This document shows, piece after piece, positions 1 through 64,000 of a stretch of DNA of 64,000 bases. The stretch lies in NCBI GenBank assembly GCA_900637705.1, contig LR134390.1, forward strand, positions 3,100,001 through 3,164,000. Reading direction: 5' to 3'. How positions within the stretch are numbered: the first letter of the stretch is position 1; every line of letters begins with the position of its first letter. This DNA comes from Fusobacterium varium. GTDB taxonomy: Bacteria > Fusobacteriota > Fusobacteriia > Fusobacteriales > Fusobacteriaceae. The position numbers were made by a program, and so were the translations under genes. The notes below the pieces were generated by a model, which searched no databases, was not told where the DNA came from, and worked only from the letters and a program-made list of their open reading frames with translations.

Positions 1-649
1 TTAAATCTTTATCATTTTCTTTAAAAAAAATAAAAGACCCCAACCACAAAAATATATTAGTTGTTATTATGTTTTTTTGTTTAATGTAATGACCGATATA
101 AAAAATGAATTATCAAAAAACCATTGATATTATTGAGGACATATTCAAAAAAGAAATATATTTTATTTTTATCAATATACACATCAATTATCCTAATAAA
201 ATCTATAATTTAAAAAAATAAAAAGGGATAGAATGTTCAAAAAATCTAGAAAGTAAAATCTAAAAAAATATTATTATCCATATACAAATTGAAAAAATCA
301 ATATTTTCAATAAGTTAAAAAAAATATTATTATCCATATACATTTTTAATCTTTATTTTATTTGAATTTTATGTTAAAATAAAATTCTGTTATTTATTAT
401 TGAGTATATACAAGTGATAAAAACCTTGATTTTTATAGGATTATGAATAATTAACAAAAAGCTTCTTACTGATAGTGTAGGTTAAAATTCCTTGAAAATC
501 AAGAGCTTATCTTTATACAAATTTGATATACTTATGATATAAAAATATTATTGTGGATATACATAAAAAATGTTATATTATTGATTATATACATTTCATT
601 TTAAAAATTGATTTTTTATTTACTTGAGGTTTATAGGGGAGATTAAATT
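1..649. other. AT-rich intergenic region with iterons; candidate replication origin
   Basis: No gene of convincing length is present. The stretch is extremely AT-rich and holds five copies of an 18-bp motif, all in the same orientation, ahead of a plasmid-type initiator gene. A weaker match (15 of 18 positions to the first copy) lies at 165-182. Iterons, AT-rich DNA and a downstream rep gene are the usual layout of theta-replicating plasmid origins. Here the neighbours are recF, gyrB and gyrA, so the origin would be chromosomal. dnaA and dnaN are not in the window and could lie beyond the left edge. Function as an origin is inferred. Confidence 0.5.
270..594 (+). repeat. Five 18-bp iterons upstream of rep
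   Basis: Copies lie at 270-287 (ATTATTATCCATATACAA), 326-343 (ATTATTATCCATATACAT), 396-413 (ATTATTGAGTATATACAA), 547-564 (ATTATTGTGGATATACAT) and 577-594 (ATTATTGATTATATACAT). The first six bases and ATATACA are invariant, and the four in between vary. Start-to-start spacings are 56, 70, 151 and 30 bp. The last copy ends 55 bp before the rep start, a position suited to autoregulation. The copy at 547 contains TGTGGATA, one base short of a reverse DnaA box. Confidence 0.8.
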
Positions 650-2440
650 ATGAAAAAAGATGACTCTACAGATAATAATTTTGAAATTTTAGATAGTTTC
701 AATATTTCACAAAGTGGATCGTTGGTAGAAGATATAAGAAATGTTGAAATAAAATTAAATACAGTTCCTGATATAGAAGTGAGAGAAGTAGTTATAAAAG
801 AAACAGGAAATTTTTTAAATCTTAAAGAGAATATAATAAATATTCCTGTTGAGATGATTGTATTTCCTTTCTTTACACCACAAAAACAAAATAAAAGAGT
901 AAACTTTCAATATTCCTTTGAAGATTTGGGAGTTACAATGTACTGTACTCTTGTGGCAAAGGATAATGCTGATAAGGTTTTCCAACCTTCAACATTTGAA
1001 GAAAAAATATATACATATCTCATATCAATGTATGAGATAAAAAAAGAAATAGAAGATTCTGATGAATATATAGAATTTGAAATTTCAGATTTTATAGTGA
1101 GTTTTCTTGGAAATAAGATGAATAGAACCTACTACTCAAAAGTGGAACAAGCTTTAAAAAATCTAAAAAATACAGAATATCAATTTATAGTTTCTAATCA
1201 TACAAAGCTTGGAAAATATAAATTTGAAGATGAAGAGTTCAAACTTCTTACTTACCAAAAACTTAAAAAAGGGAAAAAAATATATTATAGGGTTACTTTA
1301 AATAAAAACATCAGACAGAAAATAAAAGATAAAAGATATATAAAATATAATTCTAAATCTCTTTTGGAGATACTGACAAAAGATCCTATTGCAGGAAGAA
1401 TATATAAATATATAAGTAAAATAAGATATGAAAGCATGGATGGAAGGATAAATCTCAGAACTCTCGCAGCAATAATACCTCTAAAAACAGAACAAGTTAC
1501 TGAGAGAGTAAATAAAAATGGAGAAATAAAACAATACATACTATGCAGAGTTAAACAGGTATTAAAAAGAATCGAAAAAGCTTTTGATGTGCTTGTAGAA
1601 ATGGGATACATAATTCAATATAATTCAGAGTATGTAAAAGAGGAAGATAATTATTATATTAATTATATTTTTAACAAAGAAAAAGATGGAGAGTGTCATG
1701 TATCTTCATTCCTTGAAAATAAAACTGGTAGAGATATGGGAAGAAAAAGACCAGCAGCTCTTGCAGCAAAAAATAATCTAGAAATAGAAGATGCTGAAGT
1801 TATAGAACATACTTCTAGGGAAAAAATATCTAAGCCAGAAACTAAACATAAAGAGCCAGCTGTAGAATTTCCTGAAGGAATAATAGAAAGAGTCCAGAAA
1901 GCTAAAAGAAACATTTATGTACAGAGAGCATGGGACAGAAGAACTGATAATAAAATAAAGAAAATATATAGAGAAGAAGGAGAAGCAATAGCAAAAGAAG
2001 TACTTTCTATATTGTATAAAAATCTTAATGGAAATATAAAGACAACTCTTGTACAATATATCAATGGTATATTAAAAAACATTTCTTCAGATGAAAGCAC
2101 TAACAATAAACAGAACCTTACTCTTTTCAATAATATAGTAAAAGAAAAGGGACTAAAGAGTAAAAAGAAAATTAATCAAGCTAGAAGAAGTGTTAAAAAA
2201 CCTGTTATAAGTAGCATTAAAGATATAATAACTGATACCGATATACCTAAAGATTTAATGGCAGAATACAATAACTATGATGAATTTGAAAAATTAAAAA
2301 TAGAAGAAAAAGCGTTGAAAATATGTTCACAGGAAGAGGGAATAGATGTTAATTTTCTTCTAACTATGAAATCAAAATCTAAGAATATATATTTAAATAC
2401 TATAAAAAGATATATTGAAAGAGTTATAAAAGATGAATAA
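650..2440 (+). CDS. Plasmid-type replication initiator (Rep, tandem winged-helix)
   Basis: The 596-aa protein has the look of plasmid Rep initiators. Residues about 115-340 contain two helix-rich winged-helix-like modules, including an YSKVEQALKNLK segment and an SKSLLEILTKDPIAGRIYKY segment. A charged linker (about 370-415) leads to a basic helical C-terminus (about 420-596). It lacks the AAA+ Walker motifs of DnaA. The ATG is preceded by AGGGGAG. Five iterons lie upstream and one just downstream, and the next genes are recF, dciA, gyrB and gyrA. Binding to the iterons is inferred from this layout. It could instead be a domesticated Rep acting as a transcription factor. The exact Pfam family (Rep_3/RepB-like) is uncertain. 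Confidence 0.65.
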   Translation: MKKDDSTDNNFEILDSFNISQSGSLVEDIRNVEIKLNTVPDIEVREVVIKETGNFLNLKENIINIPVEMIVFPFFTPQKQNKRVNFQYSFEDLGVTMYCTLVAKDNADKVFQPSTFEEKIYTYLISMYEIKKEIEDSDEYIEFEISDFIVSFLGNKMNRTYYSKVEQALKNLKNTEYQFIVSNHTKLGKYKFEDEEFKLLTYQKLKKGKKIYYRVTLNKNIRQKIKDKRYIKYNSKSLLEILTKDPIAGRIYKYISKIRYESMDGRINLRTLAAIIPLKTEQVTERVNKNGEIKQYILCRVKQVLKRIEKAFDVLVEMGYIIQYNSEYVKEEDNYYINYIFNKEKDGECHVSSFLENKTGRDMGRKRPAALAAKNNLEIEDAEVIEHTSREKISKPETKHKEPAVEFPEGIIERVQKAKRNIYVQRAWDRRTDNKIKKIYREEGEAIAKEVLSILYKNLNGNIKTTLVQYINGILKNISSDESTNNKQNLTLFNNIVKEKGLKSKKKINQARRSVKKPVISSIKDIITDTDIPKDLMAEYNNYDEFEKLKIEEKALKICSQEEGIDVNFLLTMKSKSKNIYLNTIKRYIERVIKDE

Positions 2441-2446
2441 AAAATT

Positions 2447-2492
2447 AGCTGGTCAGGAAGAATTAAAGGCAGATTACTGATCAGCTTTTTTA
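2447..2492 (+). terminator. Rho-independent terminator after rep
   Basis: The arms AGCTGGTCAG (2447-2456) and CTGATCAGCT (2477-2486) pair with one G-T wobble and are followed by a T tract. It begins seven bases after the rep stop. Confidence 0.75.
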
Positions 2493-2509
2493 TTAAAAAA
2501 AAGTTTTTT

Positions 2510-2527
2510 ATTATTGTGCATATACAT
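2510..2527 (+). repeat. Dispersed iteron copy between rep and the S4 gene
   Basis: ATTATTGTGCATATACAT matches the consensus of the five upstream copies and lies after the rep terminator, about 100 bp ahead of the S4-recF operon. It may mark a promoter or origin site for the Rep-like protein. Confidence 0.7.
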
Positions 2528-2623
2528 GTTTTTAAAATATTAAATCTATCAAAATATTAAAAATTATGATATTATATATAGTGGCATCTTATTGCTTGAG
2601 TATGATTTTTGTGAGGGGGAGAA

Positions 2624-2830
2624 ATGGAAGAGGTAAAAATATCTACTGAATTTATTAAACTAGATCAATTTTTAAAATGGACTGGAATATGTGATACTGG
2701 AGTAGATGCTAAATTTTTTATAACAGAAGGTAATGTAAAAGTTAATGGAGAATTAGAGATAAGAAGAGGTAAAAAACTTTACCCTGGAGATAGAGTTGAA
2801 GCTGAGGGAAAAGTTTTCATAGTTAAATAA
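2624..2830 (+). CDS. yaaA: S4-domain RNA-binding protein, YaaA type
   Basis: This is a 68-aa protein made almost entirely of one S4 RNA-binding fold, with FLKWTGICDTGVDAK and the turn GNVKVNGELEIRRGKKL near its middle. The small S4 protein between the replication genes and recF is a conserved neighbour in many Gram-positive bacteria (yaaA of Bacillus). Its role there is not well defined; ribosome or RNA binding is assumed from the fold. The start is supported by GAGGGGGAG just upstream. recF follows closely, so the two are probably cotranscribed. Confidence 0.8.
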   Translation: MEEVKISTEFIKLDQFLKWTGICDTGVDAKFFITEGNVKVNGELEIRRGKKLYPGDRVEAEGKVFIVK

Positions 2831-2861
2831 TGAGATATTTGATTAGCCTGAGGTGAAAGGG

Positions 2862-3989
2862 TTGGAAATACTAGAGATAAATTATGTGAATTTTAGAAAT
2901 CTTCAAGATGGAAATGTGAAATTTTTTCCAAAAATGAATCTTTTTTATGGAAAAAATGGACAAGGAAAAACGAGTCTGTTGGAAGCATTGTATTTCAATT
3001 CTACAGGTAAGAGTTTTAGAACTACAAAAAGTAGTGAAATGATGAAATACGGATATAAACGGACAGGAGTTTATGTAGTTTATAAAGATAATATAGGAGA
3101 AAAGACCCTTACTGTAAAATTTAATAATGAGGACAAAAAGGAATACAGCTATAATGGGAAGAGGGTACAGTATGATGAATTTTATGGGAAACTAAATGTA
3201 GTTACATATATACCTGAAGATATAGTACTGATAACAGGATCACCTTCTGTTAGAAGAAATTTTTTTGATGGAGAAATAGCTCAGACTAGTAGTGAATATT
3301 TTCAAGAGTTAAAAAATTTTAATAAAATTTTAAAGATAAGAAATAAATATCTTAAAGAAAAAAAACATAAAGAGCCTGAATTTACTATATATCAAGATGA
3401 ATTTATAAAATATGGTGCTAAAGTAATAGAGAAAAGAATGGAATATGTGAAAAAAATATCTATTATTCTTAATCTTAATTATAGAAAACTTTTTGATGAT
3501 AAAAAAGAATTAAGTATTCAATATCAATGTCATCTTGGAAATATAAAAAAAATGAGTCTTAGAGAAATAGAAGATGCTCTTCGGAAAAGAACAGAGGAGA
3601 AATTAGGGCAAGAATTAAGATATGGATTTTCACTTTCAGGACCACAGAAAGATGATTTTTTATTTTTTCTAAATTCTTATGAAGCTAAGTCAACAGCTTC
3701 GCAAGGAGAAAAAAAATCAATTATTTTTTCTCTTAAACTTTCAGAAATAGATATGGTGTTGAGAGAGAAAAAAGAGAGCCCAATACTGATAATTGATGAT
3801 ATATCTTCATATTTTGACTCCAATAGAAAAGATAGTATATTAAATTATCTAGAAAAGAGAAATATACAGGTATTTATAAGTTCTACTGGAGAACTTGGAA
3901 TAAATAGCGAAAATTTCTATGTGGAAAAAGGTGAGATTAGTTATGATAGAGATAGAAAGTATAGGGAACATGATAGAAAGGGCAATTGA
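2862..3989 (+). CDS. recF: DNA replication and repair protein RecF
   Basis: RecF is an ABC-type ATPase that loads RecA at gapped DNA with RecO and RecR. The protein shows YGKNGQGKTSLLEALYF (Walker A, near residue 32), the SGPQKDDF block, TASQGEKKSI (signature motif) and ILIIDDISSYFDS (Walker B). I chose the TTG at 2862 because GAGGTG lies six bases upstream and the N-terminus then has the same length before FRN as E. coli RecF. A GTG at 2853 in the same frame is possible but has no spaced ribosome site. The end overlaps the dciA-like gene by 47 bp. Confidence 0.93.
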   Translation: MEILEINYVNFRNLQDGNVKFFPKMNLFYGKNGQGKTSLLEALYFNSTGKSFRTTKSSEMMKYGYKRTGVYVVYKDNIGEKTLTVKFNNEDKKEYSYNGKRVQYDEFYGKLNVVTYIPEDIVLITGSPSVRRNFFDGEIAQTSSEYFQELKNFNKILKIRNKYLKEKKHKEPEFTIYQDEFIKYGAKVIEKRMEYVKKISIILNLNYRKLFDDKKELSIQYQCHLGNIKKMSLREIEDALRKRTEEKLGQELRYGFSLSGPQKDDFLFFLNSYEAKSTASQGEKKSIIFSLKLSEIDMVLREKKESPILIIDDISSYFDSNRKDSILNYLEKRNIQVFISSTGELGINSENFYVEKGEISYDRDRKYREHDRKGN

Positions 3990-4484
3990 AAAAAGTAGGA
4001 GATTGAAAGAGGGAATTCTCAAAGCTCAGTGGAAGAATATAACAGGAAAGCTTTCAGAAAAAAGTCAAGTTCTTTATATAAAAGAGAGTGTACTTTATGT
4101 TGCTGTTGAAAATTCATCAATACTCCATTTTATGGAGATAAATAAAAAAAATACATAAATAAAGTTAATGAAATACTGAATGGAAATATAGTAAACGATA
4201 TATTGTTTCGTATCTCTAAGATTAAAGAAAATGAGATATACAATGATATGTATATGGATAATAATAATTTATCTGAAGATAACATTTCTGAAGATGAATA
4301 TTTAGATATAGATTTCAACAAAATGGATATATTTCAAAGAATAGAACATTTGAAAAAATCTGCTGAAAAGAGAGAACAACGACTATTAAATGCAGGATAT
4401 AAAAAATGCCCAGAATGTGGAGTATATTTTAAGAGTGACAAAAATATGTGTAAGATATGTCGAAATAAAAAAGGCAGAGGGTAA
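3943..4484 (+). CDS. dciA: DciA-like (DUF721) helicase loader with C-terminal zinc ribbon, frameshifted
   Basis: The first frame reads a DUF721 core (residues 10-66, with WKNITGKLSEKSQVLYIKES and LYVAVENSSILHFM) and stops at 4158. The next frame continues it exactly with YINKVNEILNG and NDILFRISKI, which is the usual DUF721 ending. The join is the A run at 4144-4151: eight As are present and nine restore one 180-aa protein. DciA is the widespread loader or operator of the DnaB helicase. After an acidic linker, the C-terminus ends in CPECG and CKICR, a small zinc ribbon. The start at 3943 follows AAGGTGAG. The order recF-dciA-remB-gyrB suits a replication role. Confidence 0.72.
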
Positions 4485-4487
4485 AAT

Positions 4488-4757
4488 ATGTATACTTATC
4501 TAGAAAAAGAACTTGTAATACCGTCAAAGAATATTATAATTATTATTGATTATATACATTTGAAAAAGAACTGTAATACAGAGTTTTATGCTAATGAAAT
4601 AAAAAATAAAAAAATAATAAATTTAGCTCCAAAAGAGGAAAAAAGTGTAATAATAACTGATAATGAAATATATTTTACATCATATGCATTATCAACTCTA
4701 ATGAGCAGGAGTAATGAGTATCTTAGAATAAGCGGAGGTAGTAATAGTAATGAGTAA
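4488..4757 (+). CDS. remB: RemB/YaaB-like DUF370 family regulator
   Basis: This 89-aa protein matches the DUF370 pattern of Bacillus RemB (YaaB): an [17 protein letters not shown] opening, a central ENEYF-like stretch read here as [14 protein letters not shown], and [13 protein letters not shown] at the end. RemA and RemB proteins are small DNA-binding regulators that form oligomers; RemB sits between recF and gyrB in Firmicutes, as here. It starts 3 bp after the dciA-like gene and overlaps gyrB by 8 bp, which suggests translational coupling. An iteron copy lies inside the coding sequence at 4542-4559. Confidence 0.75.
4542..4559 (+). repeat. Iteron copy inside remB
   Basis: ATTATTGATTATATACAT is identical to the copies at 577-594 and 51298-51315, but lies within the remB reading frame, where it encodes part of IIIIIDYIH. 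Confidence 0.65.
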
Positions 4758-6656
4758 TAATTATCAAGCGGAAAATATTACAGTCCTTGAAGGACTGGAG
4801 GCTGTAAGAAAAAGGCCTGGAATGTATATAGGTACCACTTCTGAAAGAGGGCTTCACCATCTAGTATGGGAGATTGTAGACAATGCTGTAGATGAAGCTC
4901 TTGCAGGATATTGTGATAAGATTGTAGTAAATATACTCCCAGACAATATAATAGAGGTAATTGATAATGGAAGAGGAATTCCAGTTGGTATCCATCCTAA
5001 ATATAATAAATCAGCTCTTGAAATAGTACTTACTGTGCTTCATGCAGGAGGAAAATTTGAAAATGATAACTATAAAGTATCAGGAGGGCTTCATGGAGTA
5101 GGAGTATCAGTAGTAAATGCTCTTTCACTATGGACAGATGTTACAGTAAAAACTGATGGAAAAATATGGTATCAAAAATATAATAGAGGTGTACCTGAAG
5201 AAGATGTAAAAGAGATTGGAGTAACAACAGAGCATGGAACAACAGTAAGATTTAAAGCTGACCATGAAATATTTGAAACTCTTATTTATGATTATAATAC
5301 TTTAAAAAATAGATTAAAAGAGTTAGCTTATTTAAATAAAGGACTTGAGATACATCTTAGTGATAGTAGAAAAGAGCCATATAAAAAGAAGAATTTAAAT
5401 TTGAAGGTGGTATAGTAGATTTTCTTAAAGAGATAACAGAAGAAACTGAAAAACTTATACCTGAACCAATATATATGACAGGAGAAGTAGATAATGTAGC
5501 TGTAGATATCGCTTTTCTTTATACTGTAAATCAATCAGAAATTATATATTCTTTTGTAAATAATATCAATACCCATGAGGGAGGTACCCATGTAAGTGGA
5601 TTTAGAACTGCTTTAACAAGGGTAATAAATGATGTAGGAAAAGCTCAGGGATATCTGAAAGAAAAAGATGGAAAACTTCAAGGAAATGATATAAGAGAAG
5701 GAGTTACAGCAATTGTTTCAGTAAAAGTTCCACAGCCTCAATTTGAAGGACAAACTAAAACAAAACTCGGTAACTCTGAAGTTACAGGGATAGTATCAAC
5801 TTTAGTTGGAACTAATCTGAAAATAGTACTAGAAGACAATCCTAATGATACAAAAATAATAATAGAGAAAATATTGAATTCTAAAAAAGCAAGAGAAGCA
5901 GCTCAAAAAGCTAGGGAACTTGTACTTAGAAAATCAGTTTTAGAAGTTGGTTCACTTCCAGGTAAATTAGCTGACTGTTCATCTAAAAATCCAGATGAAT
6001 GTGAAATATATATAGTTGAGGGAGATTCAGCAGGAGGATCAGCAAAACAAGGAAGAGATAGATCTCATCAAGCAATACTTCCTTTGAGAGGTAAAATACT
6101 GAATGTAGAAAAAGCAGGGCTACATAAATCATTGGAAAATAATGAAGTAAGAGCTATGATAACAGCTTTTGGTACAAGTATTGGAGATAGTTTCAATATA
6201 GAAAAACTTAGATATGGAAAGATAATACTTATGACTGATGCCGATGTAGATGGTGCTCATATTAGAACATTGCTTCTTACTTTTATCTATAGATTTATGG
6301 TAGATCTTATTTACAATGGAAATGTATATATTGCACAACCTCCTCTGTACAAAATAACTACTGGAAAACAGATAAGATATGCTTATAGTGATAGAGAACT
6401 TAAAGAAATAACTGATGTTTTTGAAGGTGATGATAAAAAATATACTCTTCAAAGATATAAAGGACTGGGAGAAATGAATCCTGAACAGCTTTGGGAAACA
6501 ACTATGAACCCTGATACAAGAACGCTTCTACAGGTGACTATAGATGATGCAAGAGCAGCAGATATGCTGTTTGATAAATTAATGGGAGATAAAGTAGATC
6601 CTAGAAGAGAATTTATAGAAGAGAATGCAGTATATGTAAAAAATCTAGACATTTAA
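4750..6656 (+). CDS. gyrB: DNA gyrase subunit B, interrupted by one frameshift
   Basis: GyrB is the ATPase subunit of gyrase. The N-terminal GHKL ATPase is clear ([48 protein letters not shown]). The TOPRIM and C-terminal parts follow ([44 protein letters not shown]). The frame breaks in the A run at 5383-5387, where five As are present and six restore one 635-aa protein, the normal GyrB length. Because gyrB is essential, I read this as a sequencing contraction and not a pseudogene. The start overlaps remB by 8 bp. gyrA follows after a short gap holding an iteron. Confidence 0.93.
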
Positions 6657-6660
6657 TAAT

Positions 6661-6678
6661 ATGTATATAAATAATAAT
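6661..6678 (-). repeat. Iteron copy between gyrB and gyrA
   Basis: The reverse complement reads ATTATTATTTATATACAT. It lies 4 bp after the gyrB stop and about 90 bp before gyrA, in the opposite orientation to the origin-proximal copies. Confidence 0.65.
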
Positions 6679-6767
6679 AAAATATTAATTATATAATACT
6701 TTTTTAGAATTAAAGATGAAATACACATAGACTGTTTTAGAGCTGAGAAATTTTAGGAGGATTAATA

Positions 6768-9281
6768 ATGTCAAATGTTAATAATAGATATATAGAAGAC
6801 GAGATGAAAGAATCATATCTCGACTATTCCATGAGTGTAATTGTCAGCAGAGCGCTTCCAGATGTAAGAGATGGAATGAAGCCAGTTCATAGAAGAATAC
6901 TTTTTGCTATGAGTGAACTTGGAATGACTTATGATAAAGCATATAAAAAGTCTGCCAGAATCGTTGGGGAAGTTTTAGGTAAATATCATCCACATGGAGA
7001 TTCGGCAGTATATGGAACAATGGTAAGAATGGCTCAAGACTTCAATTACAGATATTTACTTGTAGATGGACATGGAAACTTTGGATCAATAGATGGGGAT
7101 TCAGCTGCAGCCATGAGATATACAGAAGCAAGAATGGCAAGAATCAGTAATGAACTTATAGATGATATAGATAAAAATACTATTGATTTTAGAAAGAACT
7201 TTGATGATTCGTTAGATGAACCAACAGTTCTTCCAGCAAAATTGCCAAATCTACTTTTAAATGGAGCAACAGGAATAGCAGTAGGAATGGCAACAAATAT
7301 TCCACCACATAATCTTGGAGAACTTGTAGATGGAATACTTGCTCTTATTGATAATCCAGAACTCACTCCTTTAAATCTTATGGAATATATAAAAGGGCCA
7401 GATTTTCCTACAGGAGGTATAATTGATGGTCAGAAAGGTATCAGAGATGCCTATATGACTGGAAGAGGTAAGGTAAGAGTAAGAGGTAAGGTAGAGATAG
7501 AGGAACAAAAAAATGGAAAAGCTTTTATTATTATCAAAGAAATTCCATATCAATTAAATAAAGCTACTCTTATTGAAAGAATAGCAGATCTTGTAAAGGA
7601 TAAAAGAGTAACAGGAATAACAGATTTAAGAGATGAATCTGACAGAGATGGTATTAGGGTAGTTATAGAGGTTAAAAAAGGTGAAGAGCCAGAGCTTATA
7701 TTAAATAAATTATATAAATATACAGAACTTCAAAATACATTTGGTATAATTATGCTGGCTCTTGTAAATAATGCACCAAAAGTGCTTAATCTTAAAGAAA
7801 TACTTCAAGAATACTTAAAACATAGATTTGAAGTTGTAACTAGAAGAACTAAGTTTGATTTGGATAAAGCTGAAAAAAGAGCACATATATTACAAGGATA
7901 TAAAATAGCTCTCGATAATATTGATAGGATAATTGAAATTATCAGAGGATCATCTGATGGAAATCAAGCCAGAGAGCTTTTAATAGAAAAATATGCTTTC
8001 TCTGATGTTCAAGCCAGAGCTATACTGGATATGAAACTGCAAAGACTTACAGGTTTGGAAAGAGGAAAAATTGATGCTGAACATGCTGAAATTGAAAAAT
8101 ATATAGCAGAATTGAGAGAAATTCTTTCTCATGATTCTAAGATATATGAAATAATCAAAGAAGAACTTCTTTATCTGAAAGAAAAATATAACGATGACAG
8201 AAGAACTCTTATTGAAAATGAAAGAATGGAAATACTTCCAGAAGATCTTATAAAAGATGAAAATGTTATACTTACTCTTACAAATAAAGGATATGTAAAG
8301 AGAATGGAAGTGAGTAAGTATAAAGCTCAAAAAAGAGGTGGAAAAGGAGTAGCAAGCCAAAATACTATAGAAGATGATTTTGTAGAAAGTATAGAATCTG
8401 CTTCTAACCTTGATACTCTTATGATATTTACAAATCAAGGAAGAGTATTTAATATAAAAGTTTATGAAATTCCAGAAACTTCTAAGCAGTCAAGAGGAAA
8501 ACTTATGAGTAACATCATTAGAATAAGAGAAGATGAGAAAATAAGAGCTGTTATAAAAACAAGAGATTTCTCTAAAGATAATGAAGTGGTATTTGTTACT
8601 AAGGAAGGACTTATCAAAAAGACTAATCTAGATGAATTTAAAAATATTAATAATTCTGGATTAAAAGCTATCAAATTAAAGGAAGATGATGATATAATAT
8701 ATGTAGGACTAATAGAAAAGATAGATCAAGAGCAGGTATTTATTGCAACAAAACAAGGATACTCTATCAGATTTAATAGTGATAATGTAAGACCTACAGG
8801 AAGAGATACTATGGGAGTTAAATCTATAACTTTAAGACCTGGAGATTCGATTGTATCAGCACTTTTAATCAAAGATGAAGATGGAAGTATTCTTACAGTA
8901 ACAGAGAATGGATATGGAAAGAGAACAAGAATTGATGAATATCCATTACAGGCCAGATCTGGTAAGGGAGTAATAAATATAAGATGCAATGCTAAAACTG
9001 GAGCAGTTGTATCAGTACTTCCTGTAACTGAGGGAGAAGAATTGATGGCTATTACATCTTCAGGTATAGTCATTAGAATGCCTCTTGATACTATTGCACT
9101 TTATGGAAGAGCCACTCAAGGAGTAATTATAATGAAAGTTGATGGAGCTGAAAAAGTTGTGTCTATAACTAGAGTGCAATCTGAAACTGAAGAAGAAGAA
9201 GATGAAGAATTAGAATCTAGTTCTGTAGAAACAGAAAATAACATAGAAGAAGCAGAAGTAGTGGAGAAAAAGGAAGACTAA
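6768..9281 (+). CDS. gyrA: DNA gyrase subunit A
   Basis: GyrA is the DNA breakage-reunion subunit of gyrase, partner of GyrB. The 837-aa protein shows [20 protein letters not shown] near the start and the active-site Tyr in [10 protein letters not shown]. The quinolone-determining region reads [19 protein letters not shown], with Ser and no known substitution pattern evident. Six C-terminal beta-pinwheel repeats follow, including the GyrA box QKRGGKG at about 525. The tail is strongly acidic (EEEEDEELE). AGGAGG lies just before the start. A gap of about 110 bp separates it from gyrB. Confidence 0.95.
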
Positions 9282-9306
9282 TATTTTAAAAAATGGGGTG
9301 GTATAT

Positions 9307-10077
9307 ATGAGAAAAGCTTTGCTATTGTTTGGAAATGAAATGGAAAGAGATAACCTTATTGAAAGCGCAGTTTATTTACAAAACAGTTTAGGCTTTAAAA
9401 TCATGCCTCTTTACATCAAAGATATGTCTAGAGACAAAATAATAGCTGCTTCTACAGATGGAATGATGATGAGTGGAAGATCACCTTTTATTATGCAGGG
9501 GTGGGCTGATATGGAGAAACAGGAGATAGAAGATATTGAAAAAGTTCTTAAATCAAAGGGAATTAAAAGTGAGCTTGAAGTAGATATTGGACTTGTTCCT
9601 GAGATAGTTACTGATAGAATGAAAAGCTGTGATATTCTTCTTATCGGAAAAAATGAAGCTATTACTGAAAGAATAGTAAGCATTTTAAAAGGAAACTACA
9701 AATCTATAATTTTTATAGGAGAAAAACCTCTAAAAAGAATGGAAAAAGTAATTATTGCTAATGATGATGGAGTAAAAATCAATAGAAGCTGTTATCAGTT
9801 TACCAACCTTTTTCCAGAAGTTAAAGAATTTACTTCATTTGTAATTAATAAGGAAATTGAAGAAAACCACTTGATAGGTTATCTTGAAGGTAAAGAAAAA
9901 ACTATAACTCATGAAGTGCTTAATACAACAGATTATAATGAAGTTCTTAAAAAAATAGATGAATATGATTTCTTTATAATGGGAAATTTAAGCAGGAGTT
10001 ATTTCTTTGAAAAGATAATTGGAAAAAATGGTATAAAATTATTAGAAAAGAGTAAAACACCTATATTTATAGGATAG
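9307..10077 (+). CDS. Universal stress protein-like (UspA-fold) protein
   Basis: The 256-aa protein looks like two Usp/Rossmann-like halves. It opens with KALLLFGNEMERDNLIESAV. The middle has CDILLIGKNEAITERIVSILKG, and the second half has KVIIANDDGVKINRS and the ending LLEKSKTPIFIG, as in Usp proteins. No clear ATP-binding GxxGS loop is visible, so it may not bind ATP. The ATG at 9307 follows GGGGTGG; an in-frame GTG at 9298 lies within that ribosome site and is unlikely. It follows gyrA by 25 bp and precedes a phosphodiesterase. The biological role is unknown. Confidence 0.55.
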   Translation: MRKALLLFGNEMERDNLIESAVYLQNSLGFKIMPLYIKDMSRDKIIAASTDGMMMSGRSPFIMQGWADMEKQEIEDIEKVLKSKGIKSELEVDIGLVPEIVTDRMKSCDILLIGKNEAITERIVSILKGNYKSIIFIGEKPLKRMEKVIIANDDGVKINRSCYQFTNLFPEVKEFTSFVINKEIEENHLIGYLEGKEKTITHEVLNTTDYNEVLKKIDEYDFFIMGNLSRSYFFEKIIGKNGIKLLEKSKTPIFIG

Positions 10078-10097
10078 TTTTTAGATAGGAATAGATT

Positions 10098-10556
10098 ATG
10101 AAAATATTGGTTATATCAGATTCGCATGGGAAATTAGAAAAATTGATTTCTATTTATGAAAGGGAGAAACCTGACATAGTAATATGTGCTGGAGATTTCA
10201 GTGATGATGCTGAAGAACTTTCATATGTCTTTCCAGAAAATACCTACCATATAGTTAAAGGTAATTGTGATTATTATGACATGCAGAGAAGTGATGAGAT
10301 GATTCTTGAGCTAGGGGGACATAAGGTCTTCCTAGCTCATGGTCATCATTATAGAGTAAAACTTGAATATGAAACAATAGAAAAAAGAGGAAGAGAATTG
10401 GAATGTGATATAGTCATATTTGGTCATACACACAGACCATATCTTGAAAAGAAGAAAGGTATAACCCTTTTTAATCCAGGGGCTGTATTGGGAAATGATT
10501 ATGGAATAATAAAAATAAATAAAGAAAGTATTGATTTTCTTCTAAAAAGAATTTAA
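10098..10556 (+). CDS. YfcE/MJ0936-family metallophosphoesterase
   Basis: This is a 152-aa calcineurin-like phosphodiesterase. The metal-binding motifs appear in order: SDSHG (residues 7-11), GDFSD (37-41), GNCD, GHHY and GHTHRP (about 114). FNPGAV near the end is typical of the YfcE group. Members hydrolyse artificial phosphodiesters; the natural substrate is usually unknown. It starts 20 bp after the Usp-like gene and 49 bp before pheS, probably in one transcript. Confidence 0.85.
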   Translation: MKILVISDSHGKLEKLISIYEREKPDIVICAGDFSDDAEELSYVFPENTYHIVKGNCDYYDMQRSDEMILELGGHKVFLAHGHHYRVKLEYETIEKRGRELECDIVIFGHTHRPYLEKKKGITLFNPGAVLGNDYGIIKINKESIDFLLKRI

Positions 10557-10605
10557 AATAATTAGATATATAGAAGATTTTTAGCCTTTGACATAGGGAG
10601 GAAAA

Positions 10606-11622
10606 ATGAAGGAAAAGGTAGCACAATTAAAGGAACAAGCACAATCTAGCATAGAGAGCGCTGCTTCTTTACACGAACTAGAAGAAATAAGAGTCAGCCT
10701 GCTAGGTAAAAAAGGGGAACTTACAGAGATTTCAAAAGGAATGAAAACTCTTTCTCCAGAGGAAAGACCTATTATTGGTCAGCTGGTAAATGAAACTAGA
10801 GAATTTATCAGTTCAATGTTGGATGAAAAAAATAATCAGTTGAAAGAGAAAGAAAAAAGAGCAAGATTGGAACAGGAAATTATTGATATTACGCTTCCTG
10901 GTGAAGATATTGAGTTGGGAACTAGCCATCCAATAACAGAAACAATGAATTTTATGAAAGATATATTTATTGAAATGGGATTTGATGTTGCTGATGGACC
11001 AGAAGTAGAAAAAGTTAAATATAACTTTGATGCTTTAAATATTCCTGAAACTCATCCATCAAGAGATATAACAGATACTTTCTATATTTCTGATGATGTA
11101 GTACTTAGAACACAAACATCACCAGTACAGGTAAGATACATGCTTGAACATAAACCACCTTTCAGAATGATATGTCCTGGAAAAGTTTATAGACCTGACT
11201 ATGATGTATCTCATACACCAATGTTCCACCAAATGGAAGGATTGATGATAGGTGAAAATATTTCTTTTGCTAATTTGAAAGGAATATTGACTCATTTTGT
11301 TAAAAAAGTTTTTGGTGAAACTGAAGTAAGATTTAGACCACACTTCTTCCCATTTACAGAGCCAAGTGCTGAAATGGACGTACAGTGTGCTGTATGTAAA
11401 GGTAAAGGATGCAGAGTATGCAAAGATAGTGGTTGGTTGGAAATAATGGGATGCGGAATGGTAGACCCAGAGGTATTGAAAGCAGTAGGTTATGATCCTA
11501 ATGAAGTTAGTGGATTTGCTTTCGGAGTTGGAATAGAGAGAGTAACAATGCTGAGACATGGAATAGATGATCTTAGAGCATTTTTTGAAAATGATATAAG
11601 ATTCTTAAAACAATTTAAATAA
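10606..11622 (+). CDS. pheS: Phenylalanyl-tRNA synthetase alpha subunit
   Basis: PheS is the catalytic subunit of the alpha2-beta2 enzyme that charges tRNA-Phe. The N-terminal coiled coil (residues 1-85) precedes the class II core, with HPSRDITDTFYI, RTQTSPVQVRYM, PMFHQMEGLMIG and the motif 3 region GFAFGVGIERVTMLRHGI. A four-Cys CAVCKGKGCRVC insert, common in Gram-positive-type PheS, is present. The start has GGGAGGAAAA in front. pheT follows after 14 bp. Confidence 0.96.
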   Translation: MKEKVAQLKEQAQSSIESAASLHELEEIRVSLLGKKGELTEISKGMKTLSPEERPIIGQLVNETREFISSMLDEKNNQLKEKEKRARLEQEIIDITLPGEDIELGTSHPITETMNFMKDIFIEMGFDVADGPEVEKVKYNFDALNIPETHPSRDITDTFYISDDVVLRTQTSPVQVRYMLEHKPPFRMICPGKVYRPDYDVSHTPMFHQMEGLMIGENISFANLKGILTHFVKKVFGETEVRFRPHFFPFTEPSAEMDVQCAVCKGKGCRVCKDSGWLEIMGCGMVDPEVLKAVGYDPNEVSGFAFGVGIERVTMLRHGIDDLRAFFENDIRFLKQFK

Positions 11623-11636
11623 TTCTGGAGGGAATA

Positions 11637-14024
11637 ATGTTAATTTCTTTAGACTGGTTAAAACAGTATGTAGATATAAAAGAAGATATTAATCAGCTTG
11701 AAAATGCTCTAACAATGATAGGGCAGGAAGTAGAAGCTATAGATGTTCAAGGTAAAGACCTTGATAATGTAGTTATAGGACAGATTGTTGAATATGGAAA
11801 ACACCCAAATTCAGATAAACTAACACTTTTGAAAGTAGATATTGGAGAGGAAGAAAAATTACAGATAATCTGTGGAGCTCCAAATCACAAATTAGGAGAT
11901 AAAGTAGTAGTAGCTAAAATTGGAGCTGTACTTCCTGGAAATTTTAAAATTAAAAAAAGTAAAATAAGAGATGTAGAATCTTGTGGTATGCTTTGCTCAC
12001 AAGTTGAATTAGGAATAGGGGAGGATAAAGATGGAATAATAATTCTTCCTGAAGATGCCCCAATAGGTGAAGAGTATAGGAAATATGCAGGAATTGATGA
12101 TGTAATATTTGAACTTGAAATTACTCCGAATAGGCCTGACTGTCTTTCACATATAGGAATAGCTAGAGAGGTAGCAGCTTATTATGGAAGAAAGGTAAAG
12201 TATCCATCTTATGCTTTAAATGAAGTTATAGAATCTACTAATAATTATGCAAAAGTAAGGGTAGAAGATAAAGAAAGATGTAAAAGATACATGGGAAGAG
12301 TTATAAAAAATGTAACTGTTGAAGAGTCACCTGAATGGCTTAAAAAGAGAATAAGAGCAATGGGATTGAAGCCAATTAACAATATAGTAGATATAACAAA
12401 CTTTGTTATGTTTGAATATAACCAGCCTATGCATGCTTTTGATTTGGATAAATTAGAAAATAAAACTGTAGTGGTAAGAGCTGCAGAAATAGGAGAAAAA
12501 ATAACTACCTTAGATGGGGTAGACAGAGAACTTAATAATGGAGAGTTGGTAATAGCTGATGAAGTTAAACCAATAGCTATAGCTGGTATTATTGGAGGAA
12601 AGGCAACTCAAATTGAACCTGAAACTAAAAATATATTCCTTGAAGTAGCATATTTTACTCCTGAAAATATCAGAAAATCTGCTAAAAAACTTGGTATTGT
12701 AACTGATTCTGGATATAGAAATGAAAGAGGAATTGATATTGAAAATATCAGTGAAGTTATAGACAGAGCAGCTGCTCTTATGGCAGAAGTTGCTTCTGGA
12801 GAAGTTTTAGATGAGGTGATAGATAAATATATAGAAAAACCTCAAAAATTTGAGATACCTTTAAATATCAATAAACTTAATAACTTTATAGGTAAGAAAT
12901 TAGAGTTTGATCAAGTTGGAAAAATACTTACAAATCTTGGATTGGGAATAAAAACTTTATCTCAGGATACTCTAATAGTAACACCACCTGCTTATAGACA
13001 GGACTTAACTAGATCAGAAGATTTATATGAAGAAGTAATAAGAATGTATGGGTTTGAAAATATAGAAGCTATAATGCCAGTGGAAGATATTGAATCTGGT
13101 TTAAAAGATGTAAAAATATCAGTTGCTGACAATTTAAAGGAAATATTGAAAGAAATAGGACTGCATGAAGTAATAAATTATACATTTATTCCTAAAGAAG
13201 CTTTGGATATTCTTAAAATAAAAGATAAAGTAATTGAAATAAGCAATCCTTTAAGTGAAGATATGTCTATAGTAAGACCTACTTTAGTATACAGTCTTCT
13301 TGCAAATATTAGAGATAATATCAATAGAAATCAATTTAATTTGAGATTTTATGAAGTATCAAAAGTATTTGCACCAGCAGAAGAATTAGCAAATGAGGAT
13401 TTGAGAATTTGTATAGCAATATCAGGAAAGCCTGAAAGAACTTTATGGAATCCAAAACCAGAATCATATAATTTCTATACTATAAAGGGATATGTGGAAA
13501 AACTTCTTGAATATACAGGTATCAGTAGATATAAACTTGAAAGAAGCACAAAAGAAATTTTCCATCCAGGTAGAAGTGCTGATATTAGAATAGGAAATGA
13601 TATTATTGGAACTTTTGGAGAGATTCATCCAGATGTTCAAGAAGCTATGGATATTAAGAGAGAAAGAGTATATGTAGCTGATATAGATCTAACTAGAGCA
13701 TTGAAATATATGAAAGATGCTGTAAAATATGAAAGAGTAGTAAAATATCCAGAAGTAACTAGAGATTTGGCCATCGTACTTGATAAAAATGTACTTGTAG
13801 GAAACATGATAGATGACTTGAAAAAAGTTTCTCCTTTAATAGAGAATATAGATATATTTGATATCTATGAGGGAGAAAAAATAGATGCAGATAAAAAGTC
13901 AGTAGCTATCAGCATAGTACTTAGAGACAAGAAAAAGACTCTTACTGAAAAAGATATAAATAATGTTATTGAAAAAGTGTTAAACACTATCTCAAAAAAT
14001 TATAATGGAGAGATAAGACAATAA
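11637..14024 (+). CDS. pheT: Phenylalanyl-tRNA synthetase beta subunit
   Basis: The 795-aa protein has the full PheT domain order. It begins with an N-terminal strand (MLISLDWLKQYVDIK). A tRNA-binding OB fold follows at about 40-150 (HPNSDKLTLLKVDIG). The B3/B4 editing module has EVAYFTPENIRKSAKKLGI. The B5 and catalytic-like core come next, and a C-terminal FDX anticodon-binding domain ends the protein (KYPEVTRDLAIVLDKNV). It is separated from pheS by 14 bp with a GGAGGG site, as in a two-gene operon. The serine dehydratase gene starts 19 bp later, so transcription may continue. Confidence 0.96.
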   Translation: MLISLDWLKQYVDIKEDINQLENALTMIGQEVEAIDVQGKDLDNVVIGQIVEYGKHPNSDKLTLLKVDIGEEEKLQIICGAPNHKLGDKVVVAKIGAVLPGNFKIKKSKIRDVESCGMLCSQVELGIGEDKDGIIILPEDAPIGEEYRKYAGIDDVIFELEITPNRPDCLSHIGIAREVAAYYGRKVKYPSYALNEVIESTNNYAKVRVEDKERCKRYMGRVIKNVTVEESPEWLKKRIRAMGLKPINNIVDITNFVMFEYNQPMHAFDLDKLENKTVVVRAAEIGEKITTLDGVDRELNNGELVIADEVKPIAIAGIIGGKATQIEPETKNIFLEVAYFTPENIRKSAKKLGIVTDSGYRNERGIDIENISEVIDRAAALMAEVASGEVLDEVIDKYIEKPQKFEIPLNINKLNNFIGKKLEFDQVGKILTNLGLGIKTLSQDTLIVTPPAYRQDLTRSEDLYEEVIRMYGFENIEAIMPVEDIESGLKDVKISVADNLKEILKEIGLHEVINYTFIPKEALDILKIKDKVIEISNPLSEDMSIVRPTLVYSLLANIRDNINRNQFNLRFYEVSKVFAPAEELANEDLRICIAISGKPERTLWNPKPESYNFYTIKGYVEKLLEYTGISRYKLERSTKEIFHPGRSADIRIGNDIIGTFGEIHPDVQEAMDIKRERVYVADIDLTRALKYMKDAVKYERVVKYPEVTRDLAIVLDKNVLVGNMIDDLKKVSPLIENIDIFDIYEGEKIDADKKSVAISIVLRDKKKTLTEKDINNVIEKVLNTISKNYNGEIRQ

Positions 14025-14043
14025 AATATTTAGGAGGGTTAAG

Positions 14044-15250
14044 ATGGATTCCTTAAAAGAGTTATTCAAGATAGGAAATGGGCCTTCAAGCTCACATACA
14101 ATTGGACCAGAAAGAGCAGCAAAAAAATTTAAAGAGAGAACACCTGATGCAGATAAATACATAGTGGAACTGTATGGATCTTTAGCTCTGACAGGAAAGG
14201 GACACCTTACTGATTGGATAATAGTAGAAACTTTAAAACCAGTTGAAACAGAAATTGTATGGAAGCCTGAAGTAGTTTATGATTATCATACTAATGGGAT
14301 GAAATTTAAGGCTTTAGATAATAATGGAAATACTCAAGTTGAATGGGTAGTCTTCTCAGTGGGGGGAGGAACTATCATGGAATTAGGTCAAGAAAGAAGA
14401 GGACCTTCAAAAATATATCCATTTTCAAAAATGGATGATATAAAAAAATGGTGTGAAGAAGGAAAAAAGAGTACTGGGAATATGTTGTAGAACATGAAGG
14501 GGAGGAGATATTTGATTTCCTTAAAGAAATTTGGGAGGCAATGAAGGCAGCTGTTGAAAGAGGAATAGAAAAACTGGTGTGCTTCCAGGAACTCTAAAAT
14601 TATCAAGAAGAGCTCAAGGCTTTTATAGAAAAGCAAGAAATAATCATGGACGAGGTGGATTTTTAGGAAGAATATTTGCTTATACCCTAGCAGTGTCTGA
14701 AGAAAATGGAGCTGGAGGAAGGGTTGTAACTGCTCCTACATGTGGAGCTTCAGGAATTATTCCGGGACTTTTATATGCACTTAGAGAAGAGTATGACATA
14801 TCTGAAAAAGAGCTTCTAAAAGGACTAGCAATAGCAGGTCTTATAGGAAATATAGTGAAAGAAAATGCTACAATATCAGGAGCTGAAGGAGGGTGTCAAG
14901 CTGAAGTAGGAACTGCATGTGCAATGGCAGCAGGAATGGCATGTTTTCTTTTGGGAGGATCATTAGACCAAATTGAATATGCTTCTGAAATGGCATTGGA
15001 ACACCATCTCGGACTAACTTGTGATCCAGTTGGAGGATATGTACAGATACCTTGTATAGAGAGGAATGCAGCAGCTTCGGCAAGAGCATTGGATTCAGCA
15101 GCATATAGTCTTTATACAGATGGAAAGCATACAATTTCTTTTGATCAAGTGGTTATAACTATGGGTGAAACAGGAAAAGATTTGAAGAGTGAATATAAAG
15201 AAACATCTTTGGGAGGACTTGCAAAATTTAGATTTAATGCAGAATGTTAA
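14044..15250 (+). CDS. sdaA: L-serine dehydratase ([4Fe-4S], SdaA type), two frameshifts
   Basis: This enzyme deaminates L-serine to pyruvate and ammonia. The N-terminal half has GPSSSHTIGPERAA, the beta-type domain. The C-terminal half has GGRVVTAPTCGASGIIPG, EGGCQAEVG and DPVGGYVQIPCIERNA, whose cysteines hold the Fe-S cluster. The sequence breaks twice: the A run at 14463-14468 lacks one A, and the A run at 14569-14573 lacks another. Restoring both gives one 402-aa protein through EYWEYVVEHEGEE and EKTGVLPGTLKL. I therefore treat it as one intact gene in a flawed sequence. It follows pheT by 19 bp and ends at a strong terminator. Confidence 0.88.
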
Positions 15251-15272
15251 AATAATTTTATAAGAATATATC

Positions 15273-15317
15273 AAGAGGCAGCCTCAAAAAATTAAAAAAT
15301 TTTTTGAGCCGCCTCTT
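15273..15317 (+). terminator. Terminator after serine dehydratase
   Basis: The arms AAGAGGC (15273-15279) and GCCTCTT (15311-15317) extend through a small internal loop into CTCAAAAAATT/AATTTTTTGAG, forming a long hairpin 22 bp past the stop. Confidence 0.8.
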
Positions 15318-15380
15318 AAACTTTTTATAGAAGTAAAGTAAAAAGACAGAAATTTAAAAGCTGAAAAGAGAGGAAAAAGT

Positions 15381-15940
15381 ATGAAATTAGTTGTGGGTCT
15401 TGGTAATCCAGGGGATAAATATGCTAAAACAAGACATAATATAGGATTTGAAGTTATCAGTAAATTACAGGAAGAACTTAATATAGTAGGAGAAAAGGAT
15501 AAATTTCAAGGATTACTCAGTGAGAAAAATATAGATGGAGAGAAAGTTCTCTTTCTGAAGCCTCAGACTTTTATGAATCTCAGTGGAAATTCAATAGCTG
15601 CTGTAGTAAATTTTTATAAAATAGATGCTAAAAAGATATGATAGTAATCTATGATGATATGGATCTTCCAGTTGGGAAATTGAGAGTAAAAGAGAAAGGA
15701 AGCTCAGGTGGGCACAATGGAATAAAATCTATTATTTCCCACTTAGGTGATGAGTTTTTACGTATTAAATGTGGCATAGGAAAGAGTAAAGATGACACTA
15801 TAGATTTTGTATTAGGTCAGTTTGATAAAAGTGAACAAGAAGTTGTTGATAAAATGATTGAGAATGCAGCTGATTGTGCTTTAGATTTAATAAGAGATGT
15901 TGAATTAGGCAGAATAATGCAGAAATATAACAAAAAGTAA
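15381..15940 (+). CDS. pth: Peptidyl-tRNA hydrolase, one frameshift
   Basis: Pth frees tRNA from peptidyl-tRNA that drops off ribosomes and is essential in most bacteria. The motifs are present: VGLGNPGDKYAKTRHNIGF (catalytic His), FLKPQTFMNLSG, YDDMDLPVGKLR and GSSGGHNGIKSI. The frame is lost in the A run at 15630-15634; five As are present and six restore one 186-aa protein (IDAKKDMIVIYDDMD). The length then matches the family. GAGAGGAAAAAG precedes the ATG. It is flanked by a terminator upstream and the rnf promoter downstream. Confidence 0.92.
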
Positions 15941-15972
15941 TAACTTGTGATGGAAAAAATAACGAAAACATA

Positions 15973-16001
15973 TTGTTAAATAGATATAAATGTGGTAAAC
16001 T
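15973..16001 (+). promoter_or_regulatory. Candidate sigma70 promoter of the rnf operon
   Basis: TTGTTA (15973-15978) and TAAACT (15996-16001) are separated by 17 bp and lie about 37 bp upstream of rnfC. Confidence 0.45.
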
Positions 16002-16037
16002 GATTAGTAGAAATTAACTTTATGAAAGGAGATTCAT

Positions 16038-17348
16038 ATGAGATTTTTTGGTTTCAGAGGTGGAGTACATCCGCCTGAAAATAAACTACAAACAGAAAAT
16101 ATGCCAGTAGAAAAACTAGCAGCACCAAAAATGTTGTATATTTCTTTATTACAACATATAGGATCACCATTAGATCCAATTGTAGCTATTGGAGATAAAG
16201 TACTTAAAGGTCAGAAAATAGCTGACTCTCAAGCATTCTTAACTTCTCCTATACACTCACCTGTAAGTGGTACAGTTAAAAAAATTGAAGAACATGTTTT
16301 CCCATTAATGGGAAGAATCAAAACTATCATGATTGAAAATGATGGGGAAGAAACTTGGGCAGAATTAACTAAGATAGAAAATTGGGAAACTGCTGACAAG
16401 AAAGATTTATTAGCAATGATTAGAGAAAAAGGAATTGTAGGTATTGGAGGGGCAAGTTTTCCTACTCATGTAAAACTTAATCCACCTGCTGATGTAAAGA
16501 TTGATACTTTATTATTAAATGGAGCAGAGTGCGAACCTTACCTTAACTCAGATAATAGACTTATGCTTGAACATCCAGAAACTATAATTGAAGGTATCAA
16601 AATCATCAAAAAAGTTTTAGGAGTAGAAACTGCTATCATAGGTATTGAAGAAAATAAGCCTGAAGCAATAGCTTCTATGAAGAAAGCTGCTGAAGGTACA
16701 GGAATAGAGATAGCTCCTCTAAAAACAAAATATCCTCAAGGAGGAGAAAAACAATTAATTAAAGCTGTTTTAGATAGAGAGGTTCCATCTGGAAAACTTC
16801 CATCAGCAGTAGGAGTAGTTGTTCAAAATACAGGAACAGCAGCTGCTATATATGAAGGGTTGGTAAATGGTACTCCTCTAATTGAAAAAGTTGTTACAGT
16901 TTCAGGAAAAGCAATAGCAAATCCTAAAAATATAAAAATAGCTATTGGAACACCATTTTCTTATATTCTTGATCAATGTGGAGTAAACAGAGATGTAATG
17001 GATAAATTAGTAATGGGTGGACCAATGATGGGAATGGCTCAATTCTCAGAAGAAGCTCCAGTGATTAAAGGAACTTCTGGTTTATTAGCCCTTACAAAAG
17101 AGGAAACAAATCCTTATAAACCAAAAGCTTGTATAGGATGTGGAAAATGTATCGGAGCATGTCCAATGCTTCTTGAACCAATCATGTTTGCAAGACTTGC
17201 TGCTTTTGAACAATGGGAAGAAATTGGAAAATACAACCTGATGGATTGTATTGAATGTGGATCATGTGCTTATATATGTCCAGCTAACAGACCATTAACT
17301 GAAGCTATAAAGATTGGAAAGTCAAAATTAAGAGCAATGAAAAAATAA
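16038..17348 (+). CDS. rnfC: RNF complex subunit RnfC
   Basis: RnfC is the peripheral NADH-binding subunit of the RNF complex, which couples ferredoxin-NAD+ electron transfer to Na+ or H+ export. The 436-aa protein begins FFGFRGGVHPPENK, has a glycine-rich GIVGIGGASFPTHVK (NADH/FMN site) and LLNGAECEPYL. Two ferredoxin clusters lie near the C-terminus: CIGCGKCIGACP and CIECGSCAYICP. It is first in a complete rnfCDGEAB operon with short spacings. AAAGGAG precedes the start. Confidence 0.96.
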   Translation: MRFFGFRGGVHPPENKLQTENMPVEKLAAPKMLYISLLQHIGSPLDPIVAIGDKVLKGQKIADSQAFLTSPIHSPVSGTVKKIEEHVFPLMGRIKTIMIENDGEETWAELTKIENWETADKKDLLAMIREKGIVGIGGASFPTHVKLNPPADVKIDTLLLNGAECEPYLNSDNRLMLEHPETIIEGIKIIKKVLGVETAIIGIEENKPEAIASMKKAAEGTGIEIAPLKTKYPQGGEKQLIKAVLDREVPSGKLPSAVGVVVQNTGTAAAIYEGLVNGTPLIEKVVTVSGKAIANPKNIKIAIGTPFSYILDQCGVNRDVMDKLVMGGPMMGMAQFSEEAPVIKGTSGLLALTKEETNPYKPKACIGCGKCIGACPMLLEPIMFARLAAFEQWEEIGKYNLMDCIECGSCAYICPANRPLTEAIKIGKSKLRAMKK

Positions 17349-17384
17349 CATACAGTAAGTTATTAAGTTATTAGGAGGGTACAA

Positions 17385-18329
17385 GTGACTAATATTTTGA
17401 AGATGGGGCCATCACCTCATATAAGAACATCAGAAACAGTTGAAAAAGTAATGTATGATGTAATAATATCTTTAATACCAGCATTTTTAGTTGCTGTATA
17501 TGTTTTTGGAATAAGAGCATTTATAGTTACTTCAGTTGCTATATTATCATGTATTGTTACAGAATTTATTTGTCAGAAAATAATGAATCAGGATATTTCT
17601 GTATTTGACGGAAGTGCAATTCTTACAGGTATTCTTTTTTCTTTTGTTATACCAGTAAATATGTCTCTTATTTATGTAATTATTGGATCGATAGTTTCTA
17701 TCGCTCTTGGTAAAATGGTATTTGGAGGACTTGGACATAATATATTCAACCCTGCACTAGTAGGTAGAGCATTTGTTCAGGCTTCATGGCCAGTAGCTAT
17801 CACTACTTTTGCTCTAGATGGAAAAGCTGGAGCTACAGTATTGGATACTATGAAAAGAGGACTTCCATTAGATGGAGCTTTAATTGAAGGTGGAAATCAA
17901 TACATTCAGGCTTTTGTAGGTAGAATGGGTGGATGTTTAGGAGAAACTTCAGCTCTTGCTCTTCTTATAGGAGGAATATATCTTATCTATAGAGGACAGA
18001 TAGACTGGAAAATGCCTGCTTTAATAATAGGTACAGTATTTGTTCTTACATGGGCAATGGGAGGAGATCCTGTAATGCATATTCTTTCAGGAGGGTTGTT
18101 CCTAGGAGCTTTCTACATGGCTACAGATATGGTAACAAGCCCATATACACCAAAAGGTAAAATAATATTTGCATTGGGATTAGGACTACTTATATCTTTG
18201 ATTAGAATGAAAGGTGGATATCCAGAAGGGGTTGCTTACTCTATCCTTATCATGAATGGATTTGTTCCTTTAATCAATAGATATACTGCACCTAAAAAAT
18301 TTGGTGAGGTGAAGTCTAATGAAAAATAG
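17385..18329 (+). CDS. rnfD: RNF complex subunit RnfD
   Basis: RnfD is an integral membrane subunit with a covalently bound flavin. The 314-aa protein has about eight to ten hydrophobic segments, the HNIFNPALVGRAF block and GATVLDT, which may hold the flavin threonine. It starts with GTG after GGAGGGT and ends 11 bp inside rnfG, so the two are coupled. Confidence 0.93.
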   Translation: MTNILKMGPSPHIRTSETVEKVMYDVIISLIPAFLVAVYVFGIRAFIVTSVAILSCIVTEFICQKIMNQDISVFDGSAILTGILFSFVIPVNMSLIYVIIGSIVSIALGKMVFGGLGHNIFNPALVGRAFVQASWPVAITTFALDGKAGATVLDTMKRGLPLDGALIEGGNQYIQAFVGRMGGCLGETSALALLIGGIYLIYRGQIDWKMPALIIGTVFVLTWAMGGDPVMHILSGGLFLGAFYMATDMVTSPYTPKGKIIFALGLGLLISLIRMKGGYPEGVAYSILIMNGFVPLINRYTAPKKFGEVKSNEK

Positions 18330-18852
18330 ATATGTACATTATGGAGCAGTTCTTTTAATAATAGCTGCTGTATCTGCTGGAATATTGGCTGTAGTAAATG
18401 AATTTACTAAAACAGTAATTCAACAGAATGAAATAGCTGCTGTAAACTCAGCAAGAAAAAATGTTCTTTCTTCTGCTGATACATTTAAAGCTGAAGAAGC
18501 TATAAAAGCTGAAGGGCTTGAATTTATACCTGGATTTAACAAAGATGGAGAGCTTACAGGATATGTTGTATCTGTTGCTCAAGGTGGATATGCTGCTGAC
18601 ATCAACTTTGTTTTGGGTATTGAAAAAGATGGTAAAATTGCAGGACTTGATATAATAGGAAGCCAAGAAACTCCAGGACTTGGAGCTAGAATTATGGAAA
18701 AACCATGGCAGGCTATCTGGGTAGGAAGAGATTCATCTTATGTCTTCAATAAATCTACTGATGCATTTGCTGGTGCTACTATATCTCCAACAGCAGTTTA
18801 TACTGGAATAATGAGAGCTTTGACAGTGTATGACAAAGAGGTGAGAAAATAG
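18319..18852 (+). CDS. rnfG: RNF complex subunit RnfG
   Basis: RnfG is the membrane-anchored subunit whose bulk faces outside and carries covalent FMN. One N-terminal helix (about residues 8-27) precedes an FMN-binding domain. GSQETPGLGARIM is followed by the flavinylation motif GATISPT near residue 152. The 177-aa length is normal. It overlaps rnfD by 11 bp and rnfE by one base. Confidence 0.94.
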   Translation: MKNRYVHYGAVLLIIAAVSAGILAVVNEFTKTVIQQNEIAAVNSARKNVLSSADTFKAEEAIKAEGLEFIPGFNKDGELTGYVVSVAQGGYAADINFVLGIEKDGKIAGLDIIGSQETPGLGARIMEKPWQAIWVGRDSSYVFNKSTDAFAGATISPTAVYTGIMRALTVYDKEVRK

Positions 18853-19463
18853 TGGAGAAAAATAACTATGGAAAGATATTCTTTGAAGGAATATTCACAG
18901 GAAACCCTGTATTTATACTTCTATTAGGACTATGTCCTACACTTGGAGTTACAAGTTCAGCAATAAATGGTATGTCAATGGGATTAGCCGTTGTAGCTGT
19001 TCTTGCATGTTCAAATGTTTTAATTTCTGCATTTAAGAAATTAATTCCTGATCAAGTTAGAATACCAGCATTTATCATGATCATAGCATCATTGGTTACA
19101 ATAGTTGAAATGGTTATGAAGGCATATACTCCTGATCTTTATAAAGTATTGGGATTATTTATTCCTCTTATAGTTGTTAACTGTATAGTATTGGGAAGAG
19201 CAGAAAGTTTTGCATCAAAAAATGGTGTACTTGCATCTCTAGTTGATGGAGTAGGGACAGGACTTGGTTTTACTCTATCTCTTACAGTATTAGGTGCTAT
19301 CAGAGAGGCTCTTGGTAATGGATCTGTATTCAATATCAAGTTTGCTCCTGAAGGCTTCACTCCTGCACTTATATTTATACTTGCACCTGGAGCTTTCCTT
19401 ACAATTGGATGTATCATAGCAACTCTTAATTATCTTAAGATGAAAAAGAGTAAGGAGGGATAG
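18852..19463 (+). CDS. rnfE: RNF complex subunit RnfE
   Basis: RnfE is a 203-aa integral membrane subunit with about six helices. It has the paired family motifs LLGLCPTLGVTSSAINGM and KVLGLFIPLIVVNCIVLGRAE. It starts with GTG at the last base of the rnfG stop. RnfE and RnfA are homologous and are thought to form the inverted pair that carries electrons across the membrane. Confidence 0.94.
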   Translation: MEKNNYGKIFFEGIFTGNPVFILLLGLCPTLGVTSSAINGMSMGLAVVAVLACSNVLISAFKKLIPDQVRIPAFIMIIASLVTIVEMVMKAYTPDLYKVLGLFIPLIVVNCIVLGRAESFASKNGVLASLVDGVGTGLGFTLSLTVLGAIREALGNGSVFNIKFAPEGFTPALIFILAPGAFLTIGCIIATLNYLKMKKSKEG

Positions 19464-19466
19464 AAA

Positions 19467-20051
19467 GTGACTTTTGGAAGTATTTTTAGTATTATAGTAG
19501 GTTCTATATTTATAAATAACGTTATCTTTGCAAAGTTTTTGGGTTGTTGTCCTTTCATGGGAGTATCTAAAAAGATAGATGCTTCATTGGGAATGGGAAT
19601 GGCAGTAACTTTCGTAATAACTCTAGCTTCAGGGATAACTTGGCTTGTATATCATTTTTTACTTGCTCCATTTGGATTAGACTATTTACAAACTATAGCT
19701 TTTATATTAATTATAGCAGCTCTAGTTCAATTTGTTGAAATGGCTATTGCTAAGACTTCACCAAGTCTTTACAAAGCTCTTGGAGTATTCCTTCCTCTTA
19801 TTACAACTAACTGTGCAGTACTAGGGGTAGCGATTATAAATATTCAAGAAGGATATAACTTCATTGAAACATTAGTAAATGGATTTTCTGTTGCAGTAGG
19901 TTTCTCACTAGCATTAGTATTACTTGCTGGTATTAGAGAAAGAATAGAATACTCAGCTATTCCAGCACCATTTAAAGGAGTACCAATTGCATTTATATCA
20001 GCTGGTCTTCTTGCTATGGCGTTTATGGGATTTAGTGGAATGCAAATATAA
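19467..20051 (+). CDS. rnfA: RNF complex subunit RnfA
   Basis: RnfA is the 194-aa partner of RnfE with about six helices. It carries NNVIFAKFLGCCPFMGVSK and KALGVFLPLITTNCAVLGVA, the cysteine motifs of the family. GTG start; AAGGAGG overlaps the rnfE end 3 bp before. rnfB follows with an 17-bp gap. Confidence 0.94.
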   Translation: MTFGSIFSIIVGSIFINNVIFAKFLGCCPFMGVSKKIDASLGMGMAVTFVITLASGITWLVYHFLLAPFGLDYLQTIAFILIIAALVQFVEMAIAKTSPSLYKALGVFLPLITTNCAVLGVAIINIQEGYNFIETLVNGFSVAVGFSLALVLLAGIRERIEYSAIPAPFKGVPIAFISAGLLAMAFMGFSGMQI

Positions 20052-20068
20052 ATATTTTGGAGGTTAAT

Positions 20069-21070
20069 ATGAACGCAGTAATAATGCCTGTGTTGGTTTT
20101 AGGACTAACAGGTCTTGCTATGGGGTTGTTCTTGGCCTTTGCTTCAAAGAAATTTGAAGTTGAAGTGGACCCAAAAATAGAACAAATAATGGGTATTCTT
20201 CCTGGTGCAAACTGTGGAGGATGTGGATTTCCTGGATGTGCTGGATATGCAGCAGCAGTTGTAAATGAAGGTGCAGGAATGTCACTATGTGCCCCTGGAG
20301 GAGCCAGTGTAGCTGAAGGAATTGGTCAAATTATGGGGGCTACAGTAGAAGTATCTGATGAAAAAATAGTTGCTAAAGTATTATGTCAAGGAGATAATAC
20401 AAGAACTACTAAAATATATGAGTTTGATGGAGAACTTCAAACTTGTGCTGCAATGATGCTTTATGCAGGTGGAGATAAATCATGTGTTTACTCATGTTTA
20501 GGGCATGGGGACTGTGAAAGAGTATGTCCAGTTAATGCAATCAAAGTAAATGATAAAGGTATTGCTGAAGTAAATGAAGATAAATGTATATCTTGTGGAT
20601 TATGTCAAAAAGCATGTCCAAAGAAAGTTATCTCTATGCTTCCTCAAAATAAAAAAGTTACAGTACTTTGCTCTTCTAAAGAGAAAGGTGCTACTGCAAG
20701 AAAAGCTTGTTCAACTGCTTGTATAGGATGTGGATTATGTAAAAAAGCGTGTCCAGTAGATGCTATTACAGTTGAAAATAATCTTGCTAAAATAGATCCA
20801 GAGAAGTGTATCCAATGTGGTTTATGTGCTGCTAAATGTCCTACAAACGCAATTAAAAGTGAGATAAAGGAAGTTAAAAAAGCTGAAATCATAGAAGAAA
20901 AATGTGTTGGATGTACTCTGTGTGCTAAAGTTTGTCCAGTGGGAGCAGTAGAAGGAGAACTTAAAGCTAAGCATAAAATTGATCAAGAAAAATGTATAGG
21001 TTGTGGACTATGTTTTGATAAGTGTAAATTAAAAGCTATCAAAATGAATGTAATTGAAAGAAGAGATTAA
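20069..21070 (+). CDS. rnfB: RNF complex subunit RnfB (poly-ferredoxin)
   Basis: RnfB is the electron-entry subunit that accepts from ferredoxin. After one membrane helix (residues 5-25), the NCGGCGFPGCAGY motif binds the first cluster. A variant CVYSCLGHGDCERVCP follows. Five canonical motifs then appear: CISCGLCQKACP, CIGCGLCKKACP, CIQCGLCAAKCP, CVGCTLCAKVCP and CIGCGLCFDKC. The 333-aa length and cluster number resemble the long RnfB of acetogens, not the short proteobacterial form. The ATG at 20069 follows GGAGGTT; an in-frame TTG at 20057 is inside that region and unlikely. It is last in the operon. Confidence 0.95.
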   Translation: MNAVIMPVLVLGLTGLAMGLFLAFASKKFEVEVDPKIEQIMGILPGANCGGCGFPGCAGYAAAVVNEGAGMSLCAPGGASVAEGIGQIMGATVEVSDEKIVAKVLCQGDNTRTTKIYEFDGELQTCAAMMLYAGGDKSCVYSCLGHGDCERVCPVNAIKVNDKGIAEVNEDKCISCGLCQKACPKKVISMLPQNKKVTVLCSSKEKGATARKACSTACIGCGLCKKACPVDAITVENNLAKIDPEKCIQCGLCAAKCPTNAIKSEIKEVKKAEIIEEKCVGCTLCAKVCPVGAVEGELKAKHKIDQEKCIGCGLCFDKCKLKAIKMNVIERRD

Positions 21071-21088
21071 TTGTATATAAACAATAAT
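21071..21088 (-). repeat. Iteron copy after rnfB
   Basis: The reverse complement reads ATTATTGTTTATATACAA. It begins directly after the rnfB stop and just before the terminator hairpin, about 20 kb from the rep gene. Confidence 0.65.
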
Positions 21089-21124
21089 AAAAGACACTCA
21101 TAAGTTTTTGGGGTGTCTTTTTTA
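21089..21124 (+). terminator. Terminator of the rnf operon
   Basis: AAAAGACACTC pairs with GGGGTGTCTTTT around a short loop, followed by Ts. Confidence 0.8.
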
Positions 21125-21133
21125 TATAAAAAA

Positions 21134-21164
21134 TACCCAGCTCCTTAATTATGGAACTGGGTTA
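21134..21164 (-). terminator. Terminator of the rpiR-like gene
   Basis: On the minus strand, ACCCAGTTCC pairs with GGAGCTGGGT, followed by TATTTTTTATAT. It lies just past the RpiR-like stop and converges with the rnf terminator. Confidence 0.75.
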
Positions 21165-21166
21165 TT

Positions 21167-22033
21167 TTAATATGTAGGAGAAGGATCTTCATCTTCATAA
21201 AGAAAACTTTGATCTTTTTCATTTTGTTTGAAATATTGAAAATATCTATTCCTATCTCCTTCAAAAAGTTTTAGAAGAATGACATTGCACACTTCAGCAT
21301 GAAGTATAAAAGAGTTGAAAAAGCTTGTATTATTTGTTTCAACAGGGATAAATATTGAAGCATAAGATGCAATTTTACTAAAAAGATTATTTGTGATAAC
21401 AACAGAAGGAACTTTTTTTGCATGAAGAAGTTCCATCATCTGTACTTCATCTTTCAGATATTTAGGGACACTGAAGAATATAACACAGTCATCTTTTGTA
21501 ACATGGGCTATTTTTTCAAAAAGACCATATCCCCCTTCAGATATAGTTACTGCTTCAAGTCCAAGAACCATACAGTGCCACCCAAGCATTTCAGCAACAG
21601 CTCTGCTACTCCCTACACCAATGACAAATATTTTTTTTGATGTCTGCATAAGTTTTACTGCATTATCGATTTCTTCTAAGTCAAGATCCATATAGAGTTT
21701 CTGCATATTTTTTATATCAGCATTTATCATTTTTTTTACACTGTTATTATCCTCTCTGTCATTGTTCCAGTTATCCAGCATTTTATCAATGACACTTTTT
21801 CTTGCTTCCAACTCTTCTGCAAGATATTCTTTAAGTTCATTATATTTGGAAAATCCTATTTTTTTAGAAAATCTCAATACAGTTGCATCGCTGACATTGA
21901 GCTCTTTTCCAAGTTCTAGAGAAGTCATCATAATAACTTTTTTGGAGTTTTCACATATATATTCTGCTATCTGTTTTTCAGCTTTAGTTAGATTATTATA
22001 ATTCTTCCTATATAGTTTTGCAATTCCGGTCAT
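21167..22033 (-). CDS. MurR/RpiR-family transcriptional regulator
   Basis: This 288-aa protein has an N-terminal RpiR helix-turn-helix (LTKAEKQIAEYICENSKKV, ELGKELNVSDATVLRFSKKIGF) and a SIS sugar-phosphate domain (about 110-250, KIFVIGVGSSRAVAEMLG). Such regulators usually sense a sugar phosphate or a related ligand. The ATG at 22033 follows GAGGT. Longer in-frame starts further upstream have no ribosome site. It is the last gene of a minus-strand group with an NhaC antiporter, an amidohydrolase and a DMT transporter, which it may regulate. No sugar gene is nearby, so the effector is unclear. Confidence 0.85.
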   Translation of the reverse strand: MTGIAKLYRKNYNNLTKAEKQIAEYICENSKKVIMMTSLELGKELNVSDATVLRFSKKIGFSKYNELKEYLAEELEARKSVIDKMLDNWNNDREDNNSVKKMINADIKNMQKLYMDLDLEEIDNAVKLMQTSKKIFVIGVGSSRAVAEMLGWHCMVLGLEAVTISEGGYGLFEKIAHVTKDDCVIFFSVPKYLKDEVQMMELLHAKKVPSVVITNNLFSKIASYASIFIPVETNNTSFFNSFILHAEVCNVILLKLFEGDRNRYFQYFKQNEKDQSFLYEDEDPSPTY

Positions 22034-22099
22034 AGATAATACCTCGCATTTCTTTTCTTTTATCATAAAATAATTTAAAGATAAAAGCAAGGAATATTT

Positions 22100-22942
22100 C
22101 TAGACATTCATGCATATAAGAGCTGAAATAATGATACCTGTTCCTATATATTGACGTATTGTGAGCTTTTCTTTAAAGAAAAGAAAATTTACAAAATTAA
22201 CTAAAAGTATAACAGAAATACTGTATGCAGGGAATACCAGATAAGCAGGAAGTACAGCAACAGCTTTTAATTGTGCTAATGTAGTAATCTGATTAGGTAT
22301 CCCTATAAAAAAACCAATAAGTATTTCTTTTAAATTGAGATTTTTTATACTTTTTATACTCAATATAAGACTGAATATAAAGGAAAAGATAAATGTATAA
22401 AAGATAAAATGCCCTTGAAGATTTGGATTACCAAAGTGACCATATATCTTTGCTAGGGTATCTACCATACCTCCAGCTATAAATAAAGCTATGAGAAGAA
22501 TAGGTGAAACACTGCTACCATCTTTCTTATCTTTTTTGTTGATGTAGTATATAGAAAAAATTGCTAAAATACACCCTATTATCTGCATTTGATTGGGATA
22601 TTCTTTAAAAAGTATAACAGATATAAGAATAGGGATAAGAAGCCCCAATCTATTATATGTAGTAGTAAGAGGAGCTCCATTTTTTTTCATGTTTATCTGT
22701 ATCAGATAAAGACAGGCAATATATAATACAGCATTTATCACAGCGAGAAGAAGTGTATACCTGTAATCTTCTCCATCAAAAGAGAATACACTTTCCTTTC
22801 TAATGACAAAATATGCCAATATACCACCAAAAAGGTAATTAAAAGTATTTACATTGAAACGGTTGCTTTTTTCTTTTTCTGACAATCTTATGATGAAAGT
22901 CATAAATGTATTTGATAAAACTGCTATGATTAAATACAGCAT
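22100..22942 (-). CDS. EamA/DMT-superfamily transporter
   Basis: The 280-aa protein has about ten hydrophobic segments arranged in two halves, as in drug/metabolite transporters. Features include LLAVINAVLYIACLYLIQ, TTYNRLGLLIPILISVILFKE and the C-terminal LVFPAYSISVILLVNFVNFLFFKEKLT, typical of EamA proteins. Substrate unknown. It lies 21 bp after the amidohydrolase gene and 66 bp before the RpiR-type regulator, so it may export or import the amidohydrolase product. Confidence 0.75.
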   Translation of the reverse strand: MLYLIIAVLSNTFMTFIIRLSEKEKSNRFNVNTFNYLFGGILAYFVIRKESVFSFDGEDYRYTLLLAVINAVLYIACLYLIQINMKKNGAPLTTTYNRLGLLIPILISVILFKEYPNQMQIIGCILAIFSIYYINKKDKKDGSSVSPILLIALFIAGGMVDTLAKIYGHFGNPNLQGHFIFYTFIFSFIFSLILSIKSIKNLNLKEILIGFFIGIPNQITTLAQLKAVAVLPAYLVFPAYSISVILLVNFVNFLFFKEKLTIRQYIGTGIIISALICMNV

Positions 22943-22963
22943 TTATTCACTTCCTCGATTTCT

Positions 22964-24633
22964 TTATCTTTGATAGATGATTTTTCCATCAAGCATAGTG
23001 AGATCAACTTTGATATTTTTTATATCTTCATCTGATACTTGAGAAAGATCTTTGTCTATTATTATAAGATCTGCCAACTTATCAGCTTCTATGCTCCCTT
23101 TGAATTTTTCTTCTCCATTAAGCACAGCACCATTGTATGTCATCATTCTGAGAGCTTCTGCTTTGGTTATTTTTTCTTCATCACCAAGAGAATAACCTCT
23201 TGATCCTTTTCTAGTTACAGCTGCGTACATATTTATAAAAGGATTTAGATTTGAACAAGGCATATCAGTAGTTAAAGAAACTATTATTCCATTGTCTTTA
23301 TAAGTCTTTAATGGAGTAAATGATGTTTGCTTATCTCTAGGGAGCAGAGAATCATATCCATCTGCTTCTACATAGATGAAGCTGGCTTGAGCAGCTACCA
23401 TTATGCCTACTTCACTCATTTTTTAAGAGTTTCCTCACTTGGATAATAAGCATGTATTATAGAGTGCTGATGTTTTCTTGGATTAGCTTTTACAGCTTTG
23501 TAAATAGCATCTACAGCTTTATCTATAGCTACATCTCCCATTACATGGATACCAATATCCCAGCCAGAATCATGAGCTGATTTTATATATTCATCAAGTT
23601 TAGTGATATCAAGTCTTAATGGAAATTCTCTCAATGAATCTTCGCCTTTGTAATTCCAAGATTTTAAAGCTGTCATAGATGTAAGTCCACCATCTATTGC
23701 CATTTTTAATGAAGAATAACGTATCCAGTTATTTCCATAACCAGTGGAAAAATTATAATCCTCAAGAAGCTGGTCAAGTTCTTTTTCATTTTGCTGCAGT
23801 GTAAATCCATGCCAGTTAGGCATAAGGTTTATTCTGCATTTAAGTTCATTTTTCTTTAATAAATCATGATAAGCTTTACATACTCCAGAACTTACTCCTG
23901 GTTCTGTAATACTTGTAATTCCATATTTATTATATTCATTTATTGCAAGAGATATAGATTTTTCCAATACAGGAATAGAAGGCTCTCCCTCTCCTGCTCC
24001 AAAATCATCACTTCCAAAAGGACCAGGCATAACTTTTCTGACTAAAAGAACAGCATTTCCATGAAGAACCCCAGTAGGTTCTCCCTTTTCATCTTTTTCT
24101 ATATGCCCCTTTGGAGGATCAACAGTATCTTTAGTGATACCAGCTAATTCTAATGCTTTAGAGTTTACAGAACAAGCTCCAAATATTCTTTCCAGTACAA
24201 CAGCATTATCAGGAGAAGCAATGTCCAAATCGTAGCGATTAGGTGCTCTGTTTTCTTCAAATTGAGATTCTATCCAACTTCCTCCCTGTATCCATGTTCC
24301 TTCTGGAACCTCTTTTATTCTTTCTTTAATTTTTTCTTGAAGCATTTTCATACTATTAATACCGAAAAGTACTATTCCTTCAAGCATTAAACCAGTTTCC
24401 CATGCATGATTGTGAGCATCATTGATACCTGGCAGAAGGCTTCTTCCTTTTAGGTCTATTAATACAGTATTTTCAGTTTTCATTGATAGTATTTCATCAT
24501 TATTTCCAACAGCTACTATTTTATTTCCTGATACAGCAGTAGCTTCATAAATACTGTCATTTTTATCTACTGTATGAATACTCCCATTATAGAAGATATA
24601 ATCGGGAAAATATATTTTTGATTTATTCATCAT
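22964..24633 (-). CDS. YtcJ-type amidohydrolase (amidohydrolase 3), one frameshift
   Basis: The protein belongs to the metal-dependent TIM-barrel amidohydrolases of the YtcJ type. It opens with IFYNGSIHTVDKNDSIYEA, then GRSLLPGINDAHNHAWE (metal His pair), and ends with LADLIIIDKDLSQVSDEDI. The frame is lost at the T run 23419-23424 (A run on the minus strand): six are present and seven restore a 556-aa protein through SEETLKKMSEVGIMV. The length then suits the family. The start ATGA overlaps the stop of the upstream antiporter gene. Substrates of YtcJ proteins are mostly unknown. Confidence 0.82.
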
Positions 24634-26176
24634 TGTATTCCTCCTAAAATTTTACCATTTCTCTTTTCAGCTATTTTAGAAAACATGAAAAGAACTGTAA
24701 CTATTAATATTGCTGCAACTATAAGCCCTAATATTGGAGAGATAAGTCCTCCTACTAGAAAACCTATTACTGAAGATGTTCCTACAGTTAGACTGTAAGG
24801 AAGTTGTGTTTTTACATGTTCCACATGGTCAGAACCAGCTGCTGTAGATGCAAGAATAGTAGTATCTGATATAGGAGAACAGTGATCTCCAAATACTCCC
24901 CCACTTAATGAAGCCCCTATCATAAGTTCCATTGGGACTCCAAATGTATGAGCTATTGGAAGAGATATTGGCATGATTATAGCCCATACCCCCAAGAGCT
25001 TCCAGTAGAGAATCCAACAAAAGCACCTACTACAAATAGGAATGCAGGCATAAAACCAGCAGCTATGTTGTAATGTGCAACTATATTTATTAAATATCCT
25101 TTAAGGTTCATAACCCCTGTCAATGAACCAATAGACCATGCTAATACTAATATGATTGGAATATCAGAGTTCAAAGCTACTCCTTTACAGAACATAGGAA
25201 CGATATCAGCATATTTAAATATTTTAGCCTTTGCACCCATTATTCCAGCAGCAATAGAAGCAACTAAAAATCCTGTAGTAATAGAAAGAGAAATATTGGA
25301 ATTGACAAAAGCTCCTCCTATACCATTTTCACCAGCTTTTCCAGTCCAGAGTATCATAGCTATTAATGTTGCAAATAATGCAAGAAGTGGAATAACAAAA
25401 CTAGCCAGTGTTATATTTGAATCTTTAAATAAAGTATCCTCATCTAAATCATATTTTCCCATTGGATTATCATTTTCACCTATAAGTTCACCAGTTTCAA
25501 TAGCTCTTTTTTCAGCTTTGTACATAGGTCCTATATCCAGATTGAATATAATAACAAAGAAAAGAGCAAGCATACCAAACATAGCATAGAAATTATATGG
25601 AATAGATTTAAGATATGTAGTCCATGGATTATCTGTTATTCCAAGCATTGCAAATTGTGTAGCTATAAGTCCAATAGCATAAGTACTGTAGCTTGTAATA
25701 GGAGAAAGCGTTGCAAAAGGACAACCCATAACATCGCAAATATATGCAAGTTTAACTCTAGATACCCTAAGTCTTTCAGTTATTGGTCTCATAATAGCTC
25801 CAAGTGTAAGAGTAGGCTCTGTAAAAATAAAAGCAAATGCTGCAAAATATGCTGTAAGCTGAGCACCTTTTCTTGTTTTTACTCTCTTAGAAGCATAATC
25901 CCCAAATGCTTTTGCTGCTCCAGAAACTTTTATTAAATAGACAAACCCTCCACAAGACACAATAAGCATTATCATTCCTGCATTCCAAGTGTTACCAATA
26001 AGTGGAATGAAGAAATCTGAAATCATTTTTGGAAATCCGATAATTGGGTTCCAATCAGAGATAATGGTAGTTCCAATCCAAAGACCTAAAAAAAGTGAAA
26101 AAACCGTTTGTTTTGTCACCAGAGCCAGTAAAATAGCAACCAGCGGTGGAATGACAGATAAAATTCCATAGTCCAT
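24630..26176 (-). CDS. nhaC: NhaC-family Na+/H+ antiporter, one frameshift
   Basis: The antiporter has about ten to twelve helices with TKQTVFSLFLGLWIG, AFIFTEPTLTLGAIMRP and CDVMGCPFATLSPITSYSTY, as in NhaC proteins. The frame breaks in the C run at 24989-24993 (G on the coding strand): five are present and six restore 515 aa through FSTGSSWGVWAIIMPISLPIA. The antiporter then reads SLSGGVFGDHCSPISDTTI, the second conserved site. It is the first gene of the minus-strand operon. NhaC relatives also include amino-acid exchangers, so Na+/H+ exchange is likely but not certain. Confidence 0.82.
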
Positions 26177-26785
26177 AATTTGCCCTCCTTGATTTTAGAT
26201 AAAAGCTATTAAATTTACTGTATGTAGTAGTTACTATATTTATAATTTAAAAATGTAGTAAAGTCAAGATAATTTTTTTAAAAATTTTGTAGAAAAAATA
26301 TTGAAAATGAGAATAAAGTTTAAAAAAATAGGAGGAAAGAATATTATTAGTATAAATGAAAAAATAAAATAATATATAAAAAACTGAAAAAATTTGATTG
26401 AACTACTACAATTTTATAAGATAAAAAGTTGTAAAAAAAAGGAGAAGTTTTTATGGAAGGAAAAAATTAAATATAAAGTCATATATATAATAAAGAAAGA
26501 AAAAATCTAAAATATCATTTAAGTCATAAAATATACTGGCTATGATATTATATTCTTTCTGTGAACTTAAAGAAACAAAAGAAGTAGATAAAGATAAAGA
26601 AATTATAATGAAAATGAAAAATGAATAGACTGAAATAGAGAAAAATTATTATAGAAAATAATTTGAATTTTATATATTATTAAGAAGAAAAAAATTATTA
26701 TACAAAATAAAGGAAAGAGAGAGTTCCACAACTCTCTCTTTTAGATATTGTAATTGTTTAGATATTTTATTCTCTAATATAGAAA
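26177..26785. other. Intergenic region between nhaC and gdhA
   Basis: Very AT-rich with no gene of supportable length. It contains the gdhA terminator at its right end and presumably the promoter of the leftward nhaC operon. A GGAG site precedes a five-codon ORF at 26453-26470 that I do not count as a gene. Confidence 0.5.
26714..26741 (-). terminator. Terminator of gdhA
   Basis: A 12-bp perfect stem (AAAGAGAGAGTT with AACTCTCTCTTT) around CCAC, with a T-rich stretch on the minus strand. It lies 45 bp past the gdhA stop. Confidence 0.8.
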
Positions 26786-28048
26786 TTAGTACCATCCTCT
26801 AATTTTCATAGCTTCTGCAATTCTTTTGATAGATTTCATGTATGTAGCCTGTCTGAAAGAAACATTCTTTTCCACTTTTAATTCCCAAATTGGTTTAAAA
26901 GCATCTACCATAGCTCTTTCCTCTTTTTCTTCTACTTCTTTTTCTGTCCAGTAGTATCCATACAGGTTTTGTACCCATTCAAAGTAAGATACTGTAACTC
27001 CTCCAGCATTTGTTAAGATATCTGGAGTAACAATAATACCTTTTTTATAAAGAATTTCATCAGCTTCTGGAGTAACTGGTCCATTAGCTCCTTCACAGAT
27101 TAAGAGAGCTTTGATTAATTCAGCTTCTTTAGCAGTAATTGCATTTTCTAAAGCACATGGAGCAATAGCATCTACATTTAATGCCCAGAATTCATCCATA
27201 GTAATTTCTTTAGAATCAGCAACTTTTGTTAAGCTTCCTTCAGCTTTGGCAGTTTCTAATTCTTCAAAAGTGAAACCTTCTGCTTTATATACTGCAAAAG
27301 CTCCTTTTCCTTTTTCAAACTCAGCAACAGCTACAACTTTTCCACCTAATTTCATAACATTTTTTACAGTGAATTTTCCAACATTTCCAAATCCTTGAAC
27401 AGCTACAGTTGCTTTAGTAAGATCTTTTCCTAATGCTTTGAAAGTTTCTCTCATAGTTACAGCAACACCAAATCCAGTAGCTTCATTTCTTCCAGCAGAA
27501 CCACCATAACTTAAAGGTTTACCAGTAAATACTCCAATTGTTTGTTCACCAGCTAATCTGTTATATTCATCTTGCATCCATGCAATGATTTGTCCATTTG
27601 TATTAACATCAGGAGCTGGAATATCCAGTTTTTCACCTAAGTAACGGAACATTCCTCTTACCCAACCTCTAGAAAGTTGCTCTAATTCTCTTTGAGATAA
27701 TTCAGAAGGATCAACAGTAATTCCCCCTTTACCTCCACCATAAGGGATTCCAGTTACCTGACATTTGATACTCATCCACATAGAAAGAGCTTTTACTTCA
27801 TCAGCATTTACATTTTGATGGAAACGAATTCCACCTTTAAAAGGTCCTACTGCATCATTATGAGCTGATCTGTACCCTTTAAATGTTTTGAGAGAACCAT
27901 CGTCCATTTTTACAGGAATAGAAATCTCAATAATTCTTTGAGGTTCTTTTAATAATTCGTATACAGCTGGATCTGCTCCTAAAGCATCACATGCTTTTTT
28001 TACTTGTGCTTGAGCGCTTAATAGTGGGTTTAAAGTTTCTTTTACCAT
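26786..28048 (-). CDS. gdhA: Glutamate dehydrogenase
   Basis: The 420-aa enzyme oxidatively deaminates glutamate to 2-oxoglutarate, the entry step of the hydroxyglutarate route. It shows GPFKGGIRFHQNVNADEVKAL, the active-site lysine in YGGGKGGI, APDVNTNGQIIAWMQDEY and the Rossmann loop VQGFGNVGKFTV. AAGGAGGA precedes the ATG. It is divergent from hgdH, which takes the next step. A good promoter lies 77-104 bp upstream. It uses some CGT arginine codons, like the block to its right. Confidence 0.95.
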   Translation of the reverse strand: MVKETLNPLLSAQAQVKKACDALGADPAVYELLKEPQRIIEISIPVKMDDGSLKTFKGYRSAHNDAVGPFKGGIRFHQNVNADEVKALSMWMSIKCQVTGIPYGGGKGGITVDPSELSQRELEQLSRGWVRGMFRYLGEKLDIPAPDVNTNGQIIAWMQDEYNRLAGEQTIGVFTGKPLSYGGSAGRNEATGFGVAVTMRETFKALGKDLTKATVAVQGFGNVGKFTVKNVMKLGGKVVAVAEFEKGKGAFAVYKAEGFTFEELETAKAEGSLTKVADSKEITMDEFWALNVDAIAPCALENAITAKEAELIKALLICEGANGPVTPEADEILYKKGIIVTPDILTNAGGVTVSYFEWVQNLYGYYWTEKEVEEKEERAMVDAFKPIWELKVEKNVSFRQATYMKSIKRIAEAMKIRGWY

Positions 28049-28524
28049 AAAATCCTCCTTAAAATAATTAAATAAAATATCAATTTCAAATTAATTGTAC
28101 TTTTATCAGTTACATTGTATTACAATTATATCTTCTAAAAAAAAATAGTCAATTTCATTAAATAAATTTTAAAAATAAAGAAAACAAATAAATGTTAACA
28201 ATATATGATGTATATTTAAAAAATGAAAAAAATCTTTTTTCATAGACAAATTTTAAAACTATTAAATATATAAAATATATAAAAAATTAAAAAATTTTTT
28301 AAAATTAGATGAGTTTTCTTGAAAATTGGCATATAGATGATTTTAAAATATAAAGAAATAAGTTCTAAAAGGTAGAAAAACAGACACAAATGAATTTTAG
28401 TGTATGCTATCTTGACGAAATGAAATAAAAATGATATAAGTGATTAAATAAAAATAATAAAAATAATTAAATAAAAATGTGAATGAAAATAATTATTTTT
28501 TTAAATTAAAGGGGTATTATAATA
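28049..28524. promoter_or_regulatory. Divergent promoter region between gdhA and hgdH
   Basis: AT-rich with no gene. For gdhA (minus strand) TTGACT (28147-28152) and TATAAT (28125-28130) are 16 bp apart. For hgdH (plus strand) TTGACG (28412-28417) and TATAAG (28435-28440) are 17 bp apart. Both are close matches to sigma70 promoters. No clear operator palindrome was found. Confidence 0.6.
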
Positions 28525-29520
28525 ATGAAAGTAATTTTTTATGGAGTTCGTGATGTAGAGGTACCTATTTTTGAAGCTGTAAATAAGAAATTTGGATATG
28601 ATATGACTTTAATACCAGAATATCTGACAGATGAAGCTACAACACGAAAAGCTGCAGGAAATGATGCTGTAGTTTTAAGAGGGAACTGTTTTGCTACAAA
28701 AGAAAGACTGGATATTTATAAAGAAATGGGAGTAGAATATGTTTTGACAAGAACTGTTGGAGTAAATCATATTGATGTTCCTTATGCAAAAGAATTAGGA
28801 TTAAAAACTGCTTATGTTCCTTTCTATTCACCAAATGCAATTGCAGAATTGGCACTGACTCTAGCAATGTCTTTACTAAGAAATGTGGCATATACTGCAA
28901 ATAAAACAAAAGAAAGAAACTTTATTGTAGATAAACAAATGTTCTCAAAAGAAGTAAGAAATTGTACTGTTGGAGTTGTTGGATTAGGAAGAATAGGAAT
29001 GACAGCTGCAAAACTTTTCAAAGGATTAGGAGCAAATGTTATTGGATATGATTTATTCCCTAAAACAGGAGTAGAGGATATTGTAACACAAGTTTCTATG
29101 GAGGAATTATTAGAAAAATCTGACATTATTACTTTACATGCTCCTTATATCAAAGAAAATGGAAAAATAATTACAAAAGAAACTTTAGCAAAAATGAAAG
29201 ATGGAGTTATCTTGATTAATACAGGAAGAGGAGAATTGGTAGATACTGGTGCTTTAGTAGAAGCTTTAGAAAGTGGAAAAGTATCTGGAGCTGGAATTGA
29301 TACTTTGGAAAATGAAGTGTCTATTTTCTTCAAAGATTTTGGAAACAACAAATTAGAAGATCCAAATTTTGAAAAATTGGTAGAAATGTATCCAAAAGTA
29401 TTGATTACTCCACATATAGGTTCTTATACTGATGAAGCTGCTTTAAATATGATAGAAACAACATTTGACAATATAAAAGAATATTTAGAAACTGGAGATT
29501 GTAAAAATAAAATAAAATAG
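28525..29520 (+). CDS. hgdH: D-2-hydroxyacid dehydrogenase, likely 2-hydroxyglutarate dehydrogenase
   Basis: The 331-aa protein is a D-isomer-specific 2-hydroxyacid dehydrogenase. It has the NAD-binding [15 protein letters not shown], the [17 protein letters not shown] block, and the catalytic His in [12 protein letters not shown]. By family alone it could be D-lactate or 2-hydroxyisocaproate dehydrogenase. Its place between gdhA and the glutaconyl-CoA genes points to reduction of 2-oxoglutarate to (R)-2-hydroxyglutarate. CGT and CGA arginine codons appear, unlike the genes left of 26 kb. Confidence 0.82.
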
Positions 29521-29561
29521 TTTTTCTATTATTTACTGGATAGTGTAAAAAAAAATAAAAG

Positions 29562-29600
29562 AACAGGGGGAGATTTGCATAGACAAAGCTCCCCTTTTAT
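29562..29600 (+). terminator. Terminator after hgdH
   Basis: GGGGAG (29567-29572) pairs with CTCCCC (29589-29594), with TTTG/CAAA inside, followed by TTTTATTTT. Confidence 0.8.
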
Positions 29601-29646
29601 TTTAAAATAAAAATAAAAATCTGAAAATTAGAAGAGAGGAAACAGA

Positions 29647-31131
29647 ATGGATTTTAAACAACATTATAAAATAAAATTACGAGAATGGGCAGACAGCTCT
29701 TTATGGGAAGAGGAGTTAAAGAGAAGAGGAATCTTATTTGAAAAAAAAGAATATTTTCCTGGGTATGTTATTTATAAAATAGAAAACCCTGGTGATGAGA
29801 TACTGCAAGAATTTTCTCAAAGAAAAGAGATTTCAAAATTTGAAGTAATGCATCATTATTTTTTAAATTTTCAAACTCGTGTTATGGAAGTACAAATGCC
29901 TTCTTATGAAAAAGTTTCTGGGAATAAAAAATATCCTATGGTTGGAGTTTTAGATAATGGAATTGCAAATATTGAAATGATGAGTTCTTGGGTGTATCGA
30001 GATGAAAAACAGTATTGTCCTGAAAGACAGCACCCTACTCATGGTAGTTTTGTAGCAGGAGTAATTTTATATGGAGATGAATTCAGTGATAAAAAATGGA
30101 TTGCAGGGGAAAAAATTAAGATTTATGATGCAGCTATTGTACCAGATTTTAGTCTTTACCAATTGGAAGAAGATGAGCTTTTGTTCAGATTGAGAAGAGC
30201 AGTTGAGGAACATTCTTGGATTAAAATATGGAATTTAGCAATCAGCCTTCGTTTTGCTGTTGATTTAGAAAGAATCTCTGAATTTGGACTGTTATTAGAT
30301 TATTTGCAGGAAAAATATAATATCATTATTTGTAAATCTTGTGGAAATGGGGAATTCACTAGAGATAAAGAGGAAAGAGGGAGTATTTTACAAGGCTCTG
30401 ACACAATTCGCTCTTTAGTAGTCGCCTCGTGTAATCAAGAGGGGGAAGTTTCAAGTTTTAGTTTGAGTGGAAAAGGACATAAAATATTAGAAAAACCTGA
30501 TATTGCTATGTATGGAGGAGATGTTTTCTGGGATCCAAATGGAAAACGAAAAGTATCAGGAGTTTATTCTTTTTCTCCAAAGGGAGAAATTGTAAGTTCT
30601 TTTGGAACTAGTTTTGCCACAGCTCGAATGACTTCTTTATTAGGAAATATTCTTTTTTGGAAAGAAGATGCTTCAGCCCTTTTTTTGAAAGCTATGGTAG
30701 TACAGACAGCAAGTCATGGAGAAAAATATTTTCTAGGTTATGGATGCCCTAAAGATACAAATGGCATTAAGAAAGAATATGAAAACTCATATGTTTTAGA
30801 GGGAACATTGTTGGAAGAAGAGAGAATAACAGTAGGCTATAAAAATGGAAAAATTCAATGTACTTTAAGTTCTGATGTTATTTTAGATTATCATCAGGAA
30901 GAGGACTATGTTCTTTGTGATATTAATTTAAGTTTTGAAAAAAATGGGAAAAAATATGAAAAAAAGAATATTTTTGGCGAGTATGAGAAACTTAATAATT
31001 TAAAAAAATATGAAATCCTAATGGAAGAAGAAGAAGGGGAAATAGAGATTATTTTTTCAAAAAGATGGAAAAAAGAAAAAGATAAAAAGAAAGATAGAGG
31101 ACTTTCATATTGCTTTATTTTGAGAAAATAA
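29647..31131 (+). CDS. S8-family subtilisin-like serine protease, probably cytoplasmic
   Basis: The 494-aa protein has the subtilase triad in the right order: Asp in VGVLDNGIAN (about residue 102), His in PTHGSFVAG (about 137) and Ser in SFGTSFATARM (about 323). No signal peptide or membrane helix is visible, and no recognisable propeptide, so it is probably cytoplasmic. It sits between hgdH and a degenerate PRD regulator of the glutamate operon. Whether it processes a regulator or acts in defence is unknown. AGAGAGGAAACAG precedes the ATG. Arginine CGN codons are frequent. Confidence 0.78.
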   Translation: MDFKQHYKIKLREWADSSLWEEELKRRGILFEKKEYFPGYVIYKIENPGDEILQEFSQRKEISKFEVMHHYFLNFQTRVMEVQMPSYEKVSGNKKYPMVGVLDNGIANIEMMSSWVYRDEKQYCPERQHPTHGSFVAGVILYGDEFSDKKWIAGEKIKIYDAAIVPDFSLYQLEEDELLFRLRRAVEEHSWIKIWNLAISLRFAVDLERISEFGLLLDYLQEKYNIIICKSCGNGEFTRDKEERGSILQGSDTIRSLVVASCNQEGEVSSFSLSGKGHKILEKPDIAMYGGDVFWDPNGKRKVSGVYSFSPKGEIVSSFGTSFATARMTSLLGNILFWKEDASALFLKAMVVQTASHGEKYFLGYGCPKDTNGIKKEYENSYVLEGTLLEEERITVGYKNGKIQCTLSSDVILDYHQEEDYVLCDINLSFEKNGKKYEKKNIFGEYEKLNNLKKYEILMEEEEGEIEIIFSKRWKKEKDKKKDRGLSYCFILRK

Positions 31132-31149
31132 AAAAAGTGAAAAAAAAAA

Positions 31150-31169
31150 TGTGAATTTGAAATTTCACA
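31150..31169. promoter_or_regulatory. Inverted repeat upstream of the PRD regulator
   Basis: TGTGA and TCACA are separated by ten bases at 31150-31169, between the protease stop and the PRD regulator. A TATAAT-like box follows at about 31214. It could be an operator. The spacing does not fit a standard CRP site. Confidence 0.3.
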
Positions 31170-31284
31170 AAAAAGTGAAAAAATTAAAACTACATTTTTT
31201 TGAAAATAGGTTGTATAATAAAAGGGAATTGGAAATAATAGTTTCATAAACAGAAAGACTGTTTTATTTTTGGAGGGAATTTCT

Positions 31285-33267
31285 TTGGCACTAAATAAAA
31301 AACATTTTGAAATTTTGAAGGAGTTAAAGAAAGAAGACGACTTAAAACGAATTGCGAGTATTTTTAATCAAACTGAAAGAAGTATTCGATATAAGATTGG
31401 AGAATTAAATGAAAATTTAGGTGAGGAAAAAATTTTCATAAAAAAAAGAAAAATATTCTGTCTTTTAGATGAAAAAGATATTTCTTCATTGATTAAAGGG
31501 ATAAATGAATATAATTATGTTTACGAACAAAAGGAAAGAATAGATTTATTGATTTTAGAAAGTATTCTTCAAAAAGATGAATTTCAAATTGAAGAACTTG
31601 CAGATATATTACAGATAAGCAAATCTACATTGAGAGCAGATATTAAAATATTAAGTACCAAACTTTCTAAAATGGGTATTCTTTTAGAGCAATACCAATA
31701 TAATAATAAAAAATGTCATTTGAGTTACAAAAATAGTGATTTAATTTATTACTTAGCAATCTTTTTATATCAATATGTTATTTTTGATGAAGGAGATAGC
31801 AGGGTAAGTTTTAAAAATACCAGTTATTTTGAAAAGATGGTTTCTGAAAAACTGACAAAACAGTATCTAGGAGTATTAGAAGATAGTTATCAAAAAATTA
31901 AGAATATAGATTTACCTTATACTGATGAAACACTTAACTTATTAATTTTGCTAATTTCTGTGCTAAAACTACGAAGTTTAAGTACAGAAGATCTAGATGT
32001 TTTAAATAGGAAGGTATTAAGAGAAACAAGAGAATTTAAAGTTTTACAGAAAACTTTTATAGAATTTTCAGAAACACAGCTTTATTTCTTAACAGATTAT
32101 CTACTTCGTATTTCCTGTGATGAAAAAGAAATCTTTTCAAAACATCGTAATTGGCTGGAAATAGAACTTGGAGTTTATCGTCTGATTAAAGAATTTGAAC
32201 ATTTAAAGAATGTTCAGCTTGTAAAAAACAAGAGATTAATGGACGATATTTTATATTACATTAAACCACTTATTTATAGAAGTTCTAAGAAAATTGAATT
32301 GAAAAACAGCATTTTAAAAGAGGTAAAATTAGTATATGAAGATACCTTTTATTACTTGAAAAAGGCTTTTCATAGTTTTGAAACTCTATTAAATTTAGAA
32401 GTATCTGACAATGAGATTGGATTCTTGGTTCCTATCTTTGAAGTTGCTCTAAGAAATCAAATTAAACAACCAAAAAAAATAGTAGTAGCTTCTTCATATA
32501 AAAGAAATTTAACCAATTTTTTATTAGCTCGGTTAGAAGAAGAATTTTTAGTGGATATAGTAAAAGTAGTATCTATTAAGCAATTGGATAAAATTCATGG
32601 TGAAGAGATAGATTTACTGGTTACGACATCTGATTTAACACAGATGAATCTACCTTATTCAGTATGTCAAGTCAACCCTATTTTAACAGATATAGATAAA
32701 GCTCATCTGAAAGAATTTGAACTTATGCCTCAGGATAAGAAAATTCCTTTGGAAAAATTGATGGGATTAATTGAAAGAAATATAAATATTGAAGATTGGA
32801 ATGGGAATAAATTACGTGAGGAATTGCTTCATACTTTTCCCAATAACATACTAGATGAAAGAGAACAGGAAGCTCAAGAGGAGTTGCAGATCCCTAAAAA
32901 TGTAAGAACTTCTATATGTACTTTTGAGTGGAGAGAAGCTGTAAGGGCAGGAATGGAAATTCTATGGAAGCAGAAATATATTAAAAAATCATACATGGAG
33001 GAGAGTGTAAATAAGAAAGAAGAAGAAAGTTTAATTTTTTTCTTAAATGAAAAAACAGCTCTTTTCTATACAGAACCAAAGGAGAATGTTTTTAAAACAG
33101 GTTTTTCTTTAATAGAAGTAAAACACCCTTTGTTAGTAAGAAAAAAGAAAATAAAATATTTTGTATGTTTTGCACCAAAAGGTGATGCAGAAGATAGAAG
33201 TTTATTGTTTCAACTAAATGATTATTTTGAAGAAGAGGGAATTGAAAAAAAGTTAAAAAATATTTAA
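31285..33267 (+). CDS. BglG/MtlR-type PRD regulator with lost phospho-sites
   Basis: The protein (about 660 aa) has the layout of BglG/MtlR-type regulators: two HTH segments (about 5-45 and 85-125, IEELADILQISKSTLRADI), two PRD-like regions, an EIIB-like region (KKIVVASSYKRNLTN) and an EIIA-like C-terminus. The sites phosphorylated by the PTS look absent. PRD2 reads EIGFLVPIFEVALR with no His, the EIIB loop has no Cys, and the EIIA-like site reads TALFYTEP with no His. It precedes gcdD and the glutaconate genes by about 30 bp and probably controls them. The TTG at 31285 has GGAGGG seven bases upstream. Confidence 0.72.
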   Translation: MALNKKHFEILKELKKEDDLKRIASIFNQTERSIRYKIGELNENLGEEKIFIKKRKIFCLLDEKDISSLIKGINEYNYVYEQKERIDLLILESILQKDEFQIEELADILQISKSTLRADIKILSTKLSKMGILLEQYQYNNKKCHLSYKNSDLIYYLAIFLYQYVIFDEGDSRVSFKNTSYFEKMVSEKLTKQYLGVLEDSYQKIKNIDLPYTDETLNLLILLISVLKLRSLSTEDLDVLNRKVLRETREFKVLQKTFIEFSETQLYFLTDYLLRISCDEKEIFSKHRNWLEIELGVYRLIKEFEHLKNVQLVKNKRLMDDILYYIKPLIYRSSKKIELKNSILKEVKLVYEDTFYYLKKAFHSFETLLNLEVSDNEIGFLVPIFEVALRNQIKQPKKIVVASSYKRNLTNFLLARLEEEFLVDIVKVVSIKQLDKIHGEEIDLLVTTSDLTQMNLPYSVCQVNPILTDIDKAHLKEFELMPQDKKIPLEKLMGLIERNINIEDWNGNKLREELLHTFPNNILDEREQEAQEELQIPKNVRTSICTFEWREAVRAGMEILWKQKYIKKSYMEESVNKKEEESLIFFLNEKTALFYTEPKENVFKTGFSLIEVKHPLLVRKKKIKYFVCFAPKGDAEDRSLLFQLNDYFEEEGIEKKLKNI

Positions 33268-33298
33268 GAAAATAAAAAATAAAAGAAGGAGGAAAGAG

Positions 33299-33610
33299 AT
33301 GATTACAACAGAGTATATTAGTTTTCTGGAAAGTCTAATGAGTTCATTACTGGGAATGTCTATTGTGTTCATAGCTTTAATTTTTTTAGCTATTTTTGTC
33401 ATGATAGTATCAAGAATAATTTCAGTATTAGAAAAGAATTTAATCAAAACAACAGATACAAAAGCAACAGTATCAGTTTCTACAACAGGAGCAAACACTA
33501 AAAAAGATAATAAAGATGGAGTAAAAATTGCTGTAATTACAGCAGCAATCAGTGAAGAAATGAAACAGCCAGTAGATAAATTTATTATTACAAGCATTAA
33601 AAAAATTTAA
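33299..33610 (+). CDS. gcdD: Glutaconyl-CoA decarboxylase delta subunit (OadG-like)
   Basis: The 103-aa protein has one membrane helix (about residues 18-40, SIVFIALIFLAIFVMIV), then a polar Thr/Ser-rich linker and a C-terminal IAVITAAISEEM segment of the OadG type. In sodium-pumping decarboxylases this subunit holds the complex together. It is the first of the gcd genes, followed at once by gcdC and gcdB. GGAGGAAAG precedes the ATG. Confidence 0.8.
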   Translation: MITTEYISFLESLMSSLLGMSIVFIALIFLAIFVMIVSRIISVLEKNLIKTTDTKATVSVSTTGANTKKDNKDGVKIAVITAAISEEMKQPVDKFIITSIKKI

Positions 33611-33639
33611 AAAAATAAGACATGAAAGGAGAAGAGATT

Positions 33640-34044
33640 ATGAAGTATGTAGTGACAGTTAATGGAGAAAAATATGAGGTTGAGGTAGAAAGAGTAGATG
33701 GAAAATCAGCATCTTTATCTAGAAAGCCAATGGAAAGAGGAGCTAAAACAAGAGTAGAAACAGTAAGAGAATCAGAACCAGTAGTAGCGGCAGCTCCAGT
33801 ATCAGCAGCTCCAGCAGCAAGTACAGGAGGAGCAGGTGCAGTTGTAAGTCCTATGCCAGGAGTTATTTTAGATATAAAAGTTAAAGAAGGGGATAGTGTA
33901 TCTGAAGGACAAACTGTTATTATTTTAGAAGCAATGAAAATGGAAAATGAAATTGTATCAGAATTTACAGGAACAGTATCGGCAATCAGAGTAAAAAAAG
34001 GAGATACTGTAGACACTGACGCAGTATTGGTAGAAATTAAATAA
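33640..34044 (+). CDS. gcdC: Glutaconyl-CoA decarboxylase biotin carrier subunit
   Basis: GcdC carries the biotin that moves CO2 from GcdA to GcdB. The N-terminus MKYVVTVNGEKYEVEVE is followed by an Ala/Pro-rich linker (VAAAPVSAAPAAS) and a biotinyl domain. The biotinylated lysine is in LEAMKMENEI. The ATG at 33640 follows AAAGGAGAAGAG. An earlier in-frame ATG at 33622 has no spaced ribosome site. The bio genes and birA at 44-48 kb would serve it. Confidence 0.9.
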   Translation: MKYVVTVNGEKYEVEVERVDGKSASLSRKPMERGAKTRVETVRESEPVVAAAPVSAAPAASTGGAGAVVSPMPGVILDIKVKEGDSVSEGQTVIILEAMKMENEIVSEFTGTVSAIRVKKGDTVDTDAVLVEIK

Positions 34045-34058
34045 TAGAGGAGGCTATA

Positions 34059-35200
34059 ATGGAGTTTATTAAAATTTTAGAAATTATGATGGCGAAATCT
34101 GGATTTGTCGCATTAACATGGCAAAATCTAGTAATGTTTCTCATCTCATTTGTTTTAATCTATTTAGCCATTGTAAAGCAATTTGAACCTCTACTATTGC
34201 TACCAATTGCCTTTGGAGTTTTCTTGACTAACTTGCCTTTAGCTGGTTTGATGAACGAAGCTGATCCTTGGTATGCATCTGGGGTTTTACGAATTATTTA
34301 TAATGGAATTAAGAGTAATGTATTTCCTTGTTTAATTTTCATGGGAATTGGAGCTATGACAGATTTTGGACCATTGATTGCCAATCCAATTAGTTTGTTG
34401 CTGGGAGCAGCAGCTCAATTTGGAATTTATATAACTTTTATGACTGCAAATGCTCTGCCTTTCTTCTCAGCGAAGCAATCAGCAGCAATTGCAATTATTG
34501 GAGGAGCTGATGGACCAACTTCTATCTATTTGGCAAATAACTTAGCACCAGAATTGCTGGCACCAATTGCAGTTGCAGCATATTCTTATATGGCACTTAT
34601 TCCTATGATACAGCCACCTATTATGAAGTTATTGACAACAAAGAAAGAAAGAGCTGTAAAAATGAAGCAATTAAGAAAAATCAGTAAGATAGAAAAATTG
34701 TTTTCCCAATTGGAACAGTTTTATTTACTGCTTTATTACTACCTTCTGTAGCTCCTTTATTAGGTATGTTGATGTTAGGAAATATTTTTAAAGAATCTGG
34801 AGTTGTTCAAAGACTTTCAGATACTGCTCAAAATGCTCTTATTAATATAGTAACAATTATGTTGGGAGTTACAGTAGGAGCAACAGCAAATGGAGAATTA
34901 TTCTTACGTTGGGAAACAATTGCAATTATCTGTATGGGATTATTTGCTTTCTGTATGTCAACAGTTGGAGGAATTTTACTTGGAAAAGTACTTTATGTAA
35001 TAACAGGTGGAAAAATTAATCCATTGATAGGTTCAGCAGGAGTATCAGCAGTTCCAATGGCAGCTAGAGTTGCTCAGACAGTAGGAGCTTCTGAAAATCC
35101 AACAAATTTCTTATTGATGCATGCTATGGGACCAAATGTTGCAGGAGTTATTGGTTCAGCAGTAGCTGCAGGATATTTCATGTTAATTTTTGGAAAATAA
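34059..35200 (+). CDS. gcdB: Glutaconyl-CoA decarboxylase beta subunit, one frameshift
   Basis: GcdB is the integral membrane subunit that decarboxylates carboxybiotin and pumps Na+. Its motifs include GVLRIIYNGIKSNVFPCLIFMGIGAMTDFGPL, read in part, and IIGGADGPTSIYLAN, which has the family's conserved Asp. The frame breaks in the A run at 34693-34697; five As are present and six restore 380 aa through KIVFPIGTVLFTALLLPSVA. The restored length is normal. It follows gcdC by 14 bp. Confidence 0.87.
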
Positions 35201-35271
35201 TATTAAAACATAAAAACTTTAAAACATAACACAGTGAAAAATATTGCTAAAAAAAATAGGAGGAGATTACT

Positions 35272-36237
35272 GTGAGTAAAGTAATGTCATTGCATGACGC
35301 AATAAAAACTTATGTAAAATCAGGAGATAGCATTTGTATCGGTGGTTTTACAACTAACAGAAAACCATATGCAGCAGTATATGAAATTTTAAGACAAGGA
35401 TTGGGAGATTTTACAGGATACTCTGGACCAGCAGGTGGAGATTGGGATATGTTGATTGGGGAAGGAAGAGTAAGAAACTTCATCAACTGTTATATTGCAA
35501 ACTCAGGGTATACAAATGTATGTAGAAGATTTAGACATGAAGTAGAAAAAGTTGGAAAAATGAATTTGGAAGACTATTCTCAAGATGTTATCATGTACAT
35601 GCTTCATGCATCGTCGTTAGGACTGCCATTTTTACCAGTAAAATTAATGCAGGGATCAGACTTAGTAAACAAATGGGGAATCAGTAAAGAGGTAAGAGAA
35701 AAAGATCCAAAACTACCAAATGATAAATTGGTAGAGATTGAAAATCCTTTAGTACCAGGGGAAAAAGTAATAGCAGTGCCAGTACCTAGATTAGATGTAG
35801 CAATAATTCATGTACAAAAGGCATCAATAAATGGAACTTGTTCTATTGAAGGAGATGAATTCCATGATATTGATATTGCAGTTGCAGCAAAGAGATGTAT
35901 TGTAACTTGTGAAGAGTTAGTAACAGAGGAAGAAATAAGAAAAGAACCAACTAAAAATTCTATTCCTCAATTCTGTGTAGATGCAGTAGTTCATGTGCCA
36001 TTTGGAGCACACCCTTCTCAATGTTATAACTACTATGACTATGATGCTAATTTTTTCAAGATGTATGATACAGTAACAAAAACAGAAGAAGATTTTAAAG
36101 CATTCTTACAAGAATGGGTATATGGAATCAAAGACAGTGATGAATATATTGATAAATTAGGAGCGAGCCGATTAGCAAAATTAAGAGTAGTACCAGGATT
36201 TGGATATGCTGCGAAATTAGTGAAGGAGGCAAAATAA
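35272..36237 (+). CDS. gctA: Glutaconate CoA-transferase subunit A
   Basis: GctA and GctB transfer CoA from acetyl-CoA to 2-hydroxyglutarate or glutaconate. The 321-aa protein has the family I CoA-transferase opening VKSGDSICIGGFTTNRKP, then GDWDMLIGEGRVRNFI and the C-terminal HVPFGAHPSQCYNYYDYD. GTG start after TAGGAGGAG. The stop is followed one base later by the gctB start, so the two are coupled. The catalytic Glu lies in GctB. Confidence 0.93.
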   Translation: MSKVMSLHDAIKTYVKSGDSICIGGFTTNRKPYAAVYEILRQGLGDFTGYSGPAGGDWDMLIGEGRVRNFINCYIANSGYTNVCRRFRHEVEKVGKMNLEDYSQDVIMYMLHASSLGLPFLPVKLMQGSDLVNKWGISKEVREKDPKLPNDKLVEIENPLVPGEKVIAVPVPRLDVAIIHVQKASINGTCSIEGDEFHDIDIAVAAKRCIVTCEELVTEEEIRKEPTKNSIPQFCVDAVVHVPFGAHPSQCYNYYDYDANFFKMYDTVTKTEEDFKAFLQEWVYGIKDSDEYIDKLGASRLAKLRVVPGFGYAAKLVKEAK

Positions 36238-36238
36238 G

Positions 36239-37033
36239 ATGGTAAATTATAAAAATTATACCAATAAAGAAATGCAGGCAATTACTATTGCAAAAGAAAT
36301 TACAGATGGACAAATTGTAATTGTAGGAACAGGACTTCCATTGATTGGAGCCTCATTAGCAAAAAGAATCTTTGCTCCAAATTGTAAACTAATTGTAGAA
36401 AGTGGACTTATGGACTGCAGTCCAATTGAAGTACCAAGAAGTGTTGGAGATAACAGATTGATGGCTCACTGTGGAGTTCAATGGCCAAATATTCGTTTTA
36501 TAGGATTTGAAGCAAATGAGCTATTAAATGGAAATGACAGAATGATTGCATTTATTGGAGGAGCACAAATTGATCCTTATGGAAATGTAAATTCAACTTG
36601 TATTGGAGATTACCACTGTCCAAAAACAAGATTTACAGGTTCAGGAGGAGCGAATGCGATTGCAACATACTCTAATACTGTAATCATGATGCAGCACGAA
36701 AAAAGAAGATTCATGGATAAAGTTGATTATGTAACAAGTGTAGGTTGGGGAGATGGACCAGGAGGAAGAGAAAAATTAGGACTTTCTGGAAATAGAGGTC
36801 CAGTTGCTGTTGTAACAGACAGAGGGGTATTAAGATTTGATGAGAAGACTAAAAGAATGTATCTAGCTGGATATTATCCAACATCATCTATTGAAGAGAT
36901 TGTTGAAAATACTGGATTTGAAATTGATACTTCGAGAGCTGTATTGTTGGAGGCCCCAAGTGAAGAAGTAATTAAAATGATTAGAGAGGAAATTGATCCA
37001 GGACAAGCCTTCATTAAAGTACCAGTAGAATAA
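36239..37033 (+). CDS. gctB: Glutaconate CoA-transferase subunit B
   Basis: GctB carries the catalytic glutamate of glutaconate CoA-transferase. It is Glu54 here, in NCKLIVESGLMDCSP, the same position as in the Acidaminococcus enzyme. DGQIVIVGTGLPLIGASLAK and FIGGAQIDPYGNVNSTCIG also fit the family. The 264-aa protein starts one base after gctA and ends 26 bp before gcdA, in the operon. Confidence 0.94.
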   Translation: MVNYKNYTNKEMQAITIAKEITDGQIVIVGTGLPLIGASLAKRIFAPNCKLIVESGLMDCSPIEVPRSVGDNRLMAHCGVQWPNIRFIGFEANELLNGNDRMIAFIGGAQIDPYGNVNSTCIGDYHCPKTRFTGSGGANAIATYSNTVIMMQHEKRRFMDKVDYVTSVGWGDGPGGREKLGLSGNRGPVAVVTDRGVLRFDEKTKRMYLAGYYPTSSIEEIVENTGFEIDTSRAVLLEAPSEEVIKMIREEIDPGQAFIKVPVE

Positions 37034-37059
37034 TAAAAAAGCTGAAAGGAGAATAATGT

Positions 37060-38816
37060 ATGGGAAACTATTCAATGCCTAATTATTTCCAGAATATGGA
37101 ACAAATAGGAAAAGAATTAACAAAAGTTGATGAGGAAAATGAAAAATTACTAAAAGATGTAGAAGAAGAAATTGGTAAATTGATTGATGAAATACATGAT
37201 GCAGGAACTCCTGATGAAAAAATTGCTGAAAAAGGACAGATGACTGCTTTACAAAGAATAGCAGAATTAATTGATGAGGGAACTTGGTGTCCTTTAAATA
37301 GTCTTTATAATCCACAAGAGTTTGCAACTGGAACAGGAATTGTAAAAGGATTGGCAAGAATCAATGGAAAATGGGTAGTAGTAGTAGCTTCTGATAATAA
37401 AAAAATCGTTGGAGCTTGGGTACCAGGACAGGCAGAAAACTTATTAAGAGCTTCTGATACAGCAAAATGTTTAGGAATTCCTTTAGTATATATTCTAAAC
37501 TGCAGTGGAGTTAAATTAGATGAGCAGGAAAAAGTATATGCAAACAGAAGAGGAGGAGGAACTCCTTTCTATAGAAATGCAGAACTGCAACAATTAGGAA
37601 TTCCAGTTATTGTTGGAATTTATGGAACAAATCCAGCTGGTGGAGGATATCACAGCATCAGCCCAACTATCTTGGTTGCTCATGAAGATGCAAATATGGC
37701 AGTAGGAGGAGCTGGAATTGTTGGTGGAATGAATCCTAAAGGATATATTGATCAAGAGGGAGCAGAACAAATCATAGAAGCAACTGAAAAAGCAAAAGGA
37801 GCGGAGGTTCCAGGAACAGTATCTGTTCACTATGATGAAACTGGATTTTTCAGAGAAGTATATTGTGATGAAATTGGAGTGTTAGAAGGAATTAAAAATT
37901 ATATTGATTGTTTACCAGCATATAATTTAGAATTTTTCAGAGTAGATGAACCAGCAGAACCAGCATTAGATCCAAATGATTTATATTCTATTGTCCCTAT
38001 GAATCAAAAGAAAGTGTACAATATATATGATGTAATTGGAAGATTAGTTGATAATAGTGAATTTAGCGAATATAAAAAAGGATATGGACCAGAAATAGTA
38101 ACTGGACTTGCAAAAGTAGATGGACTTTTAGTAGGTATTGTTGCAAACTTCCAAGGACTATTGATGAAATATCCTGAATATAAAGAAAATGGAATTGGAA
38201 TCGGGGGAAAATTATACAGACAAGGTCTTGTAAAAATGAATGAGTTTGTAACTCTTTGTTCAAGAGATAAACTTCCTATTATCTGGGTACAGGATACTAC
38301 TGGAATTGATGTAGGAAATGAAGCAGAAAAAGCTGAATTGTTAGGATTAGGACAATCTTTAATCTATTCAATTCAAAATTCAAAAGTTCCTCAAATGGAA
38401 GTTACATTGAGAAAAGGAACTGCTGCAGCTCACTATGTATTGGGAGGACCTCAGGGAAATTCTACTAATGCTTTCTCATTGGGAACTGCTGCAACAGAAA
38501 TCAATGTAATGAATGGGGAAACAGCAGCAACAGCAATGTACTCAAGAAGATTAGTAAAAGATAAAAAGAGGGAAAAGATTTAACACCAACTATTGAAAAA
38601 ATGAACAAATTAATAAATGAATATAAAGAAAAATCAACTCCAAGATATTGTGCAGAAACTGGAATGGTAGATGAAATTGTAAATCTATATGATATTAGAG
38701 CTTACATGGTAGCTTTTGTAAACTCTGTTTATCAAAATCCAAAAGCAATCTGTGCTTTTCATCAAATGCTTTTACCAAGAGCCATCAGAGAATACAACAC
38801 ATTCACAAAAAAATAA
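37060..38816 (+). CDS. gcdA: Glutaconyl-CoA decarboxylase alpha subunit, one frameshift
   Basis: GcdA is the carboxyltransferase that moves CO2 from glutaconyl-CoA to biotin. It has two crotonase-like halves, seen in RRGGGTPFYRNAELQQLGIPVI, NPAGGGYHSISPTILVAHED and ALYVGGPQ-like AAHYVLGGPQGNSTNAFS. The frame breaks near the end in the A run at 38563-38567. Five As are present and six restore one 585-aa protein through KKEGKDLTPTIEKMNKLI. The restored length matches the family. It follows gctB by 26 bp. Confidence 0.9.
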
Positions 38817-38831
38817 AAAAGGGGGAATTTT

Positions 38832-40061
38832 GTGGAAAGAATGATTTTACAACTAGGAATGTTTGAAACATTGGCGTTAGCAGTTTTAGCTATCTATTTA
38901 GGGAATTATTTAAGAAAGGTTTTTCCTATCTTAAAAAAATATTGTTTACCAGCTTCGGTGGTAGGGGGAACGATATTTGCAGTAATTTCCATGGTTTTAT
39001 ATTATTCGAATGTGGTAGAATTGAGTTTTGAATTTAAAGCAATAAATTCATTGTTTTATTGTATTTTCTTTGCTGCAAGTGGAGCAGCGGCTAGTTTGTC
39101 TTTATTAAAACAGGGGGGGAAATTAGTTATTATCTTTACTATTCTGGCAGCAGCTTTAGCAGCATGTCAGAATGCTTTAGCACTGTTTGTTGGTAATTTG
39201 ATGGGAGTAAATCCTTTAATTTCAATGATGACAGGAAGTATTCCTATGACAGGTGGTCATGGAAATGCAGCAGCTTTTGCTCCAATTGCAGTGGAAGCAG
39301 GAGCTAGTGCAGCGATGGAAGTAGCTATTGCTGCTGCAACTTTTGGTTTGATTTCAGGTTGTATTTTAGGAGGACCTTTCGGAAACTTTATTATTAAAAG
39401 ACATAAATTGGAAGATCCAGCATTAGATGGGAAAGATGATGTTTCAGAAATGGGAGAAGCAGTTCCTACAATGCCAATTGATAAAAATAGTGTTGTTAAT
39501 GCAATGTTTTTAATGTGTATTGCTTTAGGAATTGGACAAGTTGTAACTTTAATTTTGAAAAAATATGGAATTAGCTTCCCAATTCATGTAAGTTGTATGT
39601 TAGGTGGAATTTTAATTAGATTATTTTTTGATAAGAAAGCTGGAAATCATGAAATGTTATATGAAGCAATTGAAACTGTAGGAGAATTCTCTTTAGGATT
39701 ATTTGTTTCTATGTCTATCATTACAATGAAATTGTGGCAATTATCTGGATTAGGATCTGCTTTAGTTGTATTACTAGTAGTTCAAGTAATTTTTATTATA
39801 CTATTCTGCTATTTCTTAACTTTCAACTTATTGGGAAGAAATTACGATGCAGCAATTATGGCAGTAGGACATACAGGATTTGGTTTAGGAGCAGTTCCTG
39901 TTTCTATGACTACAATGCAGACTGTTTGTAAAAAATATAGATATTCTAAGTTAGCCTTTTTCGTTGTTCCAGTCATTGGAGGATTTATAAGTAATATTTC
40001 CAATGCGATTATTATTACTAAATTCTTAAACATTGCAAAGGCTATGCTTGGAATAGGATAA
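38832..40061 (+). CDS. gltS: Sodium/glutamate symporter GltS
   Basis: GltS imports glutamate with Na+. The 409-aa protein has about ten helices, with the conserved loops SIPMTGGHGNAAAFAP (first half) and AVGHTGFGLGAVPVSMTTMQTV (second half), which form the inverted-repeat core. GTG start after AGGGGGAA. Its position inside the decarboxylase operon links uptake to fermentation and uses the Na+ gradient the decarboxylase makes. Confidence 0.93.
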   Translation: MERMILQLGMFETLALAVLAIYLGNYLRKVFPILKKYCLPASVVGGTIFAVISMVLYYSNVVELSFEFKAINSLFYCIFFAASGAAASLSLLKQGGKLVIIFTILAAALAACQNALALFVGNLMGVNPLISMMTGSIPMTGGHGNAAAFAPIAVEAGASAAMEVAIAAATFGLISGCILGGPFGNFIIKRHKLEDPALDGKDDVSEMGEAVPTMPIDKNSVVNAMFLMCIALGIGQVVTLILKKYGISFPIHVSCMLGGILIRLFFDKKAGNHEMLYEAIETVGEFSLGLFVSMSIITMKLWQLSGLGSALVVLLVVQVIFIILFCYFLTFNLLGRNYDAAIMAVGHTGFGLGAVPVSMTTMQTVCKKYRYSKLAFFVVPVIGGFISNISNAIIITKFLNIAKAMLGIG

Positions 40062-40089
40062 GGAGTCACAAAAATAAAAGGAGCAAAAA

Positions 40090-40883
40090 ATGAGTAAATT
40101 TACAATGGGAGTCGATGTAGGTTCTACTACATCAAAGGCTGTTATTTTAAAAGATGGAAAAGAAATTATTTCCCAGTCTATAATTTCTGTTGGAACAGGG
40201 ACAAGTGGACCTGCTCGAGCAATTAAACAGGTTTTAGAAACAGCAGAGTTTTCTTCTGTTGATGAATTAGATTGTGCCATAGCTACTGGTTATGGAAGAA
40301 ATTCATTGGAAGAAGTACCACTGCAGATGTCAGAATTATCTTGTCATGCAAAGGGAGCCTACTTTTTTTTCCCGAAGGTAAGAACAATTATTGATATTGG
40401 AGGACAGGATTCAAAAGCATTAAAAGTTGGAAATAATGGAATACTGGAAAACTTTGTTATGAATGATAAATGTGCAGCAGGAACAGGAAGATTTTTAGAT
40501 GTTATTGCTAAAGTTCTGGAAATTAATTTATCAGATTTAGAAGTTCTTGATGAAAAATCTAAAGAGGATATTACAATCAGCTCTACTTGTACTGTATTTG
40601 CAGAATCAGAAGTTATTTCACAATTGGCAAAAGGAACAAAGTATGAAGATATTGTAAAGGGAATCCATGCATCAATTGCAAGCAGAGTAGGAAGTTTGGC
40701 AAAACGTGTAGGAATCAAAGATCAAGTTGTTATGACTGGTGGAGTAGCATTAAATCATGGAATGATAAGGGCTCTTGAAAAAATATTGGTTTTAAAATTT
40801 ATACAAGTGAATACTGCCAATTAAATGGAGCAATTGGAGCAGCGTTGTTTGCTTATCAAAAATGTTTAAATGCAGAAAAATAA
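40090..40883 (+). CDS. hgdC: 2-Hydroxyglutaryl-CoA dehydratase activator, one frameshift
   Basis: HgdC is the ATP-driven Fe-S activator that injects one electron into the dehydratase. The BadF-type ATPase motifs are clear: [14 protein letters not shown] and [11 protein letters not shown]. The two cluster cysteines are in [11 protein letters not shown] and [12 protein letters not shown]. The frame breaks in the A run at 40778-40783: six As are present and seven restore a 264-aa protein through [21 protein letters not shown]. It is followed by a hairpin and hgdA-hgdB. Confidence 0.9.
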
Positions 40884-40889
40884 ATAATA

Positions 40890-40933
40890 AGAGGAAGACC
40901 TTGCCCATGAAGTATGAGCAAGTTCTTTCTTTT
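40890..40933 (+). terminator. Intercistronic hairpin between hgdC and hgdA
   Basis: GAAGACCTTGC pairs imperfectly with GCAAGTTCTTTC around a 13-base loop, with a T-rich stretch after it. It may attenuate or process the transcript so that the dehydratase subunits and the activator differ in level. Confidence 0.5.
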
Positions 40934-40962
40934 ATAAAAAAAAGAAATAGGAGGAAATTGAA

Positions 40963-42288
40963 ATGGCTGGAAAAATGGAAAAATTACCTAATAAAAAACC
41001 AAGAGCAATTGATGGACATAAACCTGCTGCTGCTATTTTGAGAAATGTAGTAGATAAAGTATATGCAGAAGCTTGGGAAGCGAAAAGGAGAGGAGAACTA
41101 GTAGGTTGGAGTTCTTCTAAATTTCCAATTGAATTGGCAAAGGCCTTTGATTTAAATGTTGTTTATCCTGAAAATCATGCAGCATCTACAGCAGCTAAAA
41201 AAGATGGATTAAGACTATGTCAAGCAGCAGAAGATATGGGATATGATAATGATATTTGTGGTTATGCTAGAATTAGTTTAGCCTATGCAGCTGGAGAGCC
41301 AACAGATGCAAGAAGAATGCCACAGCCAGATTTTTTGCTTTGCTGTAATAATATCTGTAATATGATGACAAAATGGTATGAAAATATTGCAAGAATGCAT
41401 AATATTCCTTTGATTATGATTGATATTCCATTTTCAAATACAGTGGATACACCAGAAGAAAAAGTGGATTATCTAATCGGACAATTTGATTATGCAATCA
41501 AACAATTAGAAGAATTAACTGGAAAGAAATTTGATGAAAAGAAATTTGAAGCTGCTTGTACAAGGGCAAACAGAACAGCAGCAGCATGGCTAAAAGCATG
41601 TTCTTATATGGGATATAAACCATCTCCTTTGAGTGGATTTGATTTATTTAACCATATGGCAGATATAGTAGCAGCAAGATGTTATGAAGAAGCAGCTGTT
41701 GGGTTTGAATTACTTGCACAAGAATTTGAACAATCTGTAAAAGAGGGAACTTCAACTTGGGAATATCCAGAGGAACATAGAATTTTATTTGAAGGAATTC
41801 CTTGCTGGCCAGGACTTCGTCATCTATATGAACCATTAAAAGATAATGGAGTCAATGTAACAGCAGTTGTGTATGCACCAGCATTTGGATTTAGATATAA
41901 TAATATAAGAGAAATGGCAGCAGCTTATTGTAAAGCTCCTTGCTCTGTATGTATAGAAACAGGAGTAGAATGGAGAGAAACTATGGCGAAAGAAAATGGT
42001 ATCAGTGGAGCTTTAGTAAACTATAACCGTAGCTGTAAACCATGGAGTGGAGCTATGCCTGAAATTGAAAGAAGATGGAAGGAAGACTTAGGAATTCCAG
42101 TAGTAAACTTTGATGGAGATCAGGCAGATGAAAGAAATTTCTCAACTGAGCAATATAAAACAAGAGTACAAGGTCTAGTTGAAATTATGGAAGAAAGAAA
42201 AAAAGAAAAAGTTGAAAAAGGGGAAGATGTATACACAAACTTTGACAACACAAAAGAAACAGATTGGTCAAAACCAACTATAAAATAG
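40963..42288 (+). CDS. hgdA: 2-Hydroxyglutaryl-CoA dehydratase subunit A
   Basis: HgdA and HgdB form the Fe-S dehydratase that removes water from 2-hydroxyglutaryl-CoA. The 441-aa protein has the HgdB/FldB-type fold, with GWSSSKFPIELAKAFDLNVVYPE, LLCCNNICNMMTKWYE (cluster cysteines) and NYNRSCKPWSGAMPEIERR. AGGAGGAAATTG precedes the ATG. hgdB starts 10 bp after the stop, so the pair is translated together. Confidence 0.92.
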   Translation: MAGKMEKLPNKKPRAIDGHKPAAAILRNVVDKVYAEAWEAKRRGELVGWSSSKFPIELAKAFDLNVVYPENHAASTAAKKDGLRLCQAAEDMGYDNDICGYARISLAYAAGEPTDARRMPQPDFLLCCNNICNMMTKWYENIARMHNIPLIMIDIPFSNTVDTPEEKVDYLIGQFDYAIKQLEELTGKKFDEKKFEAACTRANRTAAAWLKACSYMGYKPSPLSGFDLFNHMADIVAARCYEEAAVGFELLAQEFEQSVKEGTSTWEYPEEHRILFEGIPCWPGLRHLYEPLKDNGVNVTAVVYAPAFGFRYNNIREMAAAYCKAPCSVCIETGVEWRETMAKENGISGALVNYNRSCKPWSGAMPEIERRWKEDLGIPVVNFDGDQADERNFSTEQYKTRVQGLVEIMEERKKEKVEKGEDVYTNFDNTKETDWSKPTIK

Positions 42289-42298
42289 GAGGATAAAA

Positions 42299-43447
42299 AT
42301 GGACGAAATTAAAGAATTGTTAGAACAATTTAAATATTATGCAAATAATCCTAGAAAGCAATTAGATAAATATCTTGCTGAAGGGAAAAAAGCAGTAGGA
42401 GTTTTCCCATATTATGCTCCAGAAGAAATAGTTTATGCAGCAGGAGTTGTGCCTTTTGGTGTATGGGGAGGACAGGGATCTATTGAAAGAGCAAAAGAAT
42501 ATTTCCCAACATTCTATTATTCTTTGGCATTACGTTGTTTAGAAATGGCTTTAGATGGAACTTTAGATGGGCTTTCAGCTTCTATTATAACAACTCTCGA
42601 TGATACTTTAAGACCATTTTCACAAAACTATAAAGTAGGTGTAGGACAAAAAATTCCTATGATTTTCCTAAATCATGGACAACATAGAAAAGAAGAATTT
42701 GGAAAAACTTACAATGCAAGAATTTTTAATAAGGCAAAAGAAGAGTTAGAGAAAATATGTGGAGTGACAGTTACAGATGAAAATCTAAAAAAAGCTTTCA
42801 AAGTCTATAATGAAAATAGAGCTGAAAAAAGAAAGTTTATCAAATTAGCAGCAAAACATCCACAAACAATAAAAGCATCTGACAGATGTTATGTATTAAA
42901 AAGTTCATATTTTATGTTGAAAGATGAGCATACAGCTCTATTAAAACAATTAAATACAAAATTAGAAGCTCTTCCAGAAGAATCATGGGATGGAGTTCGT
43001 GTAGTAACAAGTGGAATAATTACAGATACTCCAGGATTGTTGGAAGTATTTGATGCTTATAAAGTATGTATTGTTGCAGATGATGTGGCACATGAATCAA
43101 GAGCTTTAAAAGTAGATATTGACTTATCAATTGAAGATCCTATGCTGGCTCTTGCAGATCAATTTGCAAGAATGGACGAAGACCCTATTTTATACGATCC
43201 TGATATTTATAAAAGACCAAAATATGTTGTCAATTTAGCAAAGGAAAACAATGCAGATGGTTGCCTATTATTTATGATGAATTTCAACGATACAGAAGAA
43301 ATGGAATATCCTTCTTTAAAACAGGCCTTTGATGCAGCGAATATTCCACTTATCAAAATGGGATATGATCAACAAATGGTGGACTTTGGACAAGTAAAAA
43401 CACAATTAGAAACTTTTAATGAAATTGTACAATTAAATAGAATGTAG
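42299..43447 (+). CDS. hgdB: 2-Hydroxyglutaryl-CoA dehydratase subunit B
   Basis: This is the partner subunit of the dehydratase, 382 aa. It shows KKAVGVFPYYAPEEIVYAAGVVPFGVWGG, HESRALKVDIDLSIEDPM and DGCLLFMMNFNDTEEMEYPSL, as in HgdB proteins. An AGGAGG site lies upstream. It starts 10 bp after hgdA. An LRR protein follows 15 bp after its stop. Confidence 0.93.
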   Translation: MDEIKELLEQFKYYANNPRKQLDKYLAEGKKAVGVFPYYAPEEIVYAAGVVPFGVWGGQGSIERAKEYFPTFYYSLALRCLEMALDGTLDGLSASIITTLDDTLRPFSQNYKVGVGQKIPMIFLNHGQHRKEEFGKTYNARIFNKAKEELEKICGVTVTDENLKKAFKVYNENRAEKRKFIKLAAKHPQTIKASDRCYVLKSSYFMLKDEHTALLKQLNTKLEALPEESWDGVRVVTSGIITDTPGLLEVFDAYKVCIVADDVAHESRALKVDIDLSIEDPMLALADQFARMDEDPILYDPDIYKRPKYVVNLAKENNADGCLLFMMNFNDTEEMEYPSLKQAFDAANIPLIKMGYDQQMVDFGQVKTQLETFNEIVQLNRM

Positions 43448-43462
43448 GAGGAGGTAGAGGAA

Positions 43463-44053
43463 ATGAGTCCAAATGTATGGGAAAATGATGATTTTATTTT
43501 TAAAGGTGATGAGCTGAAAGGAATGACAGAAAAAGGAAAAGACAAAGTCAAGACACAAGGCTTCACTGATATGGTAATTCCTCCAACAACTCCTGAAGGT
43601 GTGGCAATTAAAAGAATTGGAGATAATGCTTTTTATAGAAGAGGATTAACTTCTGTTGTCATTCCTGATACTGTAGAAAGTATTGGTTATGATGCTTTTG
43701 GAGTATGCAAATTAACAGAAGTGAAATTACCAAGCTCTCTAGTTGGAATTGAGGGATTTGCTTTTTATAGAAATAAATTGAAGAAAGTAGAATTTGGAAA
43801 TAAAGTAAAAACAATTGAACCAAGTGCTTTTGCTTTAAATGAACTGGAAGAAATTTCTTTACCAGAATCATTAGAAGTTATTGATACTTCAGCTTTTTAC
43901 AAAAATGAATTAACAACATTATGTCTTCCAGCAGCTATTAAAAAAATTAATATGTATGCATTTTGTAAAAATAATATTGCAGAAGTAGAAATCCCTAAAT
44001 CTATAGAATTTTTACATAGAAAAGCTTTTGAAGAAAACACAGAAATAAAATAG
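43463..44053 (+). CDS. BspA-type leucine-rich repeat protein, no signal peptide
   Basis: The 196-aa protein is made of about six LRR_5 (BspA-like) repeats of about 23 residues from residue 45, such as IGDNAFYRRGLTSVVIPDTV and IEPSAFALNELEEISLPESL. BspA proteins are usually surface proteins. This one has no signal peptide, anchor or membrane helix and starts MSPNVWENDDF. It follows hgdB by 15 bp with its own AGGAGG site, and ends before a terminator, so it belongs to the glutamate operon. It may be an assembly or interaction factor. Its function is unknown. Confidence 0.75.
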   Translation: MSPNVWENDDFIFKGDELKGMTEKGKDKVKTQGFTDMVIPPTTPEGVAIKRIGDNAFYRRGLTSVVIPDTVESIGYDAFGVCKLTEVKLPSSLVGIEGFAFYRNKLKKVEFGNKVKTIEPSAFALNELEEISLPESLEVIDTSAFYKNELTTLCLPAAIKKINMYAFCKNNIAEVEIPKSIEFLHRKAFEENTEIK

Positions 44054-44065
44054 GAAATTAAAATG

Positions 44066-44107
44066 AAAAAGAGGCTGATTTATTATTAAAATGGACAACC
44101 TCTTTTT
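44066..44107 (+). terminator. Terminator ending the glutamate operon
   Basis: AAAAAGAGG pairs with CCTCTTTTT. It separates the LRR gene from birA. Confidence 0.7.
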
Positions 44108-44130
44108 GAGTAGAAGGTAGGGGTAGGCTT

Positions 44131-45111
44131 ATGGCTTTATATCAATTTGATGTTTTAGATTCCACTAATGAGTATATGAAAGAACACAGAGAAAAATTTC
44201 AAAACTTTGATGTTGTCCTTGCTAAAAATCAAACAGCTGGAAAGGGAAGACGTGGAAATATTTGGATTTCTACAGAAGGAATGGCTTTATTTACTTTTCT
44301 TATGAGAAAACAGGAAAGAGAAGAAAATATTGACTATATGAAACTACCTTTATTAGCAGGACTTGCTGCTATTCGAGCATTTCAGAAAATAAAAGAAGCA
44401 GAGTATCAATTTAAATGGACCAATGATATTTATTTACAGGATAAGAAATTGGGAGGAATTTTAATAGAAAGACGAGAAAATGACTTTTTAATTGGAATAG
44501 GGTTAAATATTAATAATCAGATTCCTTTAGAAATTAAACATATAGCAATTTCCTTGCAGGAACTTGAAAAAAAAGAATATTCTATTCCTGAAGTAGTCTT
44601 AGAAGTAGTAGAACAATTTCAAACTCTTTGGGAAGAATATAAACAGGGAAAGTGGAAAGAGATTTTAATAGAAATTAATAAAATTAATTATTTGTATGGG
44701 AAAAGAGCTGCTTTAAGAGCAGGAAACCTTTTTGTAGAAGGAATTGTACAGCAGATTAATGATAAGGGAGAAATTGAAATTATATCTGGAGAAAAGATAA
44801 AAAGCTTTGCAATAGGAGAAGTAATAAGAGAACGGATTGTTTTTCCCTTAGAAGCAGATGCAGAAAGTTTTGCAAAAGCATATATTTTAAAAGAAGCAAG
44901 TTATGATGTTATTGCTTGTTTAGTTGGAGAATTTAGTGAAAGTTGGCAGGCAAAATTAGAAAATTTGCATTTGAAAGTAGAAAGAAATATGAGCTTAGAA
45001 GAAACTATGAAGAAATATCAGGCAAAATCTTTCTTGGATTTCTCGAATCTTTTTCCTCTAGAGAATTATTCTGAAGAAAAAATTCAGGAAATTACAAAAA
45101 TGTTTATCTGA
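44131..45111 (+). CDS. birA: Biotin-protein ligase with C-terminal extension
   Basis: The 326-aa protein joins biotin to carrier lysines. The catalytic domain covers about residues 1-235, with the biotin-binding loop AGKGRRGNIW, the KWTNDIYLQDKKLGGILIE motif and GIGLNIN. It has no N-terminal HTH, so it should not repress bio genes. From about 237 on, roughly 90 residues (AESFAKAYILKEASYDVIACLV onward) do not belong to the usual ligase, and I do not recognise them. It leads the bioBDA genes and would biotinylate GcdC. Confidence 0.85.
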   Translation: MALYQFDVLDSTNEYMKEHREKFQNFDVVLAKNQTAGKGRRGNIWISTEGMALFTFLMRKQEREENIDYMKLPLLAGLAAIRAFQKIKEAEYQFKWTNDIYLQDKKLGGILIERRENDFLIGIGLNINNQIPLEIKHIAISLQELEKKEYSIPEVVLEVVEQFQTLWEEYKQGKWKEILIEINKINYLYGKRAALRAGNLFVEGIVQQINDKGEIEIISGEKIKSFAIGEVIRERIVFPLEADAESFAKAYILKEASYDVIACLVGEFSESWQAKLENLHLKVERNMSLEETMKKYQAKSFLDFSNLFPLENYSEEKIQEITKMFI

Positions 45112-45164
45112 AAGGATAAAACATGGTAACATAGAAATAGGGAATTAAAAATTAGGGAGGAAAC

Positions 45165-46148
45165 ATGAGAAATTTTATACAGCAATTGAAAGAACAGGTA
45201 TTAAATGGGTATTTAATAACAAGAGAAGATGCAGAAAAATTATTGAGTATATCAATAAAAAAAGAGGAAGATTTACAGGAGCTGTTAAAAGCAGCTAATG
45301 AAATTCGTGAAAAATTTTGTGGTAAATTTTTTAATCTCTGTACTATTTTAAATGCGAAATCTGGAAGATGTTCAGAAGACTGTAAGTACTGTGCCCAGTC
45401 AGCTCATTTTAAAACAGCAGCAGAAGTATATCCTTTGGTAAAAAAAGAGAAGGCCTTAGAGGCAGCAAAGGAAGTTGAGTCAGAAGGAGCTCATAGATTT
45501 TCTCTGGTAACAAGTGGAAGAGGATTAAATGGGAAAGAAAAGGAATTAGATCAGCTTACAAAGATTTATCAATATTTACAAGAGAATACAAACTTGGATT
45601 TATGTGCTTCTCATGGAATTTGTAGTAAAGAAGCTCTGCAGAAATTGAAAGATGCGGGGGTAAAAACTTACCATCATAATTTGGAAAGCTCTAGAAGATT
45701 TTATGGAACAATTTGTACTTCCCATACTTTTGATGATAGAGTAAATACAATTAAATATGCACATGAAGTTGGTTTACAGGTATGTAGTGGGGGAATTTTC
45801 GGATTAGGAGAAACAGAAGAAGACAGAATTGATATGGCCTTTGACTTAAGAGAGTTAGGAGTTCACTCTGTTCCTATTAACATTTTGACTCCAATTCCTG
45901 GAACACCTTTAGAAAACAATGAAGCTGTAAATCCTAAAGAGTTATTAAAAGATATTGCTATTTTCAGATTTATCCTGCCAAAAGTATCAATTCGATATGC
46001 AGGAGGAAGAGTAAAACTGGGAGAATATGCAAAGCTTGGATTAGAAGGTGGAGTTAACTCTGCTTTGACTGGCAATTTTTTAACTACAACAGGAAATACA
46101 ATAGAGAGTGACAAACAAATGATTAAGGAGCTAGGATATGAATACTAA
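45165..46148 (+). CDS. bioB: Biotin synthase
   Basis: BioB is a radical SAM enzyme that inserts sulfur into dethiobiotin. The SAM cluster motif is GRCSEDCKYCAQSAHF. NILTPIPGTPLE, RYAGGRVKLGE and GGVNSALTGNFLTT also fit. The 327-aa length is normal. The stop overlaps the bioD start by 11 bp. Confidence 0.96.
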   Translation: MRNFIQQLKEQVLNGYLITREDAEKLLSISIKKEEDLQELLKAANEIREKFCGKFFNLCTILNAKSGRCSEDCKYCAQSAHFKTAAEVYPLVKKEKALEAAKEVESEGAHRFSLVTSGRGLNGKEKELDQLTKIYQYLQENTNLDLCASHGICSKEALQKLKDAGVKTYHHNLESSRRFYGTICTSHTFDDRVNTIKYAHEVGLQVCSGGIFGLGETEEDRIDMAFDLRELGVHSVPINILTPIPGTPLENNEAVNPKELLKDIAIFRFILPKVSIRYAGGRVKLGEYAKLGLEGGVNSALTGNFLTTTGNTIESDKQMIKELGYEY

Positions 46149-46824
46149 AGGGTATTTTGTCATAGGAACAGATACAGATATTGGAAAGACTTTTTGCAGC
46201 ACTCTCCTATATCAGGGAGTGCGAAAGAAAAATGGAATGTATTATAAACCTATTCAAAGTGGGGGAATTCCTAAAGATGGAAAATTATATGCTCCTGATG
46301 TATTATCTCTATGTCAACTTGAAGGAATAGATTATCAGGAAGATATGGTTACTTATGTTTTAGAAGCAGAAGTTTCTCCTCATTTGGCAAGTGAATTAGA
46401 AGGAATAGTAATTGAGATTGAAAAAGTAAAAAAACATTTTATGAAACTTTGTGAACAGTATGATTATTTGATTGTGGAAGGAGCAGGGGGATTGCAAGTT
46501 CCTTTGATTCGTGATCAGTACCATATCTATGATTTAATTCGTGATTTTGGTTTTCCAGTAATTTTGGTAAGCAGTGCAAAAGTAGGGGCAATAAATCATA
46601 CTGTTTTAACAATGGAGTCTTTAGAAAAGTTGGGAATACCTTTACATGGAATTTTATTTAATCGTGTAAAGAATACAAAAGAAAGTAAAATTTATGAAAA
46701 AGATAATATTGAAATTATTTTAAAACATTCACCTACAAAAAATCATTTAATTATATTAGAAAATGCAAAAGAAATTGAAGAGGATAAATTAAATTTATTT
46801 TTAAAAGGAGAGGCAAATGGCTAA
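46138..46824 (+). CDS. bioD: Dethiobiotin synthetase
   Basis: BioD makes dethiobiotin from diaminopelargonate and CO2 with ATP. The 228-aa protein has the Walker motif GTDTDIGKTFCST, the lysine in YYKPIQSGG and VEGAGGLQVPL. It overlaps bioB at its start and bioA by 8 bp at its end, in the order B-D-A. Confidence 0.95.
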   Translation: MNTKGYFVIGTDTDIGKTFCSTLLYQGVRKKNGMYYKPIQSGGIPKDGKLYAPDVLSLCQLEGIDYQEDMVTYVLEAEVSPHLASELEGIVIEIEKVKKHFMKLCEQYDYLIVEGAGGLQVPLIRDQYHIYDLIRDFGFPVILVSSAKVGAINHTVLTMESLEKLGIPLHGILFNRVKNTKESKIYEKDNIEIILKHSPTKNHLIILENAKEIEEDKLNLFLKGEANG

Positions 46825-48154
46825 GAGAAGTCAATTACAGGAGAAAGATTTACAGTATATATTTCATCCTTGCGCTCAAATGAAAGATTTTGAAGAAACA
46901 CCACCTTTGATTATTACTAAAGGAGAGGGATTATATCTATTTGATGAAACAGGAAAAAAATATATGGATTGTATTTCTAGTTGGTGGGTCAATTTATTTG
47001 GACATGCAAATCCTAGAATTAATGAGGTAATTTATAAGCAAATCAACACTTTAGAACACATTATTTTTGCAAACTTTGGACATGAACCAGCAATTGAGCT
47101 GTGTGAACATTTGACAGAAGTTTTACCAGAAGGAATCAATAAGTTTTTATTTGCAGATAATGGTTCTTCATGTATTGAGATGGCTTTGAAACTAAGCTTT
47201 CAATATCATTTACAAACAGGGAATCCTCAAAAAACAAAATTTATTTCTTTAGAAAATGCCTATCATGGTGAAACTATAGGAGCTCTCGGAGTAGGAGATG
47301 TAGATATTTTTACAAAGACTTACCGTCCTTTGATTCAAGAGGGAAGAAAAGTTAGAGTTCCATATTTAGATTCTACAATGACAGAGGAAGAATATTCAAA
47401 ATATGAAGAGGAATGTATTTCGGAGTTGGAGAATTTAATTAAAAATAATCATCAAGAAATTGCGTGTATGATAGTAGAGCCTATGGTACAAGGTGCAGCA
47501 GGAATGAAAATGTATTCTAGTCATTATTTACAGAAAGTAAGAGAATTGACAAAAAACTATAATATTCATTTAATTGATGATGAAATTGCAATGGGATTTG
47601 GAAGAACAGGAAAAATGTTTGCTTGTGAACATGCAGGAATTACTCCTGATATTATGTGTCTAGCAAAAGGGTTGTCTAGTGGATATTATCCAATTGCCCT
47701 TGTTTGCATAACAAGTGATATTTTTAATGCATTCTATGCAGATTATAAAGAAGGAAAATCTTTTTTACATTCTCATACATATTCTGGAAATCCTTTAGGA
47801 TGTAGAATTGCAGTAGAAATTCTAAAAATTTTTAAAGAAGAAAATATTATGGATATAGTGGAAAAAAAAGGAAAATTTTTACAAGAGAAGATGAGAGAAT
47901 ATTTTCATGGAAAGAATTATATAAAAAACTATAGACATTTAGGAATGATAGGAGCAATAGAATTGAAAGAAATTGAGGGAGTGGAACGAGTTGGTCGTCG
48001 TATTGCAGCTATTGCTTTAGAAAAGGGAGTACTGATACGTCCAATCGGAAATATTGTCTATTTTATGCCTCCTTATATCATTACAGAAGAAGAAATAAAT
48101 ACAATGCTACAAGTTTGCCAAGAATCAATTGAAGAATTTTTGCACACAATATAG
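46817..48154 (+). CDS. bioA: Adenosylmethionine-8-amino-7-oxononanoate transaminase
   Basis: BioA is a class III PLP aminotransferase that makes diaminopelargonate using SAM. The 445-aa protein has SSWWVNLFGHANPRINE, DDEIAMGFGRTGKMFACEH and the PLP lysine in CLAKGLSSGYYPIAL. No bioF or bioW is in the window, so the KAPA precursor must come from elsewhere or be imported. Several CGT/CGA arginine codons appear, unlike the flanks outside 26.8-49 kb. Confidence 0.95.
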   Translation: MAKRSQLQEKDLQYIFHPCAQMKDFEETPPLIITKGEGLYLFDETGKKYMDCISSWWVNLFGHANPRINEVIYKQINTLEHIIFANFGHEPAIELCEHLTEVLPEGINKFLFADNGSSCIEMALKLSFQYHLQTGNPQKTKFISLENAYHGETIGALGVGDVDIFTKTYRPLIQEGRKVRVPYLDSTMTEEEYSKYEEECISELENLIKNNHQEIACMIVEPMVQGAAGMKMYSSHYLQKVRELTKNYNIHLIDDEIAMGFGRTGKMFACEHAGITPDIMCLAKGLSSGYYPIALVCITSDIFNAFYADYKEGKSFLHSHTYSGNPLGCRIAVEILKIFKEENIMDIVEKKGKFLQEKMREYFHGKNYIKNYRHLGMIGAIELKEIEGVERVGRRIAAIALEKGVLIRPIGNIVYFMPPYIITEEEINTMLQVCQESIEEFLHTI

Positions 48155-48176
48155 ATAGAGAAGGGAGGGGGTAATA

Positions 48177-48992
48177 ATGGAAGTTAAAAAAGTATGGGCT
48201 GCATATTTCAGTGGAACAGGAACAACAGAAAAGATAGTATGTGGACTGGCAAAATCTTTAGCAGAAAAGTTAAATGCAGAATATTGCTGTTTTGATTTTA
48301 CTTTGCCTAAAGCAAGAGAGGGAAAGAGTCCATTTCAGAAAGAAGATTTAGTAGTTTTTGGAACACCTACAATTGCAGGAAGAGTACCAAATGTTTTGTT
48401 GAAGTATTTGGCAACTGTGGAAGGAAGAGGAGCTTTAGCAGTTCCAATTTCTCTTTATGGAAATCGTAACTATGATGATTGTTTGATAGAGCTTCGAGAT
48501 ATTTTAGCAAAAAATGAATTTTATCCAATTGCAGCAGGAGCTTTTATAGGAGAACACTCTTTTTCTAGAATTCTAGGAGCAGGAAGACCAGATGCAAAGG
48601 ATATGCAGATTCTTATGGAATTTGCAGAAAAAATAGTAAAGAAGGTGGAATCAGGAGATAAGACTTTAATTGAAGTGAAGGGAACACCTGAACCATATCG
48701 ATGGTATTATCAACCACGGGATCGAAAAGGAAATCCTGTGGACATACGTAAAGTGAAACCTTTGACAAATGATAAATGTACAGACTGTAAAATTTGTGCA
48801 GAAGTTTGTCCTATGGGTTCAATCTCTTTTGAAAATGTAAGAGAAGTTCCTGGAATTTGTATCAAATGCTGTGCTTGTATTAAGAAATGTCCTGAAAATG
48901 CAAAATATTATGATGATGCAGGATATTTATATCATCAGCATGAATTAGAAGAAGAATATACTAGACGAGCAGAACCAGAATATTTTGTATAA
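48177..48992 (+). CDS. EFR1-type flavodoxin-ferredoxin fusion protein
   Basis: The 271-aa protein joins a flavodoxin domain (about 1-165, FSGTGTTEKIVCGLAKSL with the FMN loop, and FGTPTIAGRVPN) to a two-cluster ferredoxin (CTDCKICAEVCP and CIKCCACIKKCP, about 198-245). This is the EFR1 (ferrodoxin) family. It probably supplies electrons in the anaerobic pathway, for example to BioB or HgdC, but no partner is proven. It follows bioA by 22 bp with GGGAGGGGG. Confidence 0.85.
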   Translation: MEVKKVWAAYFSGTGTTEKIVCGLAKSLAEKLNAEYCCFDFTLPKAREGKSPFQKEDLVVFGTPTIAGRVPNVLLKYLATVEGRGALAVPISLYGNRNYDDCLIELRDILAKNEFYPIAAGAFIGEHSFSRILGAGRPDAKDMQILMEFAEKIVKKVESGDKTLIEVKGTPEPYRWYYQPRDRKGNPVDIRKVKPLTNDKCTDCKICAEVCPMGSISFENVREVPGICIKCCACIKKCPENAKYYDDAGYLYHQHELEEEYTRRAEPEYFV

Positions 48993-49461
48993 AATTTTTA
49001 GAAATGATAAAAAAATATAAAAAATCTGGTGGATAATTTTAAATAAATAGAAAGAATTCATAAAAATATAAGTTTAAAATTATCTCAAAATCCTATAAAA
49101 CAGAAAAGTTTTATGTATGCATCAACAAAATTTTATATTCTATAGAAAAAGAAGAAAAGGAAAGTGTTTTTTTAAATAATATTTTTAATAAATATAAAAA
49201 AGTGTTGAAAAATTTTTGAATATATATTATAGTTTATATCGAAGAAAAGTTTATTTTTACGTTTAAATACACATAAAATTATTTATAAATTTTATTATAT
49301 GATTTTTTTGATTTATGTCATTGTATTTACAGTCTTTAAAACAAAATATATTGTTTATTATTATAATATATATATTTTTAATTATATATATAATAAAGAA
49401 AAATAATATAGTTTTAAAAACCTTATATAAATTACAAAAAAATATTACTTAGGAGGTAAAA
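48993..49461. other. Intergenic region between the biotin/EFR1 genes and the AspT-like gene
   Basis: Very AT-rich with no gene and no clear terminator. It marks the change from CGN-using genes on the left to AGA-only genes on the right. Confidence 0.5.
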
Positions 49462-50613
49462 ATGGAAAGTATTGTTAAAATGTTTTTCTCTAATGGTGTT
49501 CTTATGATTTTTCTGGCATTAATGCTGGGATATCTATTTGGTAGAATATCTTTTGGAGGATTGAAGTTTGGAACATCAGGGGCCTTGATAGTAGCACTTA
49601 TATTTGGACATTTCGGAATGAAAGTCCCTGCTATAGTTGGTTCAGTGGGATTGGTTTTATTTTTAGGGTGTGTTGGATTGTCAGCAGGACCATCTTTTGT
49701 GAGTAACCTTAAAGCCAATTTCTGGGGATTCTTAGGTACATCTTTTGCAATTTTAGTATCAGCAGGATTGACTGTAGCAATGGCTGTTAAGTTTTTTGAT
49801 ATTCCTGTTGACTTAGCTTTAGGAATTGCAGCAGGGGCTTTAACTTGTACTGCTTCTCTTGCAGCAACTGTTGAGATTACAGCATCAAATATTGCAAGTG
49901 TAGGATATGGTTTAGCATATGTTTTTGGAATAATAAGTATAGTAATGTTTGTACAGATTGTTCCTAAATTATTAAAAGTTAATATTAAAGAAGAAAATGA
50001 TAAAATGGTAGATCCTCCTTTATCTGAAAGACTATCTAGTTTGAAAAATTTAAAACTTATAATAGTTGATGGACCAGGAGTGTTTGTTATAGCATTTGCA
50101 ATAGTGATAGGAGTTTTACTTGGTTCTATAAAAGTACCTTTAGGTTCTGGAACATTCTTCTCTCTTGGAAATGCAGGAGGGACAATCATTGCAGGGATTA
50201 TAGTATCAGCTATAGGAAGAATAGGGAAAATAAGCCTACAAGCTCCAAAAACAACACTTATGCCTGTAAGAGATTTAGGAATTTCACTTTTCCTACTGCA
50301 AAATGGTGCAAATGCAGGAGCAGGATTTATAGCTACTCTATCTAAATATGGGGTAAAATTATTTGTAGTTGGAGTAATTATGAGTTTAGTTGCAATTATT
50401 GCAGCTTATATAGTTGCTAAATTCTTGTTTAAAATGCCATTATTTGCTGCTCTTGGAGCAACAACTGGAGCAATGACTTCAGCCCCAGCATTAAATGCTC
50501 TTATTTCAGTTTCTAATGATGACAGAGTAGCAGCTTTCTATGCAGCTTGTCAACCAGTTGCAACTGTAGGACTTGTTATATTGCCACAAATTATGGTTTC
50601 CATTTTAAAATGA
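49462..50613 (+). CDS. AspT/YidE-family transporter (short form)
   Basis: The 383-aa protein has two homologous membrane halves. The first has FGGLKFGTSGALIVALIFGHFG and the second has GTIIAGIIVSAIGRIG, and both carry a conserved Gly/Pro- or Ala-rich reentrant loop. TCTASLAATVEI and TTGAMTSAPALNAL are typical. The usual AspT/YidE protein has two TrkA-C (RCK) domains between the halves. Here the linker is only about 30 residues (VNIKEENDKMVDPPLSERL). The substrate is probably an amino acid or dicarboxylate. AGGAGG precedes the ATG. Confidence 0.78.
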   Translation: MESIVKMFFSNGVLMIFLALMLGYLFGRISFGGLKFGTSGALIVALIFGHFGMKVPAIVGSVGLVLFLGCVGLSAGPSFVSNLKANFWGFLGTSFAILVSAGLTVAMAVKFFDIPVDLALGIAAGALTCTASLAATVEITASNIASVGYGLAYVFGIISIVMFVQIVPKLLKVNIKEENDKMVDPPLSERLSSLKNLKLIIVDGPGVFVIAFAIVIGVLLGSIKVPLGSGTFFSLGNAGGTIIAGIIVSAIGRIGKISLQAPKTTLMPVRDLGISLFLLQNGANAGAGFIATLSKYGVKLFVVGVIMSLVAIIAAYIVAKFLFKMPLFAALGATTGAMTSAPALNALISVSNDDRVAAFYAACQPVATVGLVILPQIMVSILK

Positions 50614-50660
50614 GAATGAGTAATTTCATTTTTAGAAATATTATATTTTAAGAATTGATT

Positions 50661-50709
50661 AATAAGGATTGCTTTCTGTAATATGCAGAAGTTAATCCTT
50701 ATTTTTTTT
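50661..50709 (+). terminator. Terminator after the AspT-like gene
   Basis: AATAAGGATT pairs with AATCCTTATT around a loop, followed by a run of Ts. It may also serve the leftward GNAT gene. Confidence 0.7.
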
Positions 50710-50741
50710 AGAGAAAAGTTTATTTGAAATTATATATTATA

Positions 50742-51263
50742 CTATTTGCTGTATTTACTTATTAATTTTGGTAAGTCTTTCCATAAAAATACTGTAGACA
50801 TAGCAGAAGTATTATCAAAGTAACTGATGAAGTCATTCAGGTATATAGCTCCTAAATATTGATATATTTTTTCAGCTTTATCATTTCCTCTAAGAAATGA
50901 TACTGCCATGCACTCATAATTATTTTCTAGAGCAAATTCAGCAGTTTTCAAGATAAGAGATTTTCCAATTCCTTTGCCTTGAAATTCAGGCAGTACATGA
51001 AGTGAATCTAAGTAGAAGCATTTTTTAAGATGTCTGTAGGGTTTACTTGCAGCAAGGGAAGTAATAGTTCCTGCTTCATCTAAATGAACAAAAATAATAT
51101 TATTCTCATCTTCTAAATATTCAGTCCATTTTTTTTCTGCTTGTGCATATGTTAGAGAATTGAGATAATCACTTGGAAGAATATTTTTATATGTTCTTCT
51201 TCGGCTGTCTATATAGATTTTAGAAATAGTTTCTATATCGTTTTTTCTAGCTCTTCTAATCAT
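50742..51263 (-). CDS. GNAT-family acetyltransferase
   Basis: This 173-aa GNAT protein has the acetyl-CoA loop in LPEFQGKGIGKSLI and a YQYLGAIYLNDFI end, and starts MIRRARKNDIETI. The ATG at 51263 has AGGAGCT in front; longer in-frame starts have no such site. The likely substrate is an amine or a protein N-terminus, unknown. A copy of the iteron lies 35 bp upstream. A second GNAT gene lies beyond it. Confidence 0.78.
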   Translation of the reverse strand: MIRRARKNDIETISKIYIDSRRRTYKNILPSDYLNSLTYAQAEKKWTEYLEDENNIIFVHLDEAGTITSLAASKPYRHLKKCFYLDSLHVLPEFQGKGIGKSLILKTAEFALENNYECMAVSFLRGNDKAEKIYQYLGAIYLNDFISYFDNTSAMSTVFLWKDLPKLISKYSK

Positions 51264-51297
51264 TTCAGCTCCTTTTCTGGTATTTACCAGCAATATT

Positions 51298-51315
51298 ATT
51301 ATTGATTATATACAT
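51298..51315 (+). repeat. Distant iteron copy between two GNAT genes
   Basis: ATTATTGATTATATACAT is identical to the copies at 577-594 and 4542-4559, but lies 51 kb from the rep gene and near the second Rep-like gene. Confidence 0.7.
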
Positions 51316-51383
51316 ATTATTTCAATAGATAATTTAAAATAAAATAGTGTACTAGAATTTAATTTTTACAGATAAAATTTATT

Positions 51384-51854
51384 TTAGCATATTTTTTCCA
51401 TAACATAATTTGTAAGAAAAATTCCTTTTCTTTCTACCTGCTGTTCTTTTATCATTGAATATCCTATCCTTTCAAAGAAAGGTTTGGCAGTGATTGAAGC
51501 TTCTGTTATTATTGTATGTATACATATTTTCTCAGCATATTTTTCAAGCTCTGTGACTATAGAAGAGGCAATTCCTCTATGTTGATAATCTTTGTGTATA
51601 AATAATCTGTTAAGATAACCAGTTTTTTCTATATCTCCAAAACCTGCTATTTCCCCATTTATTTCAGCTACAATAGTAAAATTCTCAGAGAGAGATTTTT
51701 GCCAGATATCATACTTTTCTTCAATATAGTTGTCAGGAGCCCATACAGAAAGCTGTTCATCATTATAGTCTTTTTTGTTTACAGTTTTTACAGTATCATA
51801 GAAAAGTTTCAATAGATTAAGGCAGTCATCAGGCTTGTATTTTCTCAATATCAT
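51384..51854 (-). CDS. GNAT-family acetyltransferase
   Basis: This 156-aa GNAT protein has the core KDYQHRGIASSIVTELEKYA with the acetyl-CoA loop and ends with ERKGIFLTNYVMEKIC. It resembles YafP/ElaA-like acetyltransferases; substrate unknown. GGAGGTG precedes the ATG. Confidence 0.8.
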   Translation of the reverse strand: MILRKYKPDDCLNLLKLFYDTVKTVNKKDYNDEQLSVWAPDNYIEEKYDIWQKSLSENFTIVAEINGEIAGFGDIEKTGYLNRLFIHKDYQHRGIASSIVTELEKYAEKICIHTIITEASITAKPFFERIGYSMIKEQQVERKGIFLTNYVMEKIC

Positions 51855-52014
51855 AGCATCACCTCCTATAAAATATTATATAGCTAAATCTGAGAGAAGA
51901 CAATAAAATAAAAAATCTACATAAGGTATAGTTTTAGAAAGTATATAAAATAGTTTATTAATTTATGAAATGATATATATAAAATACTATAAATAAAATA
52001 CTATAAATAAAAAC

Positions 52015-52040
52015 AAGGGAACTGCTTAGCCAGTTCCCTT
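52015..52040 (-). terminator. Terminator of the second Rep-like gene
   Basis: AAGGGAACTG and CAGTTCCCTT form a perfect 10-bp stem around CTTAGC. It lies immediately past the stop on the minus strand. Confidence 0.75.
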
Positions 52041-53147
52041 TTATAGTTTATCTCCTCTTAAATCATCATCTTTTATCTTTTGTCTGAAAACTTCTATGAG
52101 TGAAAGATCATTCTTATTATATGTTATCTTCATTGAAATATCTTTTCCATCACATACAGTAGACTCTCCATCTTTTAAAGAATATATTTTAATAAGAAAT
52201 TTTAAGTTAGAAGGATACTGGCTTTCTTTTTGTGCTATCTTCAATACTTCCATATGAAGTTCAAAAAGTGTTTTGAATTTCTTTTTAACAGTAAGGTAGG
52301 CTTTTTCTACAGGAGTATTTTTTAATAAAAGCTGCTCCAGATAGATATCAAAATTTCCAGTAAAATTCTTTAAAGCATAATCTGTATTTTTTCTGACATA
52401 TTCTTCACCATGTTCAGCTAAAGCTTTTAATATTATTGAATATGTTTCAGTGAAGTTTTTAACTTCTTTTCCTATTTTTATCATAATATCATTTATTATA
52501 GCAGTATTATCATTTTCAACTATCTGTTTTTCAAGAGTTATTCCTAATATTTTTGCACTTTTATAATCTCCACTTTTATTTTTAGTGTACAAAAGTGGAA
52601 GATGTCCATTATCCTCCAGATCTTTCAGTACTGGCATAAGTAGATTTTTTTCAATGTCATAATATCTTTTATATGAATCTTTGATTTCAAGAAGATGCCT
52701 TAAAGTTTCCATAGGAATATATACACTGCTTTCTGAAGACTTTTTTACATGCTGATATAGACGATATGAAAATTTTTCTTTGAAAGTAAGCACTTTATTA
52801 ATTCCAAGCTTTTCATAATTAGTTCCTTTTTTAAAAGAGCTGGCTATTTCGTCAGGAAATATCAATGTAATGTCATCACCAGATATGTAAAAAGATTGAA
52901 GTATACTTAAATATGATAAAAGTTTTGAATTCTCTGATGATAATATAATATACTTATTCATAAAGGAATTAAGAAACTTTATCCCTTCTTCCTGAGTTTC
53001 AAAATCTAGAGATTTTAAAAATTTTTTAAAAGGGAGAGTTACATTTTTATCTTTTATAGATAAAGTTTTGATGAGATTTCTTTCTTTTTTATTGAGATGT
53101 TTTGAAAATTCTACTTGAATATCTCTTGGAAGTATATCAAAGTTCAT
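52041..53147 (-). CDS. Second Rep-like protein (RepB/Rep_3-type winged helix)
   Basis: The 368-aa protein resembles plasmid RepB (Rep_3) initiators. Residues about 120-180 read FKEKFSYRLYQHVKKSS, IPMETLRHLLEIKDSYKRYYD and LLMPVLKDLEDNG, which match the family's RLYE, LRELLGI..YK and VL..A..EI blocks. The N-terminal third is a second helical, probably winged-helix, module. It stands alone with its own terminator, and no iteron array lies upstream. A single iteron lies 0.7 kb beyond its 3' end. It may be a relic of a plasmid or a helper to the main initiator. TAAGGAG precedes the ATG. Confidence 0.6.
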   Translation of the reverse strand: MNFDILPRDIQVEFSKHLNKKERNLIKTLSIKDKNVTLPFKKFLKSLDFETQEEGIKFLNSFMNKYIILSSENSKLLSYLSILQSFYISGDDITLIFPDEIASSFKKGTNYEKLGINKVLTFKEKFSYRLYQHVKKSSESSVYIPMETLRHLLEIKDSYKRYYDIEKNLLMPVLKDLEDNGHLPLLYTKNKSGDYKSAKILGITLEKQIVENDNTAIINDIMIKIGKEVKNFTETYSIILKALAEHGEEYVRKNTDYALKNFTGNFDIYLEQLLLKNTPVEKAYLTVKKKFKTLFELHMEVLKIAQKESQYPSNLKFLIKIYSLKDGESTVCDGKDISMKITYNKNDLSLIEVFRQKIKDDDLRGDKL

Positions 53148-53329
53148 AAAAATCTCCTTATTAAAAATTTTTTTATATTTTTGAATATTTTTTTTCTGAA
53201 AGTTAAACGAAATAGAAAAAAATTATTTTCGTCATATCTACTAAATCATACCATATACTATATTTTATTTCAAGAATAATAATTAAATTAGAACTTTAAA
53301 AACGATATACGGTCATAAAAATGCGAATT

Positions 53330-53358
53330 TTGACATTTTATTTTACTAGTGCTAATAT
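53330..53358 (+). promoter_or_regulatory. Strong sigma70 promoter of the PTS operon
   Basis: TTGACA (53330-53335) and TAATAT (53353-53358) are separated by exactly 17 bp. A small inverted repeat, AGGTGTAACCT, lies directly after the -10 box and could be an operator. The promoter is 45 bp before the chbA start. Confidence 0.75.
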
Positions 53359-53402
53359 AGGTGTAACCTTAAAAAATCAAGAATATCAAGGAGGGAATGA
53401 AC

Positions 53403-53723
53403 ATGGATTTAGATTTAGAAGAAGTGGCAATGACAATAGTAGGTAATGCTGGTGAAGCAAGAAGTTTAGCTTATGAAGCATTAAGAGAAGCTAAGACTGG
53501 AAATTTTGATAAAGCAGAGGAACTTTTAAAAGAATCAAGAGAAAAATCTCTTGTAGCTCATGGAATGCAGACAGAACTTATATGTAATGAAGCAGATGGA
53601 AATGGAATAGCTATGAATCTTCTTATGGTTCATGCTCAAGACCATCTTATGAACTCAATTCTTGCTAGAGAATTAGTTGAAGAACTGATAGATGTATATA
53701 GAAGAATAGGAGTGGAAAAATAA
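53403..53723 (+). CDS. PTS lactose/cellobiose-family IIA component
   Basis: The 106-aa protein is a helical EIIA of the lactose/cellobiose family. It has GNAGEARSLAYEALREAK and the phosphorylated His in LLMVHAQDHLMNS. The ATG at 53403 is spaced 8 bases from AGGAGG; an ATG at 53397 is too close. It leads an operon of IIA, glycosylasparaginase, IIC, IIB and a peptidase. The order suggests the sugar is attached to asparagine. Confidence 0.9.
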   Translation: MDLDLEEVAMTIVGNAGEARSLAYEALREAKTGNFDKAEELLKESREKSLVAHGMQTELICNEADGNGIAMNLLMVHAQDHLMNSILARELVEELIDVYRRIGVEK

Positions 53724-54687
53724 TGAAAAAATGGGCAATGATAGCTACTTGGAGAATGGCTGTTGAAGGGGTTACTCTGGGAGCTGATATATTAAAAAAT
53801 GGTGGGAAATGCCAAGATGCTGTAGAGAGAGCAATAATGGAAGTAGAAGATTATCCCTTTTATAAGTCAGTAGGGTATGGAGGACTTCCAAATGAAGTAT
53901 GTGAAGTTGAGCTGGATGCTGCTTTTATGGATGGAAAGACACTTTCTATTGGTGCAGTAGCAGGAATAAAAGATTATAAAAATCCTGTATGTATAGCAAG
54001 AAAACTTAGTGCAGACAGATTTAATATATTTCTTGTGGGAGAAGGAGCAGAAGCTTATGCTCACAAGAATGGTTTTGTAAGACAGAATATGCTTACTGAA
54101 AGAGCAAAAAAAACTTGGGAATTAAGAATGAAAGAGATAACTGAAAAAAATCTTTCACCTTATGATGGACATGATACAGTATGTATGATAGGAATAGATT
54201 CAGAAAAAGACATGGCAGCAGCTACTTCAACAAGTGGTCTTTTTATGAAAAAAGAGGAAGAGTAGGAGATTCACCAGTATCTGGTTCAGGATTCTATGTG
54301 GATAATGAAGCTGGTGGAGCAGCAGCTACTGGACTTGGAGAAGATATAATGAAAGGGTGTCTTTCTTATGAAACAGTTCAAAGAATGAAAAGAGGAATGT
54401 CTCCTTCAGAGGCAGCGCAATCAGCAGTTGCAGATTTTTCTGAACAGTTGAAAAGAAGAAGAGGACATGCAGGAGCTATATCAGTTATAGCAATGAATAA
54501 CAAGGGTGAATGGGGAATTGGGACAAATGTAGAATTTTCATTTGTTGCAGCTGACCCAGATAATGAACCTAAAGTATATCTTGCAAATCCTGTAGAAGGA
54601 AGCAACGAAGTAAAAATAGAGATAGCTTCAAAAGAATATATGGAAGCTTACAAAAAAAACATACAAAAACCATTAGAAGAAATATAA
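53723..54687 (+). CDS. N4-(beta-N-acetylglucosaminyl)-L-asparaginase, one frameshift
   Basis: This is an Ntn-hydrolase of the glycosylasparaginase (AGA) type, which splits GlcNAc-Asn to aspartate and glucosaminylamine. The proenzyme is cut before the nucleophile Thr in SPYDGHDTVCMIGID. The substrate loop ATSTSGLFMKKRGRVGDSP is close to known AGA proteins. The frame breaks in the A run at 54248-54253; six As are present and seven restore one 321-aa protein. No signal peptide is seen, so it acts in the cytoplasm, unlike the lysosomal or periplasmic enzymes. It overlaps the IIA stop by one base. Confidence 0.87.
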
Positions 54688-54699
54688 AAGGAGACGATG

Positions 54700-56010
54700 A
54701 TGAGCAAAGTTATAACTATACTAGAAGACAAACTTGTTCCTGTAGCTGCATGGATAGCACAGAACAAATATATCAATGGGATAAGAAGAGCATTTATAAT
54801 GATGATGCCTTTACTAATGATTGGATCTATATTTTTGATGATTTCAGCTTTTCCTCTACCAGCATATCAAAGAGGTATGACTAGTTTATTTGGTGAAGGA
54901 TGGAAAGATGTTCTTGATATTCCTGTAAGTGCAACATTTTCACTTATAGCTTTATATGTGGCTTTCTTGGTAGCTCAACAGCTGGCTAAACAGTTTGAGC
55001 TTGACAGCATAGCAGTAGGGCTTTTATCTTTAGCCTCTTTCTTAATTCTTACTCCATTAGGGCACTCAACTGAACATGGAGCAGTTATTACATTTGACTG
55101 GCTTGGAAGCAAGGGAATGTTTGTGGCTATGGTTATTGGAGTAGTAACTGTAAAGATATTTCAGTTTTTCGTCAATAGAAATATTCTTGTAAAAATGCCT
55201 GATGGAGTACCACCAGAAGTTATAAAATCATTTGAAGCTTTAATTCCCGGAACAGTTATTTTAGGAGCAGCTCTTATTTTAAGACTTCTTATGATGCATA
55301 CAGAATATGGAACAATTCATGACTTTGTATATAGAATGCTGGCTCTTCCATTGAAATCACTAGGAACTTCGTATATAGGTTCTATACTTACAGTTTTTGC
55401 TATATCAATACTTTGGTCTGTTGGAATAAACAGTGGATCTATGGTTAATGGATTTGTAAGACCTTTCTGGCTGGAAAATCAAGTGGAAAATATAGCTGCA
55501 TTACAAGCTGGACAGCCACTTCCTCATGTAATAACTGAGCAGTTCTTTGATATGGTATGGATGGGAGGAGCAGGAGTTACACTTTCTCTTCTTATAGCTA
55601 TACTTATCTTTGCAAAAAGCAAACATATAAGAAGTGTTGGAGCTATTGGAACTATTCCTGGAATATTCAATATCAATGAACCAATTTTATTTGGACTTCC
55701 AATAATTCTTAATCCAATTATGCTTATACCATTTAATCTGGTAGCTATGGTAATGGTAACTACACAATATATAACAATGAATCTTGGAATTGTATCAAAA
55801 CCTTTGGGAGTAGCTTTCCCATGGCCTACACCAGCAATAATCAGTGGATTTTTAACGGTAGGAGATATTTCAGGATCACTTATTCAAATAGTAAATCTTA
55901 TCATAGGAGCAATGATTTATCTTCCATTCCTTAGAATAATAGACAAGGCAAGTAAAAAAGAGGAAGATGAAATGGAAAGATTAGAACAAATGGAGAACGA
56001 AGGAAAATAA
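54700..56010 (+). CDS. PTS cellobiose-family IIC component
   Basis: The 436-aa EIIC has about ten helices and the family blocks NGIRRAFIMMMPLLMIGSIF, SGSMVNGFVRPFWLEN-like sequence and GIFNINEPILFGLPIILNP, which includes the conserved NEP site. The start at 54700 is better spaced from AGGAGA than the ATG at 54697. It lies 12 bp after the glycosylasparaginase. The natural substrate is inferred to be a glycosylated asparagine or a short glycan, not proven. Confidence 0.9.
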   Translation: MSKVITILEDKLVPVAAWIAQNKYINGIRRAFIMMMPLLMIGSIFLMISAFPLPAYQRGMTSLFGEGWKDVLDIPVSATFSLIALYVAFLVAQQLAKQFELDSIAVGLLSLASFLILTPLGHSTEHGAVITFDWLGSKGMFVAMVIGVVTVKIFQFFVNRNILVKMPDGVPPEVIKSFEALIPGTVILGAALILRLLMMHTEYGTIHDFVYRMLALPLKSLGTSYIGSILTVFAISILWSVGINSGSMVNGFVRPFWLENQVENIAALQAGQPLPHVITEQFFDMVWMGGAGVTLSLLIAILIFAKSKHIRSVGAIGTIPGIFNINEPILFGLPIILNPIMLIPFNLVAMVMVTTQYITMNLGIVSKPLGVAFPWPTPAIISGFLTVGDISGSLIQIVNLIIGAMIYLPFLRIIDKASKKEEDEMERLEQMENEGK

Positions 56011-56044
56011 TTAAAATTTAAACAAGCAATCAGGAGGAAAAACT

Positions 56045-56350
56045 ATGAAAAAAATATTATTATTATGTGATGCAGGAATGTCAACAAGTCTTATGGTAAA
56101 AAAAATGAAGGAAGCTGCTGTAAAAAAGGGAGTAGAAGTTGAAATCAATGCTCTAAGTATAGCAAAATTTCAAGAAAATCTTGGTAACTATGATGTATTC
56201 CTATTAGGACCACAAGTAAAATATAAAAAAGCTGAATTAGCAGCAGTAGCAGAAACTGTTGGAAAAAAAGTAGAAATTATCAATACTATGGATTATGGTA
56301 TGATGAAAGGGGATAAAGTTTTAGATCTTGCTCTTTCTTTGATTGACTAA
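56045..56350 (+). CDS. PTS cellobiose-family IIB component
   Basis: The 101-aa EIIB starts KKILLLCDAGMSTSLMVKKM, with the phosphorylated Cys at residue 8, and ends EIINTMDYGMMKGDKVLDLAL. It follows the IIC gene by 34 bp and completes the IIA-IIB-IIC set. Confidence 0.92.
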   Translation: MKKILLLCDAGMSTSLMVKKMKEAAVKKGVEVEINALSIAKFQENLGNYDVFLLGPQVKYKKAELAAVAETVGKKVEIINTMDYGMMKGDKVLDLALSLID

Positions 56351-56370
56351 TTTCACTACAGGAGAAAATT

Positions 56371-57768
56371 ATGGATATAAAAAAATATATCGATACACAC
56401 TTTGATGAGGCTCTGAAAAGTATCATTGAAATTATAAGAATAAAAACTGTAAAAGCCGAGAAAACGGGAGATGCTCCCTATGGAGCAGAGCTTAAAAGAG
56501 GCTTGAGTAAAGTATTGGAAATAGCTCAAAGCCTTGGATTTAGAGTAAAAAATTTAGATAACTATATTGGATATGCTGAATATGGAGAGGGAGAAGAATA
56601 TATAGCTGTTTTGGGACATATAGATGTAGTTCCTGAGGGTGATGAAACTAGTTGGAGTGTCCCTCCATATGAAGGGTGTATAGTGAATAATCAGCTTACA
56701 GCAAGGGGAGCTATTGATAATAAGGCTCCCATCATATCAGCTCTATATTCTTTAAAAGCAGTTGTGGATACAAATCCACAATTTAACAAGAGGGTAAGGA
56801 TAATATTTGGAACTAATGAAGAGAGTGGAGATGAAGATATCAAATATTATCTGGCTAGGGAAAAAGAACCAAAATATGCTTTTACTCCAGATGGAAGATT
56901 TCCAGTAATATTTTCTGAAAAGGGAATATACACATTTTCATTCAGAAAAAGAATAGACTGGAAAAATTCAAAGTTAGTAGAGATAAAAGCAGGAACAAGA
57001 TCAAATATAGTACCTGAAAAATGTATAGCTAAAGTGAGAAATATACCTAAAGAGAATATCGAAACAGCTCTTAATGAAATAAGAAAGTCATCTAAAGCAG
57101 AATATATGGTAAGTTGTGAAGGAGATATAACAGAAATAATCTGTACAGGAATATCAGCTCATGCAAGTTCACCTCATAAGGGAGTGAATGCTCTTTTAGG
57201 AATGTATAGATTCCTTGATCTGATTATTGGGAAAGAAGATGCAGCGAAAGGATTTATATCATTTATTTCAGGTTATATTGGTGAAAGTTCAGATGGAGAG
57301 AAACTGGGTATAAAAACTGTCAATGAAGAAGTAGGAAATCTGACAATAAGTGCAGGGATAACAAATATTAAAGATGATGAACTATTTATAAAATTTAATA
57401 TAAGATACCCTGCTTCTATAGATGAAAAAACTCTTGATTCAAGATTGAAAATAGCAGGAGAAAAGGGAGGAGTTGTATTTTTTAAAGAAAATCACAATGC
57501 ACCTCTTTATTTTGAAAAAAATCACCCTCTAGTAAAGGAATTGCAAGATGTATATATAAATGTAACAGGAAGAGATGAGGAACCTGCTGCATTAGGTGGA
57601 GGAACTTATGCAAAATTAATGCCTAATACAGTAGCTTTTGGTCCTAATTTTAAAGAGTATAATGGAAAGCCTCACAGTTTTGATGAATGCATGGATTTGG
57701 ATATGTTGAAACAGGGTATGGAGATATATGCAAGAGCTATATTAAGACTTGGAGCATTGATTAAATAA
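56371..57768 (+). CDS. PepV-like M20 dipeptidase
   Basis: The 465-aa protein is an M20 metallopeptidase of the PepV type. Metal sites are LGHIDVVPEG, RGAIDNKAPIISAL, NEESGDEDIKYYL and the C-terminal KPHSFDECMD. PepV cleaves dipeptides from the N-terminus. It is the last operon gene (20 bp after IIB) and could hydrolyse an asparagine- or aspartate-containing dipeptide made from the imported glycopeptide. Confidence 0.88.
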   Translation: MDIKKYIDTHFDEALKSIIEIIRIKTVKAEKTGDAPYGAELKRGLSKVLEIAQSLGFRVKNLDNYIGYAEYGEGEEYIAVLGHIDVVPEGDETSWSVPPYEGCIVNNQLTARGAIDNKAPIISALYSLKAVVDTNPQFNKRVRIIFGTNEESGDEDIKYYLAREKEPKYAFTPDGRFPVIFSEKGIYTFSFRKRIDWKNSKLVEIKAGTRSNIVPEKCIAKVRNIPKENIETALNEIRKSSKAEYMVSCEGDITEIICTGISAHASSPHKGVNALLGMYRFLDLIIGKEDAAKGFISFISGYIGESSDGEKLGIKTVNEEVGNLTISAGITNIKDDELFIKFNIRYPASIDEKTLDSRLKIAGEKGGVVFFKENHNAPLYFEKNHPLVKELQDVYINVTGRDEEPAALGGGTYAKLMPNTVAFGPNFKEYNGKPHSFDECMDLDMLKQGMEIYARAILRLGALIK

Positions 57769-57783
57769 AAACAGAGTTTTTAT

Positions 57784-57811
57784 GGTTGAAAGAAATTAAT
57801 TTCTTTCAACC
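57784..57811 (+). terminator. Terminator after the PTS operon
   Basis: A 28-bp perfect palindrome (GGTTGAAAGAAATT and its complement) followed by TTTTTT. Confidence 0.8.
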
Positions 57812-57857
57812 ATTTTTTATAAATATAATCTATTTTTAGTGAGAATCATATCTTCTT

Positions 57858-58484
57858 CTATTTTTTTAATTTAATTTTACTTACATACAGCACCGAAAAA
57901 TCTCTAAAAATTATATTTTCCTCTTTATAGTCTATATATCTAATCAAGTCTATATTGATTATGGTTCCTCTTTCAATTTTATAAAAATTATCTATTGCTT
58001 CCAATCTTTCTTCAACAATAGAAAAGTTTTCTTTCAAAGTAAAAATTTCTTTATTAATTAAATGAAATTGAATTCTTCGTGTTGTTCGGCAGTAACTAAT
58101 ATATGTTACTTCTGAAAAATCAATAATTCCCTTTTTCTGATTATCATTTAGGTAGAATTGAGTATATTTTTGTTTAGAATGAATTAACTTTTCAATAGAT
58201 TTTTCAATTTCATATACTTCATGTCTTAAGATGCAGTCAGCAACATAATTTGATAAAAATAAAGTTCTCATTTCCCTTATATTATTTTTTCCTAAAACAA
58301 CAATAACAGGGATTCCTTTTTTGAAATTTAATTTAATCTTATCTGTAATATTTTCTGCATCAATGTCTATTATAAATATTTCAAAATTTTTATTTTCTCG
58401 TTTAGTGTTTATAAATTCATAATCCAGCATTTCTTTTAAGAGGATAATAAGTTTTTCATCTACATCTACTCCTATCTTAATCAT
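57858..58484 (-). CDS. LytTR regulator with divergent receiver
   Basis: The 208-aa protein has an N-terminal receiver-like part (about 1-110) and a C-terminal LytTR DNA-binding domain (about 115-205). The LytTR part has ISYCRTTRRIQFHLINKE, FYKIERGTIINIDLIRYID and LYVSKIKLKK, matching its typical strands. The receiver begins IKIGVDVDE instead of the usual acidic VDDE, with a possible phosphoacceptor Asp in IFIIDIDAEN, so normal phosphorylation is doubtful. The start overlaps the receptor stop by 8 bp; ATG at 58484 or TTG at 58487. It belongs with the membrane receptor. Confidence 0.75.
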   Translation of the reverse strand: MIKIGVDVDEKLIILLKEMLDYEFINTKRENKNFEIFIIDIDAENITDKIKLNFKKGIPVIVVLGKNNIREMRTLFLSNYVADCILRHEVYEIEKSIEKLIHSKQKYTQFYLNDNQKKGIIDFSEVTYISYCRTTRRIQFHLINKEIFTLKENFSIVEERLEAIDNFYKIERGTIINIDLIRYIDYKEENIIFRDFSVLYVSKIKLKK

Positions 58485-60035
58485 CAAAACTCAACTCCTT
58501 ATAAATAGAATTAAGCCTTATATTATTAGCAATACCTGCCACTTTTTCAGATATTCCTATCAAATATTTTATATTTTCAATATCCATTTCATAATCATAT
58601 TCTTCAATAAATATAGCACCAACATAAGGATTTCCATTAAATGCCAATCTTATTCCAGTTGAATAATTTTCTTTCTTTATATTTTCTTCTTTTATGAATA
58701 GACTGTTTTCACAAAAGTCTGGATCAATTAAATATTCAGAAATTTCATTTTCATCAATGAAAATTTTAACTAGAACTGATTTAGCCTTTAGGTTTTTTTT
58801 AAGTTCTTTTTCAAGTTCTTTCTCAAATTCATTTCTATTTTGTACTAAACATAATTTAGTATAAGACTTTTCAATTGTTTCATTTTTTACAAAAAGTATT
58901 TTTTCAAATACCATTGTATAAAAATCTAGAATAAATATAGTTATTAGAATAATAGCAGGCTCTAGCAAAGTTTTAAAGTAAAACAGAGTTATATAAGCAA
59001 TTGTAAATCCTAAAATATATCGAACAACTCTGCTTATGTTTGGAGTATATATTTTTAAGCTAACAAATACTAATCCCCAGTATATACACATATATTCAAT
59101 TAATTTAATAAAAGAATATAAATTAATAAACTTAGGAAAAGCAACATAAAAAAGCTCCATAAATAAATATAGGAATATAACTGAGAAATAGTAAAATTTA
59201 TGTGATAAAAGAGTGAATCTTTTATTTGCTAGTAAATTAAAAATGATAATTAATAAAATGATTCTTCTTAAATTGATAATCTGGTATATGTTTCTTAAAA
59301 AAGTTAATAAAATTTCATGAGTACTTAATATATATGTATAAATTTGTGGAGATAATAAATTTATCGCTATAAGTACATAATAAATAAAAGAAAGAGCAGA
59401 TAATATATAAATAAAGTATTTTATTTTCTTATGTTTTTCATTGATACGATTATTTAAAATATAAAATATCATTAAAAATCCAAGCATAATGGATATAAAA
59501 AATTCCATAAATTTTATAAAATCAATCTGAAAATTTCCTCTAAAGCTAAAAAGCATTTTTAAAATCAATATAAAAAAAGCTAAATTGAGTATTTTATCTT
59601 TTTTTATTTCTTTTTTTAATTTGGTGTATATAGAAATATTTAAGATTATAAGAGTTAAAGTTATTATGTTTAATGCAATTTCCTGTTTTTTTGAAAAAAT
59701 ATCACCTTGAAGAGAAACTATTATTTTTTTCCAATTGTCATCTTTTTAAAAGGAAGATACTTTTCATAGTTGTCATAATTTATTTTTAATATGTAATTTC
59801 CATTTGGAACATTGAAAAAAATTTTTCCATTCAAAAAATTTCTCATTTCAAAATTTAGATCTTTCCCATCAGAAGAAAGAATGGAATATTCACCTATATT
59901 TTTATCTAAAACCTCAATATATTTTATTTTAGGTACTACATATATAAAATCTTTTTCATTATGAGCCATAAATTTTAGAAATGTACCCAAAGAAATAACT
60001 GAAACAACTACAAATATCAATATTTTTTTATACAT
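58477..60035 (-). CDS. Multi-TM receptor with N-terminal extracytoplasmic domain and GAF-like tail, one frameshift
   Basis: The first frame encodes a membrane-anchored 104-aa domain, with an N-terminal helix (about 5-22) and a beta-rich FFNVPNGNYILKINYDNY segment. The next frame continues without a start codon for 52 codons, IIVSLQGDIFSKKQEIALNI, into a multi-helix protein. They join at the T run 59724-59730 (A run on the coding strand): seven are present and eight restore 519 aa. About nine further helices follow (about 120-376). The tail, about 420-519, has a GAF-like pattern (SVLVKIFIDEN, AFNGNPYVGAIFIEEY). No kinase domain is visible. It resembles 7TM-DISM receptors. AAAAGGAG precedes the ATG. 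Confidence 0.68.
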
Positions 60036-60371
60036 GTTTTTCTCCTTTTATGTAGAGTAATTAATAATCTCAATTAGTTATATCAACTTATTTAAAATAA
60101 GTAAAGTTTTTTCAAAAAATATAAATTTCATAATCTTTAGTAGTATTTAAAAAATATAGTTTAAAGATTAATATTAATAAATTTAATAAAATTATATTTT
60201 TGATACAATATTTTTTTGCGTAGAAAAATAATGAGTTTGTGTACTAAAAGGAATTTTTTGTTAATATTGGGCTATAATTCAAAATAGAGTTCAAAATATA
60301 GAATAATATTATTTTAAAATTTGTTAAGTTGTTATACGAAAAATAAATTATATATTTGAAGAGGAAAAATA
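60036..60371. other. Divergent intergenic region between receptor and LPS genes
   Basis: AT-rich with no gene. It should hold the promoter of the leftward receptor operon and of the rightward DUF535-GT9 pair. No clear -35/-10 pair or operator was identified. Confidence 0.4.
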
Positions 60372-60464
60372 ATGAAAATCAGTAAAACTTTATTGGAAAG
60401 AGGAGTAGAATACAAAAACATTCTAATAAATTTAATGTATAAAATAAATAGATTTAATTTTTAA
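60372..60464 (+). CDS. Possible 30-aa leader or small ORF
   Basis: ATG follows GAAGAGGAAA and encodes MKISKTLLERGVEYKNILIN then 10 more residues. It ends 26 bp before the DUF535 start. The ribosome site is good, but the length and composition could arise by chance. It may be a leader peptide or a truncated gene end. Confidence 0.3.
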   Translation: MKISKTLLERGVEYKNILINLMYKINRFNF

Positions 60465-60490
60465 TTTACATAGATAAGATGGAGGAAAAA

Positions 60491-61444
60491 TTGCAGTTTA
60501 ATTCTATTATACAAATATTACAATTATATTTTGATATTATGAAAAAAGGTAAGGGAAAAGGACAGATAAATACATTAAAAAAACAGATAAAATTTATTTT
60601 TAGAACAATAGTTTATCTGCCTTTCTCTTTACAAGTAGGAGAATTTATATTAAAACATGAAAAATTAAAAAATAATATTTTTGGTTATCCAATGCTTATT
60701 AGTAAAGTACATCGTCCATATTTAGTAAAGAACTTAAAAACAAATGAAAAAGTAAAAAGCATAATAGAAAGTTATAAATTTATAGATGCGTTTTTTCCTG
60801 TTGAATTAAATGATGAATTATATAAAAATGGAAAAATTTTATTAAGTCATTTTCCTGTTAAAGATGGTTCTTTTTATAAAATATATCTTTGTATATATAC
60901 AAATTTTGAAAAGGAAGGAGAAATTAATATAAAATTAACAGATTCATGTGAAAATATAATAGGAACTTTAACTTTTGGAATTATAAAGCAGAAAGATAAA
61001 AAAACAATATTAATTGGGGGGTTACAAGGAGCTTCAAAAGACCTGAATGAAGAATATATAAAAAACTGTACTAAAAATATGTATGGTTTATTTCCTAAAA
61101 AGCTTTTATTTGAAGCTCTTTGTTTTTTAGAAAAAGCTACAAAAATTAATTTTACAAAGGCAGCAACTGGTAATTCTACACACATATATACATCTGAAAG
61201 ATATACTTCAAGGAGAATAATTCATTCTGACTATGATTCCTTTTGGAAAACATTAAATGCTACTCAATTAGAAAATAAATTATGGTATTTTCCTAAGTCT
61301 ATAAAAAGAAAATCTTTAGAGGAGATACCGAGCAAAAAAAGAAGCCAGTATCAGAAAAGATACAATCTTCTTGATAGTATAGAAGAAGATATTTTAAATA
61401 AGTTTAAAGGAGAAGAGAATGAAAATACTGATAATACGTTTTAA
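60491..61444 (+). CDS. DUF535 (VirK/YbjX-family) protein
   Basis: The 317-aa protein matches the DUF535/VirK pattern: TLTFGIIKQKDKKTILIGGLQG, KATGNSTHIYTSERYTSRR-like sequence and the HSDYDSFWKTLNA block. Members are linked to cell envelope and host resistance traits in enterics; the biochemical role is unknown. The TTG at 60491 has GGAGG five bases upstream; an ATG at 60479 has no good site. It overlaps the glycosyltransferase by 26 bp, so the two are coupled. Confidence 0.8.
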   Translation: MQFNSIIQILQLYFDIMKKGKGKGQINTLKKQIKFIFRTIVYLPFSLQVGEFILKHEKLKNNIFGYPMLISKVHRPYLVKNLKTNEKVKSIIESYKFIDAFFPVELNDELYKNGKILLSHFPVKDGSFYKIYLCIYTNFEKEGEINIKLTDSCENIIGTLTFGIIKQKDKKTILIGGLQGASKDLNEEYIKNCTKNMYGLFPKKLLFEALCFLEKATKINFTKAATGNSTHIYTSERYTSRRIIHSDYDSFWKTLNATQLENKLWYFPKSIKRKSLEEIPSKKRSQYQKRYNLLDSIEEDILNKFKGEENENTDNTF

Positions 61445-62456
61445 ACAAATAGGAGATGCTGTTTTGAGTTCAGTTATATGTAATACTCTAAAAAAAAGTT
61501 TTCCTGAAGCTGAAATTGATTATGTAGTATATGAGCATATTGCTCCTTTATTCAAAAATCACCCATATATTGATAATGTCATCTCAATAACTAAAGATGA
61601 ACAGAAAAATCCTCTTAAATACATATCTAAAGCCTGGAAAGTAACAAGAAAAAAATATGACATAGTGATAGATATAATGTCTACACCTAAAAGTGAAATG
61701 TTTACTCTATTCTCTTTAAAAAGCAAGTATAGAATAGGAAGAAGAAAAAAGTATAGAGGATTTACATACACCCATAAAATTTCTGAACCTGTTGATTCAA
61801 AAGATAAAGTTGATAAGTTTTTAAAAATACTAGCTCCATTGGAAGAGGAATATAAAATACTATATGACAATAACTATATTATCAATATAAGTCAAGATGA
61901 AAAAGAAAATATGAGAAGAAAAATGATGGAAGCAGGAATAGATTTTTCAAAACCTGTATTTATATGTGCTGCAAGTTCAAGAAGACCTGAGAAAATTTAT
62001 TCTCTTGATAAAATGGAGTGTATTATTAAAAAAGTAGTAGAAGAACTGAATTCACAAATTATACTATTTTATTCTCTATCAGAAAAAGAATTTGTTAAAA
62101 ACTTTCATTCTAGATTAAATGATAATAAAAATATTTTCTCAAATATTGAAACAACTTCAATAAGAGAACTGGCAGCTCTTATTTCAAATTGTGATATGTT
62201 TTTTGGAAATGAAGGAGGACCAAGACATATAGCTCAAAGTCTTGATATTCCAAGTTTTGCTATTTTCAGTCCTAAAAGCAGTAAAAAAGAGTGGCTGGCT
62301 AATCCAAGTAAAAAACATCAGGGAGTAGAACCAAAAGATATCTATCCAGAATGTGGTTCTCTTAGCTATAAAGATTGTTATTCACTGATTCAACCTAATT
62401 ATGTTGTTGATAAAATTAAAAAATTATATTTACAGTGTTATGGAAACATGAAATAA
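61419..62456 (+). CDS. Glycosyltransferase family 9 (heptosyltransferase-like)
   Basis: The 345-aa protein is a GT9 enzyme of the ADP-heptose:LPS heptosyltransferase type. It starts ILIIRFKQIGDAVLSSV and has the donor-binding FFGNEGGPRHIAQSLDIPSFAIFSPKS. It probably adds a sugar to the LPS core. AAAGGAGAAGAG precedes the ATG, within the end of the DUF535 gene. Confidence 0.88.
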   Translation: MKILIIRFKQIGDAVLSSVICNTLKKSFPEAEIDYVVYEHIAPLFKNHPYIDNVISITKDEQKNPLKYISKAWKVTRKKYDIVIDIMSTPKSEMFTLFSLKSKYRIGRRKKYRGFTYTHKISEPVDSKDKVDKFLKILAPLEEEYKILYDNNYIINISQDEKENMRRKMMEAGIDFSKPVFICAASSRRPEKIYSLDKMECIIKKVVEELNSQIILFYSLSEKEFVKNFHSRLNDNKNIFSNIETTSIRELAALISNCDMFFGNEGGPRHIAQSLDIPSFAIFSPKSSKKEWLANPSKKHQGVEPKDIYPECGSLSYKDCYSLIQPNYVVDKIKKLYLQCYGNMK

Positions 62457-62634
62457 GAATATACTCAAATTTTCAACACTATACTTTTAAATTTGTGTAT
62501 AAAATTTTTTCTTTATAAAGATTTTTTACAATTTAAATTTTTATATTTATAATTTAAGATATAAAATTTGAAATGAAATAATAAAAATGTTATTATTCAG
62601 ATAAAGGATAGAAAAGTTTTATACAGGAGAAAAA

Positions 62635-63419
62635 ATGAGTGAGATATGGAATCCATGGCATGGTTGTCATAAAAAGAGTGAAGGGTGCTTAAATTGCTAT
62701 ATGTACTATTTGGACGCCCAAAGAGGACAGAAAAGCGATACAGTATACAAGGTAAAAAATAACTTTAATCTTCCTTTAAAAAAGGATAGAAAAGGGAATT
62801 ATAAAATAAAAAAAGGAACTCTTCTCTATACTTGTATGACTTCAGATTTTTTTTAGAAGAAGCTGATGAATGGAGAAAAGAGATATGGGATATGATTCGT
62901 ATTAGAACTGATATTTTTTTCTGGATATTGACTAAAAGACCAGAAAGAATAGAAAAGATGCTTCCTTCTGATTGGAATAACGGGTGGGATAATGTGTGTA
63001 TAAATGTTACAATTGAAAATCAAAAGAGAGCAGATGAGAGAATACCAATTCTTTTAAAGCTGCCATTTAAGTACAAAGGAGTAGTAGCAGCTCCTATTTT
63101 AGAAAGTATAAATATAGAAGAATATTTGAAAACAGGAATAATAAATGATGTAAGTGCCAGTGGAGAAAATTATGCAGGAGCCAGAATTTGCGATTATGAT
63201 TGGATAAAAAGCCTCTACGAACAGTGTAGAAAATATGATACAACTTTTAATTTTTTTGAAACAGGAGAGCATTTTATAAAAGATGGGAAAAAATATCATA
63301 TTCCTAAAAAACTACAAAGGGAGCAGGCAGAAAAATCAGGATTGAATTATAAGGGCAAGAGTTCATCAATGATACTAAAAGAAATAGTTGAAGATGAACA
63401 GATGAAATTATTTGACTAA
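62635..63419 (+). CDS. DUF5131 (Gp37/Gp68) family protein, one frameshift
   Basis: The 261-aa protein has WNPWHGCHKKSEGCLNCYMY, a Cys motif related to radical SAM enzymes, and DIFFWILTKRPERIEKMLP and ASGENYAGARICDYDW. The family occurs in phages and bacteria; its role is unknown. The frame breaks in the T run 62847-62854, where eight Ts are present and nine restore one protein through TSDFFLEEADEWRKE. GGAGAAAAA precedes the ATG. Confidence 0.8.
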
Positions 63420-63435
63420 GTGTTTCTTAATTAAA

Positions 63436-63472
63436 AAGCCTCCTTATCAGATATAGGCTGGTAGGAAGGCTT
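63436..63472. terminator. Bidirectional terminator between DUF5131 and the small gene
   Basis: AAGCCTCCTTATCAG pairs with CTGGTAGGAAGGCTT, one mismatch and two wobbles, with A and T runs on the two sides. Confidence 0.65.
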
Positions 63473-63509
63473 AATTTCAAAAAAGTTTTCAATATTTTAT
63501 TCTAAGAAA

Positions 63510-63704
63510 CTATCTGATTTTTTCTATAATTATATTATCTTTAATATTTAGTCTAGGTTCAGAATGACCTAGCTTTTTTACTATTCTCATTCGGTAGCGT
63601 CTTATAGCCTTTTCTATAGCCTGTTCTTTAGTATCAGCATTTACTATCATAAAAAACTTACTAAAGTAAATATCGTTTATTATGTTTATTTTGTAATTAG
63701 TCAT
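63510..63704 (-). CDS. Small hypothetical protein
   Basis: A 64-aa protein, MTNYKINIINDIYFSKFFMI then a charged helix DTKEQAIEKAIRRYRMRIVKK. GAGGTGAAGT precedes the ATG at a good distance, so it is probably real. Family not recognised; the AIEKAIRRYRMR stretch could bind nucleic acid. Confidence 0.55.
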   Translation of the reverse strand: MTNYKINIINDIYFSKFFMIVNADTKEQAIEKAIRRYRMRIVKKLGHSEPRLNIKDNIIIEKIR

Positions 63705-63896
63705 TACTTCACCTCTTGAGTTTTTTGTTGATTAAGGCTGTTGTGAATAGTATTATTTCCTATGTTATTATAGCATGTTAATAATAAAAAATAAAGTATT
63801 TATGGCTAGTCTTTCAATTAAATAAAAAAAGATTGGATTATAAAAATATTTGTATTATAATATATTTGCATAATCAAATAATAACAGGAGGATTTT

Positions 63897-64000
63897 ATGA
63901 AAGAAAAGATTGAAAAAATACTAAAAGGTGAAGAAGGAGTATCTTTATCAAAGGTATCTAAAGACTTGGGGATATCATTTATAGAGGTGTTAAGACATGC
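63897..64000 (+). CDS. Start of a HutX/ChuX-like haem utilisation protein (partial)
   Basis: The window ends 34 codons in. The N-terminus, KIEKILKGEEGVSLSKVSKD then LGISFIEVLRHA, matches the helical opening of HutX-type cytosolic haem carriers, where LGVSELEVLRALP is usual. AGGAGG lies before the ATG. A TATAAT-like box is upstream. Only the rest of the gene can confirm it. Confidence 0.5.
   Translation, partial: MKEKIEKILKGEEGVSLSKVSKDLGISFIEVLRH

Follow-up and report, generated by a model that had tools for sequence, protein, structure and literature searches.

Operons in which a membrane protein without a kinase is encoded together with a LytTR regulator are known as LytTR Regulatory Systems (LRS), and they have been characterised only in Streptococcus mutans, as HdrRM and BrsRM (PMC6193735). 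The LRS regulators lack both a receiver domain and the phospho-acceptor Asp, the membrane proteins are of small size and contain DUF3021 or DUF2154, though not universally, and the operons have 9-bp direct repeats with a spacer of about 12 bp just upstream of the -35 element (PMC6193735). We analysed a window of 64,000 nucleotides (bases 3100001-3164000) of the single-contig 3.30 Mb genome of Fusobacterium varium (LR134390.1, here G000). One locus in this window resembles HdrRM and BrsRM in being a two-gene operon with a kinase-less membrane partner and a LytTR regulator (PF04397 above the cut-off). It differs from them in that the Fusobacteriota regulator has a ComE-like receiver with an invariant Asp, the sensor is a protein of about 519 aa with nine transmembrane (TM) segments and of no known family (DUF3021 and DUF2154 were unmatched in 12 homologues), and no direct repeats were recognisable at the pair. 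Because two defining LRS features fail, we did not class the pair as an LRS. The LRS-like operons of Bacteroides also have a membrane protein gene preceding the LytTR gene, but their regulator is itself membrane-spanning and its partner has NfeD-like/DUF2154 domains (PMC6193735). We regard the pair as a conserved, as yet uncharacterised form of LytTR signalling without a kinase. The original prediction of a kinase-less receptor coupled to a LytTR protein holds, and by annotation the pair lies outside the standard two-component scheme, but the claim of newness does not hold, since such operons were already described (PMC6193735).

The sensor gene is split in the window into ORFs of 104 aa and 363 aa in different frames, both of which were matched by A1, a profile built from intact sensor homologues. 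The 104-aa ORF (59721-60035, minus strand) encodes an N-terminal TM helix and a small extracytoplasmic domain; it matches residues 1 to about 97 of intact 519-aa homologues, and its final residues are out of frame. The remainder lies in another frame (58477-59746, minus strand) and encodes the end of the extracytoplasmic domain, eight predicted TM helices and a cytosolic tail of about 135 aa. The listed 363-aa ORF within it (58477-59568, minus strand) has a TTG start, and ORF analysis agreed with the prediction that the frame is open upstream of this first start codon, up to the break. A ribosome-binding site, AAAGGAG (60043-60049, minus strand), precedes the sensor start. The LytTR regulator gene (57858-58487, minus strand; 208-209 aa) overlaps the sensor gene by 11 nt, and this overlap is identical in G001 and G002, the genomes of the two closest relatives, whose sensors are 87% identical to the window copy. 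In both relatives the intact orthologue has exactly 519 aa, the full length that had been predicted from the window by adding one base. The gene is thus split as first proposed, but the break is not at 59724-59730. The register shifts upstream of this A-run, with the frame lost at about 59740-59760 (minus strand), because the conserved KDDNWKK motif is by then read in the frame of the downstream part.

The sensor gene had been thought hidden by a frameshift, and this is so only in this assembly. In all, 29 distinct homologues are intact within a single ORF; among 61 relatives searched, 14 genomes had homologues, mostly in one unbroken frame of 516-583 aa, and the F. varium genome itself has an intact paralogue with 52% identity. 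The original prediction took only the sensor gene as broken and missed that the LytTR gene also ends early: in alignment with G001 and G002 it is clipped by a second frameshift and stops at 208 residues, and the genes of both relatives run about 14 codons further. From the sequence comparisons, the single-base losses in both genes are most likely uncorrected homopolymer errors in the assembly. About 39 kb of the window could be aligned with G001, and within the G001 genes there were 10 frame-changing indels (in 9 genes), each of them the loss of one base on the window side, most often within or next to a homopolymer, with no counter-examples. In the control comparison of G001 with G002 there were 4-6 events, split evenly between both. 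Both breaks in the pair are at or near A-runs, and the sensor homologues in G009 and G092 are interrupted too, at different sites in the gene, which would be consistent with biological frameshifts, either in a pseudogene or as a run-length slippage (phase variation) switch in this strain. The one-sided direction of the losses argues against this, as do the dN/dS values against G001 and G002, which are 0.20 upstream of the break, 0.10 downstream of it and 0.07 in the LytTR gene. These values are about the same as those between the two intact relatives, so that purifying selection is undiminished on both sides of the break. Since constraint is not relaxed across the break, an old pseudogene is disfavoured, and we regard biological frameshifts as very unlikely. 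Programmed -1 frameshifting at the A-run was rejected, because the break is upstream of the run, the relatives are intact without a frameshift and many window genes have a similar single-base loss. Further window genes split by such losses relative to G001 or G002 include 53723-54687 (a split isoaspartyl-peptidase-like gene), 62832-63419, genes at 14.4-15.7 kb and 23.4-25.0 kb, and others. Unpolished homopolymer errors would be expected to leave such a pattern. Most of the frameshifts seen in this assembly are probably technical, and other findings of this kind in the window are suspect.

Family-averaged hydropathy predicts for the sensor one N-terminal TM segment, about 97 residues outside the membrane, eight further TM segments and a cytosolic tail of about 135-137 residues, and this topology is in accord with the positive-inside rule throughout, judged by the Lys and Arg residues in the loops. 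As predicted, the sensor shows no kinase: Pfam and NCBIfam gave no significant match in the window fragments, 12 full-length homologues and 24 tails (E up to 10). Searches of the sensor against Pfam, NCBIfam and PDB families gave no match, and neither the LytS 5TM domain nor AgrC domains were matched by Pfam or NCBIfam in the window fragments and the 12 homologues. In its extracytoplasmic beta-rich domain, multi-TM core and cytosolic output the sensor is like the 7TMR-DISM proteins (PF07695), by analogy only, but it is without a Pfam match, has nine and not eight TM segments and lacks a catalytic output domain. PF07695 was absent from the sensor homologues and had no match in the F. varium genome either, and a 7TMR-DISM identity was rejected on these grounds. 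The tail had been described as GAF-like, which it may or may not be: none of the four methods applied gave a significant match. GAF had no Pfam or PDB sequence match in the tail, the hhalign probability was 2% (a GAF-GAF control itself reached only 12%), and GAF appeared at rank 24 (E 0.5) in a Foldseek search with a poor model of the sensor. This model, built from four sequences, had a pLDDT of 55 and gave no fold supporting a contact surface; its Ig-like Foldseek matches (E > 0.07) were set aside. The distant homologues L057, L058, L072 and L077 have a helical C-terminal extension of about 50 aa beyond the tail. By eye, in alignment A5 only, this extension recalls a degenerate kinase dimerisation hairpin whose histidine is missing; the idea had no profile support and was rejected.

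The regulator carries a predicted LytTR DNA-binding domain at residues of about 120-208 (57861-58127, minus strand), which matched PF04397 with 29.6 bits against a cut-off of 22.6 and which corresponds to the AgrA LytTR structures. PF04397 was also matched by 14 of 15 homologues. Residues of about 1-105 (58170-58484, minus strand) form a receiver-like domain, with a predicted ComE-type fold and an atypical active site according to an AlphaFold2 model and the alignment. The model, made for the partner regulator of Fusobacterium mortiferum (pLDDT 78), gave full-length ComE (4cbv, E 4.8e-11) as the top Foldseek match, followed by AgrA LytTR domains. The receiver-LytTR architecture is thus like that of ComE, AgrA and LytR, but the Fusobacteriota partner is not a histidine kinase and the active site is degenerate except for the Asp and a basic residue. 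All 31 partners have the Asp of the acceptor position (D40, codon at 58365-58367, minus strand), which lies at the C-end of beta-3, and all 31 have Arg or Lys at the usual Lys position (R/K89). Most of the same partners have Gly in place of the Ser/Thr, and their acidic pair is only partial. An altered receiver without a normal acceptor had been proposed; the altered active site is upheld, with the Ser/Thr and the full acidic pair missing, but the acceptor Asp is present. By alignment and model, the regulator is an atypical receiver that retains its Asp.

A profile search of 98 Fusobacteriota species detected sensor genes in 27 genomes, which belong to 7 genera, and one more sensor genome (G080) was reached through the neighbourhood of a DUF535 gene, giving at least 28 of the 98 species. 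The LytTR gene is directly 3' of the sensor gene on the same strand at all 34 loci, which answers the earlier question of whether the pair is conserved. Across these loci the gap between the two genes is -74 to +1 nt, and such short or negative gaps suggest translational coupling. The pairwise distances of sensor and regulator are correlated (Mantel r 0.92, 0 of 5000 permutations), and both also track species descent. A scan of a public genome collection with profile A1 returned only Fusobacterium mortiferum and Cetobacterium (loci L047-L049), and a scan of plasmids for the sensor returned only Cetobacterium somerae, in which the protein is annotated as 'hypothetical protein'. Conservation in at least 28 species makes the pair more than a chance association. 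A chance neighbourhood of two unrelated genes, with the 'receptor' being a transporter or an enzyme, would fit a membrane protein that has no characterised homologue, but the co-location at 34 of 34 loci across genera and the retention of two paralogous pairs in one genome make this reading extremely improbable.

The divergent neighbour of the pair in the window is a gene of the DUF535 (VirK/YbjX) family (60479-61444, plus strand; PF04393, E 8e-75), a candidate target, and a heptosyltransferase-like gene comes after it. DUF535 is present in only 19 of the 98 species. Of the 13 genomes with both, 9 have no more than 3.5 kb between DUF535 and the pair; these 9 come from 5 genera and 2 families, and simple arithmetic gives about 0.1 as the expectation for random placement. 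An autotransporter of about 1000 aa with an S8 protease is encoded directly next to the pair, in divergent orientation, in F. mortiferum-type and g8 loci and in some Cetobacterium loci; elsewhere this place is taken by TraT, an outer-membrane barrel or MipA. In a second Cetobacterium clade the pair lies between a 2-oxoacid-oxidoreductase-like (Kor-like) operon and an amino-acid ABC transporter, and some loci adjoin unrelated genes (thiamine, nuclease, helicase, the Kor-like operon with the amino-acid transporter). We favour control of the envelope or cell surface as the output, because the pair is linked to DUF535, autotransporter proteases and TraT. A VirK of the DUF535 family in Klebsiella is located in the outer membrane and controlled by PhoP (PMC13109725). 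A link to the PTS had been suggested, but the PTS and peptidase genes downstream adjoin the pair only in the closest relatives, and we found no evidence for the proposed sugar or peptide ligand. Other DUF535 genes were noted at L064 3354-4235, L078 6076-6642 and L133 4826-5758; in the Fusobacteriota, DUF535 genes form clusters either with the pair or with genes related to glycans and LPS, and G016 and G028 have two tandem copies with no recognisable pair nearby.

The divergent intergenic region of the window (60036-60478, 443 bp) has no barrel gene, unlike G001 and G002, where a gene for an outer-membrane barrel separates the sensor gene from DUF535; this barrel gene is split in G001. The elements TTTACT and TATAAC, 17 nt apart (60077-60105, minus strand), were read from the alignment as a candidate promoter for the pair, which is conserved in G001 and G002; a consensus scan leaves it out because its second hexamer ends in C. 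Its spacer contains a palindrome, ACTTATT-N3-AATAAGT (60086-60102, minus strand), conserved in G000, G001 and G002. The exact palindrome occurs once in each of these three genomes, always at the candidate promoter of the pair, which rules out a regulon-wide operator in this exact form. As far as the sequence goes, it may be an autoregulatory site or a site of another factor. Direct repeats of the LytTR type were not recognised upstream of most sensor genes, in a simple scan that was mostly at chance level and may miss degenerate repeats in AT-rich DNA, or in the alignment of the close relatives.

Of the four LytTR genes in the F. varium genome, one is next to a LytS-type kinase (G000:C1:2842178/2843183) and the other three are next to membrane proteins without a kinase. 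The genome has two PF06580 kinases, each adjoining its own response regulator, and none is unpaired. A third, more divergent pair lies at G000:C1:2518871-2521079 (locus L092) and consists of a 481-aa membrane protein (P0001) and a LytTR protein (P0002). P0002 is related to the regulators of the family (hhalign 98%); for P0001 and the sensor the hhalign probability is 38%, which is suggestive only, and the alignment spans the tail. The L092 membrane protein is 95-97% conserved in close relatives, and the pair adjoins a methionine gamma-lyase-like gene and a transporter.

Our preferred reading, to which we give a probability of about 0.5, is that the two genes are a conserved unit in which the membrane sensor signals to the LytTR regulator by direct contact and so tunes surface genes. 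The membrane protein would sense an envelope or extracellular condition, and the signal would pass through contact of the sensor tail (or the TM core) with the receiver-like domain of the partner. The sensor would thereby hold or release the LytTR protein, which would then bind DNA at the promoter of the divergent neighbour and at its own promoter. The surface genes tuned in this way would vary by lineage, among them DUF535, the S8 autotransporter protease, TraT and outer-membrane barrels. We infer the direct contact, the direction of control (inhibition or activation), the targets and the ligand. Contact between tail and receiver is the most economical route because the partner has no kinase and both LytS-type kinases have their own adjacent response regulators. 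Points that weigh against this reading are the Asp and the basic residue kept in all 31 partners, the lack of recognisable repeats upstream of the sensor genes, the poor sensor model and the loci that adjoin unrelated genes.

Phosphorylation in trans is the main rival to contact signalling, because the Asp never varies. The regulator would then be an orphan response regulator in which D40 receives its phosphate from acetyl phosphate or from a kinase whose gene lies elsewhere, with the membrane protein modulating this step or acting as a co-sensor. The basic residue at the usual Lys position in every partner and the ComE-like fold of the regulator are in keeping with this, but the Gly at the Ser/Thr position, the incomplete acidic pair and the placement of both kinases of the PF06580 class beside their own response regulators argue against it, and we consider it possible but doubtful. 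A strict LRS inhibitor, in which the membrane protein sequesters the regulator and its release sets off positive feedback by way of direct repeats in the promoter of the operon, shares with the pair its two-gene logic, the lack of a kinase and the LytTR output (PMC6193735). It is at odds with the receiver-like domain and its Asp and with a membrane protein that is far larger than and unrelated to the DUF3021/DUF2154 proteins, and no upstream repeats were recognised; this reading is unlikely. A bolder form of contact signalling can be put forward tentatively: the pair might represent a Fusobacteriota-specific signalling class in which a nine-TM protein, possibly a former histidine kinase that has lost its catalytic half, steers a receiver-LytTR regulator by contact alone and adjusts the cell surface, the invariant Asp having a structural or binding role and not one in phosphorylation.

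If direct contact between the sensor and the LytTR protein is the true mechanism, kinase-free LytTR control would extend to the Fusobacteriota, with an unrelated, larger receptor and a regulator that bears a receiver. How a receiver domain can be driven without a kinase would then become directly testable, and the pair would be a candidate for controlling the surface proteins of fusobacteria that live in the gut or are associated with fish.
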